This document shows, in pieces, positions 1 to 64,000 of a DNA stretch of 64,000 nt. This DNA is from Bacteroidia bacterium (GTDB lineage: Bacteria > Bacteroidota > Bacteroidia > B-17B0 > Aurantibacillaceae). The position numbers and the translations under genes were made by a program. The stretch covers positions 124,001 to 188,000 of the forward strand of contig JALHRL010000002.1 of assembly GCA_022841465.1 (NCBI GenBank), given 5' to 3'. The notes below the pieces were generated by a model. It saw only the letters and a list, made by a program, of their open reading frames with translations, ran no database searches and was not told where the DNA came from. How positions within the stretch are numbered: the stretch's first letter is position 1; each line of letters begins with the position of its first letter.

Positions 1-230
1 GCTGCTACAATTCCTTCTAACGTTTCTTTTTCAAAATTTGCTTGCCCTTTAACTGTAGCAACAATATTGGGAATTAAATCCAATCGTCGCTGATACTGAC
101 TTTCTACCTGCTTCCATTGTGCTTTAACTCCTTCGTTTAAATCAACAAACTTGTTACGTTTATTGCATCCGTACATTAAAAAAAATGCCACAAATAATCC
201 AATGGCTCCTAAAGTTATTGCTCTTTTCAT
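1..230 (-). CDS. lemA: LemA family protein, N-terminal part (cut by window edge)
   Basis: Reading from the ATG at 230 gives 76 complete codons before the window ends, so only the N-terminus is present. It begins with a short hydrophobic signal/anchor (about residues 4-21, ending in GC, a possible lipid-anchored Cys). The LemA signature follows: VEsQYQRRLDLIPNIV, then VKGQA and EKETLEGIV. LemA proteins are membrane-anchored, largely helical proteins of about 190 residues; their biochemical role is not settled. The gene lies downstream of the two SpoIIE phosphatase genes on the same strand, about 100 nt away, and the gap holds a perfect palindrome (276-289). Family assignment is firm. Completeness cannot be judged here. 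Confidence 0.9.
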   Translation of the reverse strand, partial: MKRAITLGAIGLFVAFFLMYGCNKRNKFVDLNEGVKAQWKQVESQYQRRLDLIPNIVATVKGQANFEKETLEGIVA

Positions 231-275
231 TTTTTAAATTTTTATAAAGGTAATTAAAATTGTAATAGCGAGAAT

Positions 276-289
276 TTAACAATTGTTAA
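276..289. promoter_or_regulatory. Perfect 14-bp palindrome upstream of lemA
   Basis: TTAACAATTGTTAA is fully self-complementary and sits 46-59 nt upstream of the lemA start in a 100-nt gap. It could be a regulator binding site or a weak hairpin. In AT-rich DNA a palindrome this long is uncommon but not decisive, and no -7 box was recognised beside it. Confidence 0.3.
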
Positions 290-330
290 GCGGTTATAAA
301 TTGACAAGAATGGCTAAAGCGGCATTGGAA

Positions 331-2277
331 TTAGGCCACCTTTAAGCCAATCACGCAAACATCATCTACTTGTTCTAAATTTCCTTTCCAGGAATCAAAA
401 TTTTCTCCCAAGGCAATGGTTTGATTTTCGAAAGTAGTGCCCGAAATGTTTAATAAAAATTCATGCAGTTTTTTATACATTAATTTTTTTCCTTTAGGCC
501 CTCCAAATTGATCTGCATAACCATCTGTAAATAAATATAAAGTATCTGCTTTATCCAATTTTATAGAGTGTAGCGTAAAATCTTCTTTACGTTCTCCGTA
601 ACCAACCGGCATTCTATCTCCACTTAATTCTATTAACTGATTTTCTCTAATTAATACCGGGCGATTATTTGCTGCCGAATATGTAATTTCCTTAGTGTCT
701 TTATTTAAACAAAGTAATATTCCATCAAAGCCGTCTTTTTGCCCCTCTTTACTAATGTTGTCAATTAATTTTTGACGAACATAATTAAACACCTCGTTTG
801 GCTTTAAAATATTTTTTTCACCAATTGCTTCATTTAAAAATGATATGCTTAACAAACTCATAAATGCGCCGGGCACGCCATGTCCGGTGCTATCGCAAAC
901 TGCTAAATAAAATAAATTATTTTTTTGTGTAGCCCAATAAAAATCTCCTGAAACAATGTCTTTTGGTTTAAAGTAGATAAAATTATTTGAAATGTTTTCA
1001 CTAATAAATTCTTTATGTGCTAAAATAGTAGTTTGAATACGCTTTGCATACATAATACTATCTAAAATTTCTTTTCGGCTTTGTTCTACTAATTCTTTTT
1101 GTTGCTGCAAAATGATGTTCATTCTCTTTTGCTTCTTTAGATTTTTAAATGAAATATAAGAGAAAACGAAAACAAGTAATAAAATACCTGCAATAAAATA
1201 AAACATAATGCGTTGTGTTTGCAACGATTTTTTTGCAATTTCTTTATCTTGTACTAATAATTTATTCTCTTTTTCTTTAGATTCTGTATCATACTTTGTT
1301 TGCAACTCGTACAATTTATTTCGGCTATCGCCATTATATAATGAGTCTTTTAAATTATTGTACTTTTTATAATAGGCTAAGGCTTGTTCTGCATTTCCTT
1401 TCTTTTCAAACAGCTTAAATATTTGAAGACAAATTGCTTTTTGATTATCCACAGCTTTATCTTCTTCGGCAATTTGAAGCGAACGGAAATAATAATTTAA
1501 AGCAGAATTCAATTTGTCTTTACTAAAATCAATGTTTCCTAAAATTTGATTGATTAAACAAATACCATAACGATTATTAAACCGTTCCATTAGTGGTAAG
1601 GATTTGCGTGCGTAAAAACTGGCCGAATCTAAATTACCGCTTAGGTTATATGTTTCAGCCATGTTCGCATAAACATACGCCGAAAAATTATCTTTATTTG
1701 CATTTTCAAAAACGCCTCTGGAGTAATGAAGTTCGTGCACAGACTCGCTGTATTTCTCCATTTTATTATAAACGCTGCTTAGACCAACGGCTGCTGTTGC
1801 CTTAGCTAGCTTACTATTTGCTTTTTCGGCCTGTTCGCTTGAAAGTGTATAAAATTCTAAGGCTTTTTCAAATTTTTCAAGCCCTAAATAAGTATTGCCA
1901 ATTGAATTGCTAACGGTAGATGCCTTTTTGTAATCTTTTAGCTGATCATAAATTCTTGCAGAAACTAAAAACGATTCTAAAGCTATTTCATAAAATCCTC
2001 GTGCATTATTAAACTCGCCTAAACTTTGATGTGCCATTGCTTCACCTCTGCGAAAATTTATTTTTTTGGCCCAGTCTAAACTTTTCTTACCGCACTCTTC
2101 TGCTTTATTTGGATCTGTTTCTTGGTAATATTTTGCTAATTCGTAATAGTAATAATTCTTTATTGTATCAACGGAAGATTTATTAACAAGATTAATTAAG
2201 GAGTCAGCAAAATTATCTTTTTGCGAAAAAGAGCTAAGCGATAAACAAATGATTAAAAGCGAAAATATTTGTTTCAT
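331..2277 (-). CDS. TPR-containing SpoIIE (PP2C-type) serine phosphatase, membrane-bound
   Basis: 648 aa. Residues 1-19 form a signal peptide ending SFSQ. TPR-like helical repeats fill about 25-320, then a helical stretch, one membrane segment near 355-377, a coiled coil (about 380-410) and a SpoIIE phosphatase domain (about 430-648). The TPR part should therefore be periplasmic and the phosphatase cytoplasmic. Metal-binding motifs are visible: VSGDFYWA, CDSTGHGVPGAF, KDGFDG, FTDGYADQFGG and QVDDVCVIGL. SpoIIE-type enzymes dephosphorylate Ser/Thr on anti-sigma-antagonist or SiaC-like proteins. The gene follows the ten-GAF phosphatase gene by only 9 nt on the same strand, and the two catalytic domains are closely alike, so co-transcription and a shared target are likely. 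The substrate is unknown. Confidence 0.9.
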   Translation of the reverse strand: MKQIFSLLIICLSLSSFSQKDNFADSLINLVNKSSVDTIKNYYYYELAKYYQETDPNKAEECGKKSLDWAKKINFRRGEAMAHQSLGEFNNARGFYEIALESFLVSARIYDQLKDYKKASTVSNSIGNTYLGLEKFEKALEFYTLSSEQAEKANSKLAKATAAVGLSSVYNKMEKYSESVHELHYSRGVFENANKDNFSAYVYANMAETYNLSGNLDSASFYARKSLPLMERFNNRYGICLINQILGNIDFSKDKLNSALNYYFRSLQIAEEDKAVDNQKAICLQIFKLFEKKGNAEQALAYYKKYNNLKDSLYNGDSRNKLYELQTKYDTESKEKENKLLVQDKEIAKKSLQTQRIMFYFIAGILLLVFVFSYISFKNLKKQKRMNIILQQQKELVEQSRKEILDSIMYAKRIQTTILAHKEFISENISNNFIYFKPKDIVSGDFYWATQKNNLFYLAVCDSTGHGVPGAFMSLLSISFLNEAIGEKNILKPNEVFNYVRQKLIDNISKEGQKDGFDGILLCLNKDTKEITYSAANNRPVLIRENQLIELSGDRMPVGYGERKEDFTLHSIKLDKADTLYLFTDGYADQFGGPKGKKLMYKKLHEFLLNISGTTFENQTIALGENFDSWKGNLEQVDDVCVIGLKVA

Positions 2278-2286
2278 TTTTAAAGT

Positions 2287-5200
2287 TTAAAACTTCAGTC
2301 CAATAACACAAACGTCATCAATTTGCTCTAAATTCCCTTTCCACTCATCAAATTTTTGTGTTAAAATTTCTGATTGCTTTAACAAAGATAACTTACTAAT
2401 TGAATAAATCAACTCGTTAAGTTTTTTGTACATGAATTTTTTTCCTTTTGGTCCGCCAAACTGATCGGCGTAGCCATCTGTAAATAAATATAACTGATCG
2501 CCTTTATTTAATTTTACTGTATTTAATGTAAAATCTTGCTGACGTTCGCCATAACCAACCGGCATCCTGTCTGATGATAATTCTACTACACCTTCATTTG
2601 AAATTAATAATGGCGGATTATAGGCTGCTGAATAGTTTACCTCGCCGGTTGTTTTATTAATACAAAGTAGTGTTCCGTCAAAACCATCTTTTTGGCCTTC
2701 TTTACTTATATTTTTTATTAATTTGCTTCTAACGTAGTTAAATACTTCGTTTGGTGCGGTAATGTTTTTTTCGTTAATAGCTTCATTTAAAAACGACATG
2801 TTTAATAAACTCATAAATGCGCCGGGAACGCCATGTCCGGTACTATCGCAAACAGCTAAATATACCAACTCATGTGTTTCTGATTTAACCGAAGTAAACT
2901 TTTGAGTTGCCCAATAAAAATCTCCGCTTACAATATCTTTTGGTTTAAATAAAACAAAACTTTCTTTAAAGGTTTCATTAAATAAATTGGTTTCCGACAT
3001 TAATGCTAATTGAATTTTTTTAGCGTACTGAATACTATCTGTTATATCCTTATTTTTTTCCTCAATAATTGCTTTTTGTTTAAACACTTCATTTGTTCTT
3101 TCTTTTACTTTTTCTTCCAGGTTTTCGTAAAGTGCTGCATTATCGATAGCAATTGCAACCGAGTTCGCTAAATTTCGCAAAATATTTAATTGATACTCTG
3201 AATAAGCATTTTTAGAAAAACTTTGCACAGTTATTACGCCAATTTTTACATCTTTAGAAAAGAGCGGCATATAAATTATGGAAAGAGGAATATCTCCGGC
3301 TACGGGTGCTTTTATATTTTTTATGTACTTATTATACTCGGTATGTAAATCATTAATTAATATTTCTTTCTCGTTTTCAAACGACCAAACAGCAAACCTG
3401 TCTTTGTCTTTCAAGAAAAATTCGAAGTAAGGCATTTTAACCGATCGCTCTATAAATCCTGGGAACTGCAGGCTTTGAGTTTTTTCGTTAAATAATCCTA
3501 TACCAAAGGATTCGGCACTCATTAAATTATTAATATGTTCGTAAGCCATTGAAACAATTGTTTCAACAGAAAGCGACGAAGTAATAACTTTTGAAATTTG
3601 AGCAATTAATTTGGTGTCGTTAAAGTTTTTCTCGAGTTGTTCTTTCTGTTGCGTTACTTCTTTTGTTCTTTCAATAACTCTTTGTTCCATTGTTTCATAA
3701 AGCGAAGCGTTATCAATCGCTATTGCTACATATACCGCTAAATTCTTTAAAATTTGTACATGGTAATCGGTATAGCTATTACGTTTAAAACTTTGCACAG
3801 TTATAACACCCAGCTTTTTATCTTTTAAAACAAGAGGTAAATAAATAATGGATTCAACATTTTGCCCCATTAAAGGTGGTACGTAATTAGAAATATAATG
3901 TTTTATTTCTCTAAGAAAATTATTGATTACTATTTCTCTATTTTGATAGAAACAAACATTGGTTAAACGGTTTACATCTTGTTTTTCATAAACAATATTT
4001 TCAAACTTTTCTGATCCCTCTATATAAGATGGATAAACAATTTGATCTGTTTGGGAATTAAACACACCTATACCAAATCCGGTTGCATCCATTAGATTAT
4101 TAACGTTAGAATAAACTTTGTCAATAATTTCAGAAATAGACAACGTTGATGTGATGGCTTTACCAATTTCACTTAACAATCTGGTGCTTTCATTGGCTCT
4201 CTCAATTTCTTCTTTTTGTCTTACCACTTCTTTAGTACGCTCATTTACCTTTTCTTCTAAATTTTGGTAAAGTGCGGCGTTATCTAATGCAATACCTACT
4301 GAAACTGCCAAGTTTTTAAGTATGTTGTATTGATAATCGCTGTAAGCATTTTTTTCAAAACTTTGAACGGTAATTACCCCTATTGCTTTTTCTTTAGAAT
4401 AAATTGGGAGATATAATATAGAGGTAGAGTCCTTACCGGATATAGGCGCTTGAATTCCTTTTATGTAGTTAACATATTCAATTGTATAATCGTTAATTAC
4501 AATGTCTTTTTCGCCGGTAAAACATTGGGCTGCCAATCTGTTAGGGTCATCTGCACGATATGCAAAATCTTCCATTATTTGATTGTTTTCTACAAAACCT
4601 TTAAACTCTAGGTTGCCACTTTTTTGATCGTACAAGCCAATACCAAAACAAGTAGCATCCATTAATTTATTTACATTTTGATAAACCTTAGAAATAATTG
4701 TTTCTACCGAAAGAGAAGAACTAATGTCTTCTGCAATTTGGCCAAGCAATCGCGTATTTTCGTAAGCAATTCTAATTTCCTCTGTTCTTTCTTCAACACG
4801 CTCTTCTAAATTCTGATATAAACTTGCATTGTCAATTGCACTTGCCATATACACGGCCAAGTTTCTCAAAATATTTAAATGATACTCTTTATATGCATTG
4901 GTATTAAAACTTTGAACAGAAAGCACACCAATATTTCTCCCTTTTAATGAAAGGGGAATGTAAATTACAGACTGAGGATTTTCTCCGGCAACGGGTTTAT
5001 AATTTGCATCTTTTACGTATTTGGGAAATTCTGTTAACCAATCGTTAATCACAAACTCTTTGTTTTCTTTAAAACAAATGGTGGCCACTCTTTCTTTATC
5101 TAAGGAATAAGAAAAGGGCGGTAGTTTATTTCCCTTCTCAATAATGCAGGGGTGATACAAGTCGTTTTCTGCTTCGCGGTAAACACCAATTCCAAAAGCA

Positions 5201-8200
5201 GCAGCATCCATCAATTTGTTTACGTGATCGTAAACCTTTGTAATAATCCCTTCTATTGATAAAGTGCTTGATATTTCTTTTCCTATTTCACTTAATAAAC
5301 GCGTATTTTCATACGTGCGTTCAACTTCTTCTTTTTGCTTTACAACTTCTAAAGTTCTTTCTTTTACTTTCTCTTCTAAATTTTCGTAAAGCGCAGCATT
5401 ATCTAATGCAATACCTATAGAAAGTGCTAAGTTTTTTAAAATATTTACATGGTAATCTGTATACGCGTTTTTATCAAGTGCTTGTACCGATATTACTCCA
5501 ATGGTTTCGTTTTTTGAGAACAAGGGTAAATATAAAACCGACATGTTATCATTTCCCTGAACGGGTTTACGTTCAAGTTTAATATACTTTGAATGTTCCG
5601 TTACAAAATCATTAATTACAATTTCTGTATTGTTTTTAAAACAAATGGATGCCAATCTGTTTTGGTCTTTAGTATCAATCGTAAAATAGGGCAATACTTG
5701 TAAATTCTCCATAAAGCCCGAAAACTCAAGATGATCCGTTTTTGTGTTAAAGATTCCTATTCCGAAAGAATCGGCTTTCATTAACTGGTGTATGTTTTTA
5801 TATACGGAAGAAATAATGGTTTCAACGGATAAAGATGAACTTAGTTCTTTAGAAATCTCTCCAATTAATCGGGTATCATCGTAATTTTTTTCTATTTCTT
5901 CTGTTCGCTCACGAACTCTATCTTCCAAATTAGTGTACAACGAAGCGTTATCTATGGCTATTGCAACGTAAACTGCTAAACTCTTTACAATTTGCAAATG
6001 ATATTCTTTATAAGAATTTTGCTTAAAACTTTGTACAGTAATTACTCCAATTTTTTTGTTGTTATGAGTAATGGGCACATAAATAATCGACTCCGGGTTA
6101 TCTCCTTCTTTGGCTTGATAATCTTGTACCTTGTTACTTTTTACAAACTCTTCGCTAAAATTATTAATGATGTAATCATTTTGAGTGGTATAGCACCAAA
6201 CAGCAGGACGATCAACATCTTTTAAACTATAACTGTAAGGCATTAAGTTTTTCTTCCTTTCAATTGTTGCAGGAAAAACTATTTCATTCGATTTTTCGCG
6301 ATACACTCCAATACCAAAACAGGTTGCATCCATTAAGGTATTTATATTACCATAAACTTTATTAATAATTTCATTGATTGAAAAAGTTGCTGAGATATCT
6401 TTGCCTATTTGACTTAAAACTTTTGTATTCTCATACGTTTTTTCAATCTCTTCTTTTTGAAGTACCACTTCTGCCGTACGCTCCTTCACTTTTTCTTCCA
6501 TGGTTTCGTATAGCGCAGCATTATCAAAGGCAATTGCAGTATAAGTTGCTAAATTTTTAAGGATGTCAACATGATAATCAGTATATGCATTTTTACGGAA
6601 TGATTGTACAGTGATAGCTCCTAAAACACGATCTCCCAACGCAATTGGCACCATAACGGCCGATTGTGGTGTATCACCACCTACCAGTGTTGCTTCGGTT
6701 AAATACTTTTTGTAATCAACCATAAAGTCGTGTAAAATAAGTTCTTTTCTATTTTTAATTACCCATGCTGAAAAATTACGTTTAGGATCTGCCGGTAACG
6801 ATTTTCCCTGATGGTCGCGCTTCAGTTTTTCTATTTCATATTTATACTCAATGGTATCTGTGTTTTCATTATAAACTCTAACACCAAAGGATTCAGCATC
6901 CATTAACTTATAAATATATTTATGAAGGCGTTCAAATACATCTTCAAAATTTAGAGTTGAAGTAATATGTTGGCCTATTTCACTTAATAAACGATTATTT
7001 TGGTAAGCTGTATCAATTTCCTTTGTTCTTTCCTTTACACGCTCTTCCATGCCGGTATACAAACCTGCATTATCAATGGCAATAGCAATATAAACAGCTA
7101 AACTTCGAAGCATTTCTACCTCGTAAGATTTATAAGCATTCTTTTTAAAACTTTGTACGGTAATTACTCCTAAAACTTTTTCTTTTAATTTTAAGGGCAG
7201 GTATATAATAGATTCAACCACTTTGCCCTGTAAAGGTGCCTGCACATAACCAACATACTGCTCTATTTCGTTTTTGAAATCATTAATAATGATGTCTTGT
7301 TTACGAGTATAACATATACTCGCAAGCTTATCGGGTTCGTTAATTTCATAACTTACCGTATCATATCTTTCATCCCCTTCTATGTATAATGGAAATTCAA
7401 TTTTTTTTGTTTCAGTATTCACAACTCCAATACCAAAACCTGAAGCATCCATTAAATTGTTTACACTTGAATAAACATTGTTTACAATATCTTTTACCGA
7501 AAGTAAAGATGTAATTTCGTTTCCAATTTCACTTAATAATTTTGTGTTTTGATAGGTTTTTTCAACTTCTTCTTTTTGTTTAACAACTTCCAAAGTTCTT
7601 TTCTGAACTTTTTCTTCCAATAATTCAAATAGATTGGCGTTTTCTAAAGCAATTGCGGTATAAGTGGCTAGTGTTTTTAAAATATCGAGGTGATAATCTG
7701 TATACGCATTCTTCTCAAAACTTTGTACAGTTATACAACCCAAAACTCTATCATTAATTAATATGGGACTAAAAATAAGCGAGTGCGGCATATCGCCGGT
7801 AACTACAATTATTTTATTGGTGTACTTTTTATACTCTTTTTCATTATCATTTATAAAAATCTCTTTTTTATTGGTAACACACCAAACAGAGTAATTGTCT
7901 TTGTCCTCCATCGAAACCTCTATGGGTGCATTTCTTACTCCTTTTTCTATTCCGTATTTATATTCAATTACATTACGTTCACGGTCGAATAATCGTACAC
8001 CAAAAAATCCGGCATCCATTAATCCGGACACATAGGTATTCAGCTTAGAAAATATTTCTTCAAAATTAATGGCAGAAGTAATTTGTTGGCCTAGTTCGCT
8101 TAATAATTTATTATTTTGATAGGCTTTTTCTATTTCCTCTTTTCGTGAAACAACTTCTGCTGTACGCGATTCTATAATTTTTTCTTGCTCTAAATACAAC

Positions 8201-9780
8201 TTTGCATTATCTAGTGCAATAGCTGTGTAAGAGGCAAGGTTTCTAAGAATATTTACATGATAATTATTGTAAGCATTTTTAGAAAAACTTTGCACAGTAA
8301 TTACCCCTACTGTTACTTCTTTTACCACCAAAGGAAGATAAACAACAGATAGAGCAATTTTTCCGAATGTTGGCACTAGTTTTTTAGAAACATACTTTTT
8401 TATGTCTTCATCAACATCATTCATTACAATTTCGGTTGCATTAGAAAAACAGATGGTTGCAAGTTTTTCCTTATCACTTAAATCATATGTAATGTTGTTA
8501 AACTTTTCTCCTCCCTCAATAAATAAAGGGAATACAATTTGGTTGTTTTCACCATTATATAAGCCCACACCAAAACCGGCAGCATCCATTAATTTATTTA
8601 CGCTATCATAAACCGTTTCTGCAATTGCGCTTACATTTAATTGCGAAATAATTTTCTGGCCAATTTCTCCAAGTAATACTAAATTTTCAGAATAATTCTC
8701 AAGCTCTTTTGCTCTTTGTTCTAAAGTTACTTTTTCGTTTTGGGATTGCAACATTTTGTGCTGCATTTCAACACTTCTAACTACCTGAGCCGTTGTTTCT
8801 GTTATTACCTCATCGCGTGTTGCAGAAAACTTTTTGTAATATTCAATTGCCTTTTTATAATCGCCAAGCTTTTCGTAAACAACCGCTAATTTTTCACTGG
8901 CCTTAAAAACACCTTCTTTTGAATTAATAACTTCAGCCAGTTCACTTGATTGATGAAGCAATTGAATACTTTCTTCCAACTCTCCTTTATCAATTAAAAA
9001 AACTCCTTTGTTTAAAAGTGAAATTACTTCGCCGGCCTTAAAACCAATTTCACGTCGTAATTCTAAACTCTTGTCAAAATATTGTATTGCTTCTTTCTCC
9101 TTTTTTAATGCTGCGTATGTTCTACCTAATCCGTCCAATGCAAAAGCCTCTACTTGTTTGTTTCCAAGCTCGGCCGACATAGCTGCGCATTTAAGATAAT
9201 ATTCCAAGGCCTCTTTATAATTCCCTAAATTGTAATGCGCTTCCCCTATTCCATCTAATACTTTTATGTAAATATCTTTGTTGTTGTGTTTCACACACAA
9301 ATTCTGGCTTTCTAAAAGCACTTCTAAGGCTTTGTGATTTTCCTGTATCCCGTAATACACAGTACCCAAGCCGTTTAATCCATCGGCCATTCCCAACTCA
9401 TCGCCAATTTCCTTGCTTATATTGTAGCAATTATTGTAAAATTTAATTGCTGAATCGTAATCGGAAATATATCGGAAGTTTGCACCAACCGAATAATTCG
9501 TTTCAGCTTCATTTTTTTTATCTCCCAATTCAGAAAATAAAGAAATTGCTTCTAAACTATATTTAAGTGCATCTTGGTTTTTTGAAATCCACACATTGGC
9601 AGCACCCAAGGTTTTTAGTGCATGCGCTTTTCCAATTTTATAATTGACTCTTTCAGATAATAATAAAGCTTTTTCACTTAACTCAATTGCTTTAACAGGG
9701 TCTTTTCTATTAAGCAACCAAGCATCGCTATTTAGCAGATTAATTTCTTGAACCTGTATATTGTCAATTACATTTTGCAT
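2287..9780 (-). CDS. Giant cytoplasmic TPR - 10x GAF - SpoIIE phosphatase
   Basis: 2497 aa with no signal peptide or membrane segment. Residues about 1-335 are TPR repeats, followed by a coiled coil to about 365. Ten GAF domains follow, each with an LM(D/K/S)A motif whose Met falls at residues 398, 588, 777, 960, 1150, 1334, 1524, 1707, 1897 and 2087. Most end in a version of GVITVQSF, then a YxxYH segment and an AIAxDNAxLY helix leading into a signalling helix (ERTxEV). The C-terminal SpoIIE domain (about 2240-2497) keeps VSGDFYWA, CDSTGHGVPG, KDGFDG, FTDGYADQFGG and QIDDVCVIGL, so it should be active. GAF domains usually bind small ligands or dimerise; the ligand here is unknown. Repeat subtypes and linker lengths alternate. 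The gene lies 9 nt upstream of a second SpoIIE gene. The architecture is unusually large; the family call is secure, the role is inferred. Confidence 0.93.
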   Translation of the reverse strand: MQNVIDNIQVQEINLLNSDAWLLNRKDPVKAIELSEKALLLSERVNYKIGKAHALKTLGAANVWISKNQDALKYSLEAISLFSELGDKKNEAETNYSVGANFRYISDYDSAIKFYNNCYNISKEIGDELGMADGLNGLGTVYYGIQENHKALEVLLESQNLCVKHNNKDIYIKVLDGIGEAHYNLGNYKEALEYYLKCAAMSAELGNKQVEAFALDGLGRTYAALKKEKEAIQYFDKSLELRREIGFKAGEVISLLNKGVFLIDKGELEESIQLLHQSSELAEVINSKEGVFKASEKLAVVYEKLGDYKKAIEYYKKFSATRDEVITETTAQVVRSVEMQHKMLQSQNEKVTLEQRAKELENYSENLVLLGEIGQKIISQLNVSAIAETVYDSVNKLMDAAGFGVGLYNGENNQIVFPLFIEGGEKFNNITYDLSDKEKLATICFSNATEIVMNDVDEDIKKYVSKKLVPTFGKIALSVVYLPLVVKEVTVGVITVQSFSKNAYNNYHVNILRNLASYTAIALDNAKLYLEQEKIIESRTAEVVSRKEEIEKAYQNNKLLSELGQQITSAINFEEIFSKLNTYVSGLMDAGFFGVRLFDRERNVIEYKYGIEKGVRNAPIEVSMEDKDNYSVWCVTNKKEIFINDNEKEYKKYTNKIIVVTGDMPHSLIFSPILINDRVLGCITVQSFEKNAYTDYHLDILKTLATYTAIALENANLFELLEEKVQKRTLEVVKQKEEVEKTYQNTKLLSEIGNEITSLLSVKDIVNNVYSSVNNLMDASGFGIGVVNTETKKIEFPLYIEGDERYDTVSYEINEPDKLASICYTRKQDIIINDFKNEIEQYVGYVQAPLQGKVVESIIYLPLKLKEKVLGVITVQSFKKNAYKSYEVEMLRSLAVYIAIAIDNAGLYTGMEERVKERTKEIDTAYQNNRLLSEIGQHITSTLNFEDVFERLHKYIYKLMDAESFGVRVYNENTDTIEYKYEIEKLKRDHQGKSLPADPKRNFSAWVIKNRKELILHDFMVDYKKYLTEATLVGGDTPQSAVMVPIALGDRVLGAITVQSFRKNAYTDYHVDILKNLATYTAIAFDNAALYETMEEKVKERTAEVVLQKEEIEKTYENTKVLSQIGKDISATFSINEIINKVYGNINTLMDATCFGIGVYREKSNEIVFPATIERKKNLMPYSYSLKDVDRPAVWCYTTQNDYIINNFSEEFVKSNKVQDYQAKEGDNPESIIYVPITHNNKKIGVITVQSFKQNSYKEYHLQIVKSLAVYVAIAIDNASLYTNLEDRVRERTEEIEKNYDDTRLIGEISKELSSSLSVETIISSVYKNIHQLMKADSFGIGIFNTKTDHLEFSGFMENLQVLPYFTIDTKDQNRLASICFKNNTEIVINDFVTEHSKYIKLERKPVQGNDNMSVLYLPLFSKNETIGVISVQALDKNAYTDYHVNILKNLALSIGIALDNAALYENLEEKVKERTLEVVKQKEEVERTYENTRLLSEIGKEISSTLSIEGIITKVYDHVNKLMDAAAFGIGVYREAENDLYHPCIIEKGNKLPPFSYSLDKERVATICFKENKEFVINDWLTEFPKYVKDANYKPVAGENPQSVIYIPLSLKGRNIGVLSVQSFNTNAYKEYHLNILRNLAVYMASAIDNASLYQNLEERVEERTEEIRIAYENTRLLGQIAEDISSSLSVETIISKVYQNVNKLMDATCFGIGLYDQKSGNLEFKGFVENNQIMEDFAYRADDPNRLAAQCFTGEKDIVINDYTIEYVNYIKGIQAPISGKDSTSILYLPIYSKEKAIGVITVQSFEKNAYSDYQYNILKNLAVSVGIALDNAALYQNLEEKVNERTKEVVRQKEEIERANESTRLLSEIGKAITSTLSISEIIDKVYSNVNNLMDATGFGIGVFNSQTDQIVYPSYIEGSEKFENIVYEKQDVNRLTNVCFYQNREIVINNFLREIKHYISNYVPPLMGQNVESIIYLPLVLKDKKLGVITVQSFKRNSYTDYHVQILKNLAVYVAIAIDNASLYETMEQRVIERTKEVTQQKEQLEKNFNDTKLIAQISKVITSSLSVETIVSMAYEHINNLMSAESFGIGLFNEKTQSLQFPGFIERSVKMPYFEFFLKDKDRFAVWSFENEKEILINDLHTEYNKYIKNIKAPVAGDIPLSIIYMPLFSKDVKIGVITVQSFSKNAYSEYQLNILRNLANSVAIAIDNAALYENLEEKVKERTNEVFKQKAIIEEKNKDITDSIQYAKKIQLALMSETNLFNETFKESFVLFKPKDIVSGDFYWATQKFTSVKSETHELVYLAVCDSTGHGVPGAFMSLLNMSFLNEAINEKNITAPNEVFNYVRSKLIKNISKEGQKDGFDGTLLCINKTTGEVNYSAAYNPPLLISNEGVVELSSDRMPVGYGERQQDFTLNTVKLNKGDQLYLFTDGYADQFGGPKGKKFMYKKLNELIYSISKLSLLKQSEILTQKFDEWKGNLEQIDDVCVIGLKF
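3090..8690 (-). repeat. Ten in-frame GAF-linker repeats of about 550 or 570 bp
   Basis: The coding sequence is a tandem array. Distances between equivalent Met codons are 190, 189, 183, 190, 184, 190, 183, 190 and 190 codons. The shorter steps coincide with linkers that lack seven residues between ERTxEI and the next xAYxN. By sequence the units fall into subtypes in the order A B A B C D C D A D, which suggests duplication of pairs. The repeats are diverged, so present-day slippage is less likely than old duplication. Confidence 0.85.
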
Positions 9781-9991
9781 TCAACTTAACAAGGTAAGAA
9801 AAATTTTATTGGAATTGAAATGTCAAATACAGTGTAATTATTTGATAATCTGCGCTTTACAATGCTTGTTTTTTAAATTTACGTTTTAACGGGTTATAAC
9901 ATTGTTTAAATGCTAAACGGAATTAGAATAAAATAAAAAAACTCTGCAGTAAATTAAATTACAAACAGAAATTTTTAATATAAAAACAATG
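9781..9991. other. Non-coding gap upstream of the ten-GAF phosphatase gene
   Basis: About 210 nt of AT-rich DNA between the 44-aa ORF and the giant phosphatase start. It should hold the promoter of the phosphatase pair, but I could not find a TAnnTTTG box with a correctly spaced upstream TTTG. No hairpin with a T-run was seen after the 44-aa ORF. Confidence 0.4.
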
Positions 9992-10126
9992 TTAGTTTTT
10001 TGGTTTTAAGAAAGTAAAAAACGAAAACAAGCCAAATAAACCATATAGCCCGGGCATCTCGTAAGCAAAGCCCAAACAGCCCAAAAACCCTAAGAACCCT
10101 AAGTATCCGAGATGTTTTGTTTTCAT
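9992..10126 (-). CDS. Small glycine-rich hydrophobic protein (44 aa)
   Basis: An ORF of 44 codons starts at an ATG one nucleotide after the gcvP stop, on the same strand. It begins MKTKHLGYLGFLGFLGC, continues LGFAYEMPGLYGLFGLF, and ends in a basic tail (LKPKN). Glycines recur every third residue in the first half (LGxLGxLG), a pattern seen in small membrane peptides and in the N-terminal part of DUF3796-type proteins. The tight coupling to gcvP, the charged N-terminus and the patterned glycines argue that it is translated. An untranslated low-complexity stretch cannot be excluded. Function unknown; a membrane-embedded glycine-zipper peptide is the best guess. Confidence 0.5.
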   Translation of the reverse strand: MKTKHLGYLGFLGFLGCLGFAYEMPGLYGLFGLFSFFTFLKPKN

Positions 10127-10127
10127 T

Positions 10128-12986
10128 TTATGCAACAACGTTTTCTTCCATATACGCTTCTATTGGCGCACAAGAACAAACCAAATTTCTATCGCCATAA
10201 GCATTATCTACTCTTGCAACGCTTGGCCAAAATTTATTTGCTTTTACCCACTTTAAAGGATAAACTGCTTTTTCGCGGCTATAAGGTTTATCGTAAGAAT
10301 CAGAAATAATTAATTTAGCAGTATGCGGTGCGTTTTTAATAACGTTATTTACTTTATCTGCTTTTCCATCAATTATTTCTTGAATTTCCTTTCTTATTTC
10401 AATCATTGCATCGCAAAAACGATCTAACTCTTCTTTGCTTTCACTTTCGGTTGGCTCAACCATTAGCGTATTAACTACAGGAAACGCAACGGTTGGCGCA
10501 TGAAATCCATAATCCATTAAACGTTTCGCCATATCAGCAACCTCAACACCACTTGCCATTTTAAACTCGTTGCAATCTAAAATCATTTCGTGTGCACAAC
10601 GTCCTTTAGAGCCCGTGTATAAAATTTTGTAATGATCTTTTAAAACTTCTTTCATGTAATTGGCATTTAAAATTGCAATTTCTGTTGCTGCTTTTAGGCC
10701 ATCGCTACCTAGCATTTTAATATACCCATAACTAATTAATAAAATTAAAGCGCTGCCAAAAGGTGCCGAACTTACAGCGTGAATTCCTTTTTCACTTCCT
10801 GTATTTACAATGGTGTGTGATGGTAAATAAGGTGCCAATTTTTCTACTACACCAATTGGTCCCATACCGGGGCCACCACCACCATGTGGAATAGCAAATG
10901 TTTTATGCAAGTTTAAATGACAAACATCGGCGCCAATATTACCGGGAGAGGTTAATCCAACTTGCGCATTCATGTTTGCGCCATCCATATAAACTAAGCC
11001 ACCATTATCGTGTATTACTTTTGTAATTTCAGTAATTCCTTCTTCATATACACCATGAGTACTTGGGTAAGTAATCATGATGCAACTTAATTTTTCTTTA
11101 TGTTGTTCTGCTTTTGCTTTTAAATCATTAATATCTACGTTTCCTTTATCATCGCACTTTACAACAACAATATCCATACCGGCCATTGCCGCACTTGCAG
11201 GATTTGTACCATGCGCAGATTGTGGAATTAAAGCAACATTACGATTTGCACCACCGTTTGCAATATGATATTGACGAATAACCATTAAACCTGCATATTC
11301 TCCTTGCGCACCTGAGTTAGGTTGAAAACTCATTTTAGCAAAACCTGTAATATTACTAAGGTCTTTGTCTAATGTTTCAATTAACTCTGCATAACCTGCC
11401 GCCTGATTTACCGGCACAAAAGGATGAATGTTTGCAAACTCGGGCCATGTTAATGGAATTAGTTCAGATGCCGCATTTAACTTCATGGTACACGATCCTA
11501 ATGAAATCATAGAATGTACAAGCGATAAATCTTTGTTTTCCAATCGCTTTATATAGCGCATCATTTCGCTTTCGCTGTGATACGAATTAAAAATTGGGTG
11601 CGTTAAATATTCTGATTTACGATTTAAAACTGAAGCTTTAATTAATTCTGATTTTACAGGAGCAGTAATTGCTTTTGCACCAAAAACAGAAAGTATATCG
11701 TTAATATCGTTAAGTTCTATTGTTTGATCTAAAGAAATAGCCACTTGTTTATCATCTACATAACGGAAATTTATTTCTTTGCTTTCTGCTGCACCAATAA
11801 TTTTTTTTGCGTCACATGCAACTACAATGGTATCAAAATAGATTTTGGTGTTTATACTTAAACCCGCTTTCTTTAATTCTTCTGCAATTGTAAAAGTGGC
11901 ATTATGTACGCCCTGCGCAATTGCTTTTATTCCCTCTTTACCGTGATACACCGCATACATACTCGCCATAATGGCCAATAGCGCCTGCGCTGTACAAATG
12001 TTAGAAGTTGCTTTATCACGTTTAATATGTTGTTCGCGCGTTTGCAAAGCCATGCGTAAAGCCTGATTTCCTTCTGCATCAACACTTACACCAATAATAC
12101 GGCCGGGTATTAAACGTTTGTAATCTTCTTTACATGTAAAAAATGCAGCGTGCGGACCACCATAGCCTAAGGGAACACCAAAACGTTGCGAGTTACCATA
12201 AACTACATCGGCTCCCCACTCGCCCGGAGGTGTTAGTAAAGCCAATGCTAACAAATCAGAACCCACTGCTACTTGTATTTCAAGTGATTTACATTTTTCA
12301 ATATACTTACTATAATCAACAGCTTCTCCATTAATGTCTGGGTACTGAATAACAGAACCAAAATAACTTGCATCCAAATTTGTTGTATTCAAGTCGCCAA
12401 CTACCACTTCAATTCCAACCGGATTAGAGCGAGTTTTAATAACATCTATTACTTGTGGGAATAGGGTATTGCTTAAAAATAATTTATTGGCGTTGTTTTT
12501 TTGTTTTTCTCTGCTTCGGTTGCTGTAAAACATAAATACTGCTTCTGCAGCGGCTGTTGCTTCATCTAACAAACTTGCATTGGCAATGGGCATGGCTGTT
12601 AAATCCATCACCATTGTTTGAAAATTTAAAATTGCTTCTAACCTTCCTTGCGCAATTTCTGCCTGATAGGGGGTGTAAGCAGTATACCATCCCGGATTTT
12701 CTAAAATATTCCGTTGAATAACAGCTGGTAAAATGGTATTGTAATATCCTAAACCAATATAACTGCGAAACACTTTGTTTTTCTTACCAAGCACCCTTAA
12801 ATGTTTGTGGTATTGAAACTCGCTTAATGCAGCGCCTACTTTCAAGGGCTCTTTTAATCGAATGTTTTCCGGCACGGTTTGACTAATTAATTCGTCAACA
12901 CTTGAAACGCCTATTTTTTTAAGCATTAGTTTAACTTCTTGTTCGCGCGGACCGTTGTGGCGTGATACAAATGTGTCAGTTGTCAT
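10128..12986 (-). CDS. gcvP: Glycine dehydrogenase (decarboxylating), P protein
   Basis: 952 aa, the usual length of the single-chain P protein. It catalyses PLP-dependent decarboxylation of glycine and transfers the aminomethyl group to the lipoyl arm of the H protein in the cytoplasmic glycine cleavage system. The PLP-lysine region NLHKTFAIPHGGGGPG lies near residue 690. The N-terminal half carries the typical SRHNGP, LGYYNT and YTPYQAEIAQGR segments. The C-terminal NLVCSCAPIEAYM also matches the family. gcvH and gcvT are not in this window, which is common in Bacteroidota. The upstream gap holds a TATATTTG -7-type box and three phased 11-bp repeats, and a 44-aa ORF follows 1 nt after the stop. 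Confidence 0.97.
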   Translation of the reverse strand: MTTDTFVSRHNGPREQEVKLMLKKIGVSSVDELISQTVPENIRLKEPLKVGAALSEFQYHKHLRVLGKKNKVFRSYIGLGYYNTILPAVIQRNILENPGWYTAYTPYQAEIAQGRLEAILNFQTMVMDLTAMPIANASLLDEATAAAEAVFMFYSNRSREKQKNNANKLFLSNTLFPQVIDVIKTRSNPVGIEVVVGDLNTTNLDASYFGSVIQYPDINGEAVDYSKYIEKCKSLEIQVAVGSDLLALALLTPPGEWGADVVYGNSQRFGVPLGYGGPHAAFFTCKEDYKRLIPGRIIGVSVDAEGNQALRMALQTREQHIKRDKATSNICTAQALLAIMASMYAVYHGKEGIKAIAQGVHNATFTIAEELKKAGLSINTKIYFDTIVVACDAKKIIGAAESKEINFRYVDDKQVAISLDQTIELNDINDILSVFGAKAITAPVKSELIKASVLNRKSEYLTHPIFNSYHSESEMMRYIKRLENKDLSLVHSMISLGSCTMKLNAASELIPLTWPEFANIHPFVPVNQAAGYAELIETLDKDLSNITGFAKMSFQPNSGAQGEYAGLMVIRQYHIANGGANRNVALIPQSAHGTNPASAAMAGMDIVVVKCDDKGNVDINDLKAKAEQHKEKLSCIMITYPSTHGVYEEGITEITKVIHDNGGLVYMDGANMNAQVGLTSPGNIGADVCHLNLHKTFAIPHGGGGPGMGPIGVVEKLAPYLPSHTIVNTGSEKGIHAVSSAPFGSALILLISYGYIKMLGSDGLKAATEIAILNANYMKEVLKDHYKILYTGSKGRCAHEMILDCNEFKMASGVEVADMAKRLMDYGFHAPTVAFPVVNTLMVEPTESESKEELDRFCDAMIEIRKEIQEIIDGKADKVNNVIKNAPHTAKLIISDSYDKPYSREKAVYPLKWVKANKFWPSVARVDNAYGDRNLVCSCAPIEAYMEENVVA

Positions 12987-13013
12987 ATTATTTGGAGGTG
13001 TTAAATTGGATTA

Positions 13014-13021
13014 CAAATATA
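13014..13021 (-). promoter_or_regulatory. Candidate Bacteroidota -7 box for gcvP
   Basis: On the minus strand this reads TATATTTG, an exact match to the TAnnTTTG element used by the main Bacteroidota sigma factor, 27 nt upstream of the gcvP ATG. No clear -33 TTTG is found at the usual spacing, so an activator may be needed. The match could be chance in AT-rich DNA. Confidence 0.4.
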
Positions 13022-13047
13022 GCGATTTTAAAGGTTTTTAAAAGAGG

Positions 13048-13080
13048 AAAATCGGTTGAAAATCGGTTCAAAAGCGGTTG
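13048..13080. repeat. Three tandem 11-bp repeats upstream of the gcvP promoter
   Basis: On the plus strand the units are AAAATCGGTTG, AAAATCGGTTC and AAAAGCGGTTG, back to back with one or two mismatches. The 11-bp period is close to one DNA turn, so the sites face the same side of the helix. They lie 27-59 nt upstream of the candidate -7 box of gcvP, where an activator array could sit. Confidence 0.55.
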
Positions 13081-13312
13081 ATAACTAGGCTTTGGTTGAA
13101 TTAAAATTTTACTCTGATTATGCATTCCATTGTTTAACTAAACCTATAAAATAAAGAATTGTTTTGCTTAAAATATGTTAATTGCAATTCTAATTGAGTA
13201 AAGAAATAGATAGCCTTAAATACAATTTATACTTTTAAATGAACCCTAATTAATTTGGAGTGTATCAATCTATACACGTACGTTGTTTTTTCATGTTATC
13301 CGTTAATAATAT

Positions 13313-13906
13313 ATGCATGAGCATTTGAGTAAGTTTAAAGTTTATACCGACGAAGAGCTCATGCATTTTATTATTAATGGTGAAGAGGAGGCTTTTAAAG
13401 AATTATATAACAGATACTGTAAAAATTTATACATGTACTTTACAAAAATGCTTAACTACAATAAAACTTTAGCAGAAGATGCGCTGCAGGATTTGTTTTT
13501 GAAAGTTGCAGAAGCTCCCGATAAATTTGATAATTCACGATCATTTAAAACCTGGATTTATACCATTGCATCCAATTATTGCAAAAACTTTTATCGCCAT
13601 AATTCTATTGTAAATAATAAAACCGAAGAAATTAAATATTTAAGTACTGATATTAACGAAAATGAATTTGTAAAACACGCTTCGAAATTAGACGCCAAAG
13701 AAATAGGTGAGGCTATAGAAAATAGTTTAAACGAATTGCCGATTGAAAAAAAAGAAGCATTTATATTAAAGTATCAAGAAGAAAAATCGCTGGAAGAAAT
13801 ATCCATAATACAAGAATGCTCTATAGGCACGGTAAAATCAAGATTACACTATGCCATTAAAATATTAGAAGAAAAATTAAAACACTATCATCCTAACCAT
13901 ATATAA
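13313..13906 (+). CDS. ECF-type RNA polymerase sigma factor
   Basis: 197 aa. Region 2 (about 14-90) shows DEELMHFIINGEEEAFKELY, AEDALQDLFLKVAE and the WIYTIASNYCKNFYR segment. Region 4 (about 140-190) shows LPIEKKEAFILKYQEEKSLEE followed by the helix-turn-helix core CSIGTVKSRLHYA. This two-domain layout without region 3 is the ECF group, which directs RNA polymerase to envelope-stress or transport promoters under control of an anti-sigma partner. The next gene begins 1 nt after its stop and encodes a one-TM protein that may be that partner. The ATG at 13313 gives a standard N-terminus. Confidence 0.92.
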   Translation: MHEHLSKFKVYTDEELMHFIINGEEEAFKELYNRYCKNLYMYFTKMLNYNKTLAEDALQDLFLKVAEAPDKFDNSRSFKTWIYTIASNYCKNFYRHNSIVNNKTEEIKYLSTDINENEFVKHASKLDAKEIGEAIENSLNELPIEKKEAFILKYQEEKSLEEISIIQECSIGTVKSRLHYAIKILEEKLKHYHPNHI

Positions 13907-13907
13907 A

Positions 13908-14321
13908 ATGAAAAAAGAGTTAGAAAACATTTTAAAAGAAAGCATGAATGGAAACTTATTGGATAAATCCGAAGAAATTCCAGAATTAAATGCTAAAACT
14001 TTAAATATTATTAAAGCCAGAAAACCGTCTAAGAAAAATAATGTATCTGTATTTCTTTCTATTATAGATAAAATTTTTAGCGCTTATAAAATTCCGTTGG
14101 CCGCTTGTTTAATTTTAATTACACTTTTACTTATTAATAAATCTGAATTTACAACTCATAAAGTCAATGAAATTACTGCAAATAATAACGCGGTTGATAC
14201 TGTATTAACTGTTTCTAGTAATACTTTTTTGGCTAGTTTGCATCAACCTACCTTTTCACAATTACCGGCAAAAACTCATACTGCACTTACTTGTATTACA
14301 ACCATTGTTTGTAAAAACTAA
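13908..14321 (+). CDS. One-TM protein, possible anti-sigma factor
   Basis: 137 aa. It has a hydrophilic N-terminal part (about 1-60, predicted cytoplasmic, with acidic and lysine-rich helices), one membrane segment near 63-81 (IPLAACLILITLLLI), and a Thr/Ser-rich tail of about 55 residues predicted outside the membrane and ending CITTIVCKN. No zinc-binding HxxxCxxC anti-sigma motif is visible. Its position, 1 nt after an ECF sigma gene and immediately before a membrane protein gene, is that of an anti-sigma factor, but this rests on context and topology, not homology. An accessory membrane protein remains possible. Confidence 0.6.
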   Translation: MKKELENILKESMNGNLLDKSEEIPELNAKTLNIIKARKPSKKNNVSVFLSIIDKIFSAYKIPLAACLILITLLLINKSEFTTHKVNEITANNNAVDTVLTVSSNTFLASLHQPTFSQLPAKTHTALTCITTIVCKN

Positions 14322-14325
14322 AATT

Positions 14326-16731
14326 ATGAATCTAGAAATAAATTTAAACGAAAAAAACCAAAGTGCTTTTAGATATTTTCCTTTTAAGAAAAAATTACAG
14401 GCAATACTAGTGTTAACGCTAATATCCTTTGTTTACTACTTCAACACTTTAAATAACGAAACCGTTTTCGACGATGGAATTAATATTCACCAAAACGGAT
14501 TTGTTTTAAAAGGAATGGAAGGTATTCCGGAAATTATAAATAATGATGCGTATGCCAGCTTTTATAACAGAATGAATGCCGATGCACAATTAAACGGCGG
14601 ACGTTACAGGCCATTAACAACCATTTCTTTTGCAATAGAGCAAGAATTTATTGGTCCATTTAGAACCGGATACTATTTACGCACTGAAGATTTAAATAAA
14701 AATGGGAAACTAGATCTAGGCAAGGTTTATTACAACACCCTCAATGGCAAGCTAGCATATAATTACGAGTATAATAATTTTATTGATTTAAATGAAGATG
14801 GTATTGCGCAAACAAATGAATGTTATGCTTGCTGGGATTTAAATAAAAATTTTAAAAACGATTTTAATGAAGATTTAAACAAAGATGGTGTTTACAACGA
14901 GGTAGATTGCCAGGTATATGGATCAAAGATTAGGCACTTTAACAACATTCTAATTTACCTGGTGTTAATTGTGATGCTATTTTTGATTTTATCTGATTAC
15001 GTTTTTAAAAATTATCCAGACGCTGCTTTTTTATCAACACTTCTGTTTTTAATACATCCATTAAATACAGAAACAGTAGCCGTTATTTCAAGAAGGGATG
15101 AAATGCTATCCTTGTTCTTTATCTTATTCTCGCTTTACTTTTCGTTTCGTTATATACAATTAAAACAAATTAAAAGTATGGTTTTTGCTGCTGTAGGTAT
15201 GTTGTTTGCTCTGTTATCTAAAGAATATGCATTAATGTTAATTGTACTTACTCCAATTGGAATTTACACCTTACTTAAGGAAAAATTAAACTTTAAGGAA
15301 TTAATATTACCAACACTATTATTCATTGTTGGCTACTTTTTATTAGTAATATTAAAATCCTTGCCAATACTACCCAACGGTTTCCCTTATTTTATAAGCG
15401 GTTTATTGGTAATAGCAATTATTGGGTTAATTACCTTCTTCATCCTAAAAAATAGTTTTATAAAAAAAGGAATAACAAGCTTAATGGCTATTCTATATGG
15501 CACTTTGCTTTTCTATTTCTTAATGCGTTTTAATGCGGTTGATTTAAAGGTTTCAGCACCCGACAATGAAGTACTTAATAATGCTTACTTATTTGCCACC
15601 GGTGAAGAACGTTTTTGTACCAAAATTGCCGTTCTTTTATATTATTTAAAACTTTTGATTTTCCCTAAAACCTTAGTATGCGATTACTCTTACAATGTGC
15701 TTGCCTTAAAACATTTTACAAGCTGGGAATTTATTTTTTCATTGGTTTTAAATTTATCTTTAATTATAATAGGTATACGCTATATTCTTAAGAAACACAT
15801 TTTAGGTTTTGCCATTGCATTTTACTTTTTGTTTTTACTAATTGTAAGTAATTTATTCCTTTTTATTGGAACAACCATGAATGAACACTTTGTATTTCAC
15901 TCTACAGTTGGTTTTTCAATTGCACTAAGTTGGTTTATAATTAAAGGAATGGAAAAAATAAATTCTTCGCCAGGTGTAAAGAAAAGTTTAATAGGAGTTC
16001 CTTTATTACTGCTTGTTATTTTTAACGGTAAAAAAGTTATAGATCGTAACCGCGATTGGAAAAATGATGTTACTTTATTTTTACACGACGTAAAAAATTC
16101 CCCCAACAGTGTTATTTGTTTGGGAAATGCAGGAGCAAGATGGATTGATTTGGCAGACACCAAAGAAATAACTGGCATAAATATTCCGGGGCAAGACACT
16201 GCCATTTTTAACGATTACAATGGCAATTTAAAAATTAGCGACGAAGAATTAAAGCATGAAGGTTACAAAAATAAACGAGAAGCTGCACTTTATAAAGGCA
16301 TTAAATATTTGGAAAAAGCAGTTACTTTTCACCCAAAATATGTAAACGGATATTTAAATTTAGGGTTGGCATTTTTTAAATTAGACGATCATTTAAAAGC
16401 AATCTACTATTGGAAAATGGCCGAAATGCTTTATCCGGATAATCCATATTTACTAAATTATTATTACGTCGCCGGAAATATTTACTTATCTAAAGCAAAA
16501 AAATTATTTGAAGATGGAAACTATTATAACTCAATAAAGTATTACAAAATGTGTGTGGCCATAAATAATGAAGATGAGGAAGCAATGGTTGGAATTGCAG
16601 CTAACTACTTTAATTTAAAGGATAATAACAGAACGATATTTTATTGCAATCGAATTTTTAAAATTAATTCTGAACACTCTGAGGCGAAAAAAATGAAATC
16701 TTTTGCAGAAGCGGAATTAAAAAAACAATAA
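14326..16731 (+). CDS. Multi-pass membrane protein with C-terminal TPRs (TMTC/GT-C-like)
   Basis: 801 aa from the ATG at 14326, chosen because an upstream TTG at 14305 would overlap the preceding gene. The first membrane helix (about 25-43) is followed by an extracytoplasmic loop with DDGINI near 51, the acidic pair typical of GT-C glycosyltransferases. A loop at about 120-195 contains four EF-hand-like Asp/Asn/Gly loops. About ten more membrane helices follow, including HPLNTETVAVISRRDEM near 243 and LLSKEYALM, which recall eukaryotic TMTC proteins and bacterial DUF1736-like proteins. The C-terminal part (about 640-801) has TPR repeats (YLNLGLAFFKLDDHLKAI). Likely role: polyprenyl-phosphate-sugar-dependent glycosylation outside the membrane, by family analogy. 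It probably forms an operon with the sigma and one-TM genes. Confidence 0.75.
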   Translation: MNLEINLNEKNQSAFRYFPFKKKLQAILVLTLISFVYYFNTLNNETVFDDGINIHQNGFVLKGMEGIPEIINNDAYASFYNRMNADAQLNGGRYRPLTTISFAIEQEFIGPFRTGYYLRTEDLNKNGKLDLGKVYYNTLNGKLAYNYEYNNFIDLNEDGIAQTNECYACWDLNKNFKNDFNEDLNKDGVYNEVDCQVYGSKIRHFNNILIYLVLIVMLFLILSDYVFKNYPDAAFLSTLLFLIHPLNTETVAVISRRDEMLSLFFILFSLYFSFRYIQLKQIKSMVFAAVGMLFALLSKEYALMLIVLTPIGIYTLLKEKLNFKELILPTLLFIVGYFLLVILKSLPILPNGFPYFISGLLVIAIIGLITFFILKNSFIKKGITSLMAILYGTLLFYFLMRFNAVDLKVSAPDNEVLNNAYLFATGEERFCTKIAVLLYYLKLLIFPKTLVCDYSYNVLALKHFTSWEFIFSLVLNLSLIIIGIRYILKKHILGFAIAFYFLFLLIVSNLFLFIGTTMNEHFVFHSTVGFSIALSWFIIKGMEKINSSPGVKKSLIGVPLLLLVIFNGKKVIDRNRDWKNDVTLFLHDVKNSPNSVICLGNAGARWIDLADTKEITGINIPGQDTAIFNDYNGNLKISDEELKHEGYKNKREAALYKGIKYLEKAVTFHPKYVNGYLNLGLAFFKLDDHLKAIYYWKMAEMLYPDNPYLLNYYYVAGNIYLSKAKKLFEDGNYYNSIKYYKMCVAINNEDEEAMVGIAANYFNLKDNNRTIFYCNRIFKINSEHSEAKKMKSFAEAELKKQ

Positions 16732-16829
16732 ACTCTAATAGTTTTAGCTTTTAGTCTTTTAAATTTCGTTCTCGTTGATTATCTCATACTCTACTTTTTT
16801 TAAGTTAAAGCAACCCTTTAGTTTGTTAT

Positions 16830-19454
16830 TTATTTACCGCCCAATCTAAACCCTAAAGTTTGTTTGTGTTGCGAATCGGTAATTGCCAAATGCTTTACGT
16901 CGTCAAAACTTAATTTTTCCAATTCTTGAGCAGTGCGCGAAGCGGCATCCATACCTGCTAAACGAAGGTTTTGTTTTTTTACTACTTCACCCACCATTTG
17001 CCTAACGCTTCTTGCATTTCCAAAATGTTTATCGCGTTTATCGTATAAAGTAGTTAAATAACTCATCATGTGTTCCCTTGCTTTTTCTTCGGGCTTTAAT
17101 CCTTCTTTTTGTAAAATGTTTAAAGCAATGGTTATTAATTGTTCCGGTGCATAATCTTCAAACAAAAACGTTTTATCAAATCTTGATTTAAATCCGGGAT
17201 TGCTTTCAATAAACTGGTGCATGTTATCAGGGTATCCGGCAACTATTACACCAAACTTCCCTCTAAAATCTTCCATTCTTTTTAAAATTACCTGAACTGC
17301 TTCTTGTCCAAAATCGCTATGTCCGCTTGCGTTTGCCAATGCATAGGCCTCATCAATAAACAAAATACCACCCATTGCTTCTTCTACTTTATCTGCTGTT
17401 TTTTGTGCTGTTTGCCCAACATAACCCGCCACTAATCCTTCTCTATCAACCTCTACACAATGCCCGCGTTCTAACACACCAAGCGCCTTGTAAATTTTTG
17501 CAAGTATACGCGCAACGGTGGTTTTTCCGGTACCGGGGTTTCCGGTAAATACAGTGTGGAGTGAGAATTTATTTACAACATCTTTTCCTGTTTCGTTATA
17601 AAAGCGAATAAGTTTAACCATTTCATTAATATCTTCCTTCACTTTTTCTAAACCAATTAACTCGTTTAATTCAGATAAAGCCATTTGAAGTTCTTTATCA
17701 TGAATGGCTAATTTTAATTTCTTTTTTTGTTCGGCTAAAAATACTGTTCTTAAATCTTCTATAGTAATGGTAGAAAGCTCATCGTTGGTTAAAGCATTTA
17801 AATCAGGCACTTTCATTAAACGCAAACCCATGTTCATTTTAGACTCATCTACTACTGCGTTTACAAAACGGGCGTTGCCAAAACTATCATCGCGTTTACG
17901 ATAGGCTTCTGTTAATTGCTCTTTTAAATATTCTTGCGATTCCGGCGAAAAATTAACCTGTTTGTTGGTTGCCGAATAAATGGCAATTTGATACAATTCT
18001 TCCGGCAAATAATCATCGAAATGAAAATACTGTGTAAAGCGCGATTTTAATCCCGGATTACTTTCTATAAACACTTTCATTTCTTTTGGGTATCCGGCGC
18101 CAATAATGGCAATATCTCCGGGGCCATCACTCATTTCTTTTAATAATGTTTCAATTACTTCTTTTCCAAAATCTTTACTATCGTCGTCATTACGCGCTAA
18201 CGAATAGGCTTCGTCTATAAATAAAATTCCGCCGCGTGCGCTTTCAATTGCTTTTTTTGTTTTGGGTGCTGTTTGTCCAATAAATTCTCCAACCAATGTT
18301 GCCCTATCTACCTCTACAACGTGGCCTTTAGACAATAAACCCATTTTGTTATAAATTTTACCAAGCATTTTTACAACCGTTGTTTTTCCTGTTCCCGGGT
18401 TTCCGGTAAAAATACTATGCAAAGAAATTTTATCGGTGTCTTCAAATCCTTTTTCTCTTCTAACTTTTGTAAAGTTTAAATACGTAATGTTTTCGCGAAT
18501 AGATTTTTTTACGCTTTCTAAACCAATTAAACCATCTAGTTCTTTTAAAAGTTCGTCAAGTGTTTTACTGTCGTTTGGTTCTGTTACGGTTTGTTTAGAA
18601 GCAGAACCGGTATTTCCTACTGCTAACGTTTGTTCAATAGATTTTATTAGTTCCAATTCGCCTTCTTCGTCGGCATCACCACAATTAAAAGTTACTGCAC
18701 CAACCAACACATCGTTAAATACAATTTCTAATGTGTATTTATCATCTACCCAAGTTCCACCTTCTTCTGTACCCCAACCGCGTTCAATATAATAACTAAA
18801 ATCTTGTCGGTTATCGCCCATGTATGCTTGATGTGTAATAGAAGCTTTTGGTTGCCCGGCATCATCAAAATAATTTAAAAAAAACTCGTAATGATAATCT
18901 AGGGGTGTAAGGTTTTTAAACTTTATTTCTGTCCAAATATATCGCGTAGTTTTTTTATTAAAGGTTTTTAAATATTTACGATTGCGTTGTTGCCAACCAT
19001 TCACATCTCCTTCAAATAATTTAATGTGTTCAATAACAAAGTAAGGATTAACATGATTGGTAACTTTTCCTACTTCATTTACAAAAAATGGTTTTTCTCC
19101 AATTAAAACATCGTCCATAAATGCTTGCCATTTGTAGGCCCCTTTTTTCCAATAGGTGCCGGCCTCTGCATTTCCCCAACCGTCTCTATGAAAAAAAATA
19201 TTGTCTTCTTTAGTAACTTTTATATTTTCTTCCAGTTTGCAATGTTCATTTTGCCCTTTTTCGTCAACTGCTTTCAAAGTAAGTTTTCCTTGCCAGTCTT
19301 CTTCATCAAATAATTTATTGTACAATGCTAATTCGCAACGTACATAATCTAATTCTTCTGCATCAAAACTACTGCGATAACGTTTGGCAGCATTGGCCAT
19401 CCACTCATTGCTTGAAAAGGTATTCAAGCTTTTAAATTTAAATCTGCGCTCCAT
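16830..19454 (-). CDS. Tandem CbxX/SpoVK-type AAA ATPase with duplicated N-terminal domain
   Basis: 874 aa, soluble. Residues about 1-260 hold two copies of a beta-rich module: compare GWGNAEAGTYW near 93 with GWGTEEGGTWV near 225, each followed by a strand and a D-V-L-(I/V)-G turn. AAA domain 1 (about 305-560) has Walker A GNPGTGKTTVV and Walker B GGILFIDEAYSLA. AAA domain 2 (about 590-870) has GNPGTGKTTVA and GGILFIDEAYALA. The GLESVKKSI and GLEKVKEDI starts and the SRF arginine-finger regions mark the CbxX/CfqX/EccA family. Relatives remodel or thread protein complexes such as Rubisco (CbbX) or type VII secretion substrates (EccA). No Rubisco or ESX gene is nearby, so the substrate is unknown. 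The duplicated N-terminal domain is a plausible substrate-binding part. Confidence 0.88.
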   Translation of the reverse strand: MERRFKFKSLNTFSSNEWMANAAKRYRSSFDAEELDYVRCELALYNKLFDEEDWQGKLTLKAVDEKGQNEHCKLEENIKVTKEDNIFFHRDGWGNAEAGTYWKKGAYKWQAFMDDVLIGEKPFFVNEVGKVTNHVNPYFVIEHIKLFEGDVNGWQQRNRKYLKTFNKKTTRYIWTEIKFKNLTPLDYHYEFFLNYFDDAGQPKASITHQAYMGDNRQDFSYYIERGWGTEEGGTWVDDKYTLEIVFNDVLVGAVTFNCGDADEEGELELIKSIEQTLAVGNTGSASKQTVTEPNDSKTLDELLKELDGLIGLESVKKSIRENITYLNFTKVRREKGFEDTDKISLHSIFTGNPGTGKTTVVKMLGKIYNKMGLLSKGHVVEVDRATLVGEFIGQTAPKTKKAIESARGGILFIDEAYSLARNDDDSKDFGKEVIETLLKEMSDGPGDIAIIGAGYPKEMKVFIESNPGLKSRFTQYFHFDDYLPEELYQIAIYSATNKQVNFSPESQEYLKEQLTEAYRKRDDSFGNARFVNAVVDESKMNMGLRLMKVPDLNALTNDELSTITIEDLRTVFLAEQKKKLKLAIHDKELQMALSELNELIGLEKVKEDINEMVKLIRFYNETGKDVVNKFSLHTVFTGNPGTGKTTVARILAKIYKALGVLERGHCVEVDREGLVAGYVGQTAQKTADKVEEAMGGILFIDEAYALANASGHSDFGQEAVQVILKRMEDFRGKFGVIVAGYPDNMHQFIESNPGFKSRFDKTFLFEDYAPEQLITIALNILQKEGLKPEEKAREHMMSYLTTLYDKRDKHFGNARSVRQMVGEVVKKQNLRLAGMDAASRTAQELEKLSFDDVKHLAITDSQHKQTLGFRLGGK

Positions 19455-19573
19455 ACTTTAAAAATAATACTAATAACCGAAATGAAGAAAAATTGTGTTT
19501 TTTTAAAAGAAATATTTATTCACTTGTGGTTCATAAAATTATTTAAATTAGCATTCCTTAAAAATTAAATAAT

Positions 19574-20260
19574 ATGAATCAAACCCTATTTATTGATATT
19601 GAAACAGTTCCTTTAACCTATAAATACAACGAATTAAAAGAAGACGATAAATACCACTGGGATAATAAATGGCGATTTAACAAGGAAAACTCGCCGGAAG
19701 ATTTATACTCTAAAGCCGGGATTTACGCCGAATTTGCCAAAGTAATTAGTATAGGTTTAGGTTTTTATAACGAAGGTAAATTTAGAGTAAAATGTATTTC
19801 GGGCGATGATGAAAAAGAAGTATTAGTTGAGTTTGCAGAATTGTTATCGAAACATTTTAATAACACCGAAAAACATTTTTTATGCGCACACAATGGAAAA
19901 GAATTTGATTTTCCGTTTTTATGCAGAAGATTTTTAATTAATAATTTAAAGCTTCCTAAATTATTACAATTGCAAGGCAAAAAGCCCTGGGAATCCAAAC
20001 ATTTGTTAGACACCATGGAGCTTTGGAAATTTGGAGATTTAAAAAATTATACCTCGTTAAACTTATTGGCACATGTTTTAGGTTTGCCTTCTCCTAAAGA
20101 TGAAATGGATGGAAGTTTAGTTAGTAAAGTTTATTACGAAGAAAAAGATTTGCCAAAAATAAACAAGTATTGCATGAAAGATGTTATTACTTTAGCCAGG
20201 GTTTATGGGAGGTTTTCAGGTGAGGTTGATTTAAAAGAAAATGATATTGTGTACTTATGA
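19574..20260 (+). CDS. 3'-5' exonuclease, DEDDy ribonuclease H-like
   Basis: 228 aa. The exonuclease motifs are clear: Exo I LFIDIETVP at about 5-13, Exo II AHNGKEFDFPFLCRR at about 104-118, and Exo III YCMKDVITLARVYGRF near 200 (Tyr four residues before Asp). This is the PolB-exonuclease-like family of stand-alone nucleases that remove 3' nucleotides with two metal ions. No polymerase domain is attached. Its stop overlaps the ATG of the thioesterase gene by 4 nt, implying co-translation, although the functions look unrelated. The physiological substrate is unknown. Confidence 0.88.
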   Translation: MNQTLFIDIETVPLTYKYNELKEDDKYHWDNKWRFNKENSPEDLYSKAGIYAEFAKVISIGLGFYNEGKFRVKCISGDDEKEVLVEFAELLSKHFNNTEKHFLCAHNGKEFDFPFLCRRFLINNLKLPKLLQLQGKKPWESKHLLDTMELWKFGDLKNYTSLNLLAHVLGLPSPKDEMDGSLVSKVYYEEKDLPKINKYCMKDVITLARVYGRFSGEVDLKENDIVYL

Positions 20261-20688
20261 TTTGGTATAAAAATTACAGCCTCAGTGAACTTATTGCTAT
20301 GCAAAAAAATACGCTATCAGAACATTTAGGCATTAATTATATAGAGTTAGGTGATGATACGTTAATTGCCACCATGCCGGTAGATAAAAGAACGCATCAG
20401 CCTTTTGGTATTTGCCATGGTGGAGCTTATGTGGTATTAGGCGAAGAGTTAGGAAGCATGTGCGCCTTTTTAACTGTTAACCCCGAATTGTTTATTGGTG
20501 TGGGCGTAGAAATTAACGCCAATCATGTTAAAGCAGTTAAAAGCGGTTGGGTAAAAGGGGTTTGCAAACCCATACACATTAAAGGGCGTACCCAGGTATG
20601 GGACATAAAAATGTACGACGATGCCGGCGATTTGTGTTCTATTTGCCGATTTACTTGCCAAATTATACCCCGAAAAAATATTGCTTAG
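20257..20688 (+). CDS. PaaI-type hotdog thioesterase
   Basis: 143 aa, the usual length of a single hotdog domain. The segment HQPFGICHGGAYVVLGEELGSM (about residues 48-69) is the family's helix region with the catalytic-site HGG and the acidic residue (E) in the following helix. These enzymes hydrolyse acyl-CoA or aryl-CoA thioesters (PaaI, EntH and 1,4-dihydroxy-2-naphthoyl-CoA thioesterase types). In a menaquinone user with the futalosine pathway (mqnA at 63190-63948) a DHNA-CoA role is unlikely, so a general acyl-CoA scavenging role is more probable. It overlaps the exonuclease gene by 4 nt and precedes gpsA by 26 nt. Confidence 0.88.
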   Translation: MIWYKNYSLSELIAMQKNTLSEHLGINYIELGDDTLIATMPVDKRTHQPFGICHGGAYVVLGEELGSMCAFLTVNPELFIGVGVEINANHVKAVKSGWVKGVCKPIHIKGRTQVWDIKMYDDAGDLCSICRFTCQIIPRKNIA

Positions 20689-20714
20689 AAAATAGCTAAC
20701 TTAGTGCACTTAAA

Positions 20715-21707
20715 ATGAATTTAAAACCTGCAATAATTGGTAACGGAAGCTGGGCAACCGCATTAGCAAAATTAATGTTGAACAATTGTTCAGAATTAAA
20801 TTGGTTTATGCGTAAGCAGGAAGATGTAGATTACATGAAGCAATACGGCACCAATCCGCGCTACATCAGTTCTGTTGAATTTGAAACGGACAAAATTAAT
20901 TTTTACACAGATGTAACTTTGTGCATTAAAAATTCCAATTTCATTATTCTGGCAGTACCCTCTGCTTTTTTATACGACACCTTAGCACCTTTAAGTAAAA
21001 ATGATTTTGAAAATAAAATTGTATTCTCTGCCATTAAAGGAATTGTGCCACAGCATAATTTAATTGTGGGCGAATACATGAATAACGCATTTCAAGTTCC
21101 ACTTTCTAACATAGGTGTAATTACAGGGCCTTGCCATGCAGAGGAAGTTGCTATGGAAAAATTAAGTTATTTAACCATTGCCAGCCAAACACAAAGTTAT
21201 GCTGAAAGCATGAGTAAACTACTTAATTGCCGCTATTTAAAAACAACCACCAGCGATGATATTTATGGTACAGAATACTCGGCTGTATTAAAAAATGTTA
21301 TTGCAGTTGCCGGTGGCATTTGCCACGCTTTAGGTTATGGTGATAATTACTTAGCTGTATTAGTTAGCAATGCCATACAAGAAATAAAAAGGTTTGTTGA
21401 TGCAGTTCACCCAATTGATAGAGATATAAAAGCCTCTGCTTACTTAGGAGATTTATTGGTTACCGCCTATTCGCAATTTAGCAGAAACAGAATGTTTGGC
21501 ACCATGTTAGGGAAAGGCTACAGTGTAAAACAAGCTCAATTAGAAATGAACATGATTGCAGAAGGTTATTATGCCGTTAAATGTATTTACGAAATAAACA
21601 AACAATACAAAGTAGACATGCCCATAACAAATGCGGTTTATAAAATTGTTTACGAAAAAAAGAATCCCAAAAAAGAAATAGAATACTTATCAGATTTATT
21701 ATCTTGA
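20715..21707 (+). CDS. gpsA: NAD(P)H-dependent glycerol-3-phosphate dehydrogenase
   Basis: 330 aa, normal length. It reduces dihydroxyacetone phosphate to sn-glycerol-3-phosphate for phospholipid synthesis in the cytoplasm. The N-terminal nucleotide-binding motif is GNGSWATALAKLM (residues 8-20), the GpsA variant of GxGxxG. ITGPCHAEEVA and SAVLKNVIAVAGGICHALG carry the substrate-site lysine region. The gene is followed after 1 nt by a PAP2-like membrane protein and then an epimerase gene on the same strand. Confidence 0.95.
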   Translation: MNLKPAIIGNGSWATALAKLMLNNCSELNWFMRKQEDVDYMKQYGTNPRYISSVEFETDKINFYTDVTLCIKNSNFIILAVPSAFLYDTLAPLSKNDFENKIVFSAIKGIVPQHNLIVGEYMNNAFQVPLSNIGVITGPCHAEEVAMEKLSYLTIASQTQSYAESMSKLLNCRYLKTTTSDDIYGTEYSAVLKNVIAVAGGICHALGYGDNYLAVLVSNAIQEIKRFVDAVHPIDRDIKASAYLGDLLVTAYSQFSRNRMFGTMLGKGYSVKQAQLEMNMIAEGYYAVKCIYEINKQYKVDMPITNAVYKIVYEKKNPKKEIEYLSDLLS

Positions 21708-21708
21708 T

Positions 21709-22344
21709 TTGAAATTTTTAGCCTTAATCATATCTGTTGTTTTCCATCCTTTATTTATGGCTACCTACGCGTGCCTTTTACTTTTTTTTGGTTTAAAAGA
21801 CAGCATTTTTGAATTAATGACTTCCTTTAACAGCAAAGTGCAAATTACTATTACTGTTTTTACTTTTACTTTTATACTCCCTTCCATTAATATATTTATA
21901 ATGTATCGCTTGAAAAGAATTAAAAGCATTACATTAAGTGAAAGAAGCGAAAGAAGTTTCCCGTACTTTATGACTGCCATTTTTTATTTTGGTTTATACT
22001 ATTTGTTATACGACATAAAGGTTTGGGAGACCATTAAAGTATTTGTTTTTTGCGCAGGCTCAGCTATTTTACTAACCGCTTTAATTAATACAAAATATAA
22101 AATTAGTGCGCACATGGTTGGCGTTGGGGGCATTACCGGTGTTTTAATTTCATTAAGTGTTATTTTAAAAAGCGATTTTATTTATTTAATACTGGCTTCT
22201 ATAATTGTAGCAGGCTTTGTGGGTTGGGCCAGAATAAAATTAAACGAACACAACCAGGGGCAAGTTTACTTGGGTTATGGTTTGGGTTTGTTTTGCCAAT
22301 TGGTTTTATTTATGCTATTAGAAAAATTTGTTTTAAACCTATAA
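21709..22344 (+). CDS. PAP2-like membrane protein
   Basis: 211 aa starting at a TTG, with six or so membrane helices (first at 3-25). The C-terminal half shows remnants of PAP2 phosphatase motifs: KISAHMVGVGG (with the S-x-H of motif 2) and ARIKLNEHNQGQVYLGYGLG (the R-x5-H and following region of motif 3). Motif 1 (KxxxxxxRP) is not evident, though RLKRIKSITLSERSERSFPY is basic. The family includes lipid phosphate phosphatases of the membrane. Lying 1 nt after gpsA and 1 nt before an epimerase gene, it may act on a lipid or isoprenoid phosphate. Activity is uncertain because the motifs are degenerate. Confidence 0.65.
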   Translation: MKFLALIISVVFHPLFMATYACLLLFFGLKDSIFELMTSFNSKVQITITVFTFTFILPSINIFIMYRLKRIKSITLSERSERSFPYFMTAIFYFGLYYLLYDIKVWETIKVFVFCAGSAILLTALINTKYKISAHMVGVGGITGVLISLSVILKSDFIYLILASIIVAGFVGWARIKLNEHNQGQVYLGYGLGLFCQLVLFMLLEKFVLNL

Positions 22345-22345
22345 A

Positions 22346-23359
22346 ATGAATTTAGTTACAGGCGCTACGGGTATTATAGGAAGTCATGTTGTGTACTCTT
22401 TACTTAAAAGAGGTGAAGAAGTTGTTGCCGTAAAACGAAGTACCAGTCATTTAAGGGATATTAAAAACTTGTTTCTTTTATATGAAGGGAATGACGCATT
22501 GTTCCTAAAAATAAAATGGGTAGAGTTAGATTTAGTAGATGTTCAGGTCTTGGAAACTGCGCTTGACAATATAGAAACGGTTTATCATTGCGCCGGCATG
22601 GTTTCTTTTAATGATAAAGATTTTTTTCAATTAAAAGTAAACAACGAGTTGGTAACCGCAAATGTGGTAAACGCTTGTATTTATAAAAATGTAAAAACAT
22701 TGTGTTATGTAAGTTCATTATCGGCTATAAACAATAACGATTACTTAGGAGAGTTAAACGAAAAAGTTTTTTGGAAAACTTCAGGTAACGAAAGTGCTTA
22801 TGGAATTAGTAAATATAATGCAGAAAGAGAAGTTTGGAGAGGAATGGAAGAAGGTTTAAATGCCGTTATTGTAAATCCGGGTGTGGTATTAAGTCCATTT
22901 TTCTGGAACCAAAGCAGCGGCCAATTATTTACGTTTTGTGCAAAAGGAAGCATGTTTTACCCTCCCGGAAAAACAGGTTATATTGCCGCCAAAGACGTAG
23001 CAGAAATAATGGTAAGTTTAGTGGAGAAAAAAATTGTTGGAGAACGTTTTATCTTAATAGAAAAAATGTATCGCTTTCAGGAAATATTTTCATTGGCGCA
23101 AAAATCATTTGGTAAATCTGAGCCCAAAATAAAAGCCAATAAATTTATTTTAAACTTAGCTCGTTGGGCCGATTTAATATTTTCAAAAATTTCAGGTAAA
23201 AATCAGGCCATAACAAAAGCTTCGTTAAATTCGGCTCTTTCAGAAAAAACATATTCTAACCAAAAACTCTTTCAGTTTTTACAATTTAAATACACACCTG
23301 TTGATGCTGAAGTAAAATTTATCTGCGAAGTATACTCAAAAAGCAGAAAACAAACCTGA
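22346..23359 (+). CDS. NAD-dependent epimerase/dehydratase (extended SDR)
   Basis: 337 aa. A Rossmann motif TGATGIIGSHV starts at residue 5, CAGMVSF near 86 follows the typical HxAA position, VSSLSAI near 132 has the catalytic Ser, and YGISKYNAE near 152 supplies the Tyr and Lys. Extended SDRs act on nucleotide sugars, dihydroflavonol-like ketones or steroid-like substrates; the substrate here cannot be told. In many Bacteroidota annotations this type is called an NAD-dependent epimerase. It begins 1 nt after the PAP2-like gene, which suggests translational coupling. Confidence 0.88.
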   Translation: MNLVTGATGIIGSHVVYSLLKRGEEVVAVKRSTSHLRDIKNLFLLYEGNDALFLKIKWVELDLVDVQVLETALDNIETVYHCAGMVSFNDKDFFQLKVNNELVTANVVNACIYKNVKTLCYVSSLSAINNNDYLGELNEKVFWKTSGNESAYGISKYNAEREVWRGMEEGLNAVIVNPGVVLSPFFWNQSSGQLFTFCAKGSMFYPPGKTGYIAAKDVAEIMVSLVEKKIVGERFILIEKMYRFQEIFSLAQKSFGKSEPKIKANKFILNLARWADLIFSKISGKNQAITKASLNSALSEKTYSNQKLFQFLQFKYTPVDAEVKFICEVYSKSRKQT

Positions 23360-23461
23360 AAAAATCTAAATTATTTTAGATAGAATGTTCATTTTATCAA
23401 TAATTTCTTTGTATTTATAAGTTAAATCCATACCTTGGTCTATTATATATAAGTGTGATTT

Positions 23462-24079
23462 ATGCATATTGCAGTAGCAGGTAACATCGGTTCAGGAAAA
23501 ACTACACTAACGTCTTTATTAGCCAAGCATTATAAATGGCATGCCCATTATGAAGATGCAGATGACAACCCGTATTTAAATGATTTTTACGAAGATATGC
23601 AGCGCTGGTCGTTTAATCTTCAGGTATATTTTTTAAATACGCGTTTTAATCAAATACTAGATATTAGAAAAGGAAAACATACGGTTATTCAAGACCGTAC
23701 CATTTATGAAGATGCGTATATTTTTGCGCCCAATCTTCATGCCATGGGATTAATGACAACAAGAGATTACGATAATTATTTTTCGTTGTTTAAATTAATG
23801 GAGGGTTTAGTTAAGGCTCCTGATTTAATTATTTACTTGAGAGCTTCGGTACCAACTTTAGTAAAACAAATTCAAAAAAGAGGTCGCGAATACGAAAATA
23901 GCATTCGTTTAGATTATTTAAAAAGACTAAACGAACGTTACGAAGCATGGGCTACCTCCTACGAGGGCGGAAAACTTCTTATTGTAGATGTGGACGATAT
24001 TAATTTCAGCGAAAACAAAGAAGATTTAGGAAAAGTAATTAGGTTAATTGACAGTAAACAAAACGGTTTATTTAAGTAA
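23462..24079 (+). CDS. Deoxynucleoside kinase
   Basis: 205 aa. The P-loop GNIGSGKTTLTS is at residues 7-18. EDADDNPYLNDFYEDMQRWSF follows, with the Glu and the Trp/Phe substrate-pocket residues. VIQDRTIYEDAYIF (about 77-90) is the ERS/DRS catalytic motif, and KRGREYENSIRLDYL is the lid. Such enzymes phosphorylate deoxyadenosine, deoxyguanosine or deoxycytidine for dNTP salvage in the cytoplasm. Specificity is not deducible by eye. The next gene starts 3 nt after the stop. Confidence 0.92.
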   Translation: MHIAVAGNIGSGKTTLTSLLAKHYKWHAHYEDADDNPYLNDFYEDMQRWSFNLQVYFLNTRFNQILDIRKGKHTVIQDRTIYEDAYIFAPNLHAMGLMTTRDYDNYFSLFKLMEGLVKAPDLIIYLRASVPTLVKQIQKRGREYENSIRLDYLKRLNERYEAWATSYEGGKLLIVDVDDINFSENKEDLGKVIRLIDSKQNGLFK

Positions 24080-24082
24080 ACA

Positions 24083-24658
24083 TTGAGCGCTATTGTAAAT
24101 AAAGAAGCTGAATTTTTTGATCTTCATTTTACAGATTCTGTAAAAGAAATTAATGCGTCGGGCAGTTTAATTATTGCTTATGATGGCGTGTTAAATACCG
24201 AAACCATTAGTAAGCTGGAAACAGAAATTGAATCTAAAATTATTGAATTAAGTGTACCTAAGGCTGCGCTTAAGAAAATATTTTTTATTTGCGTAGAATC
24301 TTTACAAAACATGCTCATTCATGGGCATAGAGATTTAAACGGTTCACAACACAATTATTTTTTAGTTTATAAAAAGGGTACACAAATTATTATTGCAACG
24401 GCCAATTTAATAAGCAACAGTGCTATTGAAAAAGTAAACGGCGATTTAAACACAATTAATACATTTGCCGATCCGGCTGATTTAAAAGCTTATTACATCA
24501 ATCATTTAGAAAAAAATGAATTAAGCGAAAAAGGCGGTGCAGGCTTAGGATTTATTACCATTGCTATGAAAAGTGGGAATAAACTAAATTATAAGTTCGA
24601 TAAAATAAGCGATTTACATTCATTATTTAAAATTGAAGCAGCTGTAAACATTGAATAA
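24083..24658 (+). CDS. SiaB-like protein kinase (DUF6272 type)
   Basis: 191 aa from a TTG at 24083; no other in-frame start is close. The residues IFFICVESLQNMLIHGH (about 76-92) are an N-box of a GHKL-type ATPase, and SEKGGAGLGFITIAMKSG (about 151-168) is the glycine-rich ATP lid. This matches SiaB of the Pseudomonas SiaABCD system, a kinase that phosphorylates the partner-switch protein SiaC, opposed by the SpoIIE phosphatase SiaA. No siaC-like gene is adjacent, but three SpoIIE phosphatases lie in the same window. It sits between a deoxynucleoside kinase gene (3 nt) and a glycosyltransferase gene (8-nt overlap). Confidence 0.8.
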   Translation: MSAIVNKEAEFFDLHFTDSVKEINASGSLIIAYDGVLNTETISKLETEIESKIIELSVPKAALKKIFFICVESLQNMLIHGHRDLNGSQHNYFLVYKKGTQIIIATANLISNSAIEKVNGDLNTINTFADPADLKAYYINHLEKNELSEKGGAGLGFITIAMKSGNKLNYKFDKISDLHSLFKIEAAVNIE

Positions 24659-25820
24659 CACCACCCCAACTTCATCAGCGGTTCTCTTTTTATCTTCATG
24701 GTACCCTATTCAACAAAATCCTGTGCACGGAATTTTTATTCAAAGACATGCACAAGCACTTTCAAAATTTACTCCGGTTGTTTCAATTTACGCATGTTCA
24801 GTAAACAACTTACAAAAAGAAGAAATTGAAATTTCAGGAAACGAACGGTTTACAGAAATAAAATTACTTTATCCTAAAACAAAAATAAATATTCCAATAC
24901 TTAAACAAGTAGTACAATTTATTAATTACAAAAACGCTTATAAAAAACTACTTGCGGTTTTAATTGAAAAAAAAATAAAAATAAAAGCAATTCAGGTAAA
25001 TGTTGTTTTTCCTGTTGGTATAGCCCTGCCCTTATTTACCAATTATTATAAAGTAAAATATACTATAGCAGAGCATTGGAGCGGCTATTTACCTGAAGAT
25101 GGCGCATATAATTCAGGATTAATAAAACATTTTACACGAAAGTGCTTTAAACATGTATCTAAAATCTGGTACGTTTCCGATAAATTAAAACAAGCCTTAA
25201 TTCTGCATCGTCTTAATGGAAATTTTGAGCAGTTGTATAATGTAGTTAATACCTCCGTTTTTAAATTACTACCCGTTTCTAAATTCACAAAAATAACTTT
25301 TATACATGTATCATCGTTGGTTGAAAGAGAAAAAAATTTACACGGAACTTTTCTGGCATTAAAACTATTACAACAAAAACATTTTGAATTTGATGTTCTA
25401 ATTGTTGGTGGTAATACCGAAAATACGGAGGCATTAAAGCAATTTCAAAACAGCATTGGCTTAAATAATATTACCTACAAAGGTGTGCAAAATGCAAATA
25501 CAATAAGTGAATTAATGAATCAATCGCACGCGCTTTTACTTTTTAGTCATTATGAAGGAATGCCGGTAGTAGCTTTAGAGGCCTTGGCATGCGGAATTCC
25601 TGTATTCGCAACAAGTGTTGGAGCTTTGCCAGAAATTATTCAAGACGATTTTGGTAAATTAGTTTCAATAAATAATGAAAAAGAAATTGCACATTTATTA
25701 GAAAACTTTCTTCTAAATAAATTTTCGTTTAACGAAGATAAAATGCAAAGTTTTATTCAAAAAAATGCTTCTGTTGATGCTGTTGGAAATAAAATGTTTG
25801 AGTTTTATAAAGCCTGTTGA
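24651..25820 (+). CDS. Glycosyltransferase family 4 (GT-B)
   Basis: 389 aa, TTG start overlapping the SiaB-like gene by 8 nt. The C-terminal half has the GT4 core: FIHVSSLVEREKNLHG, IVGGN, YKGVQNANTISELMNQSHAL, then SHYEGMPVVALEALACGIPV with the EX7E motif and ATSVGALPEII. The N-terminal half has HGIFIQRHAQAL, the usual acceptor-side loop. Retaining GT-B enzymes of this kind build surface polysaccharide or glycolipids from NDP-sugars. The last 16 nt overlap the convergent rsmA gene. Sugar specificity unknown. Confidence 0.88.
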   Translation: MNNTTPTSSAVLFLSSWYPIQQNPVHGIFIQRHAQALSKFTPVVSIYACSVNNLQKEEIEISGNERFTEIKLLYPKTKINIPILKQVVQFINYKNAYKKLLAVLIEKKIKIKAIQVNVVFPVGIALPLFTNYYKVKYTIAEHWSGYLPEDGAYNSGLIKHFTRKCFKHVSKIWYVSDKLKQALILHRLNGNFEQLYNVVNTSVFKLLPVSKFTKITFIHVSSLVEREKNLHGTFLALKLLQQKHFEFDVLIVGGNTENTEALKQFQNSIGLNNITYKGVQNANTISELMNQSHALLLFSHYEGMPVVALEALACGIPVFATSVGALPEIIQDDFGKLVSINNEKEIAHLLENFLLNKFSFNEDKMQSFIQKNASVDAVGNKMFEFYKAC

Positions 25821-26587
25821 GTTTCAACAAAATTAGTAAGTTCAACAAACTCAGTCACACTTAATTGTTCCGGCCTTTTTTCCAATAATGGATGTGCGCC
25901 CTCGGCAAAAGTTATAATAGGCCTTATGGAGTTGCGAATTGTTTTACGCCTTTGATTAAAAGTGGTTTTTACTACCTTCACAAACAAAAATTCGTTGCAA
26001 GCAAGTTTAGCAACACTGTTTCTTTTTAGTTTAATTACCGCGCTTTTTACTTTTGGGGGCGGAACAAAAACATGTTCACTTACCGTAAATAAATAACTAA
26101 TATCATAAAAAGCCTGTAGCAAAACACTTAAAATTCCATACGTTTTTGTTCCGGGTTTTTCGGCAATTCGTTCTGCCACTTCTTTTTGAAACATTCCCAC
26201 CACAAAATCAACACTGCTTCTGTTTTCAAGCACCTTAAACATTATTTGGCTGGAAATATTATAAGGGAAATTACCAATAATATTAAATTTTTGCTTGCCC
26301 GTTAACTTCACTAAATCTTCTTGCAAAAAATCAGCGAAAATTATTTTTGATTGATGCTTAGGATATGCTTTTTTTAAAAATTCAACCGATTCGCTGTCTA
26401 CATCCAAAGCAAAAAAATTCTCTTTTTCTATTAAATGTTTTGTAAGCACTCCGGTACCCGGACCAATTTCTATAAGCGCATTAGCACTGTTTTCTTCCAA
26501 TGCAGCATCTACTATGTTACGCGCAATATTTTCGTCTTTTAAAAAATGTTGCCCTAAATGTTTTTTTGCCCTTACATTACTTTCCAT
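25805..26587 (-). CDS. rsmA: 16S rRNA (adenine1518-N6/adenine1519-N6)-dimethyltransferase
   Basis: 260 aa, normal length. KKHLGQHFLKDENIARNIV (about 8-26) is the family N-terminus, IGPGTGVLTKHL near 42 is the SAM motif, and GNFPYNISSQIMFK near 106 is the catalytic (N)xPY motif. The C-terminal domain has VPPPKVKSAVIKLK and FNQRRKTIRNS. It dimethylates two adjacent adenines in helix 45 of 16S rRNA. It overlaps the upstream DUF4286 gene by 1 nt (TAATG) and overlaps the end of the convergent glycosyltransferase gene by 16 nt. Confidence 0.96.
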   Translation of the reverse strand: MESNVRAKKHLGQHFLKDENIARNIVDAALEENSANALIEIGPGTGVLTKHLIEKENFFALDVDSESVEFLKKAYPKHQSKIIFADFLQEDLVKLTGKQKFNIIGNFPYNISSQIMFKVLENRSSVDFVVGMFQKEVAERIAEKPGTKTYGILSVLLQAFYDISYLFTVSEHVFVPPPKVKSAVIKLKRNSVAKLACNEFLFVKVVKTTFNQRRKTIRNSIRPIITFAEGAHPLLEKRPEQLSVTEFVELTNFVETQQAL

Positions 26588-26889
26588 TAATCAATTACTT
26601 GTAAAAGGGTTCTAAAAGCGGCGTATTTATCTTTAAATTTCTGGGTATGCTCTGCCTGCAACGTTGGTGCAAAATCTTTTTGGTAACGTTCAATATCCGG
26701 CATTTCTAAAAATTTATACTGTATGGAATAAGTATGACCTTCGTCTTCCACATACAATACCTTTACCATTTGGCTATCAACAAAACAACCGGTTTTCATA
26801 ACATCCGGTATGTGCGTTTGTTTCATCCAGGTTAACCATTCGTTATGAACCTCGTCGTTAATATTTACTGTTACATTATAAATAAACAT
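26587..26889 (-). CDS. DUF4286 family protein
   Basis: 100 aa. The N-terminus MFIYNVTVNINDEVHNEWLT, the HIPDVMKTGCF motif and the KYAAFRTLL end match the small Bacteroidota family DUF4286. This is predicted to be a ferredoxin-like alpha/beta fold of the dimeric barrel type. The function is not known. Its stop overlaps the rsmA start by 1 nt, so the two are likely translated together. Confidence 0.85.
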   Translation of the reverse strand: MFIYNVTVNINDEVHNEWLTWMKQTHIPDVMKTGCFVDSQMVKVLYVEDEGHTYSIQYKFLEMPDIERYQKDFAPTLQAEHTQKFKDKYAAFRTLLQVID

Positions 26890-27011
26890 ACTGTAAAAAT
26901 ACAGATTTTTTACGCCTTTTAACTGAATTTTGTTCTGCTTTATTTACCGGATTATTTGTATTTTTAATGCTGAAATAGATTGATTTTACTGAATTTTAGA
27001 GCAATTGATAC

Positions 27012-28286
27012 ATGAAAACAGATTTTGTTGAAGAATTAAAATGGAGAGGATTGTTGCACGATATGATGCCGGGTGCAGAAGAACTTTTAAAAAAAGAAAA
27101 AGTAAGCGGTTATATTGGCTTTGATCCTACGGCAGATTCGTTGCATGTTGGTAGTTTGCTTCAAATAATTACCCTCATGCGTTTAGAAAAGGCGGGGCAC
27201 AAAGCCATTGCTTTAGTTGGGGGGGCAACCGGTATGGTGGGAGATCCCAGCGGTAAAAGTGCAGAAAGAAATTTATTAGACGATGAAGCGCTACAAAAAA
27301 ATATTACAGGAATAAAAAACCAACTTTCAAAGTTTCTTGATTTTAAAAATGGGGCGTCTGAATTATTAAATAATTATGATTGGATGAAAGACTATTCTTT
27401 CCTTCACTTTATCAGAGATGTTGGGAAATTTTTAACGGTAAATTACATGATGGCAAAAGATTCTGTAAAAAACCGTTTAGAAACCGGAATGAGTTTTACT
27501 GAATTCAGCTATCAATTGCTTCAAGCCTACGATTTTTATTGGCTGTACCAAAATAAAAACTGCAAACTACAATTAGGAGGGAGCGACCAATGGGGAAACA
27601 TTACCAGCGGTACAGAATTAATCAGAAGAAAATGTAATGGTGAAGCATATGCAATAACAACGCAATTAATAAAAAAAGCTGACGGAAGTAAATTCGGAAA
27701 ATCGGAAGGTGGAAACATTTGGTTAGATGCAACCAAAACTTCTCCATATAAATTTTATCAATTCTGGTTAAACACCAGCGATGAAGATGCTAAAAACTTT
27801 ATAAAATATTTTACCTTTTTGCCGCAAAACGAAATAAATGCATTATTAGAAAATCACGAGAAGGCAGCACATGAACGTCAATTACAAAAAACACTGGCAA
27901 AAGAATTAACTATAATGGTGCATAGCGCAGAAGAATATGATGCAGCTGTAAAGGCAAGTGAAGTATTGTTTAAAGGCGGTATTAATGACATAGCCCAATT
28001 AGATGAAAACACTTTTTTAGATATTTTTGACGGAGTTCCTTTGTTTGATGTTTCTGCAACAGAAATTGAAAAAGGAATGAACATTGTAGATTTACTTTCA
28101 GAAAAAACACAAATTTTTCCAAGTAAAGGTGAAGCAAGAAAAATGATTCAGGCAGGCGGCTTAAGTTTAAATAAAGAAAAAATTACAGATGCTAATCTCC
28201 TTGTAAATAATTCTAATACATTAAATAAAAAATATATTTTAATTCAAAAAGGAAAGAAAAATTACTTTTTATGTAAGGTAAATTAA
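27012..28286 (+). CDS. tyrS: Tyrosyl-tRNA synthetase
   Basis: 424 aa, normal length for the bacterial TyrRS1 type. [15 protein letters not shown] (about 36-50) holds the HIGH-type HVGS motif. [13 protein letters not shown] (about 192-204) is the tyrosine-binding part. [12 protein letters not shown] near 230 is the KMSKS-type loop (KFGKS). An S4 RNA-binding domain ends the protein (about 355-424). It is the first gene of a tight plus-strand run: rpoN begins 1 nt after its stop. Confidence 0.97.
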
Positions 28287-28287
28287 T

Positions 28288-29775
28288 ATGGCACTTAAGC
28301 AATCGCAATATTTAAAACAACAACAAAAACTTTTGCCGCAACAAATTCAGTTAATGAAATTGTTGCAATTACCTACCCTTGCCTTAGAAGAAAGAATTAA
28401 AGAAGAATTAGAACTAAACCCGGCACTAGAAGAAGATAACGAAGGCGCAGACGATGAGGAATTATATAATGATGACGGACCCGAAAGTGACGAACAGGAA
28501 TTTGATGAAAATGGCGATGTTAAAGAAAGCGAAACCGAACGTATTGACGACCCCATTGAAATTGAAGATTACATGGGCGATGAAGAGTTAGATGCTTATA
28601 AATATGAAGTAAGCAACAAAGGAGCCGATGATGAACACAGAGAGTTTGTAGTGGTAGATGGTCCTGATTTCCACAGCTTACTGGAGCAACAATTAGGTTT
28701 AAAAGAACTAACCGATACCGAATACACCATTGGCGTTTATATAATTGGCTGTATTGATGAAGATGGTTATTTGCGCAGAGAAATAGAGATGATTGTAGAC
28801 GATTTGGCATTTAACTACAATATTAAATCGGATAAAGAAGAGGTTTTAAAAGTATTACAGGTAATTCAAAGTTTCGATCCGCCGGGTGTTGGCGCTCAAA
28901 ACATACAAGAATGTTTGTTAATTCAACTCAATAGAAAAACAGAACAAACAAAAGATGTATTACAAGCTATTGAAATTGTAAAACATCACATGGATGAGTT
29001 TAGTAAAAAGCACTACGAGAAAATTTTAAAAAGAATGGAAATCAGCTCAGAAGAGTTGAAAGAAGTGATTGATGTAATTACGCATTTAAATCCTAAACCG
29101 GGCGATTCGGGTGGAAGTATGAGTGGACAAAGTGAAATTGTACCCGATTTTATTATTAGTGTTAACGATGGTAAACCCGAGTTTGCTATTAACTCTCGTA
29201 ATATGCCCGATTTAAAAATAAGCAAAGAATATTTAGAAATGCTGAAAGAATATTCGAAGCAAAAAAACAAAGACGGGAAAGAAGCTACCACTTTTATTAA
29301 AAGTAAAATAGAGAATGCGCAATGGTTTATAGAAGCTTTAAATCAAAGACACATGACACTAATGATTTGCATGCAGGCTATTTTAGAATTTCAGGAAGAA
29401 TATTTTATAACCGGCGATGAAAGTAAATTAAAACCAATGATTTTAAAAGACATTGCTAATAAGGTAAGTTTAGATATATCTACCATTTCGCGGATGGCAA
29501 ACAGTAAATATGCACAAACTCCTTATGGAACATTTTTGCTTAAATCATACTTCAGTGAAAGCATGAGTACCGATAGTGGTGAGGAAGTAAGCTCCAGGGA
29601 AATTAAAAAAATATTAAAAGATTGTATTGCGACAGAAGATAAACACAAACCATTAACCGACGATGCACTTTGCGACATTTTAAAAGAAAAAGGATATAAC
29701 ATTGCACGCCGAACTGTTGCTAAATACCGTGAACAAATGGATATTCCGGTGGCCAGAATGAGGAGAGAAGTTTAA
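28288..29775 (+). CDS. rpoN: RNA polymerase sigma-54 factor
   Basis: 495 aa. The glutamine-rich region I (about 1-50, LKQSQYLKQQQKLLPQQIQLMKLLQLP) is followed by an acidic linker (about 47-95). The core-binding and DNA-binding parts come next, and the RpoN box ARRTVAKYREQ lies at about 475-485. Sigma-54 needs an AAA activator of the NtrC type; none is in this window. It starts 1 nt after the tyrS stop and ends 1 nt before an acyltransferase gene, an unusually close link to envelope-modification genes. Confidence 0.97.
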   Translation: MALKQSQYLKQQQKLLPQQIQLMKLLQLPTLALEERIKEELELNPALEEDNEGADDEELYNDDGPESDEQEFDENGDVKESETERIDDPIEIEDYMGDEELDAYKYEVSNKGADDEHREFVVVDGPDFHSLLEQQLGLKELTDTEYTIGVYIIGCIDEDGYLRREIEMIVDDLAFNYNIKSDKEEVLKVLQVIQSFDPPGVGAQNIQECLLIQLNRKTEQTKDVLQAIEIVKHHMDEFSKKHYEKILKRMEISSEELKEVIDVITHLNPKPGDSGGSMSGQSEIVPDFIISVNDGKPEFAINSRNMPDLKISKEYLEMLKEYSKQKNKDGKEATTFIKSKIENAQWFIEALNQRHMTLMICMQAILEFQEEYFITGDESKLKPMILKDIANKVSLDISTISRMANSKYAQTPYGTFLLKSYFSESMSTDSGEEVSSREIKKILKDCIATEDKHKPLTDDALCDILKEKGYNIARRTVAKYREQMDIPVARMRREV

Positions 29776-29776
29776 T

Positions 29777-30865
29777 TTGAATGAAAAACTTAAATATTAC
29801 TCTCAATTAGACGGCATAAGGTGTTTTGCAATTATTTCTGTAATGATTGGTCATTGGATAGCTTGGGATACTGAAAATCCGATTTTAAAAAACGCTCCTT
29901 GGAGTCATGGTGTAATTTTATTTTTTGTATTAAGCGGTTATTTAATTAGTAATATTTTATTTGAGCAAAGAGAAAGTATTGAATTAAAAAAAACCGGTTT
30001 TAAAGAGGCTGTTAAAACATTTTATATTCGCAGGTTTTTAAGAATTTTTCCAATATACTACCTGCTCATATTTTACCTCTTTTACATCAATCATAACAAT
30101 ACCCGCGAAATTTTTCCCTGGCTACTTACCTACTCTTCCAATATTTTACAAGGTATAACAGGTGAGTATGTTGGAGATTTTAATCATTTTTGGTCGTTAG
30201 CCGTTGAAGAACAATTTTATTTATTTTGGCCATTTTTAATTTTGCTGGTATCAAAAAATAAAATTTTCAGAATAATAATTGCCTTAATTATAATATCATT
30301 TACTTCAAGAGTTGCTTGCGTTTATATAGGAAAAGAAAACTGGATGTTGGGCGCTTATTTAACACCTAATTTGTTTTTACCCTTAGCATTAGGATCATTA
30401 ATTGCCTATTACAAAAGATATAAGGAGACTTTTTTTAATGCCCTTAACAATTCCATTTTTGTTTATGCTTCGGGAATTATCTATTTGTTGTTGTATTATT
30501 TTTTACATTACAAATTACACTTACACATTTTTGATGCTATTTTTGATGAATATTTGTTTGCTGTTGTTTGCTTTTTTATTGTATTAAAGGCGTCTAACAA
30601 CGGATTTACTTTTATAAGTAAATTTATTTTAGAACATGACTTGGTAGTTTTTACCGGCAAAATTTCTTATGGTTTATATGTTTATCACCTTTTTATTATC
30701 GGTTTCTTTTGGAATTACTTAAGTCCGAAATACGGTTTAGGAATTGCCAACAAACATTTAGTATGGCTTTGCTATTTTATTGTGGCGTATCTGGCAGCAA
30801 TCCTTTCATTTTACATAATAGAAAGGCCGGTTAACAATCTTAAAAAGTTATTTAATTACGCTTAA
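29777..30865 (+). CDS. Acyltransferase-3 family membrane protein (OafA-like)
   Basis: 362 aa from a TTG start 1 nt after rpoN; an ATG at 29781 is out of frame. DGIRCFAIISVMIGHW (about 8-24, with the catalytic His of the family), VLSGYLIS near 53, and DFNHFWSLAVEEQFYLFWP near 132 are diagnostic. About ten membrane helices run through the rest. Such proteins transfer acyl groups, often acetyl, to sugars of O-antigen, peptidoglycan or exopolysaccharide at the membrane. It abuts the MBOAT gene (TAA directly followed by ATG), so it probably belongs to the same surface-modification unit. Confidence 0.9.
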   Translation: MNEKLKYYSQLDGIRCFAIISVMIGHWIAWDTENPILKNAPWSHGVILFFVLSGYLISNILFEQRESIELKKTGFKEAVKTFYIRRFLRIFPIYYLLIFYLFYINHNNTREIFPWLLTYSSNILQGITGEYVGDFNHFWSLAVEEQFYLFWPFLILLVSKNKIFRIIIALIIISFTSRVACVYIGKENWMLGAYLTPNLFLPLALGSLIAYYKRYKETFFNALNNSIFVYASGIIYLLLYYFLHYKLHLHIFDAIFDEYLFAVVCFFIVLKASNNGFTFISKFILEHDLVVFTGKISYGLYVYHLFIIGFFWNYLSPKYGLGIANKHLVWLCYFIVAYLAAILSFYIIERPVNNLKKLFNYA

Positions 30866-32287
30866 ATGGTATTTGCTTCGCCAATTTTTTTAGTTTATTT
30901 CTTACCCCTTGTTTTATTAGGATATTTTTTAGTTCCTAAAAAACTAAAAAATATATTTTTACTAATTGCAAGTGTCGTTTTCTACAGTTGGGGTGCTCCC
31001 AAATTTATATTCGCAATTCTATTAACCACCACCATTGATTTTTTTCTGGCGAAAATAATTGATGCTTCCTCTAATAATAAAAAAAGAAAATTGGCATTGT
31101 TACTTTCGGTAATAATGAATATTGGGTTTTTATTCTATTTCAAATACTGCAATTTCTTTATTGAAAACTTTAACTCTTTATTTCAACTGATTGGGGTTGG
31201 TGAAATTAATGCATTAAATGTTATAATGCCCATCGGAATATCCTTTTATACTTTTGAAAGCATCACTTACTTAGTTGATGTGTATAGAAAAATACATAAG
31301 CCCCTTCAAAATTTTTGGGATTACCAATTGTATATTTTGTTTTTTCCAAAACTAATTGCTGGTCCCATTACTCGATATCACGAAATTGCCGATCAAATAA
31401 CAGGTAGATTTAATTCTGATGTTTTTGATAATTTAATTATAGGCTTTAATAGGTTTTGTATTGGCCTATCTAAAAAAGTATTACTTGCCAATCCAATGGG
31501 GGCATACACCGATAGTATATTTTCTCTTGATGCTGCATCACTAAATTCTACTAATGCATGGTTAGCCTCCTTTGCATATACTTTTCAAATTTACTTCGAT
31601 TTTTCAGGCTATTCTGATATGGCATTAGGTTTGGCGAAAATGTTTGGTTTTAATTTGCCGGAAAATTTCAATAATCCATACACCTCTAAAAGTATTACAG
31701 AGTTTTGGCGACGTTGGCATATGACTTTAGGAAACTGGATGAAAAATTATTTATACATACCACTCGGTGGCAATAAAGTAAATTCTAAAAGTAGACTCTA
31801 TTTTAATTTAAGCTTTATATTTTTAGTTTCAGGGTTTTGGCACGGTGCAAGCTGGAACTTTATTCTTTGGGGTGCAATTCATGGATTTTTTATGGTTGCC
31901 GAAAGATTATTTTTATTAAAGTGCCTAGATAAAATCCCCAAACTAATTTCTGTTGCTTATTCATTTTTAATTGTAAACTTCGCGTGGATTTTATTTAGGT
32001 GCGATTCGCTTGAAAATGCAATTGTTCTTTATAAAAAAATGTTCAGCCTTAATTTTGAATCTGTAAGCTTAAGTACTGACTTTGTTTTTTACTTTATCAT
32101 CTGTGTCGCTTTCTCCTTTTTGCTCTTGTTTAAATTTGGAAGTAAATTAGAATATTATTTTTACAAACCACAATTAAACACCCGCTCATTAATCCTTCTT
32201 ACAAGTATATCTATTATTTTATTTATTATAAGCATTTCCTTTATTTATGGAAGCAATTTTAATCCGTTTATTTATTTTAGATTTTGA
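30866..32287 (+). CDS. MBOAT family O-acyltransferase (AlgI-like)
   Basis: 473 aa, about 11 membrane helices. The start SPIFLVYFLPLVLLGYFL, the segment FFPKLIAGPITRY near 166 and FWRRWHMTLGNWMKNYLYIP near 287 are AlgI/PatA-type marks. The catalytic histidine lies in SGFWHGASWNFILWGAIHGFF (about 324-344). AlgI-type proteins pass acetyl groups across the membrane to a periplasmic SGNH-type partner for polysaccharide O-acetylation. The partner is the next gene, with which it overlaps by 4 nt. A second such pair is at 38922-41341. Confidence 0.93.
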   Translation: MVFASPIFLVYFLPLVLLGYFLVPKKLKNIFLLIASVVFYSWGAPKFIFAILLTTTIDFFLAKIIDASSNNKKRKLALLLSVIMNIGFLFYFKYCNFFIENFNSLFQLIGVGEINALNVIMPIGISFYTFESITYLVDVYRKIHKPLQNFWDYQLYILFFPKLIAGPITRYHEIADQITGRFNSDVFDNLIIGFNRFCIGLSKKVLLANPMGAYTDSIFSLDAASLNSTNAWLASFAYTFQIYFDFSGYSDMALGLAKMFGFNLPENFNNPYTSKSITEFWRRWHMTLGNWMKNYLYIPLGGNKVNSKSRLYFNLSFIFLVSGFWHGASWNFILWGAIHGFFMVAERLFLLKCLDKIPKLISVAYSFLIVNFAWILFRCDSLENAIVLYKKMFSLNFESVSLSTDFVFYFIICVAFSFLLLFKFGSKLEYYFYKPQLNTRSLILLTSISIILFIISISFIYGSNFNPFIYFRF

Positions 32288-33588
32288 TTAGGAAAGATAA
32301 AATAATTATTTGCGTTATTATTTTTATAATTCTATTTATAAATATAATACAAATTGTATTTAAACCATTTCACATTTATCCGCTAAACGGATCAATAAAA
32401 ACCACAGATACCGCTCTTTTTACATGGAAAAACTGGCTTGAATCTGAATTTCAATCTACAAAAGAAAATGAAATAAAAATTAATCATGGTTTATCCAACG
32501 TGTTTATTAAATTAAAAAATCAAACTGAGTTTTCATTGTTTAAAAAACTAAATGCAAATGGTGTTATTTTAGGTAAAGAAAATTGTTTATACGAATTAAA
32601 CTATATTAAAGCATATACCGGAGAAGATTTTATTGGCGAAGACAGTATAAATAAAATAATTACCAGGGTTAAATTAATTCAGGATACATTAGAAAAGTAC
32701 AATAAAAAAATCCTTCTTGTTTTTTGTCCCGGTAAAGCCTCTTACTTTCCGGAGTATATACCTGGCGAATTTTTAAAAAACAGGAAAAAGCAAACAAACA
32801 TTAATACTTTTATAAAGTACTCTAAAAAACATCAGGTTCGTTATTTAAATTTATTTGATTATTTCAACGCCGCTAAAGACACTTCTAAAATTCCATTATT
32901 TGTGAAAACAGGAATACATTGGACAGAATATGGAGATGCTTTAGTTTTATTAAAATTAAATGCTTTTTTTAAAGATGAATTTGGGTTTAATCAACCAAAA
33001 ATTGAAATAAGTGAAATAGAAATATCAAAAAATCCACACGGAAGAGATTACGATATTGCCGGTGGATTAAACCTGCTGTTTAGTTTTGATACACCTTTAT
33101 TATACTATCCAAAACTAAAGATTTCTCAAAAACCAAGAAACATGCCAAATGGAATTGTTATTGCAGACAGCTATTACTGGGGAATATTTGGAAAATCACA
33201 ATCGAGTTACATTTTTGATAATAACGATTTTTGGTACTATAATAAAGAAGTATATAACAACAAAATACTTGGTACAAAAAATCCGGAAGAATTAGATATT
33301 AATGAAGAAATAAATAAAAACAATGTATTTGTCATTATGGCTACAGAAGCAACTATTCACACATTTGGTTGGGGAGTAATTAACAGATTGTATGATGCCA
33401 TAACTAAAAAACAAAGTCAATTTTCAAACATCAATAGATACGAAGAGCGTGTTAATTACTGGGTGAATTATATTTTAAAAGATAAAAAATGGCTAAGTGA
33501 TTTAAGACTACGTGCAGAAAAAAGCGGAATAAGCTTAGATTCTGCAATTAAACAAGATGCCATTTATCAAACAGAAATTGGTCGTTAA
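32284..33588 (+). CDS. AlgX/AlgJ-like SGNH-fold protein, O-acetylation partner
   Basis: 434 aa, TTG start overlapping the MBOAT gene by 4 nt. An N-terminal membrane anchor (about 5-27) is followed by an extracytoplasmic domain. A GIHWTEYGD motif near 217 supplies the D/H-type dyad region of AlgX/AlgJ proteins, and IADSYYW near 297 holds the putative nucleophile serine in a GDS-like turn. In alginate and related systems these proteins accept acetyl groups from the MBOAT and transfer them to the polymer. The gene order acyltransferase-3, MBOAT, AlgX-like supports this role. Polymer identity is unknown. Confidence 0.75.
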   Translation: MIRKDKIIICVIIFIILFINIIQIVFKPFHIYPLNGSIKTTDTALFTWKNWLESEFQSTKENEIKINHGLSNVFIKLKNQTEFSLFKKLNANGVILGKENCLYELNYIKAYTGEDFIGEDSINKIITRVKLIQDTLEKYNKKILLVFCPGKASYFPEYIPGEFLKNRKKQTNINTFIKYSKKHQVRYLNLFDYFNAAKDTSKIPLFVKTGIHWTEYGDALVLLKLNAFFKDEFGFNQPKIEISEIEISKNPHGRDYDIAGGLNLLFSFDTPLLYYPKLKISQKPRNMPNGIVIADSYYWGIFGKSQSSYIFDNNDFWYYNKEVYNNKILGTKNPEELDINEEINKNNVFVIMATEATIHTFGWGVINRLYDAITKKQSQFSNINRYEERVNYWVNYILKDKKWLSDLRLRAEKSGISLDSAIKQDAIYQTEIGR

Positions 33589-33591
33589 GCC

Positions 33592-33954
33592 TTATAATTT
33601 CTTTTCTTCCATTAACTTACTTTTCAGTAAGGCCATTTCTTGGCTTAGTTTTTTAATTTGTTCGTGTTGTTTAGAGTTTACAACAGATAAATGAACTAAA
33701 AATACAATAATTGCAAATATTGCTGCTAAAAATATTAAAGCGGGAGCATAAAACACCCCCAAAATTTTAGCTAATACATCTAATCCATTACGCCAAATAG
33801 AAAAAACTAATAAAATTATCGTACAAACTATCCATATAATAGAATACTCTTCGCGCAATTTCCCTTTAGCAATTAAGCGAAAAATTAAAAACATAAATGT
33901 AAGGGCGCCAATTATGCTTAATATCTGTATTTTATAAGGCACTACGTTTTCCAT
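33592..33954 (-). CDS. DUF2304 family membrane protein
   Basis: 120 aa. Three membrane segments (about 8-25, 36-53, 65-89) are followed by a coiled-coil tail (about 92-118, basic and acidic heptads). The motif REEYSIIWIVCTIILLVFSI is the DUF2304 hallmark. DUF2304 proteins commonly sit beside GT2 dolichol/polyprenyl-phosphate sugar synthases, as here (23-nt overlap with the GT2 gene), and may help flip or anchor the lipid-linked sugar. The function is not proven. Only 3 nt separate its end from the convergent AlgX-like gene. Confidence 0.85.
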   Translation of the reverse strand: MENVVPYKIQILSIIGALTFMFLIFRLIAKGKLREEYSIIWIVCTIILLVFSIWRNGLDVLAKILGVFYAPALIFLAAIFAIIVFLVHLSVVNSKQHEQIKKLSQEMALLKSKLMEEKKL

Positions 33955-34678
33955 AAAATTTAATTCTTATAAAGATAAACAAAATACCAAGAGTAACTTT
34001 TATCATGTAATAAACACTTTTAAAAGAAGAAATAGAAGACGTTCCACCTTGTCTTTCGCGCATTAAAACAGGAACTTCTTTAATTTTCAATCTGTTTAAG
34101 TGAAACAAAACAATTGCCTCCGGTTCGGGGTATTCGTCGGGATAATATTCACATACTAATTTAATAGCTTCACTGTTAATAGCTCTGAAACCAGATGTTG
34201 AATCAGTAACTTTAATTCCCAACAAAAATTGATTCAGTTTTTTAAAGTAATTTATCCCAAATCTTCTTAACCCAGATGATTGAAATCCTTCTTTTGAAAT
34301 AAACCGTGAGCCAATAACCACATCACATTCCTTATTTATAATGGGATTAATTACTTTTAGCAATTCATTAACCGGATGTTGCCCATCTCCATCTAATTGC
34401 ACGGCAACATCAAAGCTATTTTGCAATGCGTAATGATATCCCGATTGAACAGCGCCACCAATTCCCAAGTTTACCGGTAAATCTAAATAAGCAACGGCGG
34501 CTTTATTAATTTCAATAGCAGTTTTATCGGTAGAGCAATCGTTAACAGGTAAAGGCTGTATAAAACAACCCTCTATTTTTGTCTCCTTAATTTCTTGAAG
34601 CAAACTATAAATAGAGGCTTCTTCATTAAAGCAAGGAATAATAATTAATACTTTCTTATTACTGATTTCTGTTTTCAC
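33932..34678 (-). CDS. GT2 glycosyltransferase, polyprenyl-phosphate sugar synthase type
   Basis: 248 aa. VLIIIPCFNEEASIYSLL (about 9-26), VNDCSTDKT near 45, LPVNLGIGGAVQSGY near 72 and VQLDGDGQHP near 93 (DxD-like metal site) mark the family of DPM1-like synthases. A hydrophobic stretch near 222-240 may be an interfacial helix, not a full tail anchor. It likely makes polyprenyl-phosphate mannose or glucose for the GT-C proteins encoded just upstream. The overlaps (20 nt with the GT-C gene, 23 nt with DUF2304) point to one operon. Confidence 0.9.
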   Translation of the reverse strand: MKTEISNKKVLIIIPCFNEEASIYSLLQEIKETKIEGCFIQPLPVNDCSTDKTAIEINKAAVAYLDLPVNLGIGGAVQSGYHYALQNSFDVAVQLDGDGQHPVNELLKVINPIINKECDVVIGSRFISKEGFQSSGLRRFGINYFKKLNQFLLGIKVTDSTSGFRAINSEAIKLVCEYYPDEYPEPEAIVLFHLNRLKIKEVPVLMRERQGGTSSISSFKSVYYMIKVTLGILFIFIRIKFYGKRSAL

Positions 34679-36059
34679 CTGATTTTAGTTTTTCGTAATC
34701 GGGTAAGCTTAATGAATTCCAATACTCACTTCTTTCGTGTTCATTTAAAACAAATTTTCCGAAAACCAGCCAATACGTTTTCTTTGACATAGAATGGAAA
34801 TGAATAATGTTGTTGCTGTATTGATAAGTTTGTGTAAGGTTTAATGAAACTCCAAGAGAAATAACAATAATCGTTACCAATTTTACAAGATTATTCCAAG
34901 CTGGTTTTTGCCATTTTTCAAAAATAAAATTTACAAAACAAGCTAGGGGAATTGCTAAATAAGCGAAATGTTGTACAAAACTTCGGGCAGCAAAACAACC
35001 TCCAAAAAACCAATCCCACCAACAGCTTATTATATAAATATTTAATATGGTAATAAAAATCAAAACAATTCTTAATTCTCTTAATTTATCTTTCATAAAA
35101 TAAAATCCAACAAAAGCTAATAAAATTAAAGGGGTGTATACAAACAATCCTTTTCTATAACTAAACAATACATTTATAATTTGCGGGTCTGTCCAAAAAA
35201 AACGTTCATCTCCATAAGAAAAATACAAATAATGCCCAGTACGAGAATACCAAAACAGCATTTGTGGCAACCAAACTAAAAACGCTGCAATTAGCATTGT
35301 TAAGACATATTTATAGTTTCTAATGAAGAAAAAAAGCTTTTCTTTCCATTGAAATTTTCCAGCTATAGGCCAAAAGAGTAAAAGAAAAACAATCATTACA
35401 TCTGTTGGCCTTATTAAAGCAACCAAACCTATAATTAATCCTAATAAAACAGAAAGACCAAAGGTTTGTTTAATGTGCCAATGATAATTTACCAATAGAA
35501 ATGCGGAAAATAAAAAAAACAACATAGCGTGTGGCATTTCCGGCATAGCCACGCCATAATAAAATAGTGAGGTTCCTAAATACAAAATTGCTAAGGTTAT
35601 TGTTGTAATTTTTTCTGAAAAATATTTAATTAAATAATTACGCAATAAAAGCAAGCCTAGTAAAGCATACAGCATTGTACCCCAATGAATAGCCGTTGAA
35701 AAAGGTTCACTAAAACCATCCCTCGCGTCATTTTGATTAATTGCAATTTTTTGGCCTAATAAATAGAAAGGTGAGTATAAAAAAGCAACTCCATAGGTGG
35801 TTTTTGGAATATGTTTATTATCAAAAGGACATACCGGTAAATAACTTTGATTAAAACTTGGATTATTAAATTCAAATGAGCCATTATTGTTTAAATAAGC
35901 CGGTAAATAAGAATAATAGTTTGCAATATCCCAGGAAAAAGTATTTTGATTATTATGCCAACTGCGCCAGGCATCCATTGTAATAATAACAAAGCATGTA
36001 ACTGCAATTATAAATAAAATAGAAGGTTTGTAAATATTATTTATTATTCTTTCAAACAC
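34659..36059 (-). CDS. Multi-pass membrane glycosyltransferase-like protein (GT-C fold)
   Basis: 466 aa from a GTG start at 36059. About 11 membrane helices are visible. The first extracytoplasmic loop contains FSWDIANYYSYLPAYL and a YGVAFLYSPFYLLG segment, the type of loop that carries the catalytic acid in GT-C enzymes. GVAMPEMPHAML and ALIRPTDVM follow. The lack of a sequence-specific family name means a GT-C role is by analogy. Neighbouring GT2 and DUF2304 genes supply a plausible lipid-linked sugar donor. A TATATTTG box lies directly upstream (36065-36072), so a promoter may start here. Confidence 0.7.
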   Translation of the reverse strand: MFERIINNIYKPSILFIIAVTCFVIITMDAWRSWHNNQNTFSWDIANYYSYLPAYLNNNGSFEFNNPSFNQSYLPVCPFDNKHIPKTTYGVAFLYSPFYLLGQKIAINQNDARDGFSEPFSTAIHWGTMLYALLGLLLLRNYLIKYFSEKITTITLAILYLGTSLFYYGVAMPEMPHAMLFFLFSAFLLVNYHWHIKQTFGLSVLLGLIIGLVALIRPTDVMIVFLLLFWPIAGKFQWKEKLFFFIRNYKYVLTMLIAAFLVWLPQMLFWYSRTGHYLYFSYGDERFFWTDPQIINVLFSYRKGLFVYTPLILLAFVGFYFMKDKLRELRIVLIFITILNIYIISCWWDWFFGGCFAARSFVQHFAYLAIPLACFVNFIFEKWQKPAWNNLVKLVTIIVISLGVSLNLTQTYQYSNNIIHFHSMSKKTYWLVFGKFVLNEHERSEYWNSLSLPDYEKLKSGENRNQ

Positions 36060-36064
36060 TGAAG

Positions 36065-36072
36065 CAAATATA
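36065..36072 (-). promoter_or_regulatory. Possible -7 box upstream of the 466-aa GT-C gene
   Basis: Minus strand TATATTTG, 5 nt upstream of the GTG start at 36059. It matches TAnnTTTG exactly, but no -33 element is seen and the distance would make the transcript almost leaderless. It lies in the 76-nt gap between the two GT-C genes. Confidence 0.25.
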
Positions 36073-36135
36073 CAAAATTAACTGAGCAGCAGATAGTGCA
36101 GATGGCCATATAAAAACGAGTTCTTTTAAATCAAT

Positions 36136-37740
36136 CTATTTGTTTGGCAGCCTATAAACTATTAGCCCTCTATGCATCAACACAATTTCTCCTTGAAGTA
36201 ATCCAGGATAATTTTTATTGAATTTAGCAGAATCATTTAAAACTAAGTACTTAATTTCCGGATTATCTATCAATGTCTTTACATCTTCGGGGGTTTCTCT
36301 ATCTACAGTTGTTCCAATTTGATCCATTAAATACAAACTGCCGCAATAGGTATAATCAAAAGCACTTATAAATTTATCTGTTCGTTTAATATTTAGTTTT
36401 CTAAGTTTTGGTTCAATATCTTCATATGCTCTATAATCGCCCGTCCAATAATAAATAGCGCGCGTGTTCCGTTCATAGTATACTTTCTTGCAGTAGCGCA
36501 TAGATTCCTTTACGTTAAAAAACAATGCAACAATAATAATAGCATTTGAAAAATAATAATAGTTTATTGTAATTTTCTGAAGAGCATCTGCAAAGGTAAG
36601 CAGTAAAAAGAAAACACTTGGAAGCATTGCAATTATATAATAATCGTGATGTTTAAATTGATTAAGGAAAAAATAAATGTAACCAATTGACCCTAGAATA
36701 TTAAGCATTGTAATGGTAAATAAAAGACGATTTACATATTTATACAATAAAATTATGGCTATTAAAGCGCTTATTAATAAAACATAGGCCTCATAAGCGT
36801 AATAATAATTCAACCATAAATTTTTTACATACTCAAATACACCCATTAAACCTTCCCAACTATCAACCATTATTGGAGATAATGCAAAAGATTTGTTTCC
36901 ATAATAATTTGTTAACCAATTGGCATATTGATACCACCCAATTACTATTACAACACCAAAAAATATATAAACAAATATTTTTATATGGTTATTAAAGATT
37001 CTTATTTTCCCTTCGGTTTTAAAATAATTGAGTTTATCTAAAATTAATAAACATAAAATTACCATAAAAGTTAAAATAGCAGTTGCTTTAATTAAAGATG
37101 CTAGTGTGGCAAACAAAATAAATTTAATTAATTCTTTTTTTACTCCCGTTTCATAATAATTAAAAAAGAAATACCATGCCATTAATGTAAAGCCTAAGGA
37201 AGGCGCATCGGGCATAAAATTTGGTGTATAAAACAATAATACGGGTGATAAAGCCCCAGCTAAAACAATTAAAGCAGAAAGAAATTTACTTTTAATAAAC
37301 TTCCTCACTAATAAATTAAAATAAACAAAGCCAACTGCTACAATAATTAAACTTATTAAACGTAAATACATTTCATTAAACCCAAATAATTTATACATTA
37401 TTGCACCTGCATAATATATAATAGGAAACTCTCCACCGGTTACCCCTTCACCCTTAATATAACGTTGAATTTTTGGCTTAAAAAAATTCATATCGTCTTT
37501 ATAGTAGTTTAATGCTATAGAAGCTCTTTGCGATTGTGCCGATAAATGAACGGAAGAAGGACGATTATTAATAAACTTAAAAACACCAATATAATTTAGT
37601 GATGCTAAAAGCACAATAACAAAAAAAGCATTTGCAACATACTTTTTTAAAACAACATTTTTTATATGAAATTTCTTTTCAAATGAAGCAAAGTTTAACT
37701 CAAGTGAATTTAGTTTTTCTTTAAGTTGAACAAACATCAT
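36136..37740 (-). CDS. GT-C family membrane glycosyltransferase-like protein (ArnT/PMT-like)
   Basis: 534 aa. A cytoplasmic N-terminus is followed by a first TM near 32-52. A loop holds KDDMNFFKPKIQ and VTGGEFPIIYY, which resembles the acidic catalytic loop of ArnT/PMT-type enzymes. About ten further helices include YTPNFMPDAPSLGFTLMAW, and a C-terminal soluble domain (about 415-534) has DYRAYEDIEPKLR. Such enzymes use polyprenyl-phosphate-linked sugars at the outer face of the membrane. Two adjacent ATG codons are possible starts; the first overlaps the upstream lipoprotein gene by 4 nt. Acceptor unknown. Confidence 0.75.
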   Translation of the reverse strand: MMFVQLKEKLNSLELNFASFEKKFHIKNVVLKKYVANAFFVIVLLASLNYIGVFKFINNRPSSVHLSAQSQRASIALNYYKDDMNFFKPKIQRYIKGEGVTGGEFPIIYYAGAIMYKLFGFNEMYLRLISLIIVAVGFVYFNLLVRKFIKSKFLSALIVLAGALSPVLLFYTPNFMPDAPSLGFTLMAWYFFFNYYETGVKKELIKFILFATLASLIKATAILTFMVILCLLILDKLNYFKTEGKIRIFNNHIKIFVYIFFGVVIVIGWYQYANWLTNYYGNKSFALSPIMVDSWEGLMGVFEYVKNLWLNYYYAYEAYVLLISALIAIILLYKYVNRLLFTITMLNILGSIGYIYFFLNQFKHHDYYIIAMLPSVFFLLLTFADALQKITINYYYFSNAIIIVALFFNVKESMRYCKKVYYERNTRAIYYWTGDYRAYEDIEPKLRKLNIKRTDKFISAFDYTYCGSLYLMDQIGTTVDRETPEDVKTLIDNPEIKYLVLNDSAKFNKNYPGLLQGEIVLMHRGLIVYRLPNK

Positions 37741-38264
37741 TTCTCACTCCTTTTAATAAATACCTCCAAAGAATCAACATCGTAAATTTCTTTATCTGAA
37801 TTCCCCAAAAAAGCAAATACTTGAATTTTACTATATAAAGGATCCCACGATTCGTTTTTCAAATGTACACTGTCTTTAAACCTACACCATTCATTAACTT
37901 CTGTAAAATGATATCTCAAAGACAACCCATTCCAACTTAAAACGGTTCCTTTATCATCATAGGCACAAACATTAATATATGCGTTAGAGTGCGCATAATT
38001 TGTTCTTGCTCTTCCTTTAAATACAACCTCATATTCTGCTTTTGGATTTAAAGAATCAAGGCCATGTAAAAAAAACAAGCCGTGAGAATTTTGTTGTGTT
38101 AACCTTGAAAATTTATAACCGATAATTGAATCAGTTTTTAATTCCGCTGTTTGAATGTTATTACTATCGGAGATAATTAATTTATTTGCTACCATTTCAT
38201 ATTTCTCATTGCATGATGTTATCACTAATAATAAAAAAATATATAGTAGAAAATTAAAATACAT
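37737..38264 (-). CDS. Small predicted lipoprotein of unknown function
   Basis: 175 aa. The signal ends in LLVITSC, with the lipid-modified Cys at residue 18. The remainder looks like a beta-sandwich (alternating hydrophobic strands, e.g. EYEVVFKGRARTNY and AYINVCAYDDKG), similar to carbohydrate-binding or C-terminal adhesion modules, but no family is recognised. It overlaps scoB upstream by 1 nt (TAATG) and the GT-C gene downstream by 4 nt, so it is embedded in the envelope/glycan gene run. Confidence 0.6.
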   Translation of the reverse strand: MYFNFLLYIFLLLVITSCNEKYEMVANKLIISDSNNIQTAELKTDSIIGYKFSRLTQQNSHGLFFLHGLDSLNPKAEYEVVFKGRARTNYAHSNAYINVCAYDDKGTVLSWNGLSLRYHFTEVNEWCRFKDSVHLKNESWDPLYSKIQVFAFLGNSDKEIYDVDSLEVFIKRSEK

Positions 38265-38920
38265 TATAATTCCATCTCCTTTATATCACCTTCCACAATT
38301 AATTTTCCGGCGGTTGCCTTTTTAATATCTTCTACGCTTACGCCTGGGGCACGTTCTAGTAATTTAAAACCGCCGCCAGGCACAATTTCGTATACGCCCA
38401 ATTCTGTAACAATTTTTTTAACGCACTTAATTCCTGTTAAAGGTAAATCGCATTTTGGTAATAACTTAGATTGGCCTGCTTTATTAACTTGCTGCATGGC
38501 TACTATAATATTTTTGGCACTGGCAACTAAATCCATGGCGCCACCCATACCTTTCACCATTTTACCCGGAATTTTCCAATTGGCAATATCGCCGTTTTCA
38601 CTCACCTCCATTGCTCCCAAAATGGTAAGGTCTACTTTTTGTGCGCGAATCATTCCAAAACTCATGGCACTATCAAAAATAGATGCCCCATGCAATAAAG
38701 TAACGGTTTGTTTACCCGCATTAATCAAATCAGCGTCTTCTTCTCCTTCAAAAGGAAAAGGACCCATACCTAAAATTCCATTTTCACTTTGCAGTTCAAC
38801 ACTAAAATTTTCCGGAATATAGTTTGCTACCAAGGTAGGTATTCCAATTCCAAGATTAACAAACATTCCGTCTTTTACTTCCTTTGCAATTCTTTTGGCA
38901 ATTCCGTTTTTGTCTAGCAT
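38264..38920 (-). CDS. scoB: 3-oxoacid CoA-transferase subunit B
   Basis: 218 aa, normal length. VNLGIGIPTLVANYI (about 21-35) and LQSENGILGMGPFP (about 43-56, containing the catalytic Glu of SENG) identify the beta subunit. GGAMDLVASAKN and ITELGV-type segments also fit. With subunit A it transfers CoA from succinyl-CoA to acetoacetate or a related 3-oxoacid. The alpha-subunit gene scoA lies at 41345-42058, separated by an MBOAT/SGNH-like pair, whereas the two are normally adjacent. The gap to the preceding gene is 1 nt. Confidence 0.94.
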   Translation of the reverse strand: MLDKNGIAKRIAKEVKDGMFVNLGIGIPTLVANYIPENFSVELQSENGILGMGPFPFEGEEDADLINAGKQTVTLLHGASIFDSAMSFGMIRAQKVDLTILGAMEVSENGDIANWKIPGKMVKGMGGAMDLVASAKNIIVAMQQVNKAGQSKLLPKCDLPLTGIKCVKKIVTELGVYEIVPGGGFKLLERAPGVSVEDIKKATAGKLIVEGDIKEMEL

Positions 38921-38921
38921 T

Positions 38922-39932
38922 TTATTTTATTTTTAACTGTGATACAACTTTTTTTGCAATAGCAATTCTTCCTCTGTAATTATAATGTTCAGTAGTCCAG
39001 TTTTTGTCTAAAAAGTCATTTATTCCCGCAGACTCTAAATTATCAACAACAACAACTCCCATTTTTGAATATCTGTTAACCAAGTAATCTCTGTTATTTC
39101 GCATTAAAAATACTAAATCCTTTCCAACTAACGAATCTGCCTTGGCTACATTTTCGGCCAAAATATTAAAATATGTTTGTACTCCATTTTCTTTGCACCA
39201 GGCAACTATTTCATCAAAATCTTTAATGCGTGGATTATTCTCATCTATATTAAATGCGTATGCCTTTATATAGTGCGCTGCCAGGGTAATTTTGTCCATG
39301 TCCCATGAACCATCGGGCTTTAACCAACCTCCGTTAGCCATGGCATTATCCCATTCGCGCACGGTATTGTACTTAAATTGATAAGGGAATTTTAGTCTAT
39401 TTGTTCTCCATTCTTTCTGTAGTAACGAGTCCCGTTCTGCAATAGACAAATCTTCAGCGTTTTTTAATGAAAGTAAAAATCGGTTTACAATTTTTGGCTT
39501 GTTATTTAGTAAACGAACAGATCTAATTAAAGGTGTTTCCAGCTTTGAATGAATCCAGGCTCCATCAAAAGAACGTAAATTCATGGTAACTATAATGGCT
39601 TTCGGTAAATTTAGTTTCATTTCTTTCATCCAATACTTATAAATTCCGGCATGCACAGCGGGTGTATCAATGGTTACCATTTTATACTGAGGCGCATAAA
39701 ACTGAATTAGTTCTGAAATATATAATTGTGTGGAATCATTTCCATCAACCGTAAAATTAGATGATTCGCCAAAATACACAATATCAACGCCCTCCGGTAA
39801 GTTTTTACATTGATAAGCGCAAGAAGAAATGTTTTTTAAGTCGGCTGGATATATTGTAAATACATAAATAACATTTACCAAAGCTATTACAGCTAATAAA
39901 AGAAGCGACTTATATATTACTTTTTTAAACAT
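38922..39932 (-). CDS. SGNH-like extracytoplasmic protein, partner of MBOAT
   Basis: 336 aa. A membrane anchor at about 7-28 is followed by an extracytoplasmic domain. VYFGESSNFTV near 52 resembles a GDS-type nucleophile block and TTEHYNYRGRIAIAK near 315 a C-terminal D/E-x-x-H-type block. These are spaced as in SGNH hydrolases, but the match is loose. It starts 1 nt inside the upstream MBOAT gene's stop codon (TAATG), so the two are coupled, like AlgJ/AlgX with AlgI. The likely role is transferring acyl groups to a surface polymer. It is not closely similar to the protein at 32284-33588. Confidence 0.6.
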   Translation of the reverse strand: MFKKVIYKSLLLLAVIALVNVIYVFTIYPADLKNISSCAYQCKNLPEGVDIVYFGESSNFTVDGNDSTQLYISELIQFYAPQYKMVTIDTPAVHAGIYKYWMKEMKLNLPKAIIVTMNLRSFDGAWIHSKLETPLIRSVRLLNNKPKIVNRFLLSLKNAEDLSIAERDSLLQKEWRTNRLKFPYQFKYNTVREWDNAMANGGWLKPDGSWDMDKITLAAHYIKAYAFNIDENNPRIKDFDEIVAWCKENGVQTYFNILAENVAKADSLVGKDLVFLMRNNRDYLVNRYSKMGVVVVDNLESAGINDFLDKNWTTEHYNYRGRIAIAKKVVSQLKIK

Positions 39933-41341
39933 TAAAATTGAAAATATATAAATGGTAAATTATCCATACCCGACATTCCCATTAATAAAAAAAGTAAAAG
40001 CACGTAAACAGACCAGCGCAAAATCGGTTTTTTTACATGAAGCCAATTATCAATTCTGCTCTTGTACAATAAAACATCTGTGATGATAATTATTAAAACA
40101 AAAAATAGGGCATAGTTTATTTGAAGTTGATTTAATGGAACGTGCCAGTTTTTCAAGAAGGCCTTTATAATATCCTTTGCTTTTTCAAATGACTCTGCTC
40201 TGAAAAAAATCCAGATAAAAGAAACCAGCACAAACGTTTTAATACCTAAAAATAAATTGAGCACACTAAACCCTTCTTTAATCTTTACTTTAAATAAATA
40301 ATTAAATAAGCGCTCAAATAAATAAAAAGCGCCATGCAAAAGCCCCCATACAACAAAGGTCCAACTGGCGCCATGCCATAAGCCGCTTATAAAAAAAATA
40401 ACTAAAATATTAAATACCCATTTTGCATTGCCTAAACGGCTGCCACCAAGGGGTATGTATACATATTCTCTAAACCATGATGTTAGCGATATATGCCAGC
40501 GTTTCCAAAAATCGTTTATACTGGTTGCCAAATAGGGTGTTTTAAAATTGTCTATCAAATGAACTCCCAATAAACGTGCTGCACCAATGGCAATTGTTGA
40601 GTACCCGTAAAAATCAGCATATATTTGAAATGAAAATAAAACAATTGCTGCAAAAACTTCTAACGAATGAAATTCCATTGGATTTGCATACACTTCGTTT
40701 ACAATGGGTGCAATGTTATCTGCTACGGCCATTTTTACAAATAAGCCAAACAATATTAAACGAAATCCATTTGAAAAATTATCGTAATTGAACTTAATCT
40801 CTTTTTTTAATTCACTTCCCAATGTTTGATATTTTTCAATTGGACCCGCCACCATTTGCGGAAAAAACAAAACATAATTTGCAAAATATCCTAAATGTTT
40901 TTCTGCCTTTTGATTTCCCCGATATACTTCAATGGTGTAAGCCATTGATTGAAACGTATGAAAAGAAAGGCCAATTGGAAGTATGATATCTAAATTGGTA
41001 GGAGTATATGTTGCGCCAAAAACTTTAAAAACACCTTCTAAGTTTTCATTTATAAAATGAAAATACTTAAAGAAAGCCAATAAAGCAACATTTGAAACGA
41101 TACTAAATACAAGATAAAATTTCTTGAGTTTTTTATCGTGAACTTGCTCAATGGTTAATCCTGAAATGTAATCAATTAAAATAATTGCAAATAAGATAAG
41201 AATGTACTTTGGCACAAAGCACATATAAAAATAACAACTTGAAATAAAAATAAGTATCCAACGAAATTTCGGGGGCAAGATATAGTACATTGCCACCACC
41301 AATGGTAAAAAAAACAAAAAATGTACTGAATTAAAAAGCAT
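39932..41341 (-). CDS. MBOAT family O-acyltransferase (AlgI-like)
   Basis: 469 aa with about 11 membrane helices. LFFPQMVAGPIEKY near 160, FWKRWHISLTSWFREYVYIP near 277 and SGLWHGASWTFVVWGLLHGAFYL near 315 (catalytic His) are the family marks. It would carry acyl groups across the inner membrane to the SGNH-like protein encoded next (1-nt overlap). The pair sits between scoA (3-nt gap) and scoB (1-nt gap). It is a paralogue of the MBOAT at 30866-32287 but clearly diverged. Confidence 0.93.
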   Translation of the reverse strand: MLFNSVHFLFFLPLVVAMYYILPPKFRWILIFISSCYFYMCFVPKYILILFAIILIDYISGLTIEQVHDKKLKKFYLVFSIVSNVALLAFFKYFHFINENLEGVFKVFGATYTPTNLDIILPIGLSFHTFQSMAYTIEVYRGNQKAEKHLGYFANYVLFFPQMVAGPIEKYQTLGSELKKEIKFNYDNFSNGFRLILFGLFVKMAVADNIAPIVNEVYANPMEFHSLEVFAAIVLFSFQIYADFYGYSTIAIGAARLLGVHLIDNFKTPYLATSINDFWKRWHISLTSWFREYVYIPLGGSRLGNAKWVFNILVIFFISGLWHGASWTFVVWGLLHGAFYLFERLFNYLFKVKIKEGFSVLNLFLGIKTFVLVSFIWIFFRAESFEKAKDIIKAFLKNWHVPLNQLQINYALFFVLIIIITDVLLYKSRIDNWLHVKKPILRWSVYVLLLFLLMGMSGMDNLPFIYFQF

Positions 41342-41344
41342 GTA

Positions 41345-42058
41345 TTAAGCGCGCTTTCTTACAGTTCTTTGTTCAATTCGTTTTTCGTAATTCTTTCCTT
41401 CAAAAATGCGGTGCACATAAATGCCCGGTGTATGAATATGATCAGGATCTAATTCTCCGGCAGGTACTAAATGTTCTACCTCAGCAATTGTAATTTTTCC
41501 GGCCATTGCCATTAAAGGATTAAAATTACGCGCAGTACTTTTGTAAATTAAATTTCCGGCGGTATCACCTTTCCATGCTTTTACAATGGCAAAATCGGCC
41601 TCAAAGGCTTTTTCCATTAAATATTCTTTCTCTTGTCCGTTATAATTAAACTTACGTGTTTCTTTTCCTTCTGCAACTTCAGTACCAACTCCGGCAGGCG
41701 TATAAATTACCGGCATACCATAACCGGCAGCTAAACAACGGGTGGCTAAAGTTCCCTGAGGAATTAACTCCACTTCTAACTCGCCACTTAGCATTTGTCT
41801 TTCAAATTCATCATTTTCTCCAACGTATGAAGAAATCATTTTTTTAATTTGTTTGGTTTGAAGCAAAAGCCCTAAACCAAAATCGTCTACCCCTGCATTA
41901 TTGCTAATTGCTGTAATTCCCTTTGTTCCCATTTTAATTAATTGGGTAATACAATTTTCAGGAATTCCACACAAACCAAAACCTCCAAACATTATTGTTT
42001 GATTATCTTTTACATCTTTTAATGCTTCTTCTGCGTTTTTTATTACTCTGTTTATCAT
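41345..42058 (-). CDS. scoA: 3-oxoacid CoA-transferase subunit A
   Basis: 237 aa. [16 protein letters not shown] (about 22-37) is the CoA-transferase family I signature. [41 protein letters not shown] and [22 protein letters not shown] follow the standard order, and [10 protein letters not shown] ends the domain. It forms the alpha subunit of an acetoacetate/3-oxoadipate-type CoA-transferase with scoB. It follows the PBP1A gene by 12 nt and precedes an MBOAT gene by 3 nt, so scoA and scoB are separated by two unrelated genes. Confidence 0.94.
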
Positions 42059-42070
42059 AACGTATATTAA

Positions 42071-44326
42071 TTACAAATTATCAAATTCACTTGGTGTAAT
42101 TTCCTCCTGAAAATTATCTGCATCGTATTTACTGCAATCTAATTCCAGATTTGGATCTAAATTTTTTGGTCTTGGAAATTCGCCATTGGTAACTTTTAAT
42201 GTTTTATCGGCATACACTTTATTAAAAAACTTTCCCCAAATTGGCAATGCCATGGTAGCACCCTGGCCTTCAACCATGGAGTTAAAATGTATGCTTCTGT
42301 CTTCGCCGCCAACCCAGGCCCCCGCAACTAACTCCGGTGTTAATCCTAAAAACCAACCATCGGCATTGTTTTGTGTTGTGCCCGTTTTACCTGCAATTTG
42401 ATTAAATAATTTGTAGCGTCCTCTTAACCTAGATCCTGTACCACCATCTACTACACCGCGCATTAATTGTATCATGGCGTATGCTTTTTCTTCACTAAAT
42501 ACCTCATCGCTGTTCGGTATAAACTCTTCCAACACTTTCCCGTTTTTATCTTCAATACGGGTAATAAAAGTGGGCTGAATATAGGTTCCTTTATTTGCAA
42601 AAGTTGAAATAGCCCCCACCATTTCAAAAACGCTTATATCTGGTGTACCTAAACAAATGGAAGGCACTTCCGGAATTTCAGAAGTAACCCCAAGGCGTTT
42701 AACCAAATCAACCACTGCATGCGGACCATACTGTTTCATTACCCAAGCAGTAATGTAATTAATAGAATTGGCCAATGCTTTTTTAAGTGTTAGCATTTTG
42801 CCGTTGTTTTTATCATTAGGTCCGTCAGAATTACTTGGACACCATTCTTTTCCATCGGGCAAAGTAATACATGTTCTAACGTTGGGCACTTGGTGGCAAG
42901 GACTTAATCCTTCTTGTATTGCCAAAGCATACACAAATGGTTTAAATGTTGAACCAACCTGACGTTTACTAACCTTTACATGATCGTACTTGTAATGCTT
43001 ATGATTTATACCACCCACCCAAGCTTTTACATAACCTGTTTGTGGTTCCATGGCCATAAAACCGGTTTGTAAAAACGATTTGTAATATTTAATACTGTCG
43101 AATGGCGTTAAAACCGTATCTATATCTCCTCGCAAACTATACACCCGCATGGCTACAGGTTTGTGAAAAGTTTGCTCAATGCTTTCGTGCGATAAACCCT
43201 GTTGTTTTAAAACGCGGTAACGCTCGCTTCGTTTCATAGAAGCATTCATTATACTTTTTATTTCATCTTTAGAAACATTCCATGCAAAAGGGGCATTGCG
43301 CTTTGTTAAACACTCTTTACTAAATATTTTTTGTAAATCGTGCATGTGTTCGCTAACTGCTTCTTCGGCATAACGCTGCATACGCGAATCAATAGTGGTA
43401 TATATTTTTAAACCGTCTCTGTAAATATTATAAGGTTTACCGGTTTCAGGATTGATGTGTTTTTCGCACCAGGTTTTTAAAAAATTATCGCGTAAATATT
43501 CTCGGAAATAAGGTGCAGGGCCTTCGTTATGATCTTCCGGTTGAAAATTAATTCCTAATTCTGTTTCTCTTAATTTGTTGTATTTTTCTTCAGGCAAGTA
43601 TCCATACTTTACCATTTGCTTTAAAACTACATTACGACGCTGCTTTGCTCTTTCAGGAAAACGAATTGGATTAAATAACGCAGGGTTTTTTGCCATACCC
43701 ACCAACATGGCCGCTTCTTGTATTTCTAAACTATCGCACGATTTATTAAAGTAAATATTTGACGCAGATTTTATGCCAACAGCTAAGTTTAAAAAATCAA
43801 ACTTATTTAAATACATGGCCATAATTTCTTCTTTCGTATAACTTTTCTCAAGGCGAGTAGCGGTAATCCACTCCTTCATTTTTCGAATTACCAAGCCGGG
43901 CTTGCTTAATTTTTCGCCTCGTGGATACATCATTTTAGCCAACTGTTGCGTAATGGTACTTCCACCACCGCTGCTGCCTCCGCCAAAAATTCCGGAAGCT
44001 GCCCTTAATAAAGCTTTTACATCTACTCCACTGTGCTCGTAAAAGCGTGCATCTTCTGTTGCAATTAAAGCCTCCACCAAATCTTTGTCTAAATTTTCAA
44101 ACTTAACATTAACTCGGTTTTCGCTGTAGTATTTTCCCAATACTTTTAAATCGCTGCTGTATACTTCAGTAGCTAAATTGCTTTTGGGGTTTTGCAATTC
44201 TTCTACGCTTGGTAAATCGCCAAAAACACCTAGTGAAATAAGAAATAATAACAAGAAAAGCACGGCAAAGGGTCCCCAAATCCAAATCCAAACCCACTTA
44301 ATATATTTGTTGCTTTTTGCTGTCAT
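42071..44326 (-). CDS. Class A penicillin-binding protein (PBP1A type)
   Basis: 751 aa. One membrane anchor lies at about 11-33. The GT51 transglycosylase domain (about 60-240) has EDARFYEHSGVD with the catalytic Glu, and STITQQLAKMMYPRG. The transpeptidase domain has STFKPFVYALA near 460 (SxxK), NSIN near 523 (SxN) and AGKTGTTQNNADGWF near 645 (KTG). It polymerises lipid II and cross-links peptidoglycan in the periplasm. It heads a long minus-strand run that continues into scoA, two acylation genes, scoB and glycan genes. Confidence 0.95.
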   Translation of the reverse strand: MTAKSNKYIKWVWIWIWGPFAVLFLLLFLISLGVFGDLPSVEELQNPKSNLATEVYSSDLKVLGKYYSENRVNVKFENLDKDLVEALIATEDARFYEHSGVDVKALLRAASGIFGGGSSGGGSTITQQLAKMMYPRGEKLSKPGLVIRKMKEWITATRLEKSYTKEEIMAMYLNKFDFLNLAVGIKSASNIYFNKSCDSLEIQEAAMLVGMAKNPALFNPIRFPERAKQRRNVVLKQMVKYGYLPEEKYNKLRETELGINFQPEDHNEGPAPYFREYLRDNFLKTWCEKHINPETGKPYNIYRDGLKIYTTIDSRMQRYAEEAVSEHMHDLQKIFSKECLTKRNAPFAWNVSKDEIKSIMNASMKRSERYRVLKQQGLSHESIEQTFHKPVAMRVYSLRGDIDTVLTPFDSIKYYKSFLQTGFMAMEPQTGYVKAWVGGINHKHYKYDHVKVSKRQVGSTFKPFVYALAIQEGLSPCHQVPNVRTCITLPDGKEWCPSNSDGPNDKNNGKMLTLKKALANSINYITAWVMKQYGPHAVVDLVKRLGVTSEIPEVPSICLGTPDISVFEMVGAISTFANKGTYIQPTFITRIEDKNGKVLEEFIPNSDEVFSEEKAYAMIQLMRGVVDGGTGSRLRGRYKLFNQIAGKTGTTQNNADGWFLGLTPELVAGAWVGGEDRSIHFNSMVEGQGATMALPIWGKFFNKVYADKTLKVTNGEFPRPKNLDPNLELDCSKYDADNFQEEITPSEFDNL

Positions 44327-44448
44327 ATATAAACTGTGGTAAAATTAGAAAATAATGTTAAATCACCTAAGATTCTTACAAAGTAAATATACCTGGTAAT
44401 GGTTAAATAAAATAAAATTGTATTTTTATAAAACAAAACATTCTAATT

Positions 44449-44928
44449 ATGAAAATATTTAAAACATTACTAATTACCATTATTGGTTTTGCGGGTTTTA
44501 ACCTAAATGCACAAGAAAACATTGAAATGTCGCTAAGTGTAATGTATAACGGCAAGCCGGTTTGCGGACACGAAATAACAATAAAAGCCGGAGGTACAAC
44601 ACTTGGTAAAGGCAGCACTGATAGTGAAGGGAACGTAAAGTTTTCGGGTGTTATTTTAAATGTAAAAGACATTAACGTTTATGGTTATAAAAAAACAAAA
44701 AACGGTGAAAAAAAATGGAGTTTAGAAGGACATGTGAAACTTGACGATAACTATCACTCCGATATTAAAATGGAAGTGTATATAAAGGAAGCGGCAAAAG
44801 ACTCGGGTTTATCGGAAGGGATGCTTGCCGGTGCTTGGGGCTTAACTTTTAATTGCGATGGCACAGAAGAAGCTAAAACAGAAGGTGGTGATGGAGGAAT
44901 GAATTTAAATGATTTGTTTGGGAAGTAA
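44449..44928 (+). CDS. Small secreted protein of unknown family (paralogue 1)
   Basis: 159 aa. The signal peptide (about 1-21) ends LNAQE. The mature part has NGKPVCGHEITIKAGG, LGKGSTDSEGNV, DINVYGYKKTKNGEKKWSL, HVKLDD, then YIKEAAKDSGLSEGMLAGAWG and a glycine-rich acidic tail. The first half reads like an Ig-like/carboxypeptidase-regulatory beta-sandwich (a GKG-x-T-x-x-x-G turn). Two Cys (in VCGH and FNCDG) may pair. I recognise no named family. The adjacent gene encodes a paralogue with the same blocks, so the pair arose by tandem duplication. Confidence 0.75.
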   Translation: MKIFKTLLITIIGFAGFNLNAQENIEMSLSVMYNGKPVCGHEITIKAGGTTLGKGSTDSEGNVKFSGVILNVKDINVYGYKKTKNGEKKWSLEGHVKLDDNYHSDIKMEVYIKEAAKDSGLSEGMLAGAWGLTFNCDGTEEAKTEGGDGGMNLNDLFGK

Positions 44929-44967
44929 TATTGTACCGGTCACTAACTTGTTTCTTATAACCAATTC

Positions 44968-45414
44968 TTGAAAAACATATATCCTAATATTTTATTATCG
45001 TTTTTTTTTAAACGTTTTATTTTTCTTTCTATAATTTTAATTGGGCACAATTACTCCTTTTCACAAACAAAAAGTACTGTAACAATTACCTTTTTATTTA
45101 ACGGTAAACCCGTGTGCGGACACGATATTATTTTAAAAGATGATGAAATAGTTTTAGGAAAAGGGAAAACTACAAATGATGGTGTTTTAAAAATTGATAG
45201 TGTGTTATTAAAATATACAGCCGTTGATATATATGGATATAAGATGTCGCGAACGGGTTCAAAAAAATGGAGCTTAATAAAATTAATAGAATTAGATGAT
45301 GATAACAAAGCAACCGTAAACATGGAATATTATGTAAAAATGGTTGCCAAAGAAAGTAAACTTTCCGAATCTTTAATTATTACTGCTTGGGGTGTTGCCG
45401 AAAGTTGTAATTAA
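44968..45414 (+). CDS. Small secreted protein of unknown family (paralogue 2)
   Basis: 148 aa from a TTG at 44968. The signal segment (about 9-33) ends YSFSQ. It shares the order NGKPVCGHDIILKDD, LGKGKTTNDGVL, VDIYGYKMSRTGSKKWSL, IELDDD and YYVKMVAKESKLSESLIITAWG with the preceding gene but lacks its glycine-rich tail, ending WGVAESCN. The two Cys positions are kept. The gap between the genes is 39 nt. No family recognised. Confidence 0.7.
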   Translation: MKNIYPNILLSFFFKRFIFLSIILIGHNYSFSQTKSTVTITFLFNGKPVCGHDIILKDDEIVLGKGKTTNDGVLKIDSVLLKYTAVDIYGYKMSRTGSKKWSLIKLIELDDDNKATVNMEYYVKMVAKESKLSESLIITAWGVAESCN

Positions 45415-45460
45415 TTTCAGTATTATTTTGGGCGCCAATTCGCGCTATCACTTCAAAAAT

Positions 45461-46237
45461 TTATTCTCCTTTAAAAAAGGGTTGTCTCTTTTCTAAAAAT
45501 GCGCTTACTCCTTCGTTGTAATCGTAAGTATTAGCAGCAACAATTTGTTCTACTTTTTCTTGATTTAATTGCTGCTCTAAATTATTATTAAAGCCTTGGT
45601 TTAATAGTTTTTTAGTTAACCACAATCCTTTAGTAGGCATATTTGCCAGGGTTGTTGCTGTTTTAAGCGCTGTTTCCAATAAAAGTTCGTCATCAGAAAC
45701 TTTATAAATCATTCCCATTTGTTCGGCTTCTGTGGCGCCAACTTTATCGCCTAACATCATTAAGGCGCTTGCTTTTCCAAAACCAATAAGCTTAGGTAAA
45801 AAATAAGTTCCTCCGCTATCGGGTATTAAACCAATTTTGCTGAATGCCTGAATAAACGCCGCTGATTTTGCTGCAATAACTACATCACATGCTAATGCAA
45901 TGTTTGCTCCTGCTCCGGCCGCTACGCCATTTACAGCGCAAATTACAGGCTTTTGCAAATTGCGTATTTTTAAAATAATAGGGTTGTAATGTTCTGTAAC
46001 AATTTTTTCTATTCCGGGCCCGTTTTTATCAATAGCCTCAGCTAAATCTTGTCCTGCGCAAAAAGCTTTTCCGTTTCCGGTAATTAAAATTGCTCTAACG
46101 TTTTTATTATTTTGCGCTGCATCTAATTCATTAATTAAATTCAGTGCCATTTCTCTGTTAAAGCTGTTAAACTTATCGGGTCTGTTTAATTTTAAAATTA
46201 AAACATTGTTTTGTGTGTTTGATTCTATAAAACTCAT
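45461..46237 (-). CDS. Enoyl-CoA hydratase/isomerase family protein (PaaG-like)
   Basis: 258 aa from the ATG at 46237; a longer start at 46258 would overlap the upstream gene. GKAFCAGQDLAE (about 59-70) and VICAVNGVAAGAGANIALACD (about 98-118) form the crotonase oxyanion hole. LIPDSGGTYFLPKLIG near 139 carries the PaaG-type catalytic Asp. The Glu typical of true hydratases at the other position is not obvious, so an isomerase-type activity (phenylacetate or unsaturated acyl-CoA) is more likely than hydration. It forms a tight minus-strand pair with a DUF1569 gene. No other phenylacetate gene is in the window. Confidence 0.88.
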   Translation of the reverse strand: MSFIESNTQNNVLILKLNRPDKFNSFNREMALNLINELDAAQNNKNVRAILITGNGKAFCAGQDLAEAIDKNGPGIEKIVTEHYNPIILKIRNLQKPVICAVNGVAAGAGANIALACDVVIAAKSAAFIQAFSKIGLIPDSGGTYFLPKLIGFGKASALMMLGDKVGATEAEQMGMIYKVSDDELLLETALKTATTLANMPTKGLWLTKKLLNQGFNNNLEQQLNQEKVEQIVAANTYDYNEGVSAFLEKRQPFFKGE

Positions 46238-46247
46238 AGTAAAAAAT

Positions 46248-46706
46248 TTAAACTCCAAATTGATTTAAGTGATGATGCAAATGTTTAGCCAGTAAAATAT
46301 TCCATTCAGTAGAATTCATTTCGCCAAATAAACTATGCAATTTATTTTTTATTGCCGTTTCTCCCAATTCGTTAAACGTTTTAATTTTATTAATTAAAAT
46401 AGTTTTTTCTTTTTCAAATTCAACCGCATCAACAATTTCTGCTTCTTTAAAAGTTGGCAAACTTCTTTTAAAATCCTTTTCACCTAAGGCTTGTTTTCGG
46501 GCAGATTTTCCAAAGAAAAATTTAAAAACAGCATTAGTTGTAGCCGCTAACGTTCCGTCAGCCATTTCAAAGGGTTTTTGGCAATGGCATAACATTTGTG
46601 CCACATTCATTTTTCCCCACAACGCCTTTGTTTGTGGTGTTAATTTATTAATGCGGTTAATGTAATAATCGCAATCTTCTTTATTAAATAAGTTTAAATG
46701 CGTCAT
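46248..46706 (-). CDS. DUF1569 family protein (DinB-like fold)
   Basis: 152 aa. WGKMNVAQMLCHCQKPFEMADG (about 31-52) and STEWNILLAKHLHHHLNQFGV at the C-terminus are typical of DUF1569, a four-helix DinB-like fold with metal-binding histidines (His 42 region and the terminal HHH). Relatives are thought to be thiol- or metal-dependent transferases, but function is not established. It ends 10 nt before the start of the enoyl-CoA hydratase-like gene and abuts the arginase gene with no gap. Confidence 0.85.
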   Translation of the reverse strand: MTHLNLFNKEDCDYYINRINKLTPQTKALWGKMNVAQMLCHCQKPFEMADGTLAATTNAVFKFFFGKSARKQALGEKDFKRSLPTFKEAEIVDAVEFEKEKTILINKIKTFNELGETAIKNKLHSLFGEMNSTEWNILLAKHLHHHLNQFGV

Positions 46707-47660
46707 TTAAAAATCGTGACTTAATTGATTGGTTGCTTTTTGTAAAATTTCAAAAGCGTTTTCTGCCATTAAATTTTCGCGATCTAATGTTGGATTAATT
46801 TCAACCATTTCAAAACAGCATATTTTTTTGCTTCGCATAATGTAATAGATAAGGTTACCGGCTTCTTTTTCCGTAATTCCGTTTGGCACAGGTGTGCCGG
46901 TTCCGCTACTTATACGGCTATCCATACTATCTACATCAAAACTTACATAAATTAAATCGCAATGTTCTAAGTAATTTAATGCTTCAATAGCAATACGCTC
47001 TACTGCCTTTTTTCTTATTTCAGGCAATCCAAAAACGCGTACTTTATTCTTTTTGATGAGGTAATCTTCTTGCGGTTCAAAATCGCGTAATGCAATAAAG
47101 ACAAGGTCGTTGTAATTTATTTTAGGACTAATTCCGCCCAAGTTTTTCAGCTTTTCCCAATATTCAATGGTTTCATCGTCGAGTTTATTTTGCTGCCTAT
47201 CTTTATTATCTTCCCCTAAAACACAGGCAATTGGCATACCGTGCATATTTCCACTTGGGGTGGTGTACGGACTATGGATATCAGCATGAGCATCTATCCA
47301 AATTACTCCAAGTCGCTTTGTGGGGTTAGCCATTCTTATTCCGCTTATGGTTCCAAGAGCAGAACTGTGATCGCCGGCTATAACTATAGGTACCTCATCC
47401 TTCGTTAAAATTTTCTGAATTTCTTTGGCAATTCGTTCATTTAAAGAATAAATACCTTTAATTCTTTTAGCATAATCGTGCACTACCGGCTCTAGTAGTA
47501 AGTGATTTTCAGTAGGTATTTCAACCGTTTTAAACTTCTTAAAAAACGGACTACCAAAATCTAGTGCTGCAATTTTAATAGCATCTATACCCATACTAGA
47601 GCCTCTGGTTCCTGCACCAATTTCACTCTTAACTTCAACAATCTTAATTGGTTTTATCAT
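46707..47660 (-). CDS. rocF: Arginase
   Basis: 317 aa. GDHSSALGTISG (about 96-107), WIDAHADIHSPYTTPSGNMHG (about 121-141) and SFDVDSMDSRISSGTGTPVP (about 231-250) are the three manganese-binding blocks. The TTPSGNMHG form fits arginase over agmatinase. It hydrolyses arginine to ornithine and urea in the cytoplasm. It is divergent, with a 95-nt gap, from an arginine decarboxylase gene that competes for the same substrate; the shared gap could hold a common regulator site. The next gene downstream (DUF1569) starts immediately after the stop. Confidence 0.92.
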   Translation of the reverse strand: MIKPIKIVEVKSEIGAGTRGSSMGIDAIKIAALDFGSPFFKKFKTVEIPTENHLLLEPVVHDYAKRIKGIYSLNERIAKEIQKILTKDEVPIVIAGDHSSALGTISGIRMANPTKRLGVIWIDAHADIHSPYTTPSGNMHGMPIACVLGEDNKDRQQNKLDDETIEYWEKLKNLGGISPKINYNDLVFIALRDFEPQEDYLIKKNKVRVFGLPEIRKKAVERIAIEALNYLEHCDLIYVSFDVDSMDSRISSGTGTPVPNGITEKEAGNLIYYIMRSKKICCFEMVEINPTLDRENLMAENAFEILQKATNQLSHDF

Positions 47661-47755
47661 AATTTCTTCTAATTAATTTAACAATTAAGTCTTTTTTGGC
47701 CAAAAGTAATTCACTTACTTTGTTATACTTTACTAATAAGTAACTAACTTACATT

Positions 47756-49159
47756 ATGGCAATAGATAATACGTATACCAACCTAATTCATCAAACATTT
47801 AACTTTCCGCAAGAGGGTTTTGAAGTAAAAGATAACGAGCTGTATTTTAACGACATACCCTTAATGAACATTATAAAACAGTATGGTACACCTTTAAGAA
47901 TCAGTTATTTACCTAAAATATCGTCGCAAATACAAAAGGCTAAACGCATGTTTCACGTTGCAATGGCTAAGGCCGATTACAAAGGAAGCTACGTGTATTG
48001 CTATTGTACTAAAAGTTCTCACTTTAGTTTTGTGTTAGATGAAGTTTTAAAAAACGATGTTCATATTGAAACATCCAGCGCGTTTGATATACAAATTATC
48101 AAAGAACAATTTGAAAAAAAGACCTTAAACAAAGATACATATATTATTTGTAACGGTTATAAGCGAGCCAATTACAAGCAAAACATTTGCGATTTAATTA
48201 ATGATGGTTTTAATGTTATTCCGGTATTAGATCATTTAGATGAAATAGAATATTATAAAAAACATGCGAAAGTAGATAAAGTAAATTTAGGAATTAGAAT
48301 TAGTACAGAAGAAGAGCCCTCTTTTACTTTTTATACTTCACGTTTAGGAATTCGTGATTCTGAAATAATAAGTTTTTACAAAGAAAGAATTCAGAGCAAT
48401 CCTAAATTTAATTTAAAGTTGCTTCACTTTTTTATTAATACCGGTATTAAGGACACCATTTATTACTGGACAGAATTAAACAAGTGCTTAAATATTTATA
48501 AAGAGTTGCGCGAAATTTGTCCTACACTAGATTCATTAAACATTGGCGGAGGAATGCCTATAAGAACTTCCTTAGGTTTTGAATACGATTACGAATACAT
48601 GGTGGAAGAAATTATTTCGCAAATAAAATTATTTTGTACCGAAAATGATTTGCCTGAGCCGGATATTTTTACAGAATTTGGTTCGTACACCGTTGGCGAA
48701 AGTGGCGCAACACTTTATTCTATAATTGATCAGAAAAAACAAAACGACAGAGAAACCTGGTACATGATAGACAGTTCGTTTATTACCACCTTACCGGATA
48801 CTTGGGGAATTAATCAGCGTTTTATTTTATTGGCCATAAACCACTGGGACAAACCATACATTCCTGTTAACCTTGGGGGATTAACATGTGATAGCATGGA
48901 TTACTACAATACCGAAGCACATACCAATCAGGTATTTTTACCTCAAGTAGAAAAAGGACAAAAAGAACCGCAGTATATTGGTTTCTTTCATACCGGTGCA
49001 TACCAAGAAGCATTAAGCGGATATGGTGGAACACAACATTGTTTAATACCTGCGCCAAAACATGTTTTAATAGATTTAAATGAAAACGGTGAATTAAGTA
49101 CCCGTTTATTTGCCAAGGAACAAAGCTATAAAAGCATGATGAAAATTTTGGGATATTAA
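47756..49159 (+). CDS. speA: Arginine decarboxylase (biosynthetic, PLP-dependent fold III)
   Basis: 467 aa, the shorter Bacteroidota form compared with about 630-660 aa of the enterobacterial SpeA. YCYCTKSSHFSFVL near 80-93 contains the PLP lysine, HIETSSAFDIQII follows, NIGGGMPIRTS near 262 and FGSYTVGESG near 305 form the phosphate-binding parts, and GFFHTGAYQEALSGYGG near 414 supplies the active-site aspartate/tyrosine region. It makes agmatine for polyamine synthesis. It is divergent from arginase. A 7-bp tandem repeat begins 11 nt after its stop. Confidence 0.88.
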   Translation: MAIDNTYTNLIHQTFNFPQEGFEVKDNELYFNDIPLMNIIKQYGTPLRISYLPKISSQIQKAKRMFHVAMAKADYKGSYVYCYCTKSSHFSFVLDEVLKNDVHIETSSAFDIQIIKEQFEKKTLNKDTYIICNGYKRANYKQNICDLINDGFNVIPVLDHLDEIEYYKKHAKVDKVNLGIRISTEEEPSFTFYTSRLGIRDSEIISFYKERIQSNPKFNLKLLHFFINTGIKDTIYYWTELNKCLNIYKELREICPTLDSLNIGGGMPIRTSLGFEYDYEYMVEEIISQIKLFCTENDLPEPDIFTEFGSYTVGESGATLYSIIDQKKQNDRETWYMIDSSFITTLPDTWGINQRFILLAINHWDKPYIPVNLGGLTCDSMDYYNTEAHTNQVFLPQVEKGQKEPQYIGFFHTGAYQEALSGYGGTQHCLIPAPKHVLIDLNENGELSTRLFAKEQSYKSMMKILGY

Positions 49160-49169
49160 GAATTAAGGA

Positions 49170-49232
49170 GTGAACAGTAAACAGTGAGCAGTGAGCAGTG
49201 AGCAGTGAGCAGTGAGCAGTGAGCAGTGATTA
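49170..49232. repeat. 7-bp tandem repeat (GTGAGCA) array
   Basis: Nine 7-bp units are readable: GTGAACA, GTAAACA, six perfect GTGAGCA copies (49184-49225) and GTGATTA. It lies between two convergent genes, 11 nt after the arginine decarboxylase stop, and has no coding role there. A pure heptamer is prone to slippage, so copy number may differ between strains. Confidence 0.92.
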
Positions 49233-49269
49233 AGGATAAATTAACTGTACTTCGTAAATCTTAATTCAT

Positions 49270-50775
49270 TTAACTTTTCAGCTCAATGCAAAAAGTAGTT
49301 CCTTTATCTAATTCGCTTTCTTTTACGTAAATTTTTCCGTGGTGATAGTTTTCAATAATTCGTTTGCACAAACTTAAGCCCAAGCCCCAGCCTCTGGTTT
49401 TTGTTGTATAGCCGGGCTTAAACACTTCTTTAAATTTATTTTTTGGAATTCCTTTTCCAGTATCGCTAATTTCTATTTTAATTAATTCCGGTTCTTCAAT
49501 TAAAACTATTTTTAAATCGCCTTTGCCATTCATGGCATCAATGGCATTTTTACAAAGATTTTCTATCACCCACTCAAAAAGTGGTCCACACAAATCTATC
49601 ATTATTTGTTTATCGGGCAATTGAACAGTGTAATTAATGTTTTTAGAACTGCGCTGTTTTAAATAGCTTATACTTTTTGAAAGTAAGGCCACTATATCTT
49701 CATTTACCAAAGTGGGTTGAGAACCTATTTTTGAAAACCTATCGGTAATGGTATTTAAACGATGCACATCATTTTGCATTTCGTTTATAATGTTTTCATC
49801 AACACCCAAACCACGCAAGTGTTCGTTCCAGGCCATTAATGATGAAAGCGGTGTACCTAATTGATGTGCTGTTTCTTTACTCATGCCCACCCAAACTTGG
49901 TCTTGCTCGGCCTTGCGTGCTGTGCTAAATAAAATATAAGCAATTAACAAAAACAAACCAATAACACCAAACTGCACATAGGGGTAATATTTTAATTGTG
50001 TAAGTAAATTAGATTGCGCATAAAAAATATAATTAGTAGTTCCTTCACCTAAATCAATGGGAAGTGGTGCGTTTTCGTTTTTTAATTCTCTTATTTTTTC
50101 CTGAAGTTTTTCGGGTGTATTTATTTCTTCCAAATTAATTTCGCCTGACGCAATTACTTTTGTTTGCGAACTATCGGTGTAAATTACCGGCACATCGGCC
50201 GAGTTTATGGCTACCTCGGTAATAAACGATTTTATTAAGCTATCAAAAACCAATTTAATATCGGCAAACACTTTACTGTCTTTATAATACAAATATTGTT
50301 TTGTTGTTTTGTAAATTTGAATTTCTACCGGCGGGTACAATGTTTTCATTTGCTCCAGCTCACTTTGCATGTAAGCAGGGTCTTTTTCTTTTACCGAATC
50401 GAAATTAATTTTTGCGCTAATTTTTCCTTGCTCATCCGCCAATATCATGGGCACAGTGGTATTATCTTGCAGAACGTACAATAAAAAATTAATTACATTA
50501 TTACTGCTTTCTTTGGTTAATTGCTCAGTAGTTTTAGCATAAAGAATTGCTTTTTTACGTTCTTCTGATTTTATTTTTTCGAAAAGTTGATTGGTAAATT
50601 TTACCAGATTTGCTTTTTTTTGAACGGCTTCGGCCCATAGTTTTACTTTTCGTTTTTCATCATTAGCAATGTGATCAACTAAATTATTGGTGTACCATAA
50701 CGAACCTATAACAATAATAAAAGCAGCTATTGCCAATAACCATTTCCATTTCTGTTTTTGGGTGTAAATGTTCAT
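49270..50775 (-). CDS. Membrane sensor histidine kinase, orphan
   Basis: 501 aa. TM1 is at about 14-30, a helical sensor region runs to about 260, and TM2 is at about 266-285. The dimerisation/phosphoacceptor box VGMSKETAHQLGTPLSSL (His near 307) is followed by the ATPase domain with ENLCKNAIDAM (N box), DTGKGIP (G1) and GWGLGLSLCKRI (G2). The H-box spelling AHQLGTPL is the common Bacteroidota variant. There is no HAMP domain and no neighbouring response regulator gene, so the partner is unknown. The gene stands alone, convergent with arginine decarboxylase and separated from slyD by 140 nt. Confidence 0.93.
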   Translation of the reverse strand: MNIYTQKQKWKWLLAIAAFIIVIGSLWYTNNLVDHIANDEKRKVKLWAEAVQKKANLVKFTNQLFEKIKSEERKKAILYAKTTEQLTKESSNNVINFLLYVLQDNTTVPMILADEQGKISAKINFDSVKEKDPAYMQSELEQMKTLYPPVEIQIYKTTKQYLYYKDSKVFADIKLVFDSLIKSFITEVAINSADVPVIYTDSSQTKVIASGEINLEEINTPEKLQEKIRELKNENAPLPIDLGEGTTNYIFYAQSNLLTQLKYYPYVQFGVIGLFLLIAYILFSTARKAEQDQVWVGMSKETAHQLGTPLSSLMAWNEHLRGLGVDENIINEMQNDVHRLNTITDRFSKIGSQPTLVNEDIVALLSKSISYLKQRSSKNINYTVQLPDKQIMIDLCGPLFEWVIENLCKNAIDAMNGKGDLKIVLIEEPELIKIEISDTGKGIPKNKFKEVFKPGYTTKTRGWGLGLSLCKRIIENYHHGKIYVKESELDKGTTFCIELKS

Positions 50776-50868
50776 TTTTTATTAAACTGTAAATTAAAAG
50801 GCCTATATTCTATTTAGGCATTTTCTTTTATAGTAACGATAAATTTACCTTAATATTATGAAACAAAA

Positions 50869-50896
50869 AAACCTCTTTACAAAAGTAAAGAGGTTT
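50869..50896 (-). terminator. Rho-independent terminator of the SlyD-like gene
   Basis: A perfect 12-bp stem (AAACCTCTTTAC / GTAAAGAGGTTT) with an AAAA loop. Reading the minus strand it is followed by a T-rich run (TTTTGTTT). It lies 19 nt after the stop of the SlyD-like gene. Confidence 0.85.
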
Positions 50897-50914
50897 GTAT
50901 AATAGGTAAACGAA

Positions 50915-51427
50915 TTAATGGTGATGTCCGCCTTTTCCGTGTACGTGTCCGTGATCTAATTCTTCTTCCGTTGCGTCGCGCACTTCTACTACATCTCCAA
51001 CAAAATGTAAATCAAAACCTGCTAAAGGATGATTAAAATCCATTCTCACATGTGCTTCTTCCACTTCCAATACTTTTCCAATTAATTGATTGCCGTCAGC
51101 GTCATGCATTTCAATGTCGTTTCCAACAAATACACGTGCACTGTCAAATTTATCTTCAACAATAAACGCTTTCTTATCAATATTAATAATGTAATCGTTT
51201 TCTACTAAACCGTATGCATTGGCTGCATTAATTTTAAAATCAAATTTATCTCCTGCTTTTTTATTTTGAATGTTCTTCTCAAAATCCGGTAATAGTTGGC
51301 TTACTCCAAATATAAATGCGAAAGGATTTTCAGCGTCTGTTTGTTCAACCAAATTTTCAGGTTCTCCGTTTTTGCTTGCAGTTAAATGATAGTTAACTAC
51401 GGCTACTTTGTTTTCTGTAATTGTCAT
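50915..51427 (-). CDS. slyD: FKBP-type peptidyl-prolyl isomerase, SlyD-like
   Basis: 170 aa. The FKBP halves frame an IF (insert-in-flap) chaperone domain: FAFIFGVSQLLPDFEKNI (about 31-48), then AANAYGLVENDYI, then the inserted domain, then VRMDFNHPLAGFDLHFVGDVVEV (about 127-149), whose NHPLAG is characteristic of SlyD. The tail is His-rich (GHVHGKGGHHH), as in metal-binding SlyD proteins. It catalyses prolyl isomerisation and acts as a chaperone in the cytoplasm. A strong terminator follows at 50869-50896 and another hairpin precedes it at 51451-51478, so it is probably monocistronic. Confidence 0.92.
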   Translation of the reverse strand: MTITENKVAVVNYHLTASKNGEPENLVEQTDAENPFAFIFGVSQLLPDFEKNIQNKKAGDKFDFKINAANAYGLVENDYIINIDKKAFIVEDKFDSARVFVGNDIEMHDADGNQLIGKVLEVEEAHVRMDFNHPLAGFDLHFVGDVVEVRDATEEELDHGHVHGKGGHHH

Positions 51428-51450
51428 TTTTTGTTTTTTTATTGATAAAA

Positions 51451-51478
51451 TAAGCCATTCAAAAAACTGAATGGCTTA
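51451..51478 (-). terminator. Probable terminator of the ALDH gene
   Basis: An 11-bp inverted repeat (TAAGCCATTCA / TGAATGGCTTA) with a 6-nt loop, 22 nt after the ALDH stop on the minus strand, followed by a T-rich stretch (TTTTATCAATAAAA). The stem is AT-moderate, so efficiency is uncertain. Confidence 0.65.
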
Positions 51479-51500
51479 AACTTTTTATAAATATAATAAA

Positions 51501-53027
51501 TTAATTTAAGTCGAACTTAATGCCCTGCGCCAAAGGTAAATCTGCCCCATAATTTACGGTATTTGTTTGGCGGCGCATGTACGCTTTCCAGGCATCGGAG
51601 CCACTTTCGCGACCTCCGCCGGTTTCTTTTTCGCCTCCAAAAGCTCCGCCAATTTCTGCTCCGCTGGTTCCAATATTTACATTGGCAATACCGCAATCGC
51701 TTCCGGCTGCACTCATAAACAATTCGGCTTCTCTTACATTTAATGTCATAATTGCACTTGATAAACCTTGAGGAACATCATTTTGAATTTGAATAGCTTC
51801 TTCAATGCTTTTATATTTTAGCAAATACAAAATGGGAGCAAAAGTTTCGTGCTGCACAATTTCCATATCATTTCTAGCTTCAACAATTGCGGGTTTTACA
51901 TAACAGCCGCTTTCATACCCTTTACCTTCCATAACTCCGCCCGGAACCACAATTTTTCCACCCTCTGTAATTGCGGTTTCAATAGAACTCATGTATGCTT
52001 TTACGGCATTCTTATCAATTAAAGGGCCCACATGATTTCCTTCGTCTAAAGGATTTCCTATTTTTAATTGTGCGTACGCTTTAACTAACTTCTCTTTCAC
52101 GCTATCAAAAATACTTTCATGAATAATTAATCGTCGTGTAGAAGTACACCTTTGACCTGCTGTACCCACTGCTCCAAATACAGCTCCAATAATGGTCATG
52201 TCTAAATCAGCATTTGGTGTTACAATAATTGCGTTGTTGCCACCTAATTCTAAAATACTTTTTCCAAAACGTTCGGCCACTTTTACTCCCACTATTTTTC
52301 CCATACGCGTAGAGCCCGTAGCTGAAATTAAAGGTACATGATGATCGGTAGTTAGCAACTCACCTATTTGATAATCTCCATTTACAATACACGAAATTCC
52401 TTCGGGTAATTTATTTTCTTTGGCAACTTCGTTCCAAATATTTTGGCAAGCAATTGAACACAATGGAGTTTTTTCGGAAGGCTTCCAAATGCAAGTGTTG
52501 CCGCAAATCCAAGCTAATGCAGTATTCCAGCTCCACACCGCAACCGGAAAATTAAACGCACTAATTATTCCCACAACACCCAATGGATGCCATTGCTCCA
52601 TCATGCGATGTTTTGTGCGTTCACTTTGAATAGTTAAGCCATAAAGCTGACGTGATAAACCAACAGCAAAATCGCAAATATCTATCATCTCTTGTACTTC
52701 GCCTAAACCTTCTTGCAATGATTTTCCCATTTCATACGAAACCAATTTACCTAAAGGTGTTTTTTTTGCGCGAAGTTTGTCTCCAAACTGTCTTACAATT
52801 TCACCGCGTTTAGGAGCAGGTATCGTTCTCCAATAATCAAATGCACTTTTTGCGGCATCTATCACTTTAAGGTAATCGGCCTTAGTGGCACCTTTTACTT
52901 TGGCAATTAATTTTCCATCAACCGGGCTATATGATTCAATAACTTCACCACTCGCTAACCAATTGCTTCCGGTACTGCATCCGTCATTTATTTCTTTTAT
53001 TCCTAATGATTTAAGTACATCTTGCAT
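51501..53027 (-). CDS. Aldehyde dehydrogenase, ALDH7-type
   Basis: 508 aa. The N-terminal half has the NAD site and [17 protein letters not shown] (about 160-176). The catalytic Glu is in [10 protein letters not shown] near 260 and the nucleophile Cys in [12 protein letters not shown] near 292. [22 protein letters not shown] near 465 is the ALDH7A1/alpha-aminoadipic-semialdehyde dehydrogenase pattern. In bacteria this type oxidises alpha-aminoadipic semialdehyde or 1-piperideine-6-carboxylate in lysine catabolism. No other lysine-degradation gene is next to it, so substrate assignment is by family only. Confidence 0.9.
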
Positions 53028-53267
53028 AATTCAGTATTTTGGACATCAAATATAATGAAATATTAATGTTTAAGGTGCTAAAATTTACCTAAAAAAATAA
53101 AGTGCCTAATGTACGTACATTAAGGAAGCCGTTAACCATGTAAAACTATAAAAAATGGGTGTTTGACGAAAATAACAATTGTTTAAAAGGAAATTATGTA
53201 AAAGGTTATCTAATGTTAATGATATAGTAAAATAGTAAATTAATTTGGGTGGTACTTTTGACGGTGT

Positions 53268-55259
53268 ATGGTAAAAAGTTTAAAAACCTGGTTAATAATC
53301 TCTTTCTCTCTTATTATATTAATTTGTTCTATTGCCTTTTATACACATTCATATACTGTAAACAAAACAGAAGAGTTTGAAATATTACTACAGGAATTAA
53401 AAAGGTTTCAAGTTTGTCTTTTAGAAAGCAATAAAATTAAAGAAGATATTTTTGTTACCAGTGTAATTACCAATTCTTTTTATGAAAACTCGGAAACAAA
53501 AGAAGAAATTGCATTTAAAAATAAAATTAATTCTGCTAAAAAATCACTCCAAATAATTCGAAAATCATCAATAGGCAAAAAACTAATTAATGAAGCCTTT
53601 TACAAAAACATAGAAGACTCCTTGAATGCTTACAATGCACTTCAAAAAGAACTCTTTTACCTATTTAGGAAAAAAGGATATAAAGATTATGGTATTGAAG
53701 GCCTAATGAGAGAAAATGCACATGACTTAATTAGTTACAATAACTTTGAAATTAAATACTTTGCGCTAATATTAAGAAGACACGAAAAAGACTTTTTAAT
53801 TAGAAAAGAACGCGAATACATTCAAAAATTCAGCACCGCCATTAAAGACATTATTAACCTTACTCATCAAAATTCACGTTTTTCCATATACGACAAACAA
53901 TATCTCTTCAATCGAATTTATTACTACAACAAGTACTTTAAATTGATAGCAAGAATAGAAAACAAAATTGGCATTAAAGGAAAAAACGGATTACTAAACA
54001 AATCTAAAAACACCTTCGAAAACATTTTTAACGCCTCTGTTTTTATAGAAAATAAATCAAAACTTGAATTTGAAATAAATAAACAATCATTAAAAACTAC
54101 CACCATTATCTTATATATTATAATACTAGGTACTTTAGTGTTGATAATAATAAACTTCACCAACGTTATTAATAAATCAGTTAATTCCATAACAAGCACC
54201 TTTACAAATTACATTAACTCAGGATTTAAATTCAATTCTTTTCAGTTTGAAAAATCAATAATAAAAGAGTTTAATATTATCTATTTGAGTTTTAATGAAA
54301 TGGCACGGGAAATAAATATTTACACGAATTACTTTAAAGAAAAAGTATATGAACGTACAAAAGAAATAAATCAAAAAAAAGACGAAATACTTGTACAACA
54401 AAAAAAAATAGAATTGCAGTATCAATCGCTATTAAACTATTCTAATGAACTAGAATCTCAAAAACTGGAATTAAAGTTAAAAAATGAAGAGCTAAATGAA
54501 AGCTTAAGATACGCTAAAACTATTCAAAGAACCCTTCTTCCAAAGAGTAAACTGCTTAATGAATACTTTTCTGAAAGTTTTATTTTTAGTAAAGCCAAGG
54601 ATGTAATTTCAGGTGATTTTTACTGCATTTTTCCAATAAATAATTCAGAAACTACTAAAATTATAGTTGTGGCTGCAGATTGTACAGGACACGGTGTTCC
54701 GGGTTCTTTAATTAGCATGTTGGGTTTAAATACAATAAATAATATTGTTAAGGTTATAAACATAATTGATCCGGGAGCGCTTATTGAAAAGTTAGATAAA
54801 GAATTCAGTTCGTTTTTAACATCAGGCATAAGAAAAGGCGAAGTTACTGATGGCATGGATATTGCTGCAATACTTTTTAACCCAACAACACTTGAGTTAA
54901 ATTATAGCATTGCCAAATTTACTTGTTTCCTTTATAGAAATAATAAATTCTTAGAATTAAACAGTTCTAAAAAATCTGTAGGCTATAGGTTTTTAGGGAG
55001 TAACGATAAAACCTTTGAAACAAACACTATTATAGCTGAAAAAAACGATTGCCTTTATTTATTATCCGATGGCTATGCCGACCAATTTGGTGGAACAAAC
55101 AATAAAAAATACAAACGAAAAAATATTCAATACCTCATAGAAAAAATTCATCTTCTTCCCATGAACCAACAAAAAGAAATATTTAAAAAAGAATTTAAAA
55201 ACTGGAAAGGAAAAAACAAACAAACAGATGATATAACAATAATTGGTATGAAAATTTAA
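53268..55259 (+). CDS. Membrane-sensor SpoIIE (PP2C-type) phosphatase
   Basis: 663 aa. TM1 is near 8-27, a helical extracytoplasmic sensor with RRHEKDFLIRKE near 165-176 (a motif also seen in chemoreceptor sensor domains) extends to about 275, and TM2 is near 277-298. A HAMP-like and coiled-coil region follows (about 300-410), then the SpoIIE phosphatase (about 415-663) with VISGDFYCIF, AADCTGHGVPG, DGMDIA, LLSDGYADQFGG and QTDDITIIGM. Its catalytic domain is related to those at 331-2277 and 2287-9780 but has a different sensor. It ends 2 nt from a convergent VOC gene. Substrate unknown; a SiaC-like partner protein is plausible. Confidence 0.9.
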   Translation: MVKSLKTWLIISFSLIILICSIAFYTHSYTVNKTEEFEILLQELKRFQVCLLESNKIKEDIFVTSVITNSFYENSETKEEIAFKNKINSAKKSLQIIRKSSIGKKLINEAFYKNIEDSLNAYNALQKELFYLFRKKGYKDYGIEGLMRENAHDLISYNNFEIKYFALILRRHEKDFLIRKEREYIQKFSTAIKDIINLTHQNSRFSIYDKQYLFNRIYYYNKYFKLIARIENKIGIKGKNGLLNKSKNTFENIFNASVFIENKSKLEFEINKQSLKTTTIILYIIILGTLVLIIINFTNVINKSVNSITSTFTNYINSGFKFNSFQFEKSIIKEFNIIYLSFNEMAREINIYTNYFKEKVYERTKEINQKKDEILVQQKKIELQYQSLLNYSNELESQKLELKLKNEELNESLRYAKTIQRTLLPKSKLLNEYFSESFIFSKAKDVISGDFYCIFPINNSETTKIIVVAADCTGHGVPGSLISMLGLNTINNIVKVINIIDPGALIEKLDKEFSSFLTSGIRKGEVTDGMDIAAILFNPTTLELNYSIAKFTCFLYRNNKFLELNSSKKSVGYRFLGSNDKTFETNTIIAEKNDCLYLLSDGYADQFGGTNNKKYKRKNIQYLIEKIHLLPMNQQKEIFKKEFKNWKGKNKQTDDITIIGMKI

Positions 55260-55261
55260 TG

Positions 55262-55726
55262 TTAACTATTGCTGTATAAAAAAAGCACATTCCCATCAGG
55301 ATCCTCTACCTCGGCATAAAAACCAACACCACCATCAATTAAGTTTGAGCCGATAATATTTTCGCCTTTTTCACCCACCTGTTTCATAATGGCCGGTTTT
55401 GTTACAACAACTCCTCCAAATTTATTAACTGCTTGAATAGAATCAAACATGGTATTTACATAAAACATGGGCTTAACACTATTTCTGTTTAGCTCCATGC
55501 GCTTTACTTCCACCAAACAAAAACCTACCGAAGTTTGCTCATTTTTAAATACCCCCATTCGTTTATTAAAAATGTATTCCTCAGAAATATTAATTCGTAA
55601 AACGTTTTTATAAAAATTAATTGAGTTAGTTAAATCGGTTACAGAAATCTCAACCCATACTATAACCGGTTTTTTTTCAAATAGAATAGGACTTACTTCT
55701 TTCTTAATACCTTGTTTATGCCACAT
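55262..55726 (-). CDS. VOC (glyoxalase/bleomycin-resistance) superfamily protein
   Basis: 154 aa. WVEISVTDLTNSINFYKNVL (about 30-49) is the typical first beta-alpha unit, and GFYAEVEDPDGNVLFLYSN at the C-terminus is the last unit with the metal-ligand Glu. The middle VGFCLVEVK and FYVNTMFDSIQAV fit the fold. VOC enzymes include glyoxalase I, dioxygenases and antibiotic-binding proteins; the substrate is not predictable. The N-terminal 25 residues before the fold are non-conserved and a later start is possible. Confidence 0.85.
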   Translation of the reverse strand: MWHKQGIKKEVSPILFEKKPVIVWVEISVTDLTNSINFYKNVLRINISEEYIFNKRMGVFKNEQTSVGFCLVEVKRMELNRNSVKPMFYVNTMFDSIQAVNKFGGVVVTKPAIMKQVGEKGENIIGSNLIDGGVGFYAEVEDPDGNVLFLYSNS

Positions 55727-55902
55727 AACAATGCAAGTTTATAGCTTTCATAAAATAATACAGTTAAGCATATGTGAATTTATTTTTATCGAATTGTAAT
55801 CTAATAATTTATTATATCATTAAACCATTTGCTTAACCATTAATTCAACTTCACTTAAAGCTACATCTAGGGCTATTAGCAACCTTTGACAAAAAAATTA
55901 AA

Positions 55903-58900
55903 ATGAAAAAATTATTCTTATTATTATTTGCACTTGTAAGTGCTCATACATTTTCGCAAAATCCAGGTTTAGTTATAAGCGAGGCTTACATCAATCCGGC
56001 CGGAACAGATTCTTGTAAAGAGTTTGTTGAACTAATTGCCACAAAAAATATTAATTTCTCGTTAACGCCATACACTATTATAGTAAACAATAACGGCACG
56101 GCAAATACTAACGGTTGGATTGCCGGTGGTAATTTAAGTTACGCTTTTGAAGTAAACACCGGTTTTGTAAATACAGGAGATGTTGTTTATGTGGGTGGAA
56201 GTTGCATGGCGCCTACCAACGGTCAAATAAAAGTATTAAATGTAAAATACGTTGCAGGTGATGGAGGCATAGGTTCGGCAAATGCAGCCGGGGTTTTTGG
56301 AAATGGTGGTGCCAATGGTGATGGTATTGCAGTATTTAGTAGTCCTGTTGCTTCTATAACAAGCTCTACTGTTCCTAATGATGCGTTGTTTTGGGGAACA
56401 GGATTAGGAACTGCTATAGTTAACGCCGGATTAGATGGTTACCAACTTCCGGTGAACGATTTTTATAATGGTGGTAAGTTAAACAGCGGCAGTTTTATAA
56501 CAAACGACCCTAATGCCGATATTTTAACTTGTGTAGGTGTTTTTAATACTACTACCAATTCTTGGTCAACACCACGTACAATTACAGTTACTCCCGCAAC
56601 ATCGCCAAGTAGTTTAACAGCTACCTCATCTGTATCATTAACCTCTAATTTTAGCGGAGCTATGACACTGTCTTTTGTGGGGAACGATACAAGTGTAGTT
56701 GAAAGCACATCATTAGCTACTATTTATTTAAGGCTAACCGCAACCAGTACTTCTCCTTCATCTATTTCCATTAATGCTTCTGTTTTATCTAATGCCAGCG
56801 TAAGCGATTATACTCTTGCTACAACTATTGTTACCGTTGCAGCAAACACTCCAAGTAATACAGTATTTCCGGTTAACATATTAATTAATAACGACGCAAT
56901 TATCGAAAGTTCTGAATACATTGTGCTTCGTTTAACTAATCCTATAAATGCAACTGCTGGTTCTATAAGCCAGTTTAATTTTTATATTAACGATAATGAT
57001 AAACCCATTCCCAATGCATCAAACAGTTTATCATTAAATCTTCTTTCCAGCTTCTCCAATTCTATTACAGGAAGTAACTCTGCCGAAATTGTTGTTCACG
57101 ACCCAACAACACAAAGATTGTATGTTGCAAATAGTATTGGCGCTAAAGTTGATATCATTAATTTCGTTAACCCCTCTTCACTTAGTTTACTTGCATCTAT
57201 AACAGTAACCCCATATGGAAACATTAATTCAGTTGCTGTAAAAAATGGTACAGTAGTATGTTCAATTGAAAACTCAACCAATCCTCAAGATTCCGGTAAG
57301 GTGGTGTTTTTTGATAAAGACATGAATTTTCTAAAACAAGTAAAAGTTGGAATGATGCCGGATATGATAACATTTAATCATGCAGGAACAAAAGTTATTA
57401 CGGCCAATGAAGGAGAACCTAATGCCAATTATTCTGTTAGTCCAACAAACGATCCGGATGGTTCAATAAGTATAATAGATATTTCAGGTGGAATTACAGC
57501 ACTAACTCAAGCTAATGTAAGTCATATTACTTTTACTGTTTATAACGGACAAGAAAACGCATTGCGTAGTCAAGGTATTCGCATATATGGCCCGCATAAT
57601 ATAGCTTCTAAAGATTTTGAACCGGAATATGTAACTGTTTCATTAGACGATTCAAAAGCGTGGGTTACACTTCAAGAAAACAATGCCATTGTTGAAATAA
57701 ATTTAACTAATAATACCATTGCCAACCTAAGAGCACTTGGCACTAAAGATTATTCGTTGCTTAATAACGGTATTGACGCATCAAACGTTACAAAAGGAGT
57801 TAACATTGCAAACTTCCCTGTTAAAGGATTTTATTTACCCGATGCAATTGCTTCCTACACTGTAGGAGGAATAAACTATTTAATAACAGCGAATGAAGGT
57901 GATTCAAGAGATTACACCACTTTTACCGAAGAAAAAAGAGTTAGCGCTTTAAACCTTGACCCAACAAAATTTCCAAATGCAGCTGAATTAAAAAACAATT
58001 ACCTTTTAGGCAGATTAAATGCAACAGATAAAAATGGAGATATAGATAATGATGGAGATATTGACACCATTTATGTTTACGGTTCTCGTTCTTTTTCAAT
58101 TTGGAATGCAACTACTGGTAATTTGGTGTATGATAGTAAAGATGATTTTGAACAAATAACATCTACTAATTCTTTTTCAGTAATGTTTAATGCAAGTAAC
58201 ACTAGTGCTAATAAAAAAGACAGAAGCGACGACAAAGGCCCGGAGCCGGAAGGTGTTGCAATTGGAACTATTGGTGCTAACACCTACGCGTTTATAGCGC
58301 TTGAACGAATTGGCGGTGTAATGGTTTACGATGTAACCAACCCTAACGCCCCGCAATATGTAACCTACGTAAACAATCGTTTATTGCCTGCAAATGGCCC
58401 TGATAGAGGCGCAGAAGGTTTAATATTTATTCCGCAGTCTCAAAGTCCTAACGGGCAACACATTGTTATTGCTGCAAACGAAACAAGTAGCTCACTAAGT
58501 GTTTGGGGAATCCCGGGATGTACCAATCCTATCTCTTCTTCTTTATCTATTAATGGTAGTACAAATACTTGTTCTAGTCAAGCCCCGGTTTTATCGGTTC
58601 CCAATGGCAGCGGATTAACGTTTCAATGGTACAATGGTTCAACGCCAATTAGTGGAGCTACCAACAACGCATATACGCCTGTTACAAGCGGTAATTATTC
58701 TGTAACAATTAGCGGTGGAGCAAATTGCAGTACAAAATCATTAAGCAAGCAAATTGTTTTATTGCCATCCCCTACTGTTAGCATTGTAAGCTCTAACTCC
58801 TTATTGTGTATTGGCCAAAGTGCTACCTTAACCGCTTCAGGAGCTACTTCAACATACACTTGGAATACCAGTGCAATTTCTTCAAGTATTGTTATTTCTC

Positions 58901-59250
58901 CTAACGCTAACACCACGTATTTTGCTAGCGGAAGTTTTACTAATGGATGCGCCTCAAGCAGTGCATTTACGCAATCTGTAACTATTTGTACAGGCATAGA
59001 AAATGAAACAATTTCTGAAAACGACTTTTTAATTGTACCTAATCCATCTAATGACTTTATTACCATTAAAACTAATAAACAAGAGAGTGTGAATATCAAA
59101 ATTTACGACCTCGCCGGAAAAATAGTTTTGAATGAAAATAATTACCTCTCCTCAAATAAAATAAACGTTGCTGCTCTAGCAAAAGGAGTTTATTTTGTTG
59201 AAGTAATTGCAAACGAAAAACGCTTAACAACTAAACTAATTGTAAACTAA
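55903..59250 (+). CDS. Secreted choice-of-anchor I protein with T9SS sorting domain
   Basis: 1115 aa. A signal peptide (about 1-18, ending FSQN) is followed by a lamin-tail-like start (LVISEAYINPAGTDSCKEFVEL). A Calx-beta-like region (about 230-370) precedes a large beta-propeller/esterase-like domain (about 380-870) with the choice-of-anchor I blocks IVVHDPTTQRLYVAN, MMPDMITFNHAGTKVITANEG and LITANEGDSRDY. DKNGDIDNDGDID there is calcium-loop-like. Two Ig-like cell-adhesion segments lie at about 880-1030. The C-terminal 75 residues (PNPSNDFITIKT ... LAKGVYFVEVIANEKRLTTKLIVN pattern) are a type IX secretion sorting domain. It is exported and probably attached to the cell surface. The exact enzyme role is uncertain. 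A terminator follows at 59277-59303. Confidence 0.9.
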   Translation: MKKLFLLLFALVSAHTFSQNPGLVISEAYINPAGTDSCKEFVELIATKNINFSLTPYTIIVNNNGTANTNGWIAGGNLSYAFEVNTGFVNTGDVVYVGGSCMAPTNGQIKVLNVKYVAGDGGIGSANAAGVFGNGGANGDGIAVFSSPVASITSSTVPNDALFWGTGLGTAIVNAGLDGYQLPVNDFYNGGKLNSGSFITNDPNADILTCVGVFNTTTNSWSTPRTITVTPATSPSSLTATSSVSLTSNFSGAMTLSFVGNDTSVVESTSLATIYLRLTATSTSPSSISINASVLSNASVSDYTLATTIVTVAANTPSNTVFPVNILINNDAIIESSEYIVLRLTNPINATAGSISQFNFYINDNDKPIPNASNSLSLNLLSSFSNSITGSNSAEIVVHDPTTQRLYVANSIGAKVDIINFVNPSSLSLLASITVTPYGNINSVAVKNGTVVCSIENSTNPQDSGKVVFFDKDMNFLKQVKVGMMPDMITFNHAGTKVITANEGEPNANYSVSPTNDPDGSISIIDISGGITALTQANVSHITFTVYNGQENALRSQGIRIYGPHNIASKDFEPEYVTVSLDDSKAWVTLQENNAIVEINLTNNTIANLRALGTKDYSLLNNGIDASNVTKGVNIANFPVKGFYLPDAIASYTVGGINYLITANEGDSRDYTTFTEEKRVSALNLDPTKFPNAAELKNNYLLGRLNATDKNGDIDNDGDIDTIYVYGSRSFSIWNATTGNLVYDSKDDFEQITSTNSFSVMFNASNTSANKKDRSDDKGPEPEGVAIGTIGANTYAFIALERIGGVMVYDVTNPNAPQYVTYVNNRLLPANGPDRGAEGLIFIPQSQSPNGQHIVIAANETSSSLSVWGIPGCTNPISSSLSINGSTNTCSSQAPVLSVPNGSGLTFQWYNGSTPISGATNNAYTPVTSGNYSVTISGGANCSTKSLSKQIVLLPSPTVSIVSSNSLLCIGQSATLTASGATSTYTWNTSAISSSIVISPNANTTYFASGSFTNGCASSSAFTQSVTICTGIENETISENDFLIVPNPSNDFITIKTNKQESVNIKIYDLAGKIVLNENNYLSSNKINVAALAKGVYFVEVIANEKRLTTKLIVN

Positions 59251-59276
59251 GCGTTAATCTATCGTTTATTTAATTT

Positions 59277-59303
59277 AACCTGCAAGTAACATGCTTGCAG
59301 GTT
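59277..59303 (+). terminator. Rho-independent terminator after the T9SS protein gene
   Basis: A 10-bp stem (AACCTGCAAG / CTTGCAGGTT) with a 7-nt loop, 26 nt after the stop, followed by TTATTAATT, a T-rich but short run. Placement between two plus-strand genes fits transcription ending here. Confidence 0.75.
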
Positions 59304-59375
59304 TTATTAATTGAATAGTAAACTGTTACTCACTTTATAGTAAAGTAAATAGGTAAAATTTGTAAAACTTTACTA

Positions 59376-60203
59376 ATGAAAACATTTTACAAAACAATTG
59401 TACTGTCTGATATACATTTAGGTATAAAAGCCAGTAAAGCAAAACAGGTGGTTCACTTTTTAAAAAACCACAAGTGCGAAACCCTAATTCTTAATGGAGA
59501 CATTATAGATGGTTGGCAATTACGTAAAAACGGTAAGTGGAAAAAACAACACACCAATTTTTTTAAGTATGTAATAAATCTGGTTTCAAAAAGTAAGTGC
59601 GAAGAAATTATTTATTTAAGAGGTAACCATGATGACTTTTTAGACGAAATGATTCCATTTTCTTTGGGTAATTTTAAAATAAAGCGACATCACATTCATT
59701 ACGGTGTACAAAAAAAATACTTTGTTACGCATGGAGATATTTTTGATACCGTTACCACAAAGTTAAGTTGGTTGGCAAAATTAGGGGATGTAGGTTATAC
59801 TTTTTTGTTATGGTTAAACCGACATTATAATAGCTACCGCGAAAAAAAGGGTTTGCCATATTATTCCTTATCTCAAGTTGTAAAAGCAAAAGTAAAATCT
59901 GCCGTTTCTTTTATTTCCGATTATGAAAATGAATTGGCTCAGGTTGCCAAAGCCCGTAAATGTCATGGTATAATTTGCGGACACATTCATCAAGCTGCTA
60001 TTAAAACTATAAATGGAATAGATTACCTCAACTCAGGCGATTGGGTTGAAAGCTTAACTGCTTTGGTAGAAGATAAAGAAGGTAACTGGAAAATAATTTA
60101 CTATCAGCAATGGCTTGATGAGTTTAATAAGCTTAAAGGTCAGACACAAAAAAATGATTTACTAAAAGATATTTTACCGCAAGGTGTAACAACACAAATA
60201 TAA
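59376..60203 (+). CDS. UDP-2,3-diacylglucosamine diphosphatase-like metallophosphoesterase
   Basis: 275 aa. LSDIHLGIKASKA (about 9-21), LNGDIIDGWQL near 39, YLRGNHDDFLDEM near 84 and ICGHIHQA near 200 supply the metal ligands of the calcineurin-like fold. The pattern is that of the LpxH/LpxH2 family (COG2908), which splits UDP-diacylglucosamine in lipid A synthesis. True LpxH has about 240 residues, so a related pyrophosphatase of another glycolipid is equally possible. The glycosyltransferase gene begins 1 nt after its stop, followed by a lipid kinase gene. Confidence 0.8.
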   Translation: MKTFYKTIVLSDIHLGIKASKAKQVVHFLKNHKCETLILNGDIIDGWQLRKNGKWKKQHTNFFKYVINLVSKSKCEEIIYLRGNHDDFLDEMIPFSLGNFKIKRHHIHYGVQKKYFVTHGDIFDTVTTKLSWLAKLGDVGYTFLLWLNRHYNSYREKKGLPYYSLSQVVKAKVKSAVSFISDYENELAQVAKARKCHGIICGHIHQAAIKTINGIDYLNSGDWVESLTALVEDKEGNWKIIYYQQWLDEFNKLKGQTQKNDLLKDILPQGVTTQI

Positions 60204-60204
60204 C

Positions 60205-61293
60205 ATGTCAAAAAAATATATTTTATCTATACAAGGAGAAGGCCGTGGCCATATGACACAGGCAATTAGCATGTACGACCTGCTATTAGAGCAAGGGCAT
60301 ACAGTATGTGCGGTAATACTAGGATCGAGCGGAAATAGAGATATCCCTAAATTCTTTTTCGACAAAGTAAAAGCGCCTATCGTTCAATTACCAAGTCCTA
60401 ACTTTGTTTCCGATGCTAAAAACAAAAGTATTAATGTGCCCAAATCGGTAATTCATAATTTTAAAAAGCTTAAAACTTTTAGAAAAAGTTTAAAAAGTAT
60501 TGATGAATTAATGAATGAACACAAACCAGATGTGGTAATTAACTTTTTTGATTTGCTTATGGGTTTGTATTATCGCTATTACAAACCACAAGCCAAATTA
60601 ATTTGTATTGCGCATCAGTATATTTATTTACATGGCGATTTTGAATTTCCGGAAGGACGTTGGTTGGATAAACAAGCAATAAAGTTTTTTACACGTTTAA
60701 CTGCAAAGGGTTCTTCAAAAAACTTAGCATTATCGTTTTACAATATTCACACTTCTCACGAAGATGTGGTAATTGTGCCTCCTTTGTTGCGAAAAGAAAT
60801 TTTTGAATTAAGCTCAGAACAAAGCGATTATTTTTTAGTTTACCTGGTTAACAACGGCTATTTTGAAGAATTGATAGAATGGCATAAAAATAATCCGGAA
60901 GTAGAAGTACACTGCTTTACCGATCAGCCCGATAAAATAAAAGCCAATTATACTTTTAATACCAACAAACTATTTGTTCATGCCTTAAACGATAAACTGT
61001 TTCTTGAAATGATGAGTAAATCACGCGGATTAGCCAGCACCGCAGGTTTTGAGAGTGTATGCGAAGCTATGTATTTAGGTAAACCGGTGATGATGGTGCC
61101 CATAGAAGGGCATTACGAACAATTTTGCAATTCAAGAGACGCTTACAAAGCAGGGGCCGGAATTTTTGCCGAAAAATTTGATTTATCACAACTTGTAAAA
61201 TTTTGTGCTACATTTAATACCGAAAATAAATTTTATAAAGACTGGGTATTAAATGCAAAAAACAGAATCTACAGAGAAATCAGCAACGCCTGA
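60205..61293 (+). CDS. GT-B glycosyltransferase (MurG/GT28-like)
   Basis: 362 aa. The N-terminus ILSIQGEGRGHMTQAISMYD (about 6-25) resembles the GGTGGH-type phosphate-binding loop of MurG and lipid glycosyltransferases. The C-terminal LASTAGFESVCEAMYLGKPVMMVPIEGHYEQF (about 273-304) is the nucleotide-sugar binding block with the typical E-x7-E pattern. Such enzymes add a sugar to a lipid acceptor at the membrane. Encoded 1 nt after a phosphoesterase gene and just before a lipid-kinase gene, it most likely builds a glycolipid. The donor sugar is unknown. Confidence 0.85.
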   Translation: MSKKYILSIQGEGRGHMTQAISMYDLLLEQGHTVCAVILGSSGNRDIPKFFFDKVKAPIVQLPSPNFVSDAKNKSINVPKSVIHNFKKLKTFRKSLKSIDELMNEHKPDVVINFFDLLMGLYYRYYKPQAKLICIAHQYIYLHGDFEFPEGRWLDKQAIKFFTRLTAKGSSKNLALSFYNIHTSHEDVVIVPPLLRKEIFELSSEQSDYFLVYLVNNGYFEELIEWHKNNPEVEVHCFTDQPDKIKANYTFNTNKLFVHALNDKLFLEMMSKSRGLASTAGFESVCEAMYLGKPVMMVPIEGHYEQFCNSRDAYKAGAGIFAEKFDLSQLVKFCATFNTENKFYKDWVLNAKNRIYREISNA

Positions 61294-61294
61294 T

Positions 61295-62185
61295 ATGCCA
61301 AGAAAACTTTTATTTATTGTAAACCCCAATGCGGGTAAAAAAATTTCGGAACAATTAATTGACACTATTAAAAAAGAATTTCCGCAAAACATTTACTACC
61401 AAATTGTAGTTTGGAAAGATAAAAATCATTTTCAGGAAGTTTTAGATATTTTGCATTCTCGTGACTACACAGATGCTATAGCTGTTGGTGGCGACGGCAC
61501 AGTAAATCAGGTAGCAAAAAGTGTAATTGGTACTAATATTGCATTAGGAATTGTACCTGCAGGCTCCGGCAATGGATTAGCCAGAACTTTGGGCTTATCT
61601 ATGAAAGTAGAAGAGGTGATAAAACAAATTGCAGAAGGAACTAAAAAGCAAATAGATTATGGAACCGTAAATGACATACCTTTCTTTTGTACCAGTGGAA
61701 TTGGTTTTGATGCGCACATAGGAAATTTATTTGCTACTTCTAAAAAAAGAGGCTTACAGAGTTATATTAAAATTACGGTGCGTGAATTAATGCGTTATAA
61801 ATCGCAAGAGTATACTTTAAAATTTAATAATCAGGAAATAAAACGAAAAGCTTATTTAATTACCGTTGCTAATGCAGGGCAATATGGTAACGATTTTTAT
61901 ATTGCTCCGGAAGCTAAAATGAACGATGGGAAATTTCATTTGGTAATTTTAAAGCCATTTGGTTTTTTTGGGGCCATTAATGTTTTAATAAATGTTTTAA
62001 AAGGAAAAGCATACGAATCAAAATATATTGAAACGTATTGCAGCAATTCTGTTTTAATTACCAGAAATCAAGATGCTCCAATACATTTTGACGGTGAACC
62101 CGAATTGCAGGGCAAACAAGTTGAATTTAACTGTCACGCAGGGAAATTAAATGTAATAGTTGGGAAAAGTAAGGCCTTTATTTAA
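61295..62185 (+). CDS. Diacylglycerol/lipid kinase (YegS/DagK-like)
   Basis: 297 aa with the ATG at 61295; an upstream ATG at 61253 would overlap the glycosyltransferase gene by 41 nt. FIVNPNAGKKISEQLI near 6, AVGGDGTVNQVAKSV near 65 (the GGDGT ATP loop) and GIVPAGSGNGLARTLG near 88 define the family. The C-terminal beta domain has DGEPELQGKQVEF. These kinases phosphorylate diacylglycerol or related lipids. Placed with a phosphoesterase and a lipid glycosyltransferase, it may recycle or make the lipid part of a glycolipid. It converges with the PstS-like gene (7-nt gap). Confidence 0.9.
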   Translation: MPRKLLFIVNPNAGKKISEQLIDTIKKEFPQNIYYQIVVWKDKNHFQEVLDILHSRDYTDAIAVGGDGTVNQVAKSVIGTNIALGIVPAGSGNGLARTLGLSMKVEEVIKQIAEGTKKQIDYGTVNDIPFFCTSGIGFDAHIGNLFATSKKRGLQSYIKITVRELMRYKSQEYTLKFNNQEIKRKAYLITVANAGQYGNDFYIAPEAKMNDGKFHLVILKPFGFFGAINVLINVLKGKAYESKYIETYCSNSVLITRNQDAPIHFDGEPELQGKQVEFNCHAGKLNVIVGKSKAFI

Positions 62186-62192
62186 TATTTAG

Positions 62193-63083
62193 TTATTTGT
62201 AACCGTAAACTTTATTTATTTCTTTTTGGTTATCGGCTATTGGGAAAAAACCGAATTTTCGCAAAGTTTCTTTTGAGTTTCCACTAAGTTCGTATAATAA
62301 AAACTTTTTTACATTATCTCTTAAAGGTAATTTATAGTGCTGATACATTGGGCGAGATAAAGGATAATTGGCATTTATTACATCATTAATTTCGAATGGA
62401 GAATAAGCAATGTGTTTATTGCTTATTGAAAGAGGCATGGCCCAAACTTTATCGGATGGTTTATCTTGCTCATCCATTAAAAAACCTAATCCTACAAAAC
62501 CAATTCCGCAGGTATCTTCAGTAACTTTGCTTAAAATTTCTTTGGTTGAATTAAAAATTGTAATGTCGGAAGCAAACTCAGTTTTTAAAACTTTCTCTTT
62601 AAAAAACTTACACATTCCGGAATTTGCTTCGCGTGAATATCTTACTATTCTTCTATTTTCTCCGCGCACTTCTCCCCAATTATTTATTTTGCCTGAAAAA
62701 ATTAATTTTAATTCATCCATAGTTAGGCTTTGCACCCCTACTCGTGGATGCGTAATAATTACTAAAGCATCAATGGCATAATTAACAGATAATATTTCAA
62801 TATTGTTTTTCTTAAACTTCTCTATCTCTGCCTCCGTTAAAGGTCTTGAAGTAGCAGCCATATCAACTTTTCCATTCATTAAAGCTTTTATTGCTTCATT
62901 TTCATCTACTTCCTCTGCTTCAATTTTTAATTGGCTATTTGGTGCATTTGCTTCAGCAACTTTTTTCACAACTTCGCATTCGGTTTTAGAGCCTTTCATT
63001 TTTAGTGGAGAGTCGGAATCACTTCCGCCTGAACAAGCGGTTAAAAGAGCTACAACAAAGGTGTTTATAATAAGGTTTTTCAT
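62193..63083 (-). CDS. PstS-like substrate-binding lipoprotein, orphan
   Basis: 296 aa from the ATG at 63083, chosen because it places a lipoprotein signal (MKNLIINTFVVALLTAC, Cys at 17) correctly; an upstream start at 63104 adds seven residues. The PBP-like fold motifs include MAATSRPLTEAEI near 77, a Ser/Thr-rich phosphate-site segment, GENRRIVRYSREANSGMCKFF near 146 and GIGFVGLGFL. It belongs to the phosphate ABC transporter binding-protein family, normally next to pstC, pstA and pstB. None of these is present here, so it is an orphan and may bind a different anion or act in sensing. Confidence 0.85.
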   Translation of the reverse strand: MKNLIINTFVVALLTACSGGSDSDSPLKMKGSKTECEVVKKVAEANAPNSQLKIEAEEVDENEAIKALMNGKVDMAATSRPLTEAEIEKFKKNNIEILSVNYAIDALVIITHPRVGVQSLTMDELKLIFSGKINNWGEVRGENRRIVRYSREANSGMCKFFKEKVLKTEFASDITIFNSTKEILSKVTEDTCGIGFVGLGFLMDEQDKPSDKVWAMPLSISNKHIAYSPFEINDVINANYPLSRPMYQHYKLPLRDNVKKFLLYELSGNSKETLRKFGFFPIADNQKEINKVYGYK

Positions 63084-63189
63084 AACGGACATGAATGTAT
63101 ACAAATATTTTTAATTTATTTGAGATTTCCCAATTTAATAGAAACAATCCTTAAAACTTAGATAAAACCTGCCTTATTAAAGACAAATT

Positions 63190-63948
63190 CTAAAGCTCTT
63201 CCATGTAGTTTATAAACTTTCGCATTGCTTCTTTTTTTGGTTCATCAAGCGGGTAACTTATTCTGTTTTTTAAATAATTTGATAGGTTGTAATTTTTAAC
63301 TATTTCATCGGGTATAATTTCTGCTAAAGCTTCATCAATATTATCTATGCCTTGTTTTAAAACGCTATTAAATTCACTTAAAAAAAGTTCGTTTATTTTT
63401 TTATTACTAACCCAGGCCGCAAATACAAAGGGTAAATGGGTAAATTTATACCACTCTTCTGCTAAATCGTATTGGTATTTATAGCTGCCATTTAATTCAA
63501 ATGTTCTATCGCCAATAACAACAGAAGCCTTTGTTCCTTTTGTTTCTTTTTCAAATCCCGGAAAAGCATTTACAAAATGGGGATTAATTTTCCAGAAAAA
63601 TTTGCACAATACCTTTGTAAGATTTATAGATGAAAGCGATTGATAATCTAAAACAATGGTTTCCATTTCATTTAGCGGAACATCGCTATACAGCATCACG
63701 CTATCTACCTTTTTAAATGCGCCAATACAATAATTGCTAACTACCTCAAAAGTAGGAAACTCGGCAAGCAAAGCAACCGGAACCAAAGCAATATCCACCT
63801 GATTAAACTTTAATTTTTGTGCACAAATACTGGGAATGTCTTCCTGAAGATCTATTTTATTAAGCACCTCGCTTTTTTTAAGTGCCCATCTAAAAGGCAA
63901 AGTGTTGGTATAACTAACTATGGATATTTTTACTTTTTTATTGTTCAA
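63190..63948 (-). CDS. mqnA: Chorismate dehydratase, menaquinone (futalosine) pathway
   Basis: 252 aa. The N-terminus ISIVSYTNTLPFRWAL (about 9-24) is the MqnA signature, DIALVPVALLAEFPTF near 52 and VVIGDRTFELN near 143 follow, and THLPFVFAAWVSNK near 171 is the conserved substrate-site block. MqnA dehydrates chorismate to 3-enolpyruvylbenzoate, the first step of the futalosine route to menaquinone. No mqnB/C/D is in the window. It is followed by the orphan PstS-like gene with a 106-nt gap. Confidence 0.92.
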   Translation of the reverse strand: MNNKKVKISIVSYTNTLPFRWALKKSEVLNKIDLQEDIPSICAQKLKFNQVDIALVPVALLAEFPTFEVVSNYCIGAFKKVDSVMLYSDVPLNEMETIVLDYQSLSSINLTKVLCKFFWKINPHFVNAFPGFEKETKGTKASVVIGDRTFELNGSYKYQYDLAEEWYKFTHLPFVFAAWVSNKKINELFLSEFNSVLKQGIDNIDEALAEIIPDEIVKNYNLSNYLKNRISYPLDEPKKEAMRKFINYMEEL

Positions 63949-64000
63949 AACGCTTGCAAAAATAAGAAGAATGAATCAGTAAATAAACTTTAATTTTGAT

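Follow-up and report, generated by a model that had tools for sequence, protein, structure and literature searches.

What can a bacterial protein do with ten GAF domains arranged in series ahead of a single phosphatase domain? This question is raised by a gene found in the window, i.e., the whole stretch of 64,000 nucleotides that was analysed, which belongs to a 3.77-Mb draft genome of 125 contigs. The gene (2287-9780, minus strand) is a single open reading frame which encodes 2497 amino acids and contains no internal stop in the translation of the window. Pfam profiles match GAF_2 in 10 stretches (E = 3.4e-130), TPR_12 in 4 and SpoIIE once, at residues 2306-2496, which bears out a previous sequence-only reading in which TPRs, ten GAFs and one SpoIIE domain had been recognised in a protein of this length. 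The ten LM-x-A methionines, which that reading had placed from residue 398 to residue 2087, are recovered at the same positions (398, 588, 777, 960, 1150, 1334, 1524, 1707, 1897 and 2087), with a spacing of 183-190 residues. The ten GAF units are 183-190 aa long and their pairwise protein identity is 37-58%. The gene, its parts and the paralogue which lies next to it are the following:

2287-9780, minus strand: whole gene, TPR - (GAF + S-helix) x10 - SpoIIE phosphatase, 2497 aa (open reading frame and Pfam)
8677-9780, minus strand: TPR region and entry helix, residues 1-368 (Pfam; in the model, a row of helix pairs leading to a 71-residue helix, 308-378)
8107-8676, minus strand: GAF unit 1 and S-helix linker, residues 369-558, odd class (unit alignment, unit tree)
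7540-8106, minus strand: GAF unit 2, residues 559-747, even class (unit alignment, unit tree)
6991-7539, minus strand: GAF unit 3, residues 748-930, odd class, linker shorter by one heptad (unit alignment, unit tree)
6421-6990, minus strand: GAF unit 4, residues 931-1120, even class (unit alignment, unit tree)
5869-6420, minus strand: GAF unit 5, residues 1121-1304, odd class, linker shorter by one heptad (unit alignment, unit tree)
5299-5868, minus strand: GAF unit 6, residues 1305-1494, even class (unit alignment, unit tree)
4750-5298, minus strand: GAF unit 7, residues 1495-1677, odd class, linker shorter by one heptad (unit alignment, unit tree)
4180-4749, minus strand: GAF unit 8, residues 1678-1867, even class (unit alignment, unit tree)
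3610-4179, minus strand: GAF unit 9, residues 1868-2057, odd class (unit alignment, unit tree, model)
3040-3609, minus strand: GAF unit 10, residues 2058-2247, even class, with an S-helix running to the phosphatase (unit alignment, unit tree, model)
2290-2865, minus strand: SpoIIE/PPM phosphatase domain, residues about 2306-2497, SiaA-like (Pfam, fold comparison)
331-2277, minus strand: downstream paralogue P0002, TPR + SpoIIE (a signal-like start and a single membrane helix, both judged by eye)

No membrane helix is apparent in the 2497-aa protein, in keeping with the soluble protein that had been predicted: the highest 19-residue mean (1.84) falls inside a GAF that contains Pro and Gly. The SpoIIE domain had been called intact, and the four motif patterns which we drew up for its acidic motifs are all present; the PF07228 score of 73.4 bits, for a curated cut-off of 25, identifies it as a SpoIIE/PPM phosphatase. 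Its best fold match, and the closest solved phosphatase domain, is SiaA of Pseudomonas aeruginosa (6k4e; Z 27.2, 2.7 Å, 240 aligned residues, 27% identity). The SiaA equivalog profile NF038263 matches the C-terminal part only (profile positions 383-657), with 159.4 bits, well below its cut-off of 700.

An assembly or collapse artefact is unlikely, because the units are too divergent in DNA (at most 64% identity between any two of the ten, in a codon alignment) and because relatives with ten and twelve GAFs occur in other genomes. No repeat family of at least 60 nt exceeds 79% identity to its reference copy; the longest period handled by Tandem Repeats Finder is 500, below the unit length, so that these units are invisible to that tool. 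The relatives in question, from two other genomes, are G033 (ten GAFs, 2502 aa) and G008 (twelve GAFs, 2876 aa), and both arrays were recovered again in the named records JABDBZ010000015 and JAHEYC010000001.

When searched with a profile built from the ten units, 22 of 40 genomes of the genus give a match (E <=1e-15), as do at least 47 of 395 genomes drawn from the class (E <=1e-30, at most eight candidates being scored per genome). The other 18 genomes of the genus have no match to the profile, and the system is therefore dispensable. Proteins were collected from 15 chosen regions, from L031, which is the locus of the window itself, and from 79 distinct named loci that were the best of 214 relatives; the genomes of the named relatives are metagenome-assembled Bacteroidota, according to the record listing. 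Open reading frames that are uncut by a contig end and have a SpoIIE match above 75 bits, with one kept per distinct sequence, give 69 proteins, of which 53 are TPR-headed (match to the TPR part above 100 bits).

The GAF copy number of homologues, which the first reading had proposed as a check, ranges from 2 to 12 among the 53 TPR-headed relatives: 2 (11 proteins), 3 (2), 4 (14), 6 (19), 7 (1), 8 (3), 10 (2) and 12 (1). The count is even in 50 of these 53 proteins, and in 65 of the 69 when the whole SpoIIE set is considered. Ten in series had been called unusual; a special design is not supported, ten being one rung of a ladder, 2-4-6-8-10-12. That ten is conserved can also be rejected, given this range of counts and the different arrangement of the two ten-unit arrays. 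The proteins are related rather than independent, and changes were therefore counted on trees. On the TPR tree, the copy number changed at least 17 times and its parity 2 times; the joined TPR + SpoIIE tree gives 16 copy-number changes but mixes two histories, and the TPR tree is preferred.

The ladder has a counterpart in the history of the units. A tree built from 78 units (11 proteins) puts the 39 even units, without exception, into two clades free of odd units. The tree of the 248 units of the 50 even-count proteins has 4 parity changes, compared to at least 71, and 83 on average, in 200 shuffles; in the larger clades of this tree that were checked, unit 2 of L143 and unit 3 of L069 are placed with the opposite class. 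Since odd- and even-numbered units form separate lineages, the odd-even alternation of the TPR-headed family is old, and arrays change by whole pairs. Between the window protein and G008, matching units share 57-89% identity, and the unit-by-unit comparison indicates that the window protein lacks one pair of G008 (units 3-4, or 2-3), and G033 another (units 8-9). If twelve is the older state, the two ten-GAF arrays would have been reached by separate routes.

The even rule does not extend to the wider GAF family. A late check of 20 further stretches from matched genomes returned 10 proteins already counted or collected and 10 new ones. The two new TPR-headed proteins have six (L174) and two GAFs (L180), but five of the six new TPR-less SpoIIE proteins have three (L168, L170, L172, L173 and L186), the sixth, L169, having four. 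L185, with a weak TPR match, has two GAFs, and L171, in which no SpoIIE domain was found, has four. The even ladder is confined to the TPR-headed family and is not a property of every protein with these GAFs.

Several relatives depart from the common layout. In L133 (positions 9398-13687), six GAFs of the same family are joined by five linkers of 63 residues each, and a histidine-kinase ATPase domain replaces the phosphatase. L071 (2529-8585, genome G027) encodes a 2019-aa SpoIIE protein with two family GAFs, a further GAF match and six PAS stretches. In L068 (1077-8584, genome G029), a second TPR-GAF gene, truncated where the contig ends, begins directly after a seven-GAF gene, and this tandem duplicate may explain the odd GAF count there. 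L143 (149-3862) encodes a divergent two-GAF member, the longest branch among the 53 TPR-headed proteins, with a PAS-like stretch seen by eye after the last GAF and a SiaC gene directly next to it.

A rival explanation of the ladder is that it is a by-product of mutation and ancestry, unequal recombination occurring mostly between the most similar, same-class units with no functional need for pairs; we rate its chances as even, somewhat higher than before the late check. Units of the same parity are indeed more alike than units of different parity in the window protein (48.0 versus 43.6% identity), in G033 (47.9 versus 41.4%) and in G008 (45.1 versus 39.6%). The pairs missing from G033 and from the window protein are out of frame with each other, as recombination between like units predicts, and odd counts do exist, in 3 of the 53 TPR-headed proteins as well as in the three-GAF proteins of the late check. 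Yet these identity differences are small today, and parity changed far less often than copy number on the TPR tree.

The ends of the protein have had another history than its array. The SpoIIE domains of the window protein, G033 and G008 (the trio) are 78-80% identical to each other but only 44-46% identical to their equivalents in the four further array proteins examined, and trees place them with other SpoIIE paralogues, close to P0002 and its counterparts. In its TPR part, the window protein shares 42% identity with G008 and 46% with G033, compared to 46-55% with L063, L084 and L079 and 64% with L077. A GAF1-GAF2 tree with L068 left out recovers the trio as a clade (SH-aLRT 97). In topology tests, whose p values are not clean since the groups were picked after viewing the trees and identities, monophyly of the TPR parts of the trio is rejected (p about 3e-82), as is the grouping of the trio SpoIIE domains with their 17 nearest array relatives (p 0.001; p 2e-75 for 16 relatives, without L084), while one SpoIIE clade for all 24 chosen TPR-GAFn proteins is not (p 0.074). 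Because the TPR and SpoIIE histories differ from that of the array, the TPR head and the SpoIIE tail appear to have been exchanged around it, with relatives or paralogues.

The most regular feature of the family is the length of its linkers, measured by profile mapping between a fixed Asn, which closes each GAF, and the conserved Met of the GAF that follows, in counts that exclude the new proteins of the late check. In the 53 TPR-headed proteins, 205 of 208 inter-GAF linkers have 56 or 63 residues, and the other three (52, 45 and 38) are each 4 short of a multiple of seven. The GAF cores span 124-129 residues in 260 of 261 cases (mode 127, in 153) and 115 in one. The 16 other SpoIIE proteins follow the same rule (30 of 31 linkers, one of 52), as do 12 further proteins that are contig-cut, truncated or have other outputs, the histidine-kinase protein L133 among them (33 of 34 linkers, with one of 62). 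The distance from the last GAF to the phosphatase helix motif is 38 residues in 50 of the 53 proteins and 34 in 2, the motif being missed in 1. The fixed lengths can be partly inherited through homologous recombination rather than selected, but the unit tree requires at least 20 changes of linker length.

These linkers have an ERT signature on a heptad helix, between signalling domains, which identifies them as S-helices; the signature typifies this element (PMC1592074). R and T are present in all ten linkers of the window protein, the full ERT in eight, and both residues are kept in 98-99% of the 248 units. The 2006 description of the S-helix, as far as its accessible text goes, distinguished it from the inter-GAF linkers then known, which are antiparallel in prokaryotes (PMC1592074). 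Heptad-stepped linkers control PadC (PMC9587094) and YF1, whose response depends on a 7n linker length (PMC6798134); most PadC receptors have a linker of the 7n (54%) or the minus 4 (38%) class (PMC9587094). GAFs that are spaced at regular intervals by coiled-coil linkers were already known (PMC6798134).

Modelling the structure of the array had also been suggested, and two fragments were modelled with AlphaFold2 as single chains. TPR-GAF1-GAF2 (mean pLDDT 84.9, pTM 0.48) has unbroken helices at 308-378 and 506-569, and GAF9-GAF10-SpoIIE (mean pLDDT 86.1, pTM 0.47) at 138-200 and 328-393; the linker helices are unbroken over 63-66 residues. The domains are predicted with confidence, and at such pTM values their arrangement is not fixed. 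The closest folds to the GAF pair are tandem GAFs, those of PDE5, PDE2 and PDE6, at a high rmsd of 15-20 Å, which we read as hinge differences.

The 7n linkers, the ERT signature and the unbroken modelled helices all support the long allosteric helical relay that the sequence-only reading had envisaged. The best explanation as a whole, which we hold to be somewhat more probable than not, is a parallel coiled-coil relay of GAFs and S-helices controlling a SiaA-like phosphatase. The protein would be a soluble rod, up to about 95 nm long (ten helices, each of about 63 residues with a rise of 0.15 nm per residue), with its ten GAFs mounted on a nearly continuous chain of α-helices. This chain probably forms a parallel coiled coil with that of a second copy. 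A signal received by the TPR head or by any of the GAFs, some of which may bind ligands, would travel down the helices and alter the pairing or orientation of the two terminal SpoIIE (PPM) phosphatase domains, which would then dephosphorylate a SiaC/STAS-type regulator. The TPR-headed array grows and shrinks by two GAFs, an odd and an even unit, with nearly all linkers kept to whole heptads. In RsbU, a partner orders a short coiled-coil linker and the phosphatases dimerise, which is the activation step, and RsbZ of C. difficile, which has tandem GAFs, is modelled to work in the same way (PMC12143880). The best-supported reading is that this logic is extended here over ten GAF/S-helix steps. 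Several observations speak against the explanation: the antiparallel inter-GAF linkers from which S-helices were distinguished, the three-GAF counts of the TPR-less relatives, a genome in which no SiaC or SiaB gene neighbours the array and GGDEF is not matched, and the 18 genomes of the genus that have no match to the units.

The neighbourhood of the gene bears on the substrate. P0002 is separated from the array gene by 9 bp, and the two are probably co-transcribed; in G008 and G033, the array gene is also followed by a relative of P0002 (74-76% identity). The SpoIIE domains of P0002 and of the ten-GAF protein are 65% identical, a similarity which suggests that they may share a substrate. On the upstream side, a gene at 10128-12986, recognised by eye as what is presumably a glycine dehydrogenase, has relatives, at 78-91% identity, which lie close to the array gene of L062, L076, L077, L078, L079 and L086. 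A gene for an ECF-like sigma factor of the sigma-70 family (13313-13906, plus strand) lies two genes from the array gene, on the opposite strand. The window also contains a SiaB-type (DUF6272) gene (24083-24658, plus strand), between deoxynucleoside kinase and glycosyltransferase genes, and a third SpoIIE protein of 663 aa (53268-55259, plus strand).

No SiaC or SiaB gene adjoins the array gene, although both are present elsewhere in the genome. The whole genome (G000, 3.8 Mb) has 43 SpoIIE, 7 SiaC, 6 SiaB-type and 1 STAS matches, and 12 to HATPase_c_2 (one of them strong, 137 aa long); within the window, neither STAS nor HATPase_c_2 gives a match. Given this ratio of 43 SpoIIE domains to so few partners, many phosphatases may converge on few regulators, a large fan-in. 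SiaC- or STAS-type proteins are the likely substrates, and the SiaC gene that directly follows the L143 array gene is a hint in the same direction. GGDEF proteins are a known SiaC-linked output in Pseudomonas (PMC9239204). A c-di-GMP output of the SiaD kind is rejected here, the genome having zero GGDEF matches.

The array might also integrate several ligands, as the sequence-only reading had proposed, separate GAFs binding separate small molecules and the odd and even classes having different pockets, a possibility to which we give markedly less weight than to the relay. The two classes differ most at unit positions 48-72, 99-104, 167 and 185, the first two of which we take to be the usual pocket region of GAFs. 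There is a precedent in PtxD, which uses seven GAFs, at least six of them with bilin (PMC5812497), but no single pocket or ligand can be assigned from the sequence of this array. The NKFDE motif is the mark of cyclic-nucleotide-binding GAFs; a loose NKFDE pattern finds no match in the window protein, and cyclic-nucleotide GAFs are rejected on this basis.

It is unlikely that the array is a mechanical spacer or ruler, which would keep a partner-bound TPR head far from the phosphatase, with most GAFs free of ligand. A ruler would account for the uniform spacing, the fixed helical register and the missing NKFDE pattern, and the GAF copy number varies freely among relatives. But a spacer needs no intact GAF folds, whereas Glu, Gly, Ser, Pro and Gln positions show conservation in at least 90% of the 248 units, and the 57-89% identity of matching units between the window protein and G008 also argues against it.

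It is improbable, and more so since the late check, that the relay of the TPR-headed family works in functional quanta of one odd-even GAF pair, each step turning or inverting the signal, so that TPR-headed arrays would follow 2-4-6-8-10-12 because even steps deliver the right sign, TPR-less proteins being free to have three, and the array would be a length-independent conductor with swappable ends.

GAF, S-helix, TPR and SpoIIE are already known singly, as is the GAF pair on a phosphatase. RsbZ of C. difficile and the related GSR phosphatases share with the window protein a GAF pair, a helical linker and a SpoIIE/PPM output, but they have one GAF pair, compared to one to six in this family, and the accessible text on them does not mention a TPR head (PMC12143880). 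The S-helix described in 2006 is the same ERT helical linker between signalling domains (PMC1592074), but here it recurs after every GAF, ten times per chain (eight with full ERT, two with R and T). The cyanobacteriochrome PtxD likewise has a long GAF series, but of seven, in a bilin photoreceptor for phototaxis (PMC6696110, PMC5812497); seven is also the highest GAF number found in print, in a literature search which left most subscription journals outside. The linkers of PadC phytochrome-diguanylate cyclases are likewise mostly 7n or minus 4, but the linker studied sits between sensor and cyclase, and the output differs (PMC9587094). Among the titles and abstract openings searched, again with most subscription journals outside, no prior description of SpoIIE proteins with many GAFs was recognised, nor does the literature covered describe the even ladder, a heptad rule kept so strictly over many serial linkers, or the exchange of the ends.

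How far, and through how many domains, a coiled coil carries a conformational signal is an open question. The natural arrays, which have 2 to 12 GAFs and are alike in kind of head, linker rule and output, make range, sign and integration testable through the comparison or trimming of existing proteins. Both the even rule of the TPR-headed proteins and the 7n spacing of the linkers are exact enough to be falsified, and the apparently exchanged input and output ends would illustrate the modular evolution of a signalling protein. The family is a natural test bed for the growth of protein relays.
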